The translations under genes were made by a program, and so were the position numbers. Shown here one piece after another: positions 1 to 22,957 of a DNA stretch of 22,957 nucleotides; the first letter of the stretch is position 1; each line of letters begins with the position of its first letter. The notes below the pieces were generated by a model that saw nothing but the letters and a program-made list of their open reading frames with translations, was not told where the DNA came from and ran no database searches. This DNA comes from a virus: IMG/VR virus record IMGVR_UViG_3300042368_000371, positions 1-22,957 of that record. One strand, 5' to 3'.

Positions 1-1395
1 GCCCTTGGCGAAGTTGCTCATGTAGATGAAGGCCTGCATGTCCACGCGAGTCTGGATCATCTCCACGGCTTTGCCTGACATGCCGCTGACCATCTTGTCG
101 GCCCCGGCTGGGTTGCCCAAGATGTCCTGCATGTCGGTTTCGGTGATCTGCAAGAGCGCGGCCATGGCCGGTGGGATGTTGGGGGCGCGGGTGTAAGCCA
201 CCGGGCCGCTGACCGCCTGGTTGCCGTTCTGGTCGGTGATCGGGTTGATGAGCAGATACGGGTAGTCTTTGAGGTTGTCCTCTGACCACATGACCTGGTG
301 GCCTGCGACCTGCTCGGGGGTCAGGATGGGCTTTTCCACCGATGACAGTGCGCTGATCTCGCCCAGCTTGGAGAGCTGCATATTCTTGAGGCGCTGGGCG
401 TCTTTGGCCAGACGAACGTGGCCCATGCAGCGCTCGATGTTGTCGACAAACCAGCGCTTGCCGTACACGACCACGATGGGAATGCACTTGCCTGCGATGT
501 AGCCTGCATCCTCCAAGACCCTGCCGCCGGACATGATGTATTTGCGCACGCGCTTGCGCTTGACTCGCTTCTGGCGGATCTCGACCGTGCCGATGGCCGC
601 GAGGGTTTCTTCCAAGGTCTCATCGTTGGCAAAGTCTTGCTGGGTGTAGCGCTCTTCTTCGCCTGCGATGTTCTGGAAGATGCGGATGGTCTCGGTCTTT
701 TCCTCGACCTTGTAGTACTCAGCGACATACACGACGTCAGGGGTGCACCAGTCAAATTCGTACTGGTGGATGATCTTGGGCCAGTCGGTTGGGTCGTCGC
801 CCCAGGTGTCTTTGTAAGCCTGGCGGGTCATGCTGGTGACGACGTAGCAATACTTGGCGTCGGACTTGTCCTGGCGCTTGGCCCCGAGGTCGAAGAACAC
901 CGAGCTGTCAGCGTCGAAGATGGGCTCGATCCTGATGCGTTGGCGGTCGTCCTCGTCGTTCTCCTCGTCTTCGTAGACTGTGCGCAAACGCCATGCGCCG
1001 ATGCCGCCGCCGACTGCTTCCTCGAAGGCGTTGTCGTAGGCCTCATCTGCGACGGATGCCTGCTCGTCTGCACGATACAGACCGTCACAAACCTCGGCCA
1101 GCTTGTCGTTTTCCTGGCCATCCTTGGACACGTAGTCCACCGTGATGCGGTTGTTGCGGTACTCGTTGATGATGCGAATCACCGAGAGCATGATCTTGTT
1201 GACCTCGAACTTGGGCTTGTTCTCGTACAAGTCCCAGAGTGGGCCTTCCCACTGGCTGCCTGCCAGGGAGTAAAAGCGCCGGTCTTGGAGGCATTGCAGG
1301 CGCTCGTCGCGGAGGGCTGTTTGTACGTCATCAAACTGCGCCAGGGCTTCTGAGTGCAGGTTGGCAAGGCGTTGGTCGTTGCTCATTCGGGCCAT
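1..1395 (-). CDS. Portal protein, P22-like (partial, 3' end beyond window)
   Basis: The reverse strand is open without a stop for 465 codons from ATG at 1395 to the window edge. The product is the start of a portal protein: the dodecameric ring at one capsid vertex through which DNA is packaged and ejected. The N-terminus begins MARMSNDQRLANLHSEALAQ, followed by a helical segment with FYSLAGSQWEG, then an acidic insertion (EDEENDEDD) and a long wing-like alpha/beta region with KYCYVVTSMTRQAY and IMSGGRVLED. These resemble the P22-type portal family, whose members are about 700 residues, so roughly a third is missing. The start at 1395 is preferred over an in-frame ATG at 1386 because GAGGA lies 7 bases upstream. 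It follows terL after 28 bp, the usual TerS-TerL-portal order. The family assignment rests on reading the protein and on its position. Confidence 0.85.
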   Translation of the reverse strand, partial: MARMSNDQRLANLHSEALAQFDDVQTALRDERLQCLQDRRFYSLAGSQWEGPLWDLYENKPKFEVNKIMLSVIRIINEYRNNRITVDYVSKDGQENDKLAEVCDGLYRADEQASVADEAYDNAFEEAVGGGIGAWRLRTVYEDEENDEDDRQRIRIEPIFDADSSVFFDLGAKRQDKSDAKYCYVVTSMTRQAYKDTWGDDPTDWPKIIHQYEFDWCTPDVVYVAEYYKVEEKTETIRIFQNIAGEEERYTQQDFANDETLEETLAAIGTVEIRQKRVKRKRVRKYIMSGGRVLEDAGYIAGKCIPIVVVYGKRWFVDNIERCMGHVRLAKDAQRLKNMQLSKLGEISALSSVEKPILTPEQVAGHQVMWSEDNLKDYPYLLINPITDQNGNQAVSGPVAYTRAPNIPPAMAALLQITETDMQDILGNPAGADKMVSGMSGKAVEMIQTRVDMQAFIYMSNFAKG

Positions 1396-1423
1396 GGGGA
1401 TTTCCTCAATTTGTGCGATTGTC

Positions 1424-2650
1424 TCACCACTTCTTCACATTGGCGATAGGGGTGAAGGTAGCGGGTTTGGATGCACCGGCCCGGCGGACTGCTTCGCAGG
1501 CGTAGCGCAAGGCATCGATCACGTGGTTTTTCTTGTCCTCCAGGACTGGCAGGATCTTGCCCGTGAGGGGGTCGGTCTTGTAGCTGTAGAGGGTGAGCTC
1601 GTCGATGGTGTGGATGCAGCGGGGGTGGACAACGATGTCGTAGTTCTTGAGAAACTCGATGCCTTCCTCCACTGATCTTGGCCCTTTGACTGCGGTCATG
1701 ATCTTGGGGAAGCCGTTGCGCTTCATGTGGCTGATGGTCTCTGGCCTGGCGGAGTCGGCCACGATGGGCCATTTCTCGGCCTCGGGCACGGTCATAAATA
1801 GTTCTGGGGTGTTCACGATCTCGCAGCCGACCATGTAGGCCTCGTAATCGATGTAGAGGGTGCGGCCAATGATGTGGCAGCGCACCAAGGTAGTGGGGTC
1901 GATGGAGAAACCCCAGTCGGCGCCGAGCCGGTGGATGGCGTCTGGTGGTGCGTCGAAGTCCTCGACCCGCCAGTTCTTGAACACACGGGTGTTGCTGTTG
2001 GTCAGGTAGCCGCCCATCCAGACGTGCTGGTATTTGTCTGGATCGCGCCTCTTGTCGTATTCCATTTCGTCTTTGAGGACGCTGGGAAACCACGGATTGT
2101 CGGTGAAGTTGACCTTCAAGACCTGGGCGTCTTTGGGTGGCGTTGGGCCACGGAGCAGGTGGTCGACCGGGTCGGAGTGCAGGCGCGGGTTCCAGGTAAA
2201 CCAGAGCTCGGACTCGGGCTTTCGTATAGTTGGCCGGAGCAGGTCGAGGCTGGTTTGGCTGAGGCTTTGTGCTTCCTCGACCCAGGCGCAGTCGTAGCCC
2301 TCCAGCGACTTGATGCTGTCGGCGGTGTGGTTTTGCATACCCTGGAAGATGATCGCCCCGTCGCCTTTGCGAGACTTGATGACGGCATCCTGCACCTCGA
2401 AGTAAGCCCCGGCATTCATGGCCTCGATCTTGGTTTCGAGCAGGCGCTTGACGGACTGGTTCAGCGACTTCTGGATCTCGCGCACGCAAACCGAGCGCCG
2501 CTTCTGGTCCATGATATGAGCCTCGATCATGAGCTCGGCAAACATGTGGGATTTGCCGGAGCCTCGGCCACCCCATGCGCCTTTGTAGCGGCTGGGGTCC
2601 AGAAGGGGCAAGGCCCATTCTGGGGTGGGGAGTTGCAAGACCTTACCCAT
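1424..2650 (-). CDS. terL: Terminase large subunit (packaging ATPase/nuclease)
   Basis: This 408-residue protein is the DNA-packaging motor that docks on the portal, pumps DNA with its N-terminal ATPase and cuts the concatemer with its C-terminal RNase H-like nuclease. The Walker A motif GGRGSGKS is at residues 27-34, the Walker B region YDCAWVEEA at about 119-127, and the coupling motif LWFTWNP near residue 150. The nuclease half shows acidic positions in GADWGFSIDPTT, in IVADSARPE and in the C-terminal VIDALRYA. Length and motif order fit the Terminase_3/Terminase_6 group of headful or cohesive-end terminases. The start at 2650 overlaps the end of terS by 8 bp, so the two are probably translationally coupled. 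Nothing appears broken. A same-strand ORF in another frame over 1383-2618 is a shadow of this gene. Confidence 0.95.
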   Translation of the reverse strand: MGKVLQLPTPEWALPLLDPSRYKGAWGGRGSGKSHMFAELMIEAHIMDQKRRSVCVREIQKSLNQSVKRLLETKIEAMNAGAYFEVQDAVIKSRKGDGAIIFQGMQNHTADSIKSLEGYDCAWVEEAQSLSQTSLDLLRPTIRKPESELWFTWNPRLHSDPVDHLLRGPTPPKDAQVLKVNFTDNPWFPSVLKDEMEYDKRRDPDKYQHVWMGGYLTNSNTRVFKNWRVEDFDAPPDAIHRLGADWGFSIDPTTLVRCHIIGRTLYIDYEAYMVGCEIVNTPELFMTVPEAEKWPIVADSARPETISHMKRNGFPKIMTAVKGPRSVEEGIEFLKNYDIVVHPRCIHTIDELTLYSYKTDPLTGKILPVLEDKKNHVIDALRYACEAVRRAGASKPATFTPIANVKKW

Positions 2651-3056
2651 TCTTGACGATCACCCGTTCGATCTTGGCGAACTCCAAGGGAGCGCCGTCG
2701 GCCCCGGTGAGTTCGTGCTTCTGAGTTTCTGCCCAGCGCATTTGAGTCTTGCTCCACCAGATGGCCGCAGTGGTGTCGCCTGCCATAACCTTCTGAAATA
2801 GGGTTTTCCCCACCTGGGCGTTGGCTTTGGCTTTGCCTGATTGCAGCTCGGTGGCGAAGTGCTTGCGCAGGGTATCGGTGTCGATGCCCTCGCGGATCAG
2901 GACTGCGATCTGCTCGATTGGGAGGCCGTAGCCGCTGAGGGCTTCGACCTGTTTGCGCTCTGGATCTGTGGGCTCGAAGGCCTTGCGGCCTGAGCCTTCC
3001 CGAGCGCCGCCGTGGGTCTGTTGCTTTTTTACAACCGATTTTTCAAGTTTTGCCAT
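2643..3056 (-). CDS. terS: Terminase small subunit (DNA recognition)
   Basis: This 137-residue protein is probably the small terminase subunit that recognises the packaging site and regulates TerL. Residues 1-30 are basic and include GGAREGSGRKAF, a typical flexible DNA-contacting leader of this group. Residues about 38-66 (GYGLPIEQIAVLIREGI then TDTLRKHF) form a helix-turn-helix. The remaining residues are a helical oligomerisation region with KTLFQKVMAGDTTAAIWWSKTQ, which is typical of phage small terminases, and a short beta-like tail. I chose ATG at 3056 rather than an upstream in-frame start at 3149 because AGGAGA sits 7 bases before it and the longer version would overlap the glycosyltransferase gene by about 90 bp. 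The stop overlaps the start of terL by 8 bp. The function is inferred from the sequence pattern and from its position before terL. Confidence 0.9.
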   Translation of the reverse strand: MAKLEKSVVKKQQTHGGAREGSGRKAFEPTDPERKQVEALSGYGLPIEQIAVLIREGIDTDTLRKHFATELQSGKAKANAQVGKTLFQKVMAGDTTAAIWWSKTQMRWAETQKHELTGADGAPLEFAKIERVIVKNG

Positions 3057-3058
3057 GG

Positions 3059-3976
3059 TCACATCTCCTGGACTGTGTTGGTGTAGCGGGACAAGAGCCT
3101 GGGCTTGCGATGCTGCTCGTCGAGGATCATGGGGACTGCGTGAGTCCATGATATTGAATGATGGATTCTCCGATCATCACGACCCATTTCGGCAATGCTG
3201 ACGCATGAAGGAGCGTAGAGAACGCTGTAAAAACTCTTGACGTAGGTTCCGAGGTCGAGGTAGATCTCGGTCAAGCCGCCAGCGTTTGCTTGAGTTTCCT
3301 TCTGCCAAAGGCGAAGCCTCGGGACGGTCACAAAAAGATGGCCACGGCGACCCCATTCGACGTACATGTTGACGTCCTCGTTGATGCGCCCCATGAACTT
3401 GACGGGCCGGTCAACTCGAAACAAAAAGGAGTTCATGACCTTGCGGCTGAATTTCCCCTTCTTGATGTGCTTGACGAAAGTGCCTTCGCCGCCACCGATG
3501 AAGTCGCCGCCCTGGGACATGGCCACGGAGTGTGCGCCGGATTCGTCCATGAAGTCGCAGAGGGCAAAGAGGAGGTCATCGAGCTTCTTGGTGTAGATGT
3601 CTTTCGTGATGTATTCGTCGTCGTTGTCTGTGGCATAGCCAAAATAACTGTAATCGTCATCAAGCTGCCAGAAGTGGGTGAGCCCGAGATCGGCTGCAAT
3701 CTTGAAGTTTTGATTGCGAGCGTAGACGACGCTGTTGCGCTTCTTGAGGTTGTCGCCGCTGTCGGTGTTGTCGATGGCCTCTTGCTTGTTGAAAACGATC
3801 ACGGAGTCGAGGCCGTAGAGCGCCAGGTATTGCTTGATCTGTTTGTCCTCGTCATCGCAGACGAGGTAGATCTCACCGGTGTATCCGTGTTTGCGGAGGG
3901 CTTCGTAGGTGTAGACGCAGTTCGCCCTGCCGTGAGTGAGGATGAAAACTGCGAAGCGCCGTTCTTCGGTGGTCAT
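3059..3976 (-). CDS. Glycosyltransferase, TET-associated (TAGT/GREB1-like) type
   Basis: This 305-residue protein has a GT-A-like glycosyltransferase layout. It opens with a Rossmann strand FAVFILTHGRA (THGR at 14-17), then EIYLVCDDED at about 35-44, a YARNQNFKIA helix at 85-94, and a DxD metal/nucleotide-sugar motif in WQLDDDYS (DDD at 106-108). FMGRINEDVNMY (194-205) supplies a candidate catalytic acid, and QANAGGLTEIY follows at 229-239. This order matches, from memory, the TET-associated glycosyltransferase family, which is thought to glycosylate hydroxymethylated bases in DNA and is related to the C-terminal domain of GREB1. The gene overlaps the ParB-fold gene by 4 bp (ATGA) and lies 2 bp before terS, so the three are co-transcribed. 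No TET dioxygenase or base hydroxymethylase is visible in the window, so the acceptor is unknown. The GT-A fold is confident; a DNA substrate is inference. Confidence 0.8.
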   Translation of the reverse strand: MTTEERRFAVFILTHGRANCVYTYEALRKHGYTGEIYLVCDDEDKQIKQYLALYGLDSVIVFNKQEAIDNTDSGDNLKKRNSVVYARNQNFKIAADLGLTHFWQLDDDYSYFGYATDNDDEYITKDIYTKKLDDLLFALCDFMDESGAHSVAMSQGGDFIGGGEGTFVKHIKKGKFSRKVMNSFLFRVDRPVKFMGRINEDVNMYVEWGRRGHLFVTVPRLRLWQKETQANAGGLTEIYLDLGTYVKSFYSVLYAPSCVSIAEMGRDDRRIHHSISWTHAVPMILDEQHRKPRLLSRYTNTVQEM

Positions 3977-4776
3977 TGGTCGCCGCCCTTCTCGCTGGCG
4001 TAGATCTTCCCCATGGCCTGGGAGAGCTTGACGTAACCGCCCGAGATGGCTTTGTCGAAGTCGATGATGACGAGGGCGCTTTCTTCCATGAGCTGCTGCG
4101 TGTCTGGGTCTGCGTGGGCGTAGAACTCTGCGATCTGCTCAAAGTCGAAGCGGATGTGCCTGGTGGCCGCCAGCAACAAAAACTCTTTGACCTCTGGCGC
4201 CAGGTCGTTGTTTTGGTGGATCTGGGCTGTCAGCTGGGTGTACTTGGCCGGATCGTAGAGGGCTGCTGTAGGTGGGCAGTCGCCGGTGGGTTGGTAGATG
4301 GGAGCGTCGATCTTCTTGGTGTATTTGCTGGTGTCGGCATCATCGTCTGGGTCTTTTGGCATGAGGGCTGCGATTTCGTCTTTGCTGAAACCGATCAAGT
4401 CCATGCCGAAGCCGAGGCCTTGCAGCTCTGTGAGCTCGAGCGCGAGCATTTGCTCATCCCAGCCTGCGTTCATGGCCAGCTTGTTGTCGGCAATGACGTA
4501 GGCGCGTTTCTTGGCATCGCTCCAGCCTTTGGCCACCATGACAGGGACTTCGGTCATCTTTAGGCGTTGGGCTGCGAGGGTGCGACCGTGGCCGGCAATG
4601 ATGCTGCCGTCCTCATCCACCAGAACAGGGGTGGTCCAGCCCCACTCTTTGATGCTGGCTGCCAGCTGGCTGATCTGTTCGTCGGAGTGGGTGCGGCTGT
4701 TGCGTGCGTAGGGCGTGAGTTTGTCGATGCTCCAGCGTTCAACCTTGTCAGCGGGATTGTGGGTTTTTGTGGTCAT
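3973..4776 (-). CDS. ParB/Srx-fold N-terminal domain protein with unknown C-terminal domain
   Basis: This 267-residue protein has two parts. Residues about 13-110 are a ParB/sulfiredoxin-fold domain: WSIDKLTPYARNSRTHS, then SIKEWGWTTPVLVDEDGSII and the hallmark AGHGRTLAA at 61-69, followed by KKRAYVIADNKLA, a stretch typical of phage ParB domains that are often fused to DNA methyltransferases. Here no methyltransferase motif follows. Instead residues about 157-255 form a different conserved-looking domain (YQPTGDCPPTAALYD, LLLAATRHIRFDFEQIAEFY, ESALVIIDFDKAI). ParB-fold domains can bind DNA and some bind or hydrolyse nucleotides. The start at 4776 has GAAGGA about 9 bases upstream and overlaps the preceding gene by 4 bp. 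Coupling to the glycosyltransferase suggests a joint DNA-modification or DNA-marking role, but this is inference. Confidence 0.8.
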   Translation of the reverse strand: MTTKTHNPADKVERWSIDKLTPYARNSRTHSDEQISQLAASIKEWGWTTPVLVDEDGSIIAGHGRTLAAQRLKMTEVPVMVAKGWSDAKKRAYVIADNKLAMNAGWDEQMLALELTELQGLGFGMDLIGFSKDEIAALMPKDPDDDADTSKYTKKIDAPIYQPTGDCPPTAALYDPAKYTQLTAQIHQNNDLAPEVKEFLLLAATRHIRFDFEQIAEFYAHADPDTQQLMEESALVIIDFDKAISGGYVKLSQAMGKIYASEKGGDQ

Positions 4777-4955
4777 GCTGCATTGTCCTTCATGTTTTGG
4801 ATTCGCGCCAGCTTCATGGCATCTTTGAGGTCGAGGCGGAGTTGCTCGTTTGCTGCCTGCTCGTCTTGAAGTCTGATGTAGACCTCGGTGGCGAACTTGG
4901 CCAAGGTGTCGTGTTGCCAGGTTGCAAAGTTGGGGGTTTCTCTTTGTTTGGTCAT
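4773..4955 (-). CDS. Small helical hypothetical protein upstream of ParB-fold gene
   Basis: This 60-residue protein is not recognised as a named family. It is charged and predicted mostly helical, with DTLAKFATEVYIRLQDEQAA and NEQLRLDLKDAMKLARI forming a heptad-like, possibly coiled-coil stretch over residues about 15-53. It has no membrane segment, cysteines or signal peptide. Its stop overlaps the ParB-fold start by 4 bp (ATGA), so the two are probably co-translated, and it is the first gene after the origin-like region. The Shine-Dalgarno sequence is weak (AGGC about 9 bases upstream). It may be an accessory or dimerisation partner of the ParB-fold protein or simply a small leader gene of that operon. 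Confidence 0.65.
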   Translation of the reverse strand: MTKQRETPNFATWQHDTLAKFATEVYIRLQDEQAANEQLRLDLKDAMKLARIQNMKDNAA

Positions 4956-4961
4956 TTGAAT

Positions 4962-5159
4962 CTGCCTGTGGATAACTTTTTTGATGGTTGGCTGGGTTGG
5001 TTGGTGTCAGTTCGCGCTGCATCGGTCGGTAACAGGTAACCCCATCTAAAGATGGGGGTTACCGAAAGTTACCGAAAACCGCTGTTTTTGCCCCTGGTAA
5101 CAATTACGTTTTTTTACGTTACAGTTACCAGTTACCGCAATACTGCCTGTGGATAACTT
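4962..5159. repeat. 17-bp direct repeat carrying DnaA boxes
   Basis: The same 17 bases, CTGCCTGTGGATAACTT, occur at 4962-4978 and again at 5143-5159, 181 bp apart. They bracket the hexamer array. Each copy contains a perfect DnaA box, and the second copy is followed immediately by a third box at 5159-5167. The identity extends well beyond the 9-bp box, so this looks like a duplicated site rather than chance. Confidence 0.75.
5028..5136. repeat. GTTACC/GGTAAC iteron-like array with hairpin
   Basis: GGTAAC occurs at 5028-5033, 5035-5040 and 5096-5101. GTTACC occurs at 5058-5063, 5068-5073, 5124-5129 and 5131-5136, with GTTACA at 5118-5123. A 10-bp direct repeat, GTTACCGAAA, is at 5058-5067 and 5068-5077. 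The segment 5035-5046 pairs with 5051-5063 to form a stem of about 12 bp with one bulged base and a TAAA loop. No T-run follows the stem on either strand, so it does not look like a terminator. The array is probably a multi-copy protein-binding site. Confidence 0.7.
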
Positions 5160-5173
5160 GTGGATAACTTTGC

Positions 5174-7192
5174 TCATGGCATTGATTTCCGGATCAGCAT
5201 TGCGCTGGCCTGAACTTGGTCGATGACGATCCAGCCATGTTCAAAGGCCTCGATGATTTGTGCTGTGAGCAGGTCTGCGATGGGTTTTCCTGGCACGCTT
5301 GGCTTGATGTATTGCTTGGCTGAGGCTTCGCTGACGTCCAGCTTTTGCACGAAATAGTCCATGATGGCCGACCGGCTGATATAGGGTAAACCATTACGTT
5401 CTTCAGCACCTGATGACCACCAAGCGTTTTCAAAGGTCTTGCGATGGGTGTCCAGCTTGCTGTCTTTTCTGTCGGCTTTGACTGGTGCTGAGGCCTCCAC
5501 AACCACGGCGCTTGTTACTTGCTGGTCATCCTCATCGCGCCAGCCTAAGATCTCGACTGTGTGAAGTTCCACGAAAACGGTCTCGGCAAGTTCTGCGTCT
5601 TTGGACTTGCGCTGGACGATTTGCATGGGCTGGTCGTCTTTGCCTGGGATGATGCTGATCTCGATGTCGAGAGCGCCGCGCCATGCTGATGATCCCCTGG
5701 CCCTGTGCTGGGCTTCGTCTGACACGCCGGTGTGGTGCACCAAGATCACTGAGCAGTTGAATTCCATCATAAGGGCGTTGCAGGCATCCAGCATGGTCTT
5801 GGCATCTTGGGCTGAGTTCTCATCGCCTTGAAGGAAGCGGTGCAGGGTATCGACCACGATGACGCTGGGGCGCTCTTGGAGAATCCTGACCTGCTCGACC
5901 ACCTTGAGGTAGCCGGTGGGGGTGTTGAGATCGCAGCCGTCTTTGGAGAGCCACATCTTGAGCTTGCCTGCTTGATGGTGGTGCTTCCAGGCTGCGACCC
6001 TGCCACGCAGACCGTGATGGCCTTCGCCTGCGAGATACACCACATTGCCTGGCCTGACCTTGTGGCCTGACCAGTCCTCGATGCCACTGGCCATCCTGAG
6101 ACACCAGTCCAACACGACAAAGGTCTTGCCGCCGCCGCTGGGCCCATGGACCATGACCAAGGCCTGGGACTGAATCCACTTCTTGACCAGCCAGCTGATG
6201 GGGGAGGGCTGGGAGCAGAAGTCATCCGCCGGGATGAGCCAGTCATCATGGGAGGGCATGAGGAGGCTGGCCAAGTCGTGCCCTGCTTGGGCGTAGTCGT
6301 TGGCGTCCATGCCCTCGATGGGTGGGATGACGACTTTGGCCCCGTATTTTGCGCTGGCCTGGTCTGCGTAGCGCTGGCCGACGCCGTGTTTGTCATGGTC
6401 TGCCACGATAACGATGTCCTGATTTTCACCGTACATCTCGCGCAGGCTGGCTGTGACTGGCACTAAGCTGCTGGCGCTGTAGGCCACGATGCAAGGGCGG
6501 CTGGTGGTTTCGTAAATTGTCGCAGCTGTGGCAAAGCCTTCTGCCACATAGAGCGTGCCTGGTTCGTCCATTGTGCCGACCATCCAGAATTTGCCGCCTG
6601 ATTTTCCGCCTGGGTGGTAGAGCTTGCCACCGTCCTCGTCAATGTATTGCAGGGTGCTGAGTTTGCCCTCTTGATCGTAGAGGGGGACCATCAAGCGCCC
6701 GTCCCCGGTGATGCGCACGCCATGGGTCTGGATGCCTTTGCGCTTAAGGTAGGGATGATCGGGGTGAGCTGCGCCGCCACTGAGCCAGATCTTCTCAACT
6801 GTCTCGCTGGCGACTTGGTGCTGGCGCTCTTGTGCAGCTTCGCGCAAGACCTTGGACTCATTGATGCGCCTTGCGTGGGCCATCTCTTCAAACTCTGTGA
6901 GCTTGCGGCCAACGTCTGCACGCCATGTGACTTCCATGCCCATGCGCCAGCAACCAAACCGGCCTGCTGGGATGCCATCCCCAAAAACCAGATACCAGCC
7001 TGGCTTGTCGATGCCTGGCGTTCCCTTGGTTCCTGACTTGAAGCGGTGGATCTTGCCGTCCATCAGGATCTCGTCTGGTGGTTCTAGGCCTGCTGCACGC
7101 ATTGCATCAATGAGCTGTGCTTCTGGTGGTGCAACCAGTTTCTCTGGTGGTGGTGCCCATGGGCCGCCGAGGACTTTGGAGAGGTCAGCCAT
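5174..7192 (-). CDS. TOPRIM primase / RepA-like helicase
   Basis: This 672-residue protein combines primase and helicase modules. Residues 1-200 resemble the N-terminal part of phage and plasmid primase-helicases, although no zinc finger is visible. A TOPRIM domain spans about 210-300, with GTLYVAEGFATA (catalytic Glu 218) and IVIVADHDKHG (Asp 265 and 267). A RecA-fold, RepA/AAA_25-type ATPase follows: Walker A HGPSGGGKT at 349-357, YLAGEGHHGLRGR at 386-398, Walker B VIVVD at 444-448, HHTG at 486-489 and the RGSSAWRGALD element at 499-509. The C-terminal 100 residues look like a winged-helix DNA-binding domain (ISRSAIMDYFVQKLDVSEASA). It probably unwinds the fork and primes or loads at the adjacent origin-like region. 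The ATG at 7192 overlaps the HTH gene by 8 bp, and the stop lies just before the DnaA-box region. Confidence 0.9.
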   Translation of the reverse strand: MADLSKVLGGPWAPPPEKLVAPPEAQLIDAMRAAGLEPPDEILMDGKIHRFKSGTKGTPGIDKPGWYLVFGDGIPAGRFGCWRMGMEVTWRADVGRKLTEFEEMAHARRINESKVLREAAQERQHQVASETVEKIWLSGGAAHPDHPYLKRKGIQTHGVRITGDGRLMVPLYDQEGKLSTLQYIDEDGGKLYHPGGKSGGKFWMVGTMDEPGTLYVAEGFATAATIYETTSRPCIVAYSASSLVPVTASLREMYGENQDIVIVADHDKHGVGQRYADQASAKYGAKVVIPPIEGMDANDYAQAGHDLASLLMPSHDDWLIPADDFCSQPSPISWLVKKWIQSQALVMVHGPSGGGKTFVVLDWCLRMASGIEDWSGHKVRPGNVVYLAGEGHHGLRGRVAAWKHHHQAGKLKMWLSKDGCDLNTPTGYLKVVEQVRILQERPSVIVVDTLHRFLQGDENSAQDAKTMLDACNALMMEFNCSVILVHHTGVSDEAQHRARGSSAWRGALDIEISIIPGKDDQPMQIVQRKSKDAELAETVFVELHTVEILGWRDEDDQQVTSAVVVEASAPVKADRKDSKLDTHRKTFENAWWSSGAEERNGLPYISRSAIMDYFVQKLDVSEASAKQYIKPSVPGKPIADLLTAQIIEAFEHGWIVIDQVQASAMLIRKSMP

Positions 7193-7370
7193 TGACTGTT
7201 GCCTCCTGCCTGCTCAGGTAATCGCTCAGGGCTTTGACCGTCTCATAGAGGGGTTTGGATTCCTCTTGCATGAAGCGGTAGACCGTGGCCGGATGCACGC
7301 CTGCATTTTCAGCCACCCTCTTGAGATTGGCATCTTCCAGCCTTTTCTTGATTTGCTCAACAGTCATCAT
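7185..7370 (-). CDS. Small helix-turn-helix DNA-binding protein
   Basis: This 61-residue protein begins MMTVEQIKKRLEDANLKRVA and continues ENAGVHPATVYRFMQEES, a clear helix-turn-helix of the Cro/LacI-like class, with the recognition helix around residues 26-34. The C-terminal helix ETVKALSDYLSRQ is probably a dimerisation surface. It is the first gene of the leftward unit and its 3' end overlaps the primase/helicase by 8 bp. ATG at 7370 is chosen because GAGG sits about 8 bases upstream; ATG at 7367 is an alternative. A longer in-frame start at 8051 would run through the divergent control region and is rejected. It probably binds the inverted repeats at 7373-7475 and regulates both promoters (inference). 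Confidence 0.85.
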   Translation of the reverse strand: MMTVEQIKKRLEDANLKRVAENAGVHPATVYRFMQEESKPLYETVKALSDYLSRQEATVNG

Positions 7371-7405
7371 AATTTGCACCTCTGTAAAAATATTTGCGGG
7401 AGTGC

Positions 7406-7435
7406 TTGAACTATACCCGATTTTGTGTTTACAAT
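7406..7435 (+). promoter_or_regulatory. Rightward promoter candidate
   Basis: TTGAAC (7406-7411) and TACAAT (7430-7435; 5 of 6 to consensus) are separated by 18 bp. This sigma-70-like promoter would drive the Sak4-like gene and the rightward replication block. It is intertwined with the leftward -10 and -35. Confidence 0.5.
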
Positions 7436-7439
7436 GCAA
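7410..7439 (-). promoter_or_regulatory. Leftward promoter candidate
   Basis: On the minus strand, TATAGT (7415-7410) is a good -10 box (5 of 6). It follows TTGCAT (7439-7434), a weak -35, with an 18-bp spacer. It would drive the HTH, primase/helicase and downstream genes. It almost completely overlaps the rightward candidate, so the two polymerases should exclude each other. Confidence 0.5.
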
Positions 7440-7493
7440 GCACACCACAAACAGATTCCCTGACAGTGGTGCAAACAAGAAGGAGAGCCAATC

Positions 7494-8171
7494 ATGGCGA
7501 TCAATTTGAAGACGACCGGAGGCTTGACAGCCAATGGTGTGAAGTTGTTGGTTTATGGGCAGGCTGGGGCTGGCAAGACAACGCTGGTCAAGACTTTGCC
7601 GAATGTGGTGGTGCTGAGTGCTGAGGGTGGTTTGTTGTCCATTCAGGACGCTGATCTGCCCTACATTGAGATCGCCAGCATGGATGATCTGCGCGAGGCT
7701 TATTCCTGGCTGACTTCCAGCGAAGAAGCTGGCGGATTCCAGTCGGTGGCCCTGGACTCGATCAGCGAGATTGCTGAGGTATGCCTGAACACTGAGAAGA
7801 AGGCAAACAAAGATCCTCGGGCCGCCTATGGTGCGATGCAGGAGCAGATGGCCGACATCATCCGCGCCTTCCGTGACCTGCCTGGCAAGCATGTTTACAT
7901 GAGCGCGAAGCTGGAAAAGACGCAGGACGAGATGGGCCGTGTGCTGTATTCGCCCTCTATGCCTGGCAATAAGACTGGCCAGGCTTTGCCTTACTTTTTC
8001 GATGAGGTGCTGGCCCTGCGGGTCGAGCGCGACGCTGAGGGCGTGACGCAACGAGCCCTGATGTGCGACTCGGATGGCCTGTGGCTGGCCAAGGATCGCT
8101 CGGGCAAGCTGTCAGGCTGGGAAGCCCCAGACCTGGGCGCGATCATTGCCAAGATCGGGGGCAAAGCATGA
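7494..8171 (+). CDS. Sak4-like RecA-fold ATPase (single-strand annealing/recombination)
   Basis: This 225-residue protein is an AAA_24/Sak4-type ATPase: a short RecA/Rad51-like core that phages use with an SSB to promote single-strand annealing and recombination-dependent replication. The Walker A motif GQAGAGKTT is at residues 22-30. Walker B lies in FQSVALDSISE at about residue 85. HVYMSAKLEKTQDEMGR and YFFDEVLALRVER are typical of the family. It lacks the N- and C-terminal domains of full-length RecA. AGGAG lies about 8 bases before the ATG at 7494, the first gene after the rightward promoter. It is coupled by ATGA to the next gene and lies close to a DUF669 SSB-like gene and a PD-(D/E)XK nuclease, the usual partners. 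Confidence 0.88.
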   Translation: MAINLKTTGGLTANGVKLLVYGQAGAGKTTLVKTLPNVVVLSAEGGLLSIQDADLPYIEIASMDDLREAYSWLTSSEEAGGFQSVALDSISEIAEVCLNTEKKANKDPRAAYGAMQEQMADIIRAFRDLPGKHVYMSAKLEKTQDEMGRVLYSPSMPGNKTGQALPYFFDEVLALRVERDAEGVTQRALMCDSDGLWLAKDRSGKLSGWEAPDLGAIIAKIGGKA

Positions 8172-8560
8172 TGCAGCCCGACTTGAAAGAACTGTCGCGC
8201 CAGTGGATGGTGCACAAGGCTGACGAGGAAAAGGCAACCGGCGAGCGCCGCAAGATCGAGGACCAGATTGTCAAGCTGTTGGCTGTGGCCGAGAACTTCG
8301 AGGGCACTGAGACTGCGGAGCCAGAGGGCTTTGTGGTGAAGATCTCTGGCCGCATTGATCGCAAGGTCGATGGCGACAAGGTGCAGGAGCTGGCCGCCGA
8401 GTTTGGTTTGACAGACCACTTGGCCAAGCTGTTCCGCTGGAAGCCCGAACTGAACATGGCGATCTGGAAGGCAACAGACGCGACGATTACTGGGCCTTTG
8501 GCCGGTGCAATTACGGCCAAGCCTGGCCGCCCATCTTTCAAAATCATCCCCAAGGAGTAA
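8168..8560 (+). CDS. Hypothetical protein of the recombination block
   Basis: This 130-residue protein is not assigned to a named function. It starts MMQPDLKELSRQWMVHKADE, with a charged helical N-terminus (residues 1-38), then a beta-rich middle (GFVVKISGRIDRKVDGDKVQ), a helical part (LAAEFGLTDHLAKLFRWKPE) and a GRPSFKIIP end. Similar small proteins often sit between Sak4-like and DUF669 genes in phages, so a role as an accessory to the ATPase or SSB is plausible. It overlaps the previous gene by 4 bp (ATGA at 8168); ATG at 8171 is an equally possible start. The ribosome binding site of the next gene lies inside its 3' end. Confidence 0.75.
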   Translation: MMQPDLKELSRQWMVHKADEEKATGERRKIEDQIVKLLAVAENFEGTETAEPEGFVVKISGRIDRKVDGDKVQELAAEFGLTDHLAKLFRWKPELNMAIWKATDATITGPLAGAITAKPGRPSFKIIPKE

Positions 8561-8565
8561 ATATC

Positions 8566-9072
8566 ATGGCATTTCTCAACGAAGCATTTGACGTCAACGA
8601 ACTGCCCCAGGGCACTGGTGGAAACTTTGACCCGCTGCCAGCTGGTTGGTACACGGTGACGATCACGCAGGCTGAGCTGAAGGACACCAAGGCAGGCAAT
8701 GGCCAGTACATCAAGCTGCGCTACGACGTGACGGGCCCGACCCATCAAGGCCGTGTGGTGTTTGGCAACCTGAACATCAAAAACCCGAACCAGAAGGCCG
8801 AGGAGATTGGCCGCCAGCAGCTGGGGGACATCATGCGTGCGATCGGCTTGGCCAAGGTCACGGACACCGACCAGTTGATTGGCAACAGTCTGTCGATCAA
8901 GCTGGATGTGAAGAACGACGCGCAGTACGGCGCCAGCAACGAGGTGAAGGGCTTCAAGTCTATGTCTGGAAGTGCTGCACCAGCTGCCGCTGCTGTGCCG
9001 CCTTTTGTGAAGCAGGCTGAGGCTGCTCAGGCTGCCACCGCCAAGGCCGCGCCGCCTTGGGCTAAGAAGTAA
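8566..9072 (+). CDS. DUF669-family, SSB-like protein
   Basis: This 168-residue protein matches the DUF669 family of phage proteins, thought to be OB-fold single-strand DNA-binding proteins that work with Sak4-like or RecT-type recombinases. The core shows FDPLPAGWYTVTITQAELK, then GNGQYIKLRYDV and GRVVFGNLNIKNPNQKA, ending with a helical RQQLGDIMRAIGLAKV. The C-terminal 35 residues are a flexible Ala/Pro-rich tail ending PPWAKK. This differs from the acidic tip of bacterial SSB but is common in phage SSB-like proteins. AAGGAG lies 8 bases upstream of the ATG at 8566. A hairpin follows the gene. The family assignment is confident; the biochemical role is from family knowledge. Confidence 0.88.
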   Translation: MAFLNEAFDVNELPQGTGGNFDPLPAGWYTVTITQAELKDTKAGNGQYIKLRYDVTGPTHQGRVVFGNLNIKNPNQKAEEIGRQQLGDIMRAIGLAKVTDTDQLIGNSLSIKLDVKNDAQYGASNEVKGFKSMSGSAAPAAAAVPPFVKQAEAAQAATAKAAPPWAKK

Positions 9073-9075
9073 GCG

Positions 9076-9108
9076 AAAAAAATGCCCAGGCTGTTGAGGG
9101 CCTGGGCA
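9076..9108 (-). terminator. GC-rich hairpin with leftward T-run (terminator-like)
   Basis: TGCCCAGGC (9083-9091) pairs exactly with GCCTGGGCA (9100-9108) around an 8-base loop. An A7 run (9076-9082) precedes the stem, so on the minus strand the stem is followed by T7, the form of an intrinsic terminator for leftward transcription. In the rightward direction it is followed only by AAATT, so it would be at most a weak attenuator or an mRNA-processing or stabilising hairpin. Confidence 0.5.
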
Positions 9109-9129
9109 AATTCTCAAAGGAGAAACAAT

Positions 9130-10158
9130 ATGAAGATTCCCGAGTCAGAGCATACCATCCAGGCCTTGATTGACAAAGCGCATGAGGCCAAGAAGGAGGA
9201 GCCGCGCCCTCACATGGGAGCCAGTGGCCTGGGCCACCCTTGCGACCGTTGGCTGTGGTTATCGTTCCGCTGGGCGGTGCAGCCGTCTTTTCCTGGCCGG
9301 ATCCTGCGATTGTTCCGCCGTGGACAGAATGAGGAGGCCACGATCATCAGCGACCTGCGTGCAATCGGCATGGATGTGCGCAAGGTGTCGAGCCAGCACC
9401 GTGTTGACTTTGGCAGCCATGTGTCGGGAAGCCTTGACGCGATCATCGACTCTGGCGTGCCTGAAGCGCCGAAGACCAAGCACGTGGCCGAGTTCAAGAC
9501 GCACAGCAAGAAGTCGTTTGATGCTCTGGTGAAGGATGGCGTGGAGAAGTCAAAGCCCGAGCATTTTGTGCAGATGCAGGTCTACATGGCCGGGACTGGC
9601 CTGGACCGTGCGCTGTATCTGGCCGTGTGCAAGGACGATGACCGGATTCACACCGAGCGTGTGAAGTTCGACAAGGATGTGGCGCTGCCTGCCATTGCGC
9701 GTGGCCAGCGCATTGCCCTGAGTGACCGGATGCCGGAGCCGTTGAGCGCTGATCCGAGCTGGTATCAGTGCAAGTTCTGTGATGGCCACGACCAGTGCTT
9801 TGGGAGCAAGACGACCAAGCATGTGAACTGCCGAACCTGCGCGATGGCGACCCCGTTGTCGGACTCGACCTGGCACTGCGCCAAGTGGGATGATGTGATT
9901 CCGGTGGATGCCCAGCGTACAGGCTGCGAGGGCCATGTCCTGCACCCTGACCTGGTGCCGTGGCAGCGCAAGGATGGGCCGGACGAGTTCACCGCCGTGT
10001 ATGAGATCAATGGCACGACTGTGGCCAATGGCGATCCTGAGATCGAGGGCGTGTTCAGTTCGCGTGAGCTGCTGGCCAATGCTGCCGCCTGCGCTGATAA
10101 GGGCTGGACGCAACTGCACGACATGCGCAAGCAATTTGGTGGAAGGGTGGTGGGTTGA
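9130..10158 (+). CDS. PD-(D/E)XK nuclease with Cas4/AddB-like Cys cluster
   Basis: This 342-residue protein looks like a PD-(D/E)XK exonuclease. Catalytic residues are Asp103 in SGSLDAIID and Glu121 and Lys123 in VAEFKTHSK, followed by the Q148-x-Q150 helix (HFVQMQVYM) seen in RecB/Cas4-type nucleases. Cys38 in GLGHPCDRW plus Cys214, Cys217 and Cys223 (CKFCDGHDQC) resembles the four-cysteine Fe-S arrangement of Cas4/AddB. Cys234 and Cys237 (CRTC) form an extra pair. The last 100 residues carry a further module with WHCAKWDDVIPVDAQRTGCEGH. It probably resects DNA ends for the Sak4-like ATPase and SSB. ATG at 9130 has AAGGAGA 6 bases upstream; an upstream in-frame ATG at 9082 lies within the hairpin and is rejected. 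Confidence 0.85.
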   Translation: MKIPESEHTIQALIDKAHEAKKEEPRPHMGASGLGHPCDRWLWLSFRWAVQPSFPGRILRLFRRGQNEEATIISDLRAIGMDVRKVSSQHRVDFGSHVSGSLDAIIDSGVPEAPKTKHVAEFKTHSKKSFDALVKDGVEKSKPEHFVQMQVYMAGTGLDRALYLAVCKDDDRIHTERVKFDKDVALPAIARGQRIALSDRMPEPLSADPSWYQCKFCDGHDQCFGSKTTKHVNCRTCAMATPLSDSTWHCAKWDDVIPVDAQRTGCEGHVLHPDLVPWQRKDGPDEFTAVYEINGTTVANGDPEIEGVFSSRELLANAAACADKGWTQLHDMRKQFGGRVVG

Positions 10159-11750
10159 TGCTGCGTGAATACCAACAGCGCACCATCGACCAGCTGTATG
10201 CCTGGTTCGAGGCCGGTGGCCTGGGCAATCCCTGCCTGGTGCTGCCGACTGGATCTGGCAAGAGCCACATTGTGGCCGCGCTGTGCAAGGACGCCTTGCA
10301 GAACTGGCCTGAAACCCGTGTGCTGATGCTGACCCATGTCAAGGAGCTGATCGAGCAGAACGCTGAGAAGATGCGCCAGCACTGGCCTGGTGCGCCGATG
10401 GGGATCTACAGCGCCAGTATTGGCCGCAAGGACTTGGGAGAGCCGATCACGTTTGCTGGGATTCAGTCGGTGCGGAGCAAGGCGCGAGAGCTGGGGCATA
10501 TTGACCTGGTGATCATTGACGAGTGCCACCTGGTCAACCACAAAGATGGGGGCGGTTATCGCAAGCTGCTGGCCGAGCTGAAAGCGATCAACCCGAGCCT
10601 GCGCGTGATTGGCCTGACGGCCACGCCGTACCGCTTGGGGCATGGCCTGATAACCGACAAGCCTGCGATGTTTGATGACCTGCTGACGCCTGTGAGCATC
10701 GAGGAGCTGGTGTTCAAGGGGTATCTGTCCACGCTGCGCTCGAAGATCACCAAGGCCAAGCTGGATGTCACTGGTGTGAAGAAGCGCGGAGGTGAGTTCA
10801 TCGAATCCGAGCTGCAAGCTGCTGTGGACACGGACGACCAAAACCACGCTGTCGTGCGCGAGGTGATGGCCCTGGCCGGTGAGCGCAAGGCGTGGTTGTT
10901 CTTTTGCGCCGGTGTGCAGCACGCGCAGCACGTGGCCGAAGCCCTGCGCCAGCAGGGGGTGGCTGCTGAGTGTGTGACTGGTGAAACACCGAAGAAGGAG
11001 CGCGAGCGCATCCTGACCGACTTCAAGGCTGGGCGACTGCGTGCGCTGACGAACGCGAATGTGCTGACCACCGGGTTTGATTACCCCGATATCGACCTGG
11101 TGGCCATGCTGCGCCCTACGATGAGCGCCAGCCTTTATGTGCAGATGGCTGGCCGTGGCATGAGGGTCAAGAGCCACACCGATCACTGCCTGGTGCTGGA
11201 CTTTGCTGGCGTGGTGGAGACCCATGGCCCGATCACGAATGTGCAGCCGCCGAAGAAGTCGAGCAGCGATGGTGAGGGCGAAGCACCGGTGAAGGTGTGC
11301 GACCACTGTGGGGAGCTGGTGCACATCTCGATGATGACTTGCCCGTCGTGCGGTGAGCAGTTTCCTGAGCCTGTGAAGAAGGCGATGGTGTTGCGAAATG
11401 ACGACATCATGGGGCTGGAAGGCAAGGAGCTGGAGGTGAGCAGCTGGGCCTGGCGTGAGCATACGAGCCGAGCGTCTGGCATCAAAATGCTGGCGGTGAC
11501 GTACTACGGGGGGCTGAGTGACCCGCCGATCACTGAATACTTGCCGATCATGCACGAAGGTTACGCTGGCCAGAGGGCGATGGGCCTGCTGCTGAGTATT
11601 GCAAACAGCGCAAGCATTGTGCCGGGTGGCTTGAATGTGCAGACCATGATCGAGATGGTGCAGAACATGAACAACGCCACGCCGCCGAAGCTGATTGAAT
11701 ATCGCAAGGACGGGAAATTTTTTAGAGTGATGAAAAGGAGTTGGGAATGA
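10158..11750 (+). CDS. SF2 DEAD/DEAH-type helicase (RadD-like) with zinc finger
   Basis: This 530-residue protein is a superfamily 2 helicase. Visible motifs are the Q-like LREYQQRTIDQLY, Walker A PTGSGKS at 30-36, motif II DECH (LVIIDECHLVN, about 120), motif III LTATPYRLG, motif IV-like KAWLFFCAGVQHAQHV, motif V TTGFDYPDIDLV and motif VI YVQMAGRGMR. After the second RecA domain comes a CDHCGELVHI...CPSCGEQ four-cysteine zinc finger and a C-terminal domain with WAWREHTS and VTYYGG. The order resembles RadD and phage recombination helicases, which act on forks or strand-exchange intermediates. It starts at ATG 10158, overlapping the nuclease stop by 1 bp (TGATG), so the two are likely co-translated. 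Confidence 0.9.
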   Translation: MLREYQQRTIDQLYAWFEAGGLGNPCLVLPTGSGKSHIVAALCKDALQNWPETRVLMLTHVKELIEQNAEKMRQHWPGAPMGIYSASIGRKDLGEPITFAGIQSVRSKARELGHIDLVIIDECHLVNHKDGGGYRKLLAELKAINPSLRVIGLTATPYRLGHGLITDKPAMFDDLLTPVSIEELVFKGYLSTLRSKITKAKLDVTGVKKRGGEFIESELQAAVDTDDQNHAVVREVMALAGERKAWLFFCAGVQHAQHVAEALRQQGVAAECVTGETPKKERERILTDFKAGRLRALTNANVLTTGFDYPDIDLVAMLRPTMSASLYVQMAGRGMRVKSHTDHCLVLDFAGVVETHGPITNVQPPKKSSSDGEGEAPVKVCDHCGELVHISMMTCPSCGEQFPEPVKKAMVLRNDDIMGLEGKELEVSSWAWREHTSRASGIKMLAVTYYGGLSDPPITEYLPIMHEGYAGQRAMGLLLSIANSASIVPGGLNVQTMIEMVQNMNNATPPKLIEYRKDGKFFRVMKRSWE

Positions 11751-11893
11751 TTGATGAACTGGTGAAGGCGCAGAAGCTGCGCGTGTGTGATCTGTGCAAG
11801 GTGGCCAAGGAGCCGAGGGGCGGTGTCGAGCTGCGTGCGAAGTGGCACTGTGCCCGGTGCTGGGTGAAGGCAATGCAAAGGGGGCTGAAATGA
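11747..11893 (+). CDS. 48-residue CxxC-CxxC zinc-ribbon-like protein
   Basis: This short gene starts with an ATGA overlap with the helicase and ends with an ATGA overlap with the next gene. The protein MIDELVKAQKLRVCDLCKVA has Cys14 and Cys17. The second half (WHCARCW) has His34, Cys35 and Cys38. Two CxxC pairs about 18 residues apart make a small zinc ribbon likely. No function is recognised. The overlaps on both sides and the paired cysteines argue for a real gene. Confidence 0.65.
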   Translation: MIDELVKAQKLRVCDLCKVAKEPRGGVELRAKWHCARCWVKAMQRGLK

Positions 11894-12084
11894 GCAGGCC
11901 ACCCGAACCCGAGTTCCTGGTCCAGTGGCGCGAGTGGGATCGCGCTGGGCCACCGCGCTGCTGCCACACGTGCGAGAACTATGGCAACGATGGGATGTGT
12001 GTGGAGTTCTTCATGAAGCCGCCAGCAGAGTTTGCCGAGGCTGTGGGCGAATGCCCGAAGTGGATGCTGGAGATCCCGTTTTGA
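11890..12084 (+). CDS. Small cysteine-rich hypothetical protein
   Basis: This 64-residue protein starts MSRPPEPEFLVQWREWDRAG and then has CCHTCENYGNDGMCVEFF and GECPKWMLEIPF. Five cysteines at roughly CC-x2-C-x8-C-x16-C suggest a metal site or a disulfide-linked fold. This pattern, with a closing CPxW, is seen in several small phage proteins, but I cannot name a function. It is linked by ATGA to the zinc-ribbon gene before it and shares a 4-bp TTGA overlap with the VRR-NUC gene. Confidence 0.7.
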   Translation: MSRPPEPEFLVQWREWDRAGPPRCCHTCENYGNDGMCVEFFMKPPAEFAEAVGECPKWMLEIPF

Positions 12085-12437
12085 CCGCCGAGCGCATACC
12101 CACCGAGCATGAGGAGCAGCGCGAGGTGGTGCGCTGGTTTCGCCAGACTTACAAAGGGGTGCGGATCTTTGCCATCCCGAACGGTGGAGCGCGAAGCCCT
12201 GCCACCGCTGGCCGCCTGAAAGCCGAGGGCGTTTCCTCTGGTGTGCCTGATCTGTTTGTGCCTGCTTGGGGGCTGTGGGTGGAGATGAAGCGCACGAAGG
12301 GTGGCGCGGTCAGTGCCGAGCAAAAGGACTGGATCAAATACCTCGAAGAAGTGGGTTATTGTGTTAAAGTGTGCAAAGGTGCTGAAACTGCAAAAGGGCA
12401 GATTCAGGCCTTTGTAACCATCAAAAATTTGGAGTAA
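12081..12437 (+). CDS. VRR-NUC domain nuclease
   Basis: This 118-residue protein is a standalone VRR-NUC nuclease of the PD-(D/E)XK superfamily, a family of structure-specific nucleases related to the FAN1 C-terminus. Motifs are EHEEQREVVRWFRQ, FAIPNGGARSPATAGRLKAE, GVPDLFVP (catalytic Asp) and LWVEMKRTKGG (the E-x-K pair), then SAEQKDWIKYLEEVGY. Phage members may resolve branched DNA. I chose TTG at 12081 because it gives the 4-bp TTGA overlap typical of this operon and has GGAG about 8 bases upstream. An in-frame ATG at 12051 adds ten residues and is the alternative. The domain itself begins after both starts. Confidence 0.85.
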   Translation: MTAERIPTEHEEQREVVRWFRQTYKGVRIFAIPNGGARSPATAGRLKAEGVSSGVPDLFVPAWGLWVEMKRTKGGAVSAEQKDWIKYLEEVGYCVKVCKGAETAKGQIQAFVTIKNLE

Positions 12438-12440
12438 AAA

Positions 12441-12680
12441 ATGAGCACACGCATTTACCTGGTCACGGATGTGGAGACCAACAAGCACCGCCTGATTCGC
12501 GCAAGCAACCAGGCCCAAGCCATCAAGTACGCCGCCCAGACCCGTTTCGACATTGAGGTGGCTGGCCAGGATGATCTGGTGAGCCTGCTGACTGGTGGCA
12601 CGGCTATCGAGCTGGCCGGAGCTGGCGCGACGATGGACATGTTTGAGGAGACGATCGCCAACGCCGGGGGGACTGACTGA
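12441..12680 (+). CDS. Hypothetical phage protein
   Basis: This 79-residue protein begins MSTRIYLVTDVETNKHRLIR and continues ASNQAQAIKYAAQTRFDIEV and AGQDDLVSLLTGGTAIELAG. The pattern of two beta strands, a helix and a strand suggests a small alpha/beta fold. Similar proteins occur in other Burkholderiales phages, but no function is known to me. It has GGAG 6 bases upstream of the ATG, lies 3 bp after the VRR-NUC gene, and its stop overlaps the RHH gene start by 1 bp (TGATG). Confidence 0.75.
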   Translation: MSTRIYLVTDVETNKHRLIRASNQAQAIKYAAQTRFDIEVAGQDDLVSLLTGGTAIELAGAGATMDMFEETIANAGGTD

Positions 12681-12847
12681 TGCCGACCGACAAGATCAAA
12701 GACCGCTACATGACGTTGCGGCTACCTGCGGATGTGGAGATCGAGCTGCGGAAGATGGCCGAGGAGAACACCCGCACGCTGGCCGCGCAGATCCTGCACT
12801 GCATCAAGCTGGAACTGGCACGCCAGTCTGAGAAGGTGAAAGCATGA
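12680..12847 (+). CDS. Arc-like ribbon-helix-helix protein
   Basis: This 55-residue protein (MPTDKIKDRYMTLRLPADVE, then IELRKMAEENTRTLAAQILH) has the Arc/MetJ ribbon-helix-helix layout: a short beta strand with alternating residues (YMTLRLP) that would enter the DNA major groove as a dimer, then two helices. It probably represses or modulates phage promoters. The extended -10 promoter at 13800 is one candidate target. It overlaps both neighbours (TGATG and ATGA). The fold call is good; the target is unknown. Confidence 0.8.
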   Translation: MPTDKIKDRYMTLRLPADVEIELRKMAEENTRTLAAQILHCIKLELARQSEKVKA

Positions 12848-13290
12848 CGAACTACGAACGCACTGAGGCCTGGTTGAAGGCCTGCGGCAAAGAGCCTGAC
12901 ACCGAGAATCTGTCTGTGCAGATCGGCTGCCACCTGGAGGAGTTCTGCGAGTTCTTGGGGGCGCTGCGAAGCGACTCTGAGGGCTACGGCAAGCTGTTGG
13001 AGCGCACGCGCACGGATCTGGAATGGTTCGCTGGCAAGCTGAAGCGCCGAGAGCAGTTTGTTTACATCCCGGTGCACTTGCGCACCGATGCGCTGGACGC
13101 GCTGTGCGATACCGAGGTCACTGGCAATGGTGTGGCTTATATGGCAGGCATGGACAAGCCTGGGGCCGATCGTGCTGTGCTGGACTCCAACGACGCCAAG
13201 CTGGTCGATGGCAAGCCTGTGATTCTCGAAGGCGGGAAGATCGGCAAGCCAGAGGGCTGGAAAGCGCCAGACATTCGGGGGTTTGTGTGA
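12844..13290 (+). CDS. MazG-like nucleotide pyrophosphohydrolase
   Basis: This 148-residue protein looks like a phage all-alpha NTP pyrophosphohydrolase of the MazG/PRA-PH superfamily, which hydrolyses (d)NTPs to monophosphates. CHLEEFCEFLGAL contains the EExxE metal motif. ALDALCDTEVTGNGVAYMAG provides the second acidic cluster. The C-terminal LVDGKPVILEGGKIGKPEGW and APDI are characteristic of phage members, in which this tail follows a SNxxK-like stretch (here LDSNDAK). It could tune nucleotide or ppGpp pools, or remove unwanted dNTPs if the genome carries modified bases. It starts at ATG 12844 (ATGA overlap) and ends in a GTGA overlap with the next gene. Confidence 0.85.
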   Translation: MTNYERTEAWLKACGKEPDTENLSVQIGCHLEEFCEFLGALRSDSEGYGKLLERTRTDLEWFAGKLKRREQFVYIPVHLRTDALDALCDTEVTGNGVAYMAGMDKPGADRAVLDSNDAKLVDGKPVILEGGKIGKPEGWKAPDIRGFV

Positions 13291-13784
13291 GGAAGGCCGG
13301 GAAGAAAAGCCCGGCCCAAAGGCCGAAGCGCTACACGATTCTCGACGAGATGATGGCCAGCCCGACCGAGCCGCTGCCACTGGCCTGGAAAACGTACCAG
13401 CTCACCAGGATGTACGAGGGTCTGGCCGCTATGGAAAAAGCGCCAAGCCCTACCACGGACGACTGGCGGGTGGTGTCGGATGCGGTCAACCTGATGGAGA
13501 CCCTGATCGAGACCATGCAAGTGTGCGAGGACAGTTCTGGCCTGCTGATGGACGCCATCACCGCTATGGCCCATGCTGGCCGCCGCAACACTGCCGGTGG
13601 CGCGATCCGGCTGGATGGTGCTGGCATCCAGGCCGTGCGTGCTGTGCTGGAGGACTACGCCGCTCTGCTGGATGTGCTGCCTGCAAGGGCCATGATTCGC
13701 TGCCACCGCCTGACTGAGAAGCGCCTGCATGAGCTGCTGGATGGGAAGCGCAAACCGCATGATGTGGAGATCACTGCGATATAA
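13287..13784 (+). CDS. Hypothetical phage protein (GTG start)
   Basis: This 165-residue protein has a basic N-terminus (VRKAGKKSPAQRPKRYTI) and is otherwise helical, with LAWKTYQLTRMYEGLAAM, DDWRVVSDAVNLMETLIETM and ALLDVLPARAMIRCHR. It resembles a group of uncharacterised Burkholderiales phage proteins found near nucleotide-metabolism genes, with a positively charged N-terminus and a helical bundle. The GTG at 13287 gives a 4-bp GTGA overlap and fits the operon, whereas longer starts would bury it in the MazG-like gene. It ends the first rightward gene cluster, followed by a promoter candidate. The function is unknown. Confidence 0.75.
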   Translation: MRKAGKKSPAQRPKRYTILDEMMASPTEPLPLAWKTYQLTRMYEGLAAMEKAPSPTTDDWRVVSDAVNLMETLIETMQVCEDSSGLLMDAITAMAHAGRRNTAGGAIRLDGAGIQAVRAVLEDYAALLDVLPARAMIRCHRLTEKRLHELLDGKRKPHDVEITAI

Positions 13785-13799
13785 GGGTTTGTCCCATGT

Positions 13800-13829
13800 T
13801 TGAGATTGTGGGAAATAGTGTGGTAAGAT
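13800..13829 (+). promoter_or_regulatory. Extended -10 promoter candidate
   Basis: TTGAGA (13800-13805) and TAAGAT (13824-13829) are separated by 18 bp, and TGG directly precedes the -10, giving an extended -10 element. It lies in the short gap before the gene at 13865, whose ribosome binding site is GGAG. It would start a second rightward unit of small genes. Confidence 0.45.
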
Positions 13830-13864
13830 GTGGGCATCGCAACAACCAAACCGGAGTAACCGAC

Positions 13865-14131
13865 ATGGCAAATGACTACAACGACATGACAGAAACCTAT
13901 ATCGGCACAGGCCGTAAGGACAGCAAAGGCCGAGAAGTTGGCTGGGTTGTCGGCCTGAACAACAACGGCACAACCTTTGCCGCTTGGGTGCAAAACGCAC
14001 GCAAAGTTAACGGCGAATGGAAAGAGTTTGGCGTGCAGCAACGCAGCAGATCTTTCCCATCTCAGGCCACAGCAACTGCCTGGGCTTATGCAACCGCCCA
14101 AGTTCGCCGCCACAAATTTCTGACAGCTTAA
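13865..14131 (+). CDS. Hypothetical small beta-rich phage protein
   Basis: This 88-residue protein begins MANDYNDMTETYIGTGRKDS and contains VGWVVGLNNNGTTFAAWVQN and GVQQRSRSFPSQATATAWAY. Alternating strands and a C-terminal helix suggest a small mixed fold. No signal peptide, membrane segment or known motif is seen. ATG at 13865 is preferred because GGAG lies 8 bases upstream; an in-frame ATG at 13796 overlaps the promoter candidate and is rejected. It is the first gene after the extended -10 promoter and is followed by a hairpin. The function is unknown. Confidence 0.7.
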   Translation: MANDYNDMTETYIGTGRKDSKGREVGWVVGLNNNGTTFAAWVQNARKVNGEWKEFGVQQRSRSFPSQATATAWAYATAQVRRHKFLTA

Positions 14132-14137
14132 TCAACC

Positions 14138-14152
14138 GGGGCCACTGGCCCC
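14138..14152. other. Small GC-rich hairpin between genes
   Basis: GGGGCC (14138-14143) and GGCCCC (14147-14152) form a perfect 6-bp stem with a 3-base loop. No T-run follows, so it is more likely an mRNA end-stabilising or processing hairpin, or a weak pause site, than a full terminator. It sits 18 bases before the next start. Confidence 0.35.
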
Positions 14153-14170
14153 ACCTTTCAGGAGAATGAC

Positions 14171-14329
14171 ATGAAGAATTACACAACACCCCGTAACTTT
14201 GCAGACTGCACCTGGGTGCAGGGATATGGCCGCACAGAGCCGCTTTGGGAGCGAGTGGCTGGTTATGCCCTGGCTTTCGCAATTGGTGTCGGCATGGCCG
14301 CTTGCCTGTTCTTTGGATTGTCAGCATGA
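14171..14329 (+). CDS. Small single-span membrane protein
   Basis: This 52-residue protein (MKNYTTPRNFADCTWVQGYG at the N-terminus) has one hydrophobic segment, VAGYALAFAIGVGMAACLFF, over residues about 29-48, and a four-residue tail. The N-terminus carries one cysteine and charged residues and is probably cytoplasmic. AGGAG lies 7 bases upstream of ATG 14171, and its stop overlaps the next start by ATGA. Small phage inner-membrane proteins of this type can act in superinfection exclusion, host inhibition or lysis control, but nothing in the sequence selects one of these. Confidence 0.7.
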   Translation: MKNYTTPRNFADCTWVQGYGRTEPLWERVAGYALAFAIGVGMAACLFFGLSA

Positions 14330-14628
14330 GCTGCATGAACACCCAAATGATGAACAGCCGCCAAGATGATGAGGACAGAGCCGAGAGCCTGGCCTTTGCA
14401 ATCGAGGCGCGAGCTGCTGAACTGCTGACGCATGGCGAGGCGTGCGACCCGTTTGATGGGGTGAACATCTGCGAAGCGCTGGACGAGTCGAGCGCGAATG
14501 AGAAGATCGTCTTGGGCAAGGTGCTGTCTGAGCGCAAGTTCGATCAAGTGGGCATCCTGGTGATGAGTATCAGCCAGGCTTATTGGGCAAAGATGGCCGA
14601 CGAGATGGCCGAGAGGGAGTTGACATGA
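14326..14628 (+). CDS. Hypothetical phage protein
   Basis: This 100-residue acidic, helical protein begins MSCMNTQMMNSRQDDEDRAE and contains ESLAFAIEARAAELLTHGEA and FDQVGILVMSISQAYWAKMA. No catalytic or membrane motif is visible. ATG at 14326 gives the ATGA overlap; an earlier in-frame start at 14245 would overlap the membrane-protein gene by more than 80 bp and is rejected. The next gene overlaps its stop by 4 bp. The function is not recognised; it may be a small regulatory or structural adaptor. Confidence 0.7.
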   Translation: MSCMNTQMMNSRQDDEDRAESLAFAIEARAAELLTHGEACDPFDGVNICEALDESSANEKIVLGKVLSERKFDQVGILVMSISQAYWAKMADEMAERELT

Positions 14629-14846
14629 TCCGTGAAATGTACAGCTGGGTGCAGAATTTATATGCGCCACCAAGCGCCGAGACACTTGCGCTGCGTGAGC
14701 TTGAAGAATCACGCCGTGAACTGTTGAAGTCTCAGGCGCATCAAGAATACACCGCCAAGATGGTTGAGTACCACCAAGGAAAGATTACTCGCTTGAGCAA
14801 GTTTCTTAAAGCGTCCATGAAAGAACAAGACAAGGAGCAAGCATGA
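14625..14846 (+). CDS. Small coiled-coil hypothetical protein
   Basis: This 73-residue protein (MIREMYSWVQNLYAPPSAET) becomes strongly helical from residue 20 on: LALRELEESRRELLKSQAHQ and EYTAKMVEYHQGKITRLSKF. The regular pattern of leucines and charges indicates a coiled coil. Small proteins of this form are common in phage accessory operons, but no function is known to me. It is linked by ATGA overlaps at both ends. Confidence 0.7.
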   Translation: MIREMYSWVQNLYAPPSAETLALRELEESRRELLKSQAHQEYTAKMVEYHQGKITRLSKFLKASMKEQDKEQA

Positions 14847-15295
14847 TCTGCAATGAATGTGAAAACGTAGCGCACTGCACAAAACATGGCTGTGTGCCGA
14901 AGCAGCCAGCACCTGTGCAGGAGCCTTACGCATGGCATTACAAAAATGCTGCTGGTGTTTCTGCTTGGCATTTCGGGCCATCAAGAATGTTTGATGCTGA
15001 TTTGGAAGCCTCAAAAATGTGGCCGAGAACACATCAATTGATCCCTGTTTACACAGAAAACAGACGTTCAATCTCGGACTGTGAAGAACTAGCGGCACTT
15101 GGCTGGCAAGCCATTACTTGTCCAAGCTGTGGAAATGTTGGAGCAAGAGGCTATCCAAGAAACGCCGCCCCACCCGCACAGCCAGCCGTGCCCGATGCGT
15201 TTGGAACGCGAGAGGGTGAGCACCCCGAGTACATCCAAGGCTGGAACGATTGCAGGGCAGAGATGTTGAGCATGAGAAAGCGAGTGAAACCATGA
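14843..15295 (+). CDS. Cysteine-rich hypothetical protein with two putative metal sites
   Basis: This 150-residue protein begins MICNECENVAHCTKHGC, giving five Cys/His-rich positions that look like a zinc site. The middle part (EPYAWHYKNAAGVSAWHFGP, LIPVYTENR) resembles a beta-hairpin module repeated in many phage accessory proteins. A CPSCG motif (ITCPSCGNVGARG) follows, with a C-terminal segment FGTREGEHPEYIQGWNDCRA. This mosaic of small modules is typical of variable phage genes. Base composition here is lower in GC than in the recombination genes, hinting at a separate origin. Start and stop overlap both neighbours by ATGA. The function is unknown. Confidence 0.7.
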   Translation: MICNECENVAHCTKHGCVPKQPAPVQEPYAWHYKNAAGVSAWHFGPSRMFDADLEASKMWPRTHQLIPVYTENRRSISDCEELAALGWQAITCPSCGNVGARGYPRNAAPPAQPAVPDAFGTREGEHPEYIQGWNDCRAEMLSMRKRVKP

Positions 15296-15504
15296 ACTGC
15301 TGCGACGAGTTTGGGAATTGCAGGCAGGGCCCGAACTGCCCTGTGCGTGTGGCCAAGATCGGGAAGAAGCTGCACGGGCCTGAGCTGTTGCCGCAGTCTG
15401 TGTGGCGGTACATGCTCAGGCGTGTGGCCTGGTGGTTTGTGGTGGGCATCTTGGGGATGCTCTGGCTGGCCTTCTTGGTGGCTTGCGCCGCCGTTTATGC
15501 GTAA
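15292..15504 (+). CDS. Small Cys-motif membrane protein
   Basis: This 70-residue protein starts MNCCDEFGNCRQGPNCPVRV, a four-to-five cysteine motif seen at the N-terminus of many small phage proteins, followed by a basic linker and one membrane segment (WWFVVGILGMLWLAFLVACA, residues about 47-66). The cysteine motif is probably cytoplasmic. It is the last rightward gene and its 3' end overlaps the endolysin gene on the other strand by 10 bp. The function is unknown; membrane-linked host takeover or exclusion is a possibility only. Confidence 0.75.
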   Translation: MNCCDEFGNCRQGPNCPVRVAKIGKKLHGPELLPQSVWRYMLRRVAWWFVVGILGMLWLAFLVACAAVYA

Positions 15505-15932
15505 GGCCTGGTGCCAGCCTTGTCGATGATCAAAGCCTGCCTGCGGGGGCTGGTGTCCACGCTGTTCGGCACGCTGATGTGAGTCCAGCGATCAAACTCG
15601 CGGATGACCTGATCGTAGCCAATGCCACTGGCGACGATGGCCTTGACCACTTGGTCTGGTGTCATACCTGGCACACGGAAGTCGGCAGCGCAGCCGATGC
15701 GGTGCTGGCTTGTGTCCCTGCTGCCCACTGCGTCGTTGACCTTCTTTGTGCGCAGGCCTGACGAGATCATGATGGGCTTGCCGTTCAGCACGACTTTGAC
15801 CTGCTCCAAGAAGTCTGCAAGCCTGGTGAGGTTGGCCAGCTCCTGATCGTTTGGGCTGTTGTCCCAGCCGTTGCGCTCTGCGGTCTCGCTGGCTGTCAGC
15901 TCTTCCAGGTTGAAATGGGGTGTTAAGTTCAT
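15495..15932 (-). CDS. Endolysin, peptidase M15 family
   Basis: This 145-residue protein is an M15_3-type zinc peptidase that cuts peptidoglycan stem peptides. It starts MNLTPHFNLEELTASETAER, the usual opening of this group, and has SSGLRTKKVNDAVG, then SQHRIGCAADFRV with zinc ligands His77 and Asp84, and RWTHISVP with His118. It has no signal peptide or SAR segment, so it should depend on the holin for export. AAGG lies 7 bases before the ATG at 15932, which overlaps the holin stop by ATGA. The 3' end overlaps the opposite-strand gene by 10 bp. It is the last gene of the leftward late unit. Confidence 0.92.
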   Translation of the reverse strand: MNLTPHFNLEELTASETAERNGWDNSPNDQELANLTRLADFLEQVKVVLNGKPIMISSGLRTKKVNDAVGSRDTSQHRIGCAADFRVPGMTPDQVVKAIVASGIGYDQVIREFDRWTHISVPNSVDTSPRRQALIIDKAGTRPYA

Positions 15933-16420
15933 TTTGCTGCCTTTGAAAGAATGTCAGTCTTGGCCTGAGAGCCAGCAGAGCTGCCAAAATAATAGGCGAT
16001 GATGCCGGTCCACGCCGTGCCCAAACTGCCCAGCATCATGAGGATGGCTGGATTGCTGCTGTCGATCTGGTTGAAGAACATCATCACCATGATGCCGAAG
16101 AAGCCGATGGTCACAGCGCCAGCCAATATGGGGGGCATCATTGACCTGGTGGCTGCCTGCATATCCCTGGCTGACTTGCGGTCCTCGACTGCTAGCTTTT
16201 CAAAATTCAGGCCCAGCTCCTGCGCTTGCTTTTGCAACTCGATCTCGGCCAGCTTGACCTGGGCGATCTGATCTGCTGATAGCTTGTTGTTGACGATCAG
16301 GTCTTCAACCTTTGCTTCGTCCACGCCAATGGCTTTGGAGATGGCCGAGACAGCCATGCCTGCCAGTGGGCCACCCATTGCGGTGGCGATTGTCGGTGCG
16401 ATTTGTTTGAGCCAATCCAT
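15929..16420 (-). CDS. Holin, GTA_holin_3TM-like
   Basis: This 163-residue protein looks like the 3TM holin family first noted in gene-transfer agents and many phages. Residues about 8-32 (APTIATAMGGPLAGMAVSAI) form a hydrophobic N-terminal segment, then an amphipathic helical region (VKLAEIELQKQAQELGLNFE), the family motif VEDRKSARDMQAATRS, and two membrane spans at about 94-116 (PPILAGAVTIGFFGIMVMMF) and 125-146 (AILMMLGSLGTAWTGIIAYY). The end SSAGSQAKTDILSKAAK is typical. It would form the inner-membrane lesion that releases the endolysin encoded immediately after it with a 4-bp overlap. AAGGGG lies about 8 bases upstream of the ATG. Confidence 0.85.
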   Translation of the reverse strand: MDWLKQIAPTIATAMGGPLAGMAVSAISKAIGVDEAKVEDLIVNNKLSADQIAQVKLAEIELQKQAQELGLNFEKLAVEDRKSARDMQAATRSMMPPILAGAVTIGFFGIMVMMFFNQIDSSNPAILMMLGSLGTAWTGIIAYYFGSSAGSQAKTDILSKAAK

Positions 16421-16421
16421 A

Positions 16422-17039
16422 TCAATTTCCCCTTTTAGTGAGCATTGCGCTGGCGATCTCCAGCATAAATTTTACCTGTTGAATGTCCTGGGGCTGCTCT
16501 GCCCAGCCGACTGTGATCTGGCCAACAAAACGATGGCTGTCTGGTGGGACGCTGACCCGGCAGGTGTAGGTGACGCCCTTCTCCAAGTACCAAAGCCCGA
16601 CCTCGGACTGCGCGTAGCGGTAATCACTGCACGGGATCTCGTTGGTCATCAGGCGCACCACATCCGAGTTGTTGGCTGTGTTCTGACTGAACAGGCCGAC
16701 GTCGATGTCCTCGATGGCTTTGTCCCTGCCGTCCTTGGTGTAGGCCCGGTACAACACTCGGCTGTTGAACAGCGGGTTGACCTTGAAGATCGCTACCACC
16801 GTTGCATTGGTCTTTTTGAGCAGCATCGAACTAGCGTCATCTGCCCGTGAGGTATTGATCTCTGGCAGCTTCTTGGACTCCTTGTAGGCATCCATCATGA
16901 AGGATTGGTTTTGCCAAAGGAAGTACCCGGCAAAGGCCACCACGCCCATGATGAGGATGGCAAACAGCTTGAACGGCGAGTCCACATACCCGAGCACCTT
17001 GTCCAGGGTGGAGTTGGCGTTCAGCTTCTCTTCGCTCAT
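16422..17039 (-). CDS. Membrane-anchored hypothetical protein of the lysis cluster
   Basis: This 205-residue protein has a short cytoplasmic N-terminus (MSEEKLNANSTLDKVLGYVD), one membrane segment at about 23-43 (KLFAILIMGVVAFAGYFLW) and a large soluble domain probably in the periplasm. The domain has two cysteines (IPCSDYRYA and TYTCRVSVPP) positioned to form a disulfide, and a beta-rich centre (NATVVAIFKVNPLFNSRVLY). No catalytic motif is recognised. It is coupled to the gene before it (ATGA) and ends 1 bp before the holin start, so a role in lysis timing, in a spanin-like function or in superinfection exclusion is reasonable. No lipobox was seen. Confidence 0.75.
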   Translation of the reverse strand: MSEEKLNANSTLDKVLGYVDSPFKLFAILIMGVVAFAGYFLWQNQSFMMDAYKESKKLPEINTSRADDASSMLLKKTNATVVAIFKVNPLFNSRVLYRAYTKDGRDKAIEDIDVGLFSQNTANNSDVVRLMTNEIPCSDYRYAQSEVGLWYLEKGVTYTCRVSVPPDSHRFVGQITVGWAEQPQDIQQVKFMLEIASAMLTKRGN

Positions 17040-17482
17040 CTCAGGTGCAACATGTACAAGACGATGCCGTAGATCAGCAGTGCGGCCAAGACCAGTGAGG
17101 CCATGCCAAGGGCAATGTATTCAACAAGTTGGGCAAGGGCTTCTTTGCGCCGAAGTGCTTCGCGTTCTGCCGCCTCTTTGGCTTCTCTGCGCTGCCTGGC
17201 TGCCTGGGCCTGGAACTTGAGCCAGTCGGTCCACATGCCTGGTCTGCCTGCGTAGACCATGCGCTCGCGCAGATCTTCTTCTTGCTGCCTGAGCTGCTCC
17301 AGCGCCATGAACTCGGTTAAGTCAGAGCCGCCACCCTTCTTGGTGGCGTTCTCTTGAATCTTGGCTTTGTTGTCGAAGTAGTCGAAAACCCGTGATCCGA
17401 GTTGGTGCAGTTCTTTGCCGTTGGCAAGTGCTGCCTTGATGACAGAAAACGCTGCGTTTGCCGCTGCGATCTCAGCCAGCAT
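17036..17482 (-). CDS. Hypothetical membrane protein with C-terminal span
   Basis: This 148-residue protein begins MLAEIAAANAAFSVIKAALA, a hydrophobic-to-amphipathic helix, then HQLGSRVFDYFDNKAKIQEN, a charged helical region (QAQAARQRREAKEAAEREAL) and one C-terminal membrane segment (IALGMASLVLAALLIYGIVL, about 123-142). Proteins of this pattern occur next to lysis genes in aquatic phages, but I know of no assigned function. GAAGG lies about 8 bases upstream of the ATG at 17482. It overlaps the next gene by ATGA. A coiled-coil plus membrane-anchor layout would suit a spanin or a lysis regulator. Confidence 0.75.
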   Translation of the reverse strand: MLAEIAAANAAFSVIKAALANGKELHQLGSRVFDYFDNKAKIQENATKKGGGSDLTEFMALEQLRQQEEDLRERMVYAGRPGMWTDWLKFQAQAARQRREAKEAAEREALRRKEALAQLVEYIALGMASLVLAALLIYGIVLYMLHLR

Positions 17483-17485
17483 TGC

Positions 17486-17698
17486 TTATGCCTTCACATG
17501 ACCGGCAATCCACGCGACGACAGCGCCGACCGATGACGCGATGGTCATGCCCATCCAGAAGCCGCCGCGACCTTTGTTGGCCAGCGCAAGCAGCTCCTCG
17601 ACGTTGCGTTCCATCTTGTCCACCTTCTTGTCCATGTCCTGGACTTTCTGCCAAAGCACGCCGTACTTGACCAAATCGATCTCGTTCCCATCCGCCAT
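17486..17698 (-). CDS. Small coiled-coil/TM protein (XhlA- or holin-accessory-like)
   Basis: This 70-residue protein starts MADGNEIDLVKYGVLWQKVQ, continues as a coiled coil (DMDKKVDKMERNVEELLALA) and ends with one membrane segment (FWMGMTIASSVGAVVAWIAG) and a short HVKA tail. The layout resembles hemolysin XhlA-type proteins that assist holins. I chose ATG at 17698 because GGAGG lies 8 bases upstream; the alternative GTG at 17716 adds six residues and has no Shine-Dalgarno of its own beyond the preceding gene's end. It opens a cluster of three membrane proteins before the holin. The function is inferred from layout only. Confidence 0.7.
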   Translation of the reverse strand: MADGNEIDLVKYGVLWQKVQDMDKKVDKMERNVEELLALANKGRGGFWMGMTIASSVGAVVAWIAGHVKA

Positions 17699-17716
17699 GA
17701 TGTCGGCCTCCAACAC

Positions 17717-18070
17717 TTAGATGCCTTGGCCGGGCGTAACGTAGACGGTGGTTCCGGCGGAAGCAAATCCGCTAAAAAAAGTGTCCTTGTTGAATCGGAT
17801 GATCTCGACTGCTCCAGGCAACAGTGGGATAGCCTCTGATGGGCTGCCACCGACTGGAGCAACGGCATTGGCTGTGGCCTCGGCTGCGGTTGCTCCTGTG
17901 CCAATAAAAACTGTGTTGACACCACCATTGACAAAGCGATATTGGCCTGCGCTTTGCGGGTCAAACTTTGTGAAAACTGGGGCTTGGATGCCTGCTGGAG
18001 CTGTTGCAGCTGCTGCGACAGCAATGGTGTTGCCGAGTGGTGTGAAAGAAATTTGCGAGTTAGTGGCCAT
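17717..18070 (-). CDS. Small beta-rich probable virion protein
   Basis: This 117-residue protein begins MATNSQISFTPLGNTIAVAA and is rich in Ala, Thr, Gly and Val, with QYRFVNGGVNTVFIGTGATA and FSGFASAGTTVYVTPGQGI. The alternating small and hydrophobic residues suggest a compact beta sandwich. It has no signal peptide, membrane segment or enzyme motif. Its location between tail genes and lysis genes, and its composition, fit a minor virion or decoration protein. AAGGAG lies 5 bases before the ATG at 18070, which is 9 bp after the previous stop. No family is recognised. Confidence 0.7.
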   Translation of the reverse strand: MATNSQISFTPLGNTIAVAAAATAPAGIQAPVFTKFDPQSAGQYRFVNGGVNTVFIGTGATAAEATANAVAPVGGSPSEAIPLLPGAVEIIRFNKDTFFSGFASAGTTVYVTPGQGI

Positions 18071-18079
18071 GATGACTCC

Positions 18080-19228
18080 TTAAGGAAGAATTCGTTTATT
18101 TTTGCGTCGAGTATAAATACAACGACCGATTTGAAGGGAAAAATCCCATCCTAAATTGTTGCCTGCATCCACATTGTTGTTGGTGGTGTAAGCGTTCCAA
18201 GTTGCTCCGCCAATGGCGCTGATGTCTTTGATGGTTAAATTGTTGGCGTTGACGGTTCCGCCAGATTGCGACAATATTGCTTGCACGCCAGCAGATGTTG
18301 ATTGCAAAAACTTTTGATTCGAGCTACTAGTGGCAAACGCCCCCACTGTGCTGGTCACACCCGCTTTGAGTTGCACAGTGCCATCGGTAAGCGTAAAAGT
18401 TCTGCTCGATCCTTGTGTCAGCGCATCTTGAAACGCAAACGTGCCCCCGATGCCGTTACAAAGAATTGGCGTATCGACTGTAATTCCGTTTGTTGTGATC
18501 TGTTGGACACCGGATGTCCCAGCCAGTCGAAAATTAGCGGTTCCACTAATGGTCATTCCAGAATCAAAAGTCAGGTTGCCATAAATAAACCTACCAACAG
18601 CAGACGCTATGGATGCACCTTTGTACCCGGTGTAATTCAGATTAAGGAAGTGCCCGCCAACATCAACAATATCGGTTCCTGCTGTGATGTTTACTGTTAC
18701 GGCTGTAGCTGACGAGCCGCCAGCAGTATTGCCAGCACGTATTATCCGCGTTCCTACCGAGCCAGAATAAGTGCAATTGAATGTTGGCGTTCCAGAATAC
18801 ACAAACCCAGTTATTGTATTCATACCTAATACGCCAGCAAAACTATTACCGGTTACTGTGATATTACCAGTGCCAAAATTTATGGTTCGGACGTTTGTGT
18901 TACTTGATGCAAATCGACCAACAGTAAGAGTATTGTTGTTAAGTGTTAATGTGCCTGATGTAAGCGTAAAGTTGTTTGACTGAACAGCGAGTGTTGCGTT
19001 GCCACTTAGGCTTAATGTTATGTCAGACTTGTCAACAGTTGTAGCGCCAGTGGCCGCTGTTGAAGCAATGGTAACCGTAGCCGCCGTGCCAGAGTTAGCG
19101 TCAAAAAACACTACATCTGCGGTTGTGGGCGCAGAAACACCGCCAGCGCCGCCCGATGTAGCCGCCCAGTTGGTAGTGGAACTTGCGTCCCAAGTTCCAG
19201 AGCCACCCACCCAAAATCTGTTTGCCAT
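18080..19228 (-). CDS. Beta-helix-like probable virion/tail protein
   Basis: This 382-residue protein opens MANRFWVGGSGTWDASSTTN, a motif common to many phage and metagenomic virion-associated proteins, followed by WAATSGGAGGVSAPTTADVV. Residues about 50-330 are dense in Thr, Asn, Gly and Val with repeating short strands (LTLNNNTLTVGRF, GNITVTGNSFAGV, GTVNANNLTIKDI), which fits a right-handed beta-helix or stacked beta structure. It ends with a short, strikingly basic tail (CIYTRRKNKRILP). It lacks the head-binding anchor of the two tailspikes, so it may be an accessory fibre or decoration. Base composition is clearly more AT-rich than the terminase and recombination genes. AAGGA precedes the ATG at 19228. 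Confidence 0.75.
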   Translation of the reverse strand: MANRFWVGGSGTWDASSTTNWAATSGGAGGVSAPTTADVVFFDANSGTAATVTIASTAATGATTVDKSDITLSLSGNATLAVQSNNFTLTSGTLTLNNNTLTVGRFASSNTNVRTINFGTGNITVTGNSFAGVLGMNTITGFVYSGTPTFNCTYSGSVGTRIIRAGNTAGGSSATAVTVNITAGTDIVDVGGHFLNLNYTGYKGASIASAVGRFIYGNLTFDSGMTISGTANFRLAGTSGVQQITTNGITVDTPILCNGIGGTFAFQDALTQGSSRTFTLTDGTVQLKAGVTSTVGAFATSSSNQKFLQSTSAGVQAILSQSGGTVNANNLTIKDISAIGGATWNAYTTNNNVDAGNNLGWDFSLQIGRCIYTRRKNKRILP

Positions 19229-19237
19229 AATTGTTCC

Positions 19238-20998
19238 TTAGAAGTACGCAACTTCTTTCCAGCGGTCATCTCTGGAGCTGTAGGTTAACCACAATTCGTC
19301 TGTGTCAGTCACGACTCTAGTTGCCGCATTGAGGTCTATTCCTTTGTTGTTAGTACCGTTTGCAGTACCACTTATATATGTGATAGTTTCACCTGCTTTG
19401 GCGTAAATACGAACAATTTGACCGGGGGGAAAGTTATTAAGAAAGTTGATACGGGTTACGCTATCCAATGGCGCGGTATCTGACTGTGCCTCAATTTGAA
19501 CTAAATTTGAAACAATTTCAGGCACGGTTCCTGTGCTTATTACCAATACGCTGGGAACGTTATTGGGGATTAACGCAAAATCAAAAGGAGTTCCCCCTGT
19601 TCCAAGATACTCAACACCGTCAATAAAATACCGCGATGTTTGGGACTGACAAGTCACAAGTTTTGTTGATCCGGTTGTTGACGCAGTGGCAAAGTCTCCT
19701 TGGAAATCAAGAACGGACGCAGGGACCGTAAAAGAAACTGCCTGTGGAACGCCATAAGTGCCGGAAAAAATTCTCGGTGTGTATACGCGATGAGATACAG
19801 TGTTCCCCGAAAACAAAATGCTGTTTGTTAATGACGAAAAATATGGATGGTCAAATGTATATCTATTTCCAGCAGCAAAAATACCACCCGTTGGCGTTGC
19901 ACTGGCAACTCTTGGTGAACCACCAGACGTTACAGAATTTGCATACTGTTGATCTTCAACATCAATAATGTCAAAAATTGCGCCATTGACAACAATATAT
20001 ATCTGATGGTTAGTAATTCGAACTGCGCTGTTCCATGCACAACCAAGTGCTTGAAAGTTCATCGCATATAATTGTTGGGGGGAGTTGGTTTGCCCAGGCG
20101 CTCCTACAACAAGGGCGTTACCGCCGCACTCAAGGGCACGGACATTAAACAAAGACCAGTGAAATGGTGCGCCGCCTATATTTGTTGCTCCACTGGTTGT
20201 TCCATCGTCAAACACATACCCGTGCCGCTTGGAGTCTTGCACGGTTACTTGATGGTACTCACTGAGTTCACAACCATACCGAGAATTCAGACCGTCCGTG
20301 GGCTGTTGAAAAATGTAGACATCTTCAAGCCACTGGCGCGAAAGAACTACCGCAGCACCAGCAGGCGTGTCGTCCCCGCCCATGAGAATTCCGTGGCCCG
20401 TGGTCGTAGTGGCTGCGTATCTGGTTGGCGTTGACCTAAAAGCAACGCCGATAATTTTTGGGCTACGTTGTTTGATTTGCAAAACGGGACCGCTGGTGTG
20501 CGATCCCAGAATTACAGTTTTGCTTGTGTGCCCACCATCACCATTTAGAGTTTGGTTTCCTCTGTTAAAGATTAAAGGACTGCTGGTCAAATAATTGCCA
20601 GAAGGCATGTACACGCTGACCGATGCGTCAATGGCTGCCTGAATCGCAGCAGTGTCATCCGTTACCCCATCACCAACAGCGCCAAAGTCTTTGACGTTGA
20701 CTGGATCAGAATCAATTACCAATAGGTCATCATATAAAACGCTACCATTCCTGTTTGTTACTTTGATGGAATAGCTGGGAGTTGTATAGATCTGACCTAT
20801 TGAAGTTCCGTTGAGTGGATAGCCTCCGCGAGTCCTAATTGGCTGCGTGGCTGGCTGTGTAAATGCTTGATCCCAATAGGCTTGTTTCTGGTTTGTCACT
20901 GGGTCAAGATTTGACTGGCCAATCCAAACGTAGCCAGCCTCGAGGGGCTGGCCATCAATGTCGTTGAAGATCGGGAAGGCTGTAGAGATTGCAGTCAT
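19238..20998 (-). CDS. Tailspike 2: P22-like head-binding anchor plus pectate-lyase-type beta-helix
   Basis: This 586-residue protein begins [20 protein letters not shown] and carries a P22-tailspike-like head-binding domain over residues 1-95 ([34 protein letters not shown]). Directly after it, [20 protein letters not shown] at about 101-120 starts a pectate-lyase-3/Gly28-type right-handed beta-helix that would bind and cut or deacetylate host surface polysaccharide. The C-terminal region (about 440-586) is beta-rich and ends [22 protein letters not shown] lies 6 bases upstream of the ATG. It is a paralogue of the neighbouring tailspike in the first 120 residues only. Catalytic residues cannot be chosen by eye, and the sugar target is unknown. 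Base composition is AT-rich. Confidence 0.88.
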
Positions 20999-21016
20999 TT
21001 TTAACTCCTGTTCCGA

Positions 21017-22909
21017 TTATGGTGCGATCAGGCCAAGATTGACTAACGCCTGATGCACAGCGGCAATTGTTACCGGAACGCCAGTTTGACGGGCTGTAGC
21101 GGCGGCATTGTAGAACCCCAAAAGGTTTGTGCCTGTGCCAATGTTGACGGTGCCTGTTGATTTGGCAATGACAGCCACACCTGCTGTTGCATCGCCTTCA
21201 GCGGTGTACGCGACCAATTGCCCAGTTACGTTGCCTGCGGTAACTGGGTAATTGACGTTTGCCTGCGTAATAACTTGCCGGGTTGGTTCAAAAATAACGC
21301 CGCCAGGTGTGCCGTTAACGATGGTGGCCGCACCACCAGCGTATGGGTTGAGCAAAGGAACCGAGCTAAACCGAACGATGTTGGTGGCGGTGACATTGAT
21401 AGCGCCGTTACCTGCGCTGCCTCGGCTGTACGATTCAAAAATGCCGCTGCCAATCCATAGAGTGTTGAAGGTGCCGTCAACGCGCACAGCGTGGGTTTCC
21501 GACAAGACGGAATAGACGTTGCTGACTTGCACCAAGTGGTTGCTGCCGGACGAGATGTCGATGACGGCAGAACCAGGCAATGCAGTTGCTGGGGAGGTGG
21601 GGGGCCACGCTTGACCCAAGTGGAACAAGTTGGAGATCTGCAAGTGAGCGTTGCTGCTGGAGTCCACAACAATAGCCCGACCGCAGAAGTCGGAGTAAAA
21701 ACTGTCGATCATGATCACTTTGGCCGAGCCACCGTAGGTGCTGACAGTGACAAACAGACTAACGGCTACCGCAAACGTAAAAATGCGGTCCATCCAAAGC
21801 CCATCAACGCGGAACAAAGTGATTTCAACGCAGTTGGCTTGCTGCCATTGCAAAACCGAATCAGCTTCGCTCCAGTACGTCCAAGCATGAAGTCCGTCAA
21901 ATTTGCCGATGTCGTAGATCCGGTCAAAAAAGAACCCACGGTAAAAGAACTGACCGGTAATGTTTTCATACTGAGGACGAACCGCAAAATCGGTTAGAAC
22001 GCCGCGATAGACGTTGTGGAAATGCACCCGGTTCAGGTACAAAGTGCCCACGGTGCTTTCGTTGCGGATAACCCAGTCGCGGACCGCAGGAGTCCAACCC
22101 GGCCCTGGTGTTGAGTGGCCTTCTTGAAAAATCGCAATGTCAAACAGACCCGACGATTTCCCAAGGTTTCCGGTAAAACTGACCAACGCGCCTGTGGTCG
22201 AGGCGTGGATCAACCAAGTGCCCTTTTCCGGCTTAGTGATGGGGCGTGCGTTGTCAAAATCAAAAAAGCCTTGACCAACAAAACGAACTGACCCGGTAAC
22301 AAACAGAGTTCCGACAACTCGGTAGCTCTTTGCGCCAAAGTGCAGTTCTATTTGTTCGCTGTTCTGCGCCTGAACGTAATCGATGGCGGTTTGGATTGCA
22401 GCGGTGTCATCTGTAACTCCGTCACCAACAGCGCCAAAATCGTCCACGTTGACGATCTGGCGCATTTTGTCTTGAGCTGAAATGGGGTCAGCACCAGTGC
22501 CTGCTTGAGTAAACCCGATCCAATCAGAACCGGTGTTCCCAGCAAGGCTTTGAACTGTACCGACTTGTCCTTTGAAGCCTGTGAAGGCTACACCGGAGGC
22601 TTGTGCGCCGATGCCGGTAGCCTCTGGGAAATTGTAGACCATCGTCCCCTTGCTGTCCTGTACCAAGATGCTGAAATCAACGCCATCGACGTAGACCTGG
22701 GCTGGAGTTCCAGAGTTTGAGATGTAGCCATTGATCGTGCGCAGTGGCTGTGCTGCTTGGATGGTCAAGGCTTCGTCAAAATACACCACGACAGGATTTA
22801 TCTGGGGGTTTAGATTCGGTTGGCCAATCCAGACGTAACCATTGTCCAGTGGCTGCCCGTCACGGTCTTGAAAGACCGGGAAGGGGACTTGAATCGAGAG
22901 TGCGGACAT
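21017..22909 (-). CDS. Tailspike 1: head-binding anchor, linker and pectate-lyase-type beta-helix
   Basis: This 630-residue protein begins MSALSIQVPFPVFQDRDGQP and shares the head-binding anchor (NGYVWIGQPNLNPQINPVVV, AQPLRTINGYISNSG) with the next gene. Unlike that gene, it has a 56-residue linker of the form GFKGQVGTVQSLAGNTGSDW...FTQAGTGADPISAQDKMR, common in phage tailspikes, before [21 protein letters not shown] long beta-helix follows. The C-terminus ends with GTNLLGFYNAAATARQTGVP and a short helix (AAVHQALVNLGLI), a terminal motif seen in many phage virion proteins. AAGGAG precedes the ATG at 22909. It probably binds and degrades a surface glycan as a trimer attached to the portal/tail complex. 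A second, different tailspike lies 18 bp downstream. Confidence 0.9.
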   Translation of the reverse strand: MSALSIQVPFPVFQDRDGQPLDNGYVWIGQPNLNPQINPVVVYFDEALTIQAAQPLRTINGYISNSGTPAQVYVDGVDFSILVQDSKGTMVYNFPEATGIGAQASGVAFTGFKGQVGTVQSLAGNTGSDWIGFTQAGTGADPISAQDKMRQIVNVDDFGAVGDGVTDDTAAIQTAIDYVQAQNSEQIELHFGAKSYRVVGTLFVTGSVRFVGQGFFDFDNARPITKPEKGTWLIHASTTGALVSFTGNLGKSSGLFDIAIFQEGHSTPGPGWTPAVRDWVIRNESTVGTLYLNRVHFHNVYRGVLTDFAVRPQYENITGQFFYRGFFFDRIYDIGKFDGLHAWTYWSEADSVLQWQQANCVEITLFRVDGLWMDRIFTFAVAVSLFVTVSTYGGSAKVIMIDSFYSDFCGRAIVVDSSSNAHLQISNLFHLGQAWPPTSPATALPGSAVIDISSGSNHLVQVSNVYSVLSETHAVRVDGTFNTLWIGSGIFESYSRGSAGNGAINVTATNIVRFSSVPLLNPYAGGAATIVNGTPGGVIFEPTRQVITQANVNYPVTAGNVTGQLVAYTAEGDATAGVAVIAKSTGTVNIGTGTNLLGFYNAAATARQTGVPVTIAAVHQALVNLGLIAP

Positions 22910-22957
22910 TATTGGTTCTCCTTGGATTTGTTCAGGTTTAGATCTTGGGCGTGACCG
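22909..22957 (-). CDS. Possible 3' end of an upstream structural gene (fragment)
   Basis: On the minus strand a frame ending ...NLNKSKENQ and TAA is open to the window edge, and its TAA overlaps the tailspike ATG as TAATG. Such stop/start overlaps are common in this genome. Only 15 codons are visible, so the reading is uncertain; the tailspike frame is also open upstream to the edge. Confidence 0.25.
   Translation of the reverse strand, partial: GHAQDLNLNKSKENQ

What the first reader, a model, noticed from the sequence alone, without database searches (positions are those of the whole stretch)
3059..4955. Glycosyltransferase plus ParB-fold pair between origin-like region and terminase: possible DNA-glycosylation module
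Sequence: a GT-A protein (THGR, WQLDDDY, GRINEDVNMY, QANAGGLTEIY) overlaps by 4 bp a ParB-fold protein that lacks the methyltransferase usually fused to this domain, and both are coupled to a small coiled-coil gene and to terS. Family knowledge: TET-associated glycosyltransferases are proposed to act on hydroxymethylated DNA bases and occur in phages. Inference: the pair may glycosylate phage DNA, with the ParB-fold protein selecting sites. The oddity is that no TET, C5-methyltransferase or dCMP/dUMP hydroxymethylase is visible in this window, so either the partner lies outside it, the host supplies it, or the acceptor is not hmC. Placement beside terS also allows marking of DNA for packaging.
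Basis: partly seen in the sequence, partly recalled or inferred. Interest (0 to 1): 0.78.

Follow-up and report, generated by a model that had tools for sequence, protein, structure and literature searches.

The report
Phage DNA-glycosylation module with unknown acceptor
A small phage carries a sugar-attaching enzyme locked to a targeting protein in a genomic slot where its close relatives carry other DNA-modifying enzymes, so it very probably decorates DNA with sugar, yet neither it nor its complete relatives encode a known enzyme that makes the hydroxylated base such sugars are normally attached to.

Summary
3059-3976(-) is a TAGT glycosyltransferase (PF20691, 114.8 bits). It overlaps by 4 bp a ParB-domain protein at 3973-4776(-). 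(1) The ParB protein ends in an unnamed ~115-residue domain (CTD) that is the glycosyltransferase's real partner. All 63 newly fetched contigs found through CTD alone carry a TAGT within 1 kb, and CTD also occurs without ParB. (2) The locus is an exchangeable DNA-modification slot. In contigs fetched through the ParB domain alone, 78 of 78 informative ones have a DNA-modifying enzyme behind it: 39 N6/N4 methyltransferases, 26 CTD+TAGT, 10 Mom, 3 C5-type. TET dioxygenases occupy it in two terminase-scan sisters and in actinophages. DNA is therefore the likely substrate. No TET was found in 68 CTD-TAGT records (positive controls 2/2); C5-methylase in 3 of 52, thymidylate-synthase/hydroxymethylase in 1 of 52; complete isolates (c5, jlb1, HHTV-2, NTR1) have none. 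The acceptor is thus not phage-made hmC by any recognisable route. Terminase adjacency is shared by all slot occupants, so a packaging role is not supported. No biochemistry exists. New variant of a known kind; interest 0.66.

The parts
3059..3976 (-). TAGT glycosyltransferase (GT-A fold), 305 aa
   Evidence: PF20691 114.8 bits; phrog_842 226.9 bits; GT-A structure matches such as SpsA and collagen galactosyltransferase (model pLDDT 62.5)
3653..3661 (-). codons of the DDD metal/nucleotide-sugar motif (aa 106-108)
   Evidence: invariant in 22 relatives
3973..4776 (-). ParB_N + CTD protein, 267 aa; 4-bp overlap with TAGT
   Evidence: ParB_N 30.6 bits; phrog_620 226 bits over aa 9-255; model pLDDT 74.8, Noc/ParB structure matches
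4495..4743 (-). ParB_N domain (aa 12-94): part shared with sister phages that carry other DNA-modifying effectors
3991..4335 (-). CTD (aa ~148-262), unnamed helical domain, the constant partner of this TAGT group
   Evidence: Y152, P159, Y161, F199, R206, A216, Y219, E231, D239, A243, G247 invariant in 78 representatives under 75% identity
4773..4955 (-). small 60-aa gene in front of the ParB gene; also present in front of ParB-methyltransferase genes, so not specific to the glycosyltransferase
   Evidence: no Pfam/PHROG match; present in L204, L207, L211
2643..3056 (-). terminase small subunit (downstream neighbour, not part of the module)
   Evidence: phrog_309 59 bits
1424..2650 (-). terminase large subunit (downstream neighbour)
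   Evidence: Terminase_3 108.6 bits
4956..5173 (.). origin-like intergenic region: three exact DnaA boxes and GTTACC(G) repeats (neighbour, not part of the module)

Best explanation
The pair is a DNA-modification effector unit. TAGT (GT-A fold, DDD motif) transfers a sugar from a nucleotide-sugar donor to phage DNA. The CTD of the ParB protein binds or activates TAGT, or prepares its acceptor. The ParB_N domain, where present, places the complex on DNA, as it appears to do for the DNA methyltransferases, Mom proteins and TET dioxygenases that sit behind near-identical ParB domains at the same spot in sister phages. The likely benefit is protection of phage DNA from host nucleases. Shown: protein families, near-obligate CTD-TAGT linkage, exchange of effectors behind one ParB domain, absence of known acceptor-making enzymes. 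Inferred: DNA as substrate, CTD-TAGT contact, anti-restriction role. Unknown: the acceptor atom. It is not hmC/hmU made by a recognisable phage TET, C5-methylase or thymidylate-synthase-type hydroxymethylase.
For: Family; the T6 enzyme that adds a second sugar to glucosylated hmC in DNA is a PF20691 member (PMC13216743; 37.2 bits). Linkage: CTD-seeded scan, 63 of 63 newly fetched contigs have TAGT downstream on the same strand; 28 of 28 isolated-phage records with CTD also have TAGT; in the virus contigs the only TAGT loci without CTD upstream start at the contig end. Conserved in phages of hosts as far apart as E. coli, Lactobacillus, Nocardia and a haloarchaeon. Slot exchange: sister phages with the same terminase (several also with the same primase and small gene) carry ParB-N6/N4 MTase, ParB + C5-type MTase, ParB + Mom or ParB + TET there. 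ParB-seeded scan: 78 of 78 informative loci have a DNA-modifying effector. ParB_N tree: 18 effector changes (minimum 4), at least 4 TAGT changes forced by starred branches. ParB tails are effector-specific (CPxCG knuckle with C5 and with most Mom, CTD with TAGT). Actinophages have ParB-TET just before terminase. Tailoring-type genes sit inside some modules: radical SAM, methyltransferase, cytidylyltransferase-phosphatase, second TAGT.
Against: No nucleoside analysis or enzyme assay exists. No acceptor-forming enzyme is recognisable, so the chemistry is unexplained. TAGT shares no BLAST-level similarity with T6 TAGT. The eukaryotic homologue GREB1 is reported to act on a protein (own knowledge). 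Slot exchange is indirect evidence. The ParB_N tree has 135 columns for 108 rows, so many forks are unresolved.
Confidence: 0.78

Rival explanations
1. Conventional route (a variant of the main reading): TAGT acts on hydroxymethylated pyrimidines like T6 TAGT, and the hydroxymethyl base is made by an unrecognised phage enzyme or by the host.
For: The only biochemically characterised family member works on glucosylated hmC, and its gene overlaps the TS-family gene in front of it in T6. One Vibrio relative has a thymidylate-synthase-family gene.
Against: 0 of 68 CTD-TAGT records have TET, with both positive controls ringing; C5-methylase in 3 of 52 and thymidylate-synthase family in 1 of 52. The complete isolated phages c5, HHTV-2, NTR1 and jlb1 have none. 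Hosts range from E. coli to Haloarcula, so one shared host supply of hmC is unlikely.
Confidence: 0.15
2. The pair glycosylates a protein or RNA (for example ParB/CTD itself, terminase or a capsid protein).
For: GT-A enzymes mostly act on glycans or proteins; structural neighbours include collagen galactosyltransferase and SunS.
Against: Exchange with bona fide DNA-modifying enzymes behind the same ParB domain. Terminases next to it belong to several unrelated families, so no single structural target is conserved.
Confidence: 0.12
3. The module marks DNA for packaging, working with terminase.
For: TerL-family proteins lie within three genes downstream in at least 29 of 41 diverse loci; in Lactobacillus phage c5 the pair starts 90 bp from the record's cos end.
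Against: The same position holds methyltransferases, Mom or TET in sisters, most close terL relatives have no TAGT (63 without vs 6 with), and Vibrio phages and L090 carry the pair beside replication genes.
Confidence: 0.04

Closest known systems
T6/T2 beta-glucosyl-HMC-alpha-glucosyltransferase (PF20691)
   Same: Same Pfam family; in T6 the preceding gene also overlaps TAGT by 4 bp
   Different: T6 partner is a TS-family gene (annotated thymidylate synthase; dCMP hydroxymethylase by position, own knowledge) and the phage makes hmC; here the partner is ParB-CTD and no hydroxymethylase is found. No CTD was detected in the T6 stretch read and there is no BLAST-level similarity
ParB-DNA methyltransferase fusions of phages (phrog_498)
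   Same: ParB_N domain up to 92% identical to the window's, same slot, same upstream small gene and terminase in several
   Different: N6/N4 methyltransferase domain fused behind ParB instead of CTD plus a separate glycosyltransferase gene
ParB + TET/JBP modules of actinophages (Nigel, Margaery; Tonitrus thymidine hypermodification, PMC11955845)
   Same: ParB gene, then effector, then terminase
   Different: TET dioxygenase oxidises a base; no CTD detected and the effector is not a glycosyltransferase
CmoX carboxymethyltransferase loci (PMC12783734)
   Same: ParBc-domain protein often encoded nearby; its function in this context stated there as unknown
   Different: Carboxymethyl handle on cytosine rather than glycosylation

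Membership tests
TAGT (PF20691) | Profile match above curated cut-off | tested here: met
   114.8 bits vs 27.5
TAGT (PF20691) | GT-A fold with DxD-type motif | tested here: met
   DDD invariant; GT-A structural neighbours, model confident mainly in the N-terminal half
TAGT (PF20691) | Glycosylates a DNA base | not testable with these tools
   needs LC-MS or enzyme assay
TET-associated DNA modification pathway | TET/JBP dioxygenase in the same genome | tested here: not met
   0 of 68 CTD-TAGT records; L254 and L256 ring as positive controls; the window's own phage is a fragment
T-even type hmC glucosylation | TS-family dCMP hydroxymethylase in the same genome | tested here: not met
   1 of 52 records, absent from the complete genomes c5, HHTV-2, NTR1, jlb1
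T-even type hmC glucosylation | alpha-GT or beta-GT giving the first sugar | not tested
   PMC13216743 reports 288 of 753 phages with solitary TAGT; not searched here
ParB-linked phage DNA-modification slot | ParB_N domain followed by DNA-modifying effector | tested here: met
   78 of 78 informative ParB_N loci; the window is one of the CTD+TAGT type
ParB partition protein (ParABS) | ParB HTH/dimerisation C-terminus and partner ParA | tested here: inconclusive
   Only the N-terminal domain matches ParB, TIGR00180 is below its cut-off; ParA was not searched for

The most novel reading that the evidence does not exclude
CTD + TAGT puts a sugar on DNA without any prior hydroxymethylation by a known enzyme, either directly on a canonical base (for example an exocyclic amine) or on a handle created by the CTD itself, and effector-specific ParB tails let one ParB domain be swapped between glycosylation, methylation, Mom-type and TET-type chemistry.
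Probability: 0.45. Interest if true: 0.9.

Novelty: new variant of a known kind. Interest (0 to 1): 0.66.

Why it matters
A 2026 paper notes that many phages carry solitary TAGTs without the glucosyltransferases that make their known substrate and calls them potential novel transferases (PMC13216743). This work gives a large group of them a defined partner domain (CTD), a genomic logic (one ParB domain, interchangeable DNA-modifying effectors at one slot) and named isolates with complete genomes in which to look for the base (Lactobacillus phages jlb1 and c5, haloarchaeal virus HHTV-2, Nocardia phage NTR1). If the acceptor is not a hydroxymethyl base, it would be DNA glycosylation by a route not yet described. 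It also suggests what the ParB domain next to phage DNA-modifying enzymes does, stated as unknown in PMC12783734: a shared platform.

Tried and rejected
Marking for packaging: rejected as main role (shared slot, other locations). CTD as metalloenzyme with H207/H221/E231/D239 ligands: considered, weakened because H207 and H221 are replaced in L089 and in the Porphyromonas relative. Profile search of CTD against PDB sequences gave only weak, mostly repeat/helical-protein matches (best E 0.0084). Structure search of the full ParB-CTD model matched mainly ParB-fold proteins. PDB sequence search with the TAGT profile: nothing. Plasmids: no TAGT match. PADLOC: only a type II methyltransferase model hitting the ParB part. 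Literature search for ParB + Mom + methyltransferase + terS: nothing; the key 2013 prediction paper on these families is not in the library. The C5-type enzyme in L200/L242/L287/L302/L308 has the SPPC motif of CmoX, but by eye the diagnostic Arg position reads Met (GMSVPP), so it was not called CmoX. First reading that L294 had no effector was wrong: it is Mom (186 bits).

Full report
OBSERVATION. The window is a 22,957-base virus record. On the minus strand the order is primase/helicase (5174-7192), an intergenic region with three exact DnaA boxes (4967, 5148, 5159; 0.13 expected), a 60-aa gene (4773-4955), the ParB-domain gene (3973-4776), TAGT (3059-3976), terS (2643-3056) and terL (1424-2650). 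TAGT scores 114.8 bits against PF20691 (cut-off 27.5). The ParB_N match covers only residues 12-94. The TAGT gene is under clear purifying selection (104 synonymous vs 10 non-synonymous codon differences to L013).

THE CONSTANT PARTNER IS A C-TERMINAL DOMAIN. Among isolated phages 35 records encode a TAGT relative and 28 of them carry the CTD, with no CTD record lacking TAGT. Of the other seven, two are Porphyromonas phage records (phage005a/b of one strain); in the one read, CTD is detectable by profile (41.9 bits). Four are LL-Ku and Ld17 records with TAGT in two tblastn pieces; in LL-Ku, the one inspected, no ParB gene precedes it. The last is a Vibrio phage TAGT with a 108-residue N-terminal extension. 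In metagenomic virus contigs a scan seeded with CTD alone gave 63 newly fetched contigs, all with TAGT on the same strand within 1 kb; 57 had ParB_N in front, and stand-alone CTDs occur (L154, L169, L177, and L006, L090, L091 from other scans). Some of these contigs are near-duplicates or already known from the TAGT scan, so the effective number is smaller. Across 78 CTDs under 75% identity, Y152, P159, Y161, F199, R206, A216, Y219, E231, D239, A243 and G247 never change. Within the family the ParB_N part can be unrecognisable by BLAST while TAGT stays at 63% (L078), so ParB is the most replaceable piece.

THE SLOT. Contigs sharing the window's large terminase (80 best) were examined upstream of the terminase genes. 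Six had TAGT and 63 did not. Many of the latter have the same ParB domain followed by a different DNA-modifying enzyme: N6/N4 methyltransferase in the same polypeptide (L204, L207, L259), a separate C5-type methyltransferase (L200, L242; about 166 bits), Mom (L246 137.9 bits; L239 147.5 bits with the ParB region not visible), or TET/JBP (L254 37.1 bits, L256 38.7 bits, cut-off 34.9). Others in that set have no ParB at all, so the slot is not always filled. A scan seeded only with the window's ParB_N gave 80 contigs. Two end inside or just after ParB; of the other 78, 39 have fused N6/N4 methyltransferase, 26 CTD+TAGT, 10 Mom and 3 C5-type. Effectors were assigned by local phmmer/hmmsearch from seeds, with Pfam confirmation of most seeds and of L294. 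On a ParB_N tree of 108 sequences the effector changes at least 18 times (minimum possible 4; shuffled mean 44), and well-supported branches force at least 4 TAGT changes; the alignment is short and many forks are open. The tail of ParB goes with the effector: CTD with TAGT, a CPxCG knuckle with C5 and with most Mom, other tails with TET. Isolated actinophages show the same order with TET: ParB, TET, terminase (Nigel, Margaery), and Tonitrus with a proposed thymidine hypermodification system (these TET matches are below the Pfam cut-off at 26.5-32.2 bits).

ACCEPTOR. DNA glycosylation by known phage enzymes starts from a hydroxymethyl or hydroxy pyrimidine (own knowledge; T6 case in PMC13216743). 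TET was absent from 20 and 48 CTD-TAGT records while both control contigs rang. C5-methylase was absent from 20 records and present in 3 of 32. The thymidylate-synthase/hydroxymethylase family was found in 1 of 20 and 0 of 32. Many virus records are fragments, so the strongest cases are isolates with complete genomes: Lactobacillus phage c5 (31.8 kb), jlb1 (38.3 kb), HHTV-2 (52.6 kb) and NTR1 (65.3 kb), all negative for all three. In T6 the gene overlapping TAGT is TS-family; here it is ParB-CTD. Accessory genes inside other CTD-TAGT modules (radical SAM in 9 of the classified loci, methyltransferase, phosphatase-cytidylyltransferase fusion, second TAGT) fit a decorated group being built or transferred, but do not identify the acceptor.

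MECHANISM AND CONFIDENCE. Best reading (0.78): CTD docks or primes TAGT, ParB_N brings the complex to DNA, and TAGT adds a sugar to DNA, probably as protection against host nucleases. Family, linkage, slot exchange and absence of known hydroxymethylation enzymes are shown; substrate, contacts, donor, acceptor and benefit are inferred. Protein/RNA glycosylation and a packaging mark are less likely. A conventional hidden hydroxymethylation route (0.15), which would be a variant of the main reading, remains open.

NOVELTY. TAGT and ParB-linked DNA modification are both known (PMC13216743; PMC12783734). I found no held paper describing the CTD, its linkage to TAGT or effector exchange behind one ParB domain; the library lacks the main 2013 prediction paper and preprints, so earlier description cannot be ruled out.

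Noticed in passing
window 4967-5167: Three exact DnaA boxes plus GTTACC(G) repeats between the primase gene and the 60-aa gene: a probable phage replication origin.
   Followed up: partly
L254:438-2071 and L256:986-1864: Sister phages with TET/JBP behind the same ParB domain; L254 has an additional unassigned 279-aa gene between ParB and TET.
   Followed up: partly
L059-L067 group, e.g. L060:2943-3896; L169:5700-6689: Radical SAM enzymes (SPASM type in L060) inserted in CTD-TAGT modules.
   Followed up: partly
L164:2951-3892: Histidine phosphatase fused to a cytidylyltransferase between CTD and TAGT, suggestive of nucleotide-sugar supply.
   Followed up: no
L089:638-2328: Two TAGT genes in tandem behind one ParB-CTD gene, as if two sugars were added in sequence.
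   Followed up: no
L200, L242, L287, L302, L308: C5-type enzymes behind ParB carry an SPPC motif like CmoX carboxymethyltransferases, but read GMSVPP where CmoX has its diagnostic Arg (by eye).
   Followed up: partly
L346:90-938 (Lactobacillus phage LL-Ku): TAGT match in two pieces and no ParB-CTD gene in front, next to cos; probably a decayed module.
   Followed up: no
window 19238-20998 and 21017-22909: Two consecutive large genes with related N-termini (FPxFxDxDGQPLxxGYVWIGQxNL), probably paralogous tail spike proteins.
   Followed up: no
phages collection, e.g. NC_011044, NC_051587: TET/JBP proteins are annotated 'queuine tRNA-ribosyltransferase', and TAGTs of phages without hmC genes are annotated 'beta-glucosyl-HMC-alpha-glucosyltransferase'; misleading labels.
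   Followed up: partly

Follow-up and report, generated by a model that had tools for sequence, protein, structure and literature searches.

A putative phage replication origin whose iteron word covaries with two residues of the adjacent primase-helicase

A gap of 218 bases, bounded by the stop codon of a primase-helicase gene and a 60-aa ORF, is very probably a start site of DNA replication, judging from its sequence and those of its relatives. It lies in the IMG/VR record IMGVR_UViG_3300042368_000371, positions 1-22,957; this whole stretch of 22,957 nucleotides, which is a fragment, is referred to as the window. It is quite likely that the gap is an origin of the phage itself, that its short repeats are bound as iterons by the C-terminal domain of the adjacent primase-helicase, that this protein loads itself, and that DnaA is a helper and not the specificity factor. 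The reading is based on the conservation and geometry of the element, the concerted changes of its repeat word, the covariation of the word with residues 627 and 634, compensatory changes in a hairpin, and the predicted fold of the domain. The features are listed in Table 1.

Table 1. Features of the candidate origin and its neighbours, in coordinates of the window.
Feature	Position	Strand	Basis or content
Candidate replication origin, whole gap	4956..5173	-	Same element directly 3' of the primase gene in almost every relative
DnaA box pair TTATCCACA-AG-TTATCCACA	5148..5167 (boxes 5148-5156, 5159-5167)	-	
Distal single DnaA box TTATCCACA	4967..4975	-	
Left iteron half	5096..5136	-	GGTAAC 5136-5131, GGTAAC 5129-5124, TGTAAC 5122-5117, inverted GTTACC 5101-5096
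Spacer core (G)GGGCAAAAACAGCG separating the iteron halves	5082..5095	-	Read by eye; motif positions computed
Right iteron half	5029..5073	-	Forward GTAAC 5072-5068, 5062-5058 (10-bp step); inverted GTTAC 5040-5036, 5033-5029
Inner hairpin CCCCATCT-TT-AGATGGGG, CTTTAG-type centre	5040..5057	-	Compensatory changes among relatives
Primase-helicase, 672 aa, proposed self-loading initiator	5174..7192	-	Toprim_3 214-303, AAA_25 321-491
C-terminal winged-helix-like domain, residues ~579-670, proposed iteron reader	5183..5458	-	AlphaFold model
Candidate specificity residues Q627, V633-P634	5291..5314; codons 5314-5312 (Q627), 5296-5291 (V633-P634)	-	Columns predicting the word perfectly or nearly
Small HTH_3 protein overlapping the primase gene start; regulator, not iteron reader	7185..7409	-	HTH_3 match
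ParB-like protein	3973-4770		ParB_N, phrog_620

The sequence-only reading had described three perfect DnaA boxes, seven exact GTTACC/GGTAAC hexamers with one near match, a 17-bp direct repeat 181 bp apart, a hairpin and a T-rich segment, all next to a TOPRIM/RepA-like helicase gene and at a density far above chance. Each of these elements was recovered. The exact DnaA box TTATCCACA occurs three times in the window, always on the minus strand and always within the gap. The seven exact GGTAAC/GTTACC copies are in 5028-5136, and the near match is TGTAAC at 5117-5122. The direct repeat CTGCCTGTGGATAACTT is located at 4962-4978 and 5143-5159, and a third partial copy, 11-bp-spaced, supplies the third DnaA box. 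The hairpin arms GGTAACCCC/GGGGTTACC (5035-5043 and 5055-5063) are perfect over nine bases, and the T-run is at 5109-5115. The left iteron half contains an A7 core flanked by two ACGT, with arms complementary over 14-16 nt, and in the right half 22 bp lie between the last forward and the first inverted unit. Dinucleotide shuffling of the gap (5,000 replicates) never gave three or more exact DnaA boxes (mean 0.001, largest 1) or seven or more GGTAAC (largest 4), while any 6-mer reached seven or more copies in 6 replicates. A single strand of the gap folds better than shuffled versions of it (z = -3.15). Judging from the relatives, which show tandem copies at 5-bp steps, the true repeat unit is the 5-mer GTAAC and not the hexamer. 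A sequence within the primase gene, AACCATTACGTT at 5389-5400, matches AACAATTACGTT of the origin at 5099-5110 in 11 of 12 positions, probably by chance.

Relatives were collected from 80 IMG/VR loci found with the 672-aa protein as a query, further loci from an alignment-based search, genome contigs, and four annotated phages (CGphi29, 1N2-2, and the Alteromonas phages XX1924 and PB15), which gave about 130 distinct loci in total. In nearly all of them an array of one lineage-specific word of 5-6 bp, in about 5-13 copies, directly follows the primase stop codon. The hexamer is GGTAAC in the window, and GGGAAC/CGGAAC, CCCCCT, GGGTCA, CGCCCT, CGGACC, or GGGACA in other lineages; among the named phages it is GGTACA in 1N2-2, and GGTTCA in XX1924 and PB15. 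The cores of these words (GTAAC, GGAAC, CCCCT, TGACC, CGCCC, GTACA, GTTCA, and others) change in concert across the copies of an array. The right side has forward units in steps of 5 or 10 bp and, 20-22 bp further on, inverted units, an interval that holds in lineages down to ~54% protein identity. A CAAAA motif recurs in the spacer between the iteron halves in most lineages. The search for the array in relatives, which had been suggested as a check of the origin, thus revealed that layout and position are conserved and that the word is replaced between lineages.

Of 63 arrays retrieved from the DNA pattern with no regard to the protein, 60 adjoin this primase. The other three were considered as candidate satellites that have an array but no primase: L441 is a GGAAC-rich simple repeat, L436 begins at a contig end, and L430 is a candidate only. 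No origin is annotated in the stretch inspected in CGphi29, 1N2-2, XX1924, and PB15. The cumulative GC skew of nine near-complete relatives showed no consistent turn at the site, and is confounded by gene orientation. Host assignment through genome bins was not trusted, as the MAG labels span Opitutae to Bacteroidetes.

The inner hairpin has a centre of the CTTTAG type in most relatives, and the sequence of its stem varies widely. Watson-Crick pairs make up 121 of the 147 outer pairs in 21 distinct versions, compared with 60 (largest 83) when the right arms were permuted between sequences. Because the pairing exceeds that of the permuted arms, it is the symmetry of the hairpin that is conserved, rather than its sequence.

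The primase-helicase consists of a TOPRIM primase fused to a RecA-fold helicase, which is the feature of the T7 gp4-like class, whose helicase is hexameric. The AlphaFold model of the whole chain (mean pLDDT 83.9) was most similar to T7 gp4 and Twinkle (E down to 4e-15) in the Foldseek search, followed by RSF1010 RepA, and the sequence profile search of the helicase indicated RSF1010 RepA alone (1G8Y, E 9.1e-7). Residues 570-672 modelled separately reached pLDDT 91.4 and pTM 0.82, with a predicted topology of a helix, a strand, helices, and a two-strand wing. The structural neighbours of this domain are mostly winged-helix proteins, with Z of at most 7.0 and generic Foldseek matches of E above 0.03; because Z is modest, the winged-helix fold class is supported and the family is left unnamed. 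Sequence comparison of the domain with Pfam and PDB gave no usable match. In the model residue 627 sits in the helix 622-629, which would be the recognition helix, considering the topology together with the covariation described below.

In the close clade 59 loci were compared, with 31 GTAAC-type and 28 GGAAC-type proteins. Residue 627 is Q in 31/31 of the former, and V or T in 28/28 of the latter. Column 634 also separates the two types completely (59/59), column 633 does so nearly, and no other column comes close. On the tree of residues 1-555, switches between GTAAC and GGAAC occurred 12-13 times, at least 10 of which are forced by well-supported branches, and the residue goes with the word in 9 of 9 phylogenetically independent pairs (p = 0.0039). 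A codon scan revealed sharp single peaks at 627, 633, and 634, whereas for codons 628-632 and 635-642 prediction of the word scored 0.52-0.69, the baseline being 0.52. Since the neighbouring codons stay near the baseline, linkage alone is insufficient to explain the association, and it was rejected as the sole cause of the GTAAC/GGAAC covariation. In the pair L036 and L043, the rest of the C-terminal domain is nearly identical, and the differences are at 627, 633, and 634 and throughout the array. The concerted change of word and residue points to the primase-helicase as the reader of the site.

The association extends to the wider family. In a domain alignment of 58 sequences, Q is found with GTA words in 17/17, including L159 (60% identity) and L171 (42% identity), and V, T, or K is found with GGA words in 14/14, the G class of L106 being taken from the close-clade analysis; N occurs with several other words. 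In L012 and L067 a gene is inserted between the primase and the array, and the array still carries the word predicted by Q. The CCCCCT type corresponds to an exchange of the whole domain: L034 and L035 match L009 and L010 up to the motif AWW, and then continue with a different domain and array. This sharp breakpoint, seen when L034, L035, and L038 are compared with L009 and L010, indicates that the C-terminal domain and the origin were swapped as one cassette.

From these features we infer protein binding, melting, helicase loading, an involvement of DnaA, and initiation of the theta type. The C-terminal winged-helix domain would bind the short repeats as iterons, and several copies of the primase-helicase would assemble on the two inverted iteron sets. 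At the A-rich core and the conserved hairpin, the bound copies may then bend and melt the DNA, and there the protein would load its own helicase and the TOPRIM domain would prime. If the primase-helicase loads its own helicase and primase, a separate initiator is not needed. In this clade, host DnaA probably assists with opening or regulation from the boxes on either side.

The DnaA boxes are conserved less widely than the array. The box pair is kept in 29/34 GTAAC-type and 28/31 GGAAC-type origins, and the distal single box in 28/34 and 27/31, respectively, with the pair on the left and the single box on the right of the array, never inside it. The full 2+1 set is conserved in these two lineages only. 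None of the CCCCCT-type origins has a left pair, and the right box is present in 12/30 of them; a box beside the array is present in 0/28 origins of the GGGTCA and remaining types. In the GGGTCA phages L144, L148, and L127, exact and near DnaA boxes of either orientation cluster ~0.65-0.9 kb past the primase stop, after one further gene. Many unrelated viral contigs also contain TTATCCACA in tandem, the two copies separated by 2-3 bp; among 120 sampled matches, four had any match to this primase, and in only one of those were the boxes directly behind a close relative. Tandem boxes were therefore rejected as a marker of the family, and boxes in a phage-like contig are not remarkable in themselves. 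The sequence-only reading had proposed a theta origin recruiting host DnaA and considered it unusual for a phage with a complete replication gene of its own. The origin is retained, being strongly supported by the conserved position, the geometry, and the concerted change with a putative DNA-binding domain; the emphasis on DnaA is retained only in part, since the boxes are conserved in two lineages and the array persists without them in others, and the argument from unusualness is weak in view of the many unrelated contigs.

Because the array persists with one or no adjoining box in lineages that use other words, the phage protein, and not DnaA, is likely the primary recogniser, and host DnaA is probably a lineage-specific helper, accessory to the origin. 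An origin driven by DnaA as the main initiator, in which the role of the hexamers is confined to positioning or regulating the phage helicase, would agree with the exact boxes flanking the array in this clade, with 17 larger contigs, where 39 of the 44 exact boxes fall in or close to this locus, and with P1 oriR, RK2, and pSC101, which join DnaA boxes with iterons. It is nevertheless improbable, as an array of the same geometry persists where no box adjoins it or the left pair is missing, and specificity follows the phage protein rather than the boxes. A different proposal concerns the boxes alone and leaves the array unexplained: they may slow host initiation by titrating DnaA, or have a regulatory role in transcription. 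DnaA boxes act as titration or regulatory sites in bacteria, those considered here are dispensable across the family, and tandem boxes are common elsewhere; still, this role is rather unlikely for boxes with a fixed placement on either side of the iteron zone, and nothing like a promoter or terminator was found in a scan of 4700-5500.

The array could also be an operator or a centromere read by the small HTH regulator or the ParB-like protein, whose genes are both close and whose assignments come from HTH_3, ParB_N, and ParB-like phrog_620 matches; such sites typically have inverted arrays. Changes of the word are accompanied by no change in either protein. HTH proteins whose last 62 aa are identical accompany GGTAAC, GGAAC-type, and AGGGGG arrays, and the ParB-like protein of the window is 100% identical to that of L038, whose array is CCCCCT. 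Both were rejected as readers, and this explanation, already contradicted by the sequences, is highly unlikely. The same low probability is given to a structured RNA or transcript-end element 3' of the primase gene: the compensatory changes and the favourable folding of the strand would suit it, whereas an Rfam search of the gap gave no match, no terminator-like site is present, and tandem 5-bp direct repeats covarying with a domain of DNA-binding type fit recognition of duplex DNA. Finally, the word and the residue may covary only as one recombination block, considering that a few hundred bases separate the domain codons from the array and that the CCCCCT type clearly came with a whole foreign C-terminal domain. 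For the GTAAC/GGAAC word this is very unlikely, because the codons that separate 634 from the array do not vary with it and because the near-identical domains of L036 and L043 differ at the three residues and in the array. An origin read by the primase-helicase is therefore preferred.

The putative origin shares parts with several known replicons. RepC of RSF1010 binds 20-bp iterons, and RSF1010 oriV (RepA/RepB'/RepC) resembles the present system in its homologous helicase, iterons, and hairpins, the latter used for priming in RSF1010. RSF1010 divides the functions among three separate proteins, whereas helicase, primase, and the proposed recognition are here in one chain; no separate iteron binder of the RepC type was found among the window proteins scanned, which represent part of the ORFs of a fragmentary contig. 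In P1 oriR, RK2, and pSC101, DnaA boxes stand beside an array of long iterons, and an initiator of the Rep_3 type recruits the host helicase. The three exact boxes of the window adjoin iterons likewise, but the iterons of those replicons are direct repeats of ~17-22 bp, compared with units of 5-6 bp in inverted sets here.

The ori and crr of P4 consist of short repeats (type I iterons) as the sites of alpha. P4 alpha combines a TOPRIM primase, a helicase, and C-terminal winged-helix origin binding in one protein (PMC4234260). This one-protein plan acting at short repeats is the same here, but alpha is a superfamily 3 helicase and the present motor is of the RecA-fold (RSF1010 RepA/T7 gp4 type), and the present origin also has DnaA boxes and a conserved inner hairpin, unlike P4. 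Any relatedness of the two C-terminal domains is hypothetical; the domain of alpha is absent from the top 50 fold matches of the present domain, which does not speak decisively against it. The self-loading helicases SaPI Rep and SCCmec Cch2 recognise short iterons directly 3' of the helicase gene by a C-terminal domain (PMC7581432). Multi-copy short iterons directly 3' of the gene are thus shared, as is a helicase with a C-terminal winged-helix domain, which is predicted here. These proteins are DUF927 or D5/Primase_Cterm helicases with a primase that is separate or of the AEP type, and no DnaA boxes are mentioned in the part of the source that deals with them. The window protein has no superfamily 3/D5/DUF927 helicase core, as seen from AAA_25, the RepA match, and the gp4/Twinkle fold. 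Because its motor is of the RecA-fold, it is not a member of the P4 alpha/SaPI Rep type despite the similar plan.

In the archaeal plasmid pRN1 (ORF904), the origin is directly 3' of the replication gene, a stem-loop is conserved in shape and not in sequence, and the protein has a C-terminal winged helix (PMC4234260). It has an AEP primase and an SF3 helicase without iterons, in contrast to the iterons here. For the Vibrio PLE RepA and ori, the DNA-binding domain of the initiator covaries with iterons, the modules were swapped repeatedly, and the cognate pairing is experimental (PMC8263062). There the initiator is of the RepA_N type, the iterons are ~30 bp, and whole domains are swapped, whereas a two-residue change is seen here. 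Geminiviruses follow the same principle, with variable 5-6 nt iterons matched to Rep (PMC12548392). No report on the origin of this phage family or its residue-word code was found in the open-access literature, which was the scope of the search (subscription literature lay outside it); papers on isolated members may describe the origin.

Several observations were made on the neighbouring genes. A glycosyltransferase at 3059-3976 (-) matches Pfam TAGT (TET-associated glycosyltransferase; E 6.6e-33), which suggests possible modification of DNA bases. Of 18 related records, just one other, G001, contains a match. No TET/JBP partner for it was detected, and the same search was positive in no control genome either. 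A divergent recombination module at 7494-11750 (+) encodes a Sak4-like annealing protein, an SSB-like DUF669 protein, a Cas4-domain exonuclease, and a DEAD/ResIII helicase. The primase module is flanked by a Sak4-like protein and other recombination genes in CGphi29 and 1N2-2; in XX1924 and PB15 its neighbours are an ATPase and a YqaJ-type recombinase. In L012, a cellular-looking gene for a PlsC-type acyltransferase (Pfam Acyltransferase, E 1.1e-13) lies between the primase stop (~6019) and the origin, which is intact behind it, ~1 kb past the stop.

An initiator that changes its specificity has to do so along with ten copies of its binding site while staying functional, and how this is achieved is an open problem. 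Based on the sequence comparisons, the origin of the window is probably a real, functional replication origin with an unusually clean natural specificity switch. The recognition code is readable and testable in vitro, because the near-identical pair L036 and L043 differs at three predicted recognition residues and in the array, and relatives offer many further solutions. The chances are about even that, in a widespread phage family, a primase-helicase of the T7 gp4/RepA type has turned into its own origin-recognition protein, in which a switch at 627 and 634 (with 633), within one predicted helix and its loop, re-addresses the replicon and about ten iterons follow, and that one clade has seen this about ten times or more; the result would be a recognition code evolved in nature, which probably keeps changing because co-infecting replicons, satellites, or nucleases that target origins compete. 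If this is true, self-loading, origin-reading helicases extend to the RecA-fold (T7 gp4/Twinkle-like) class.
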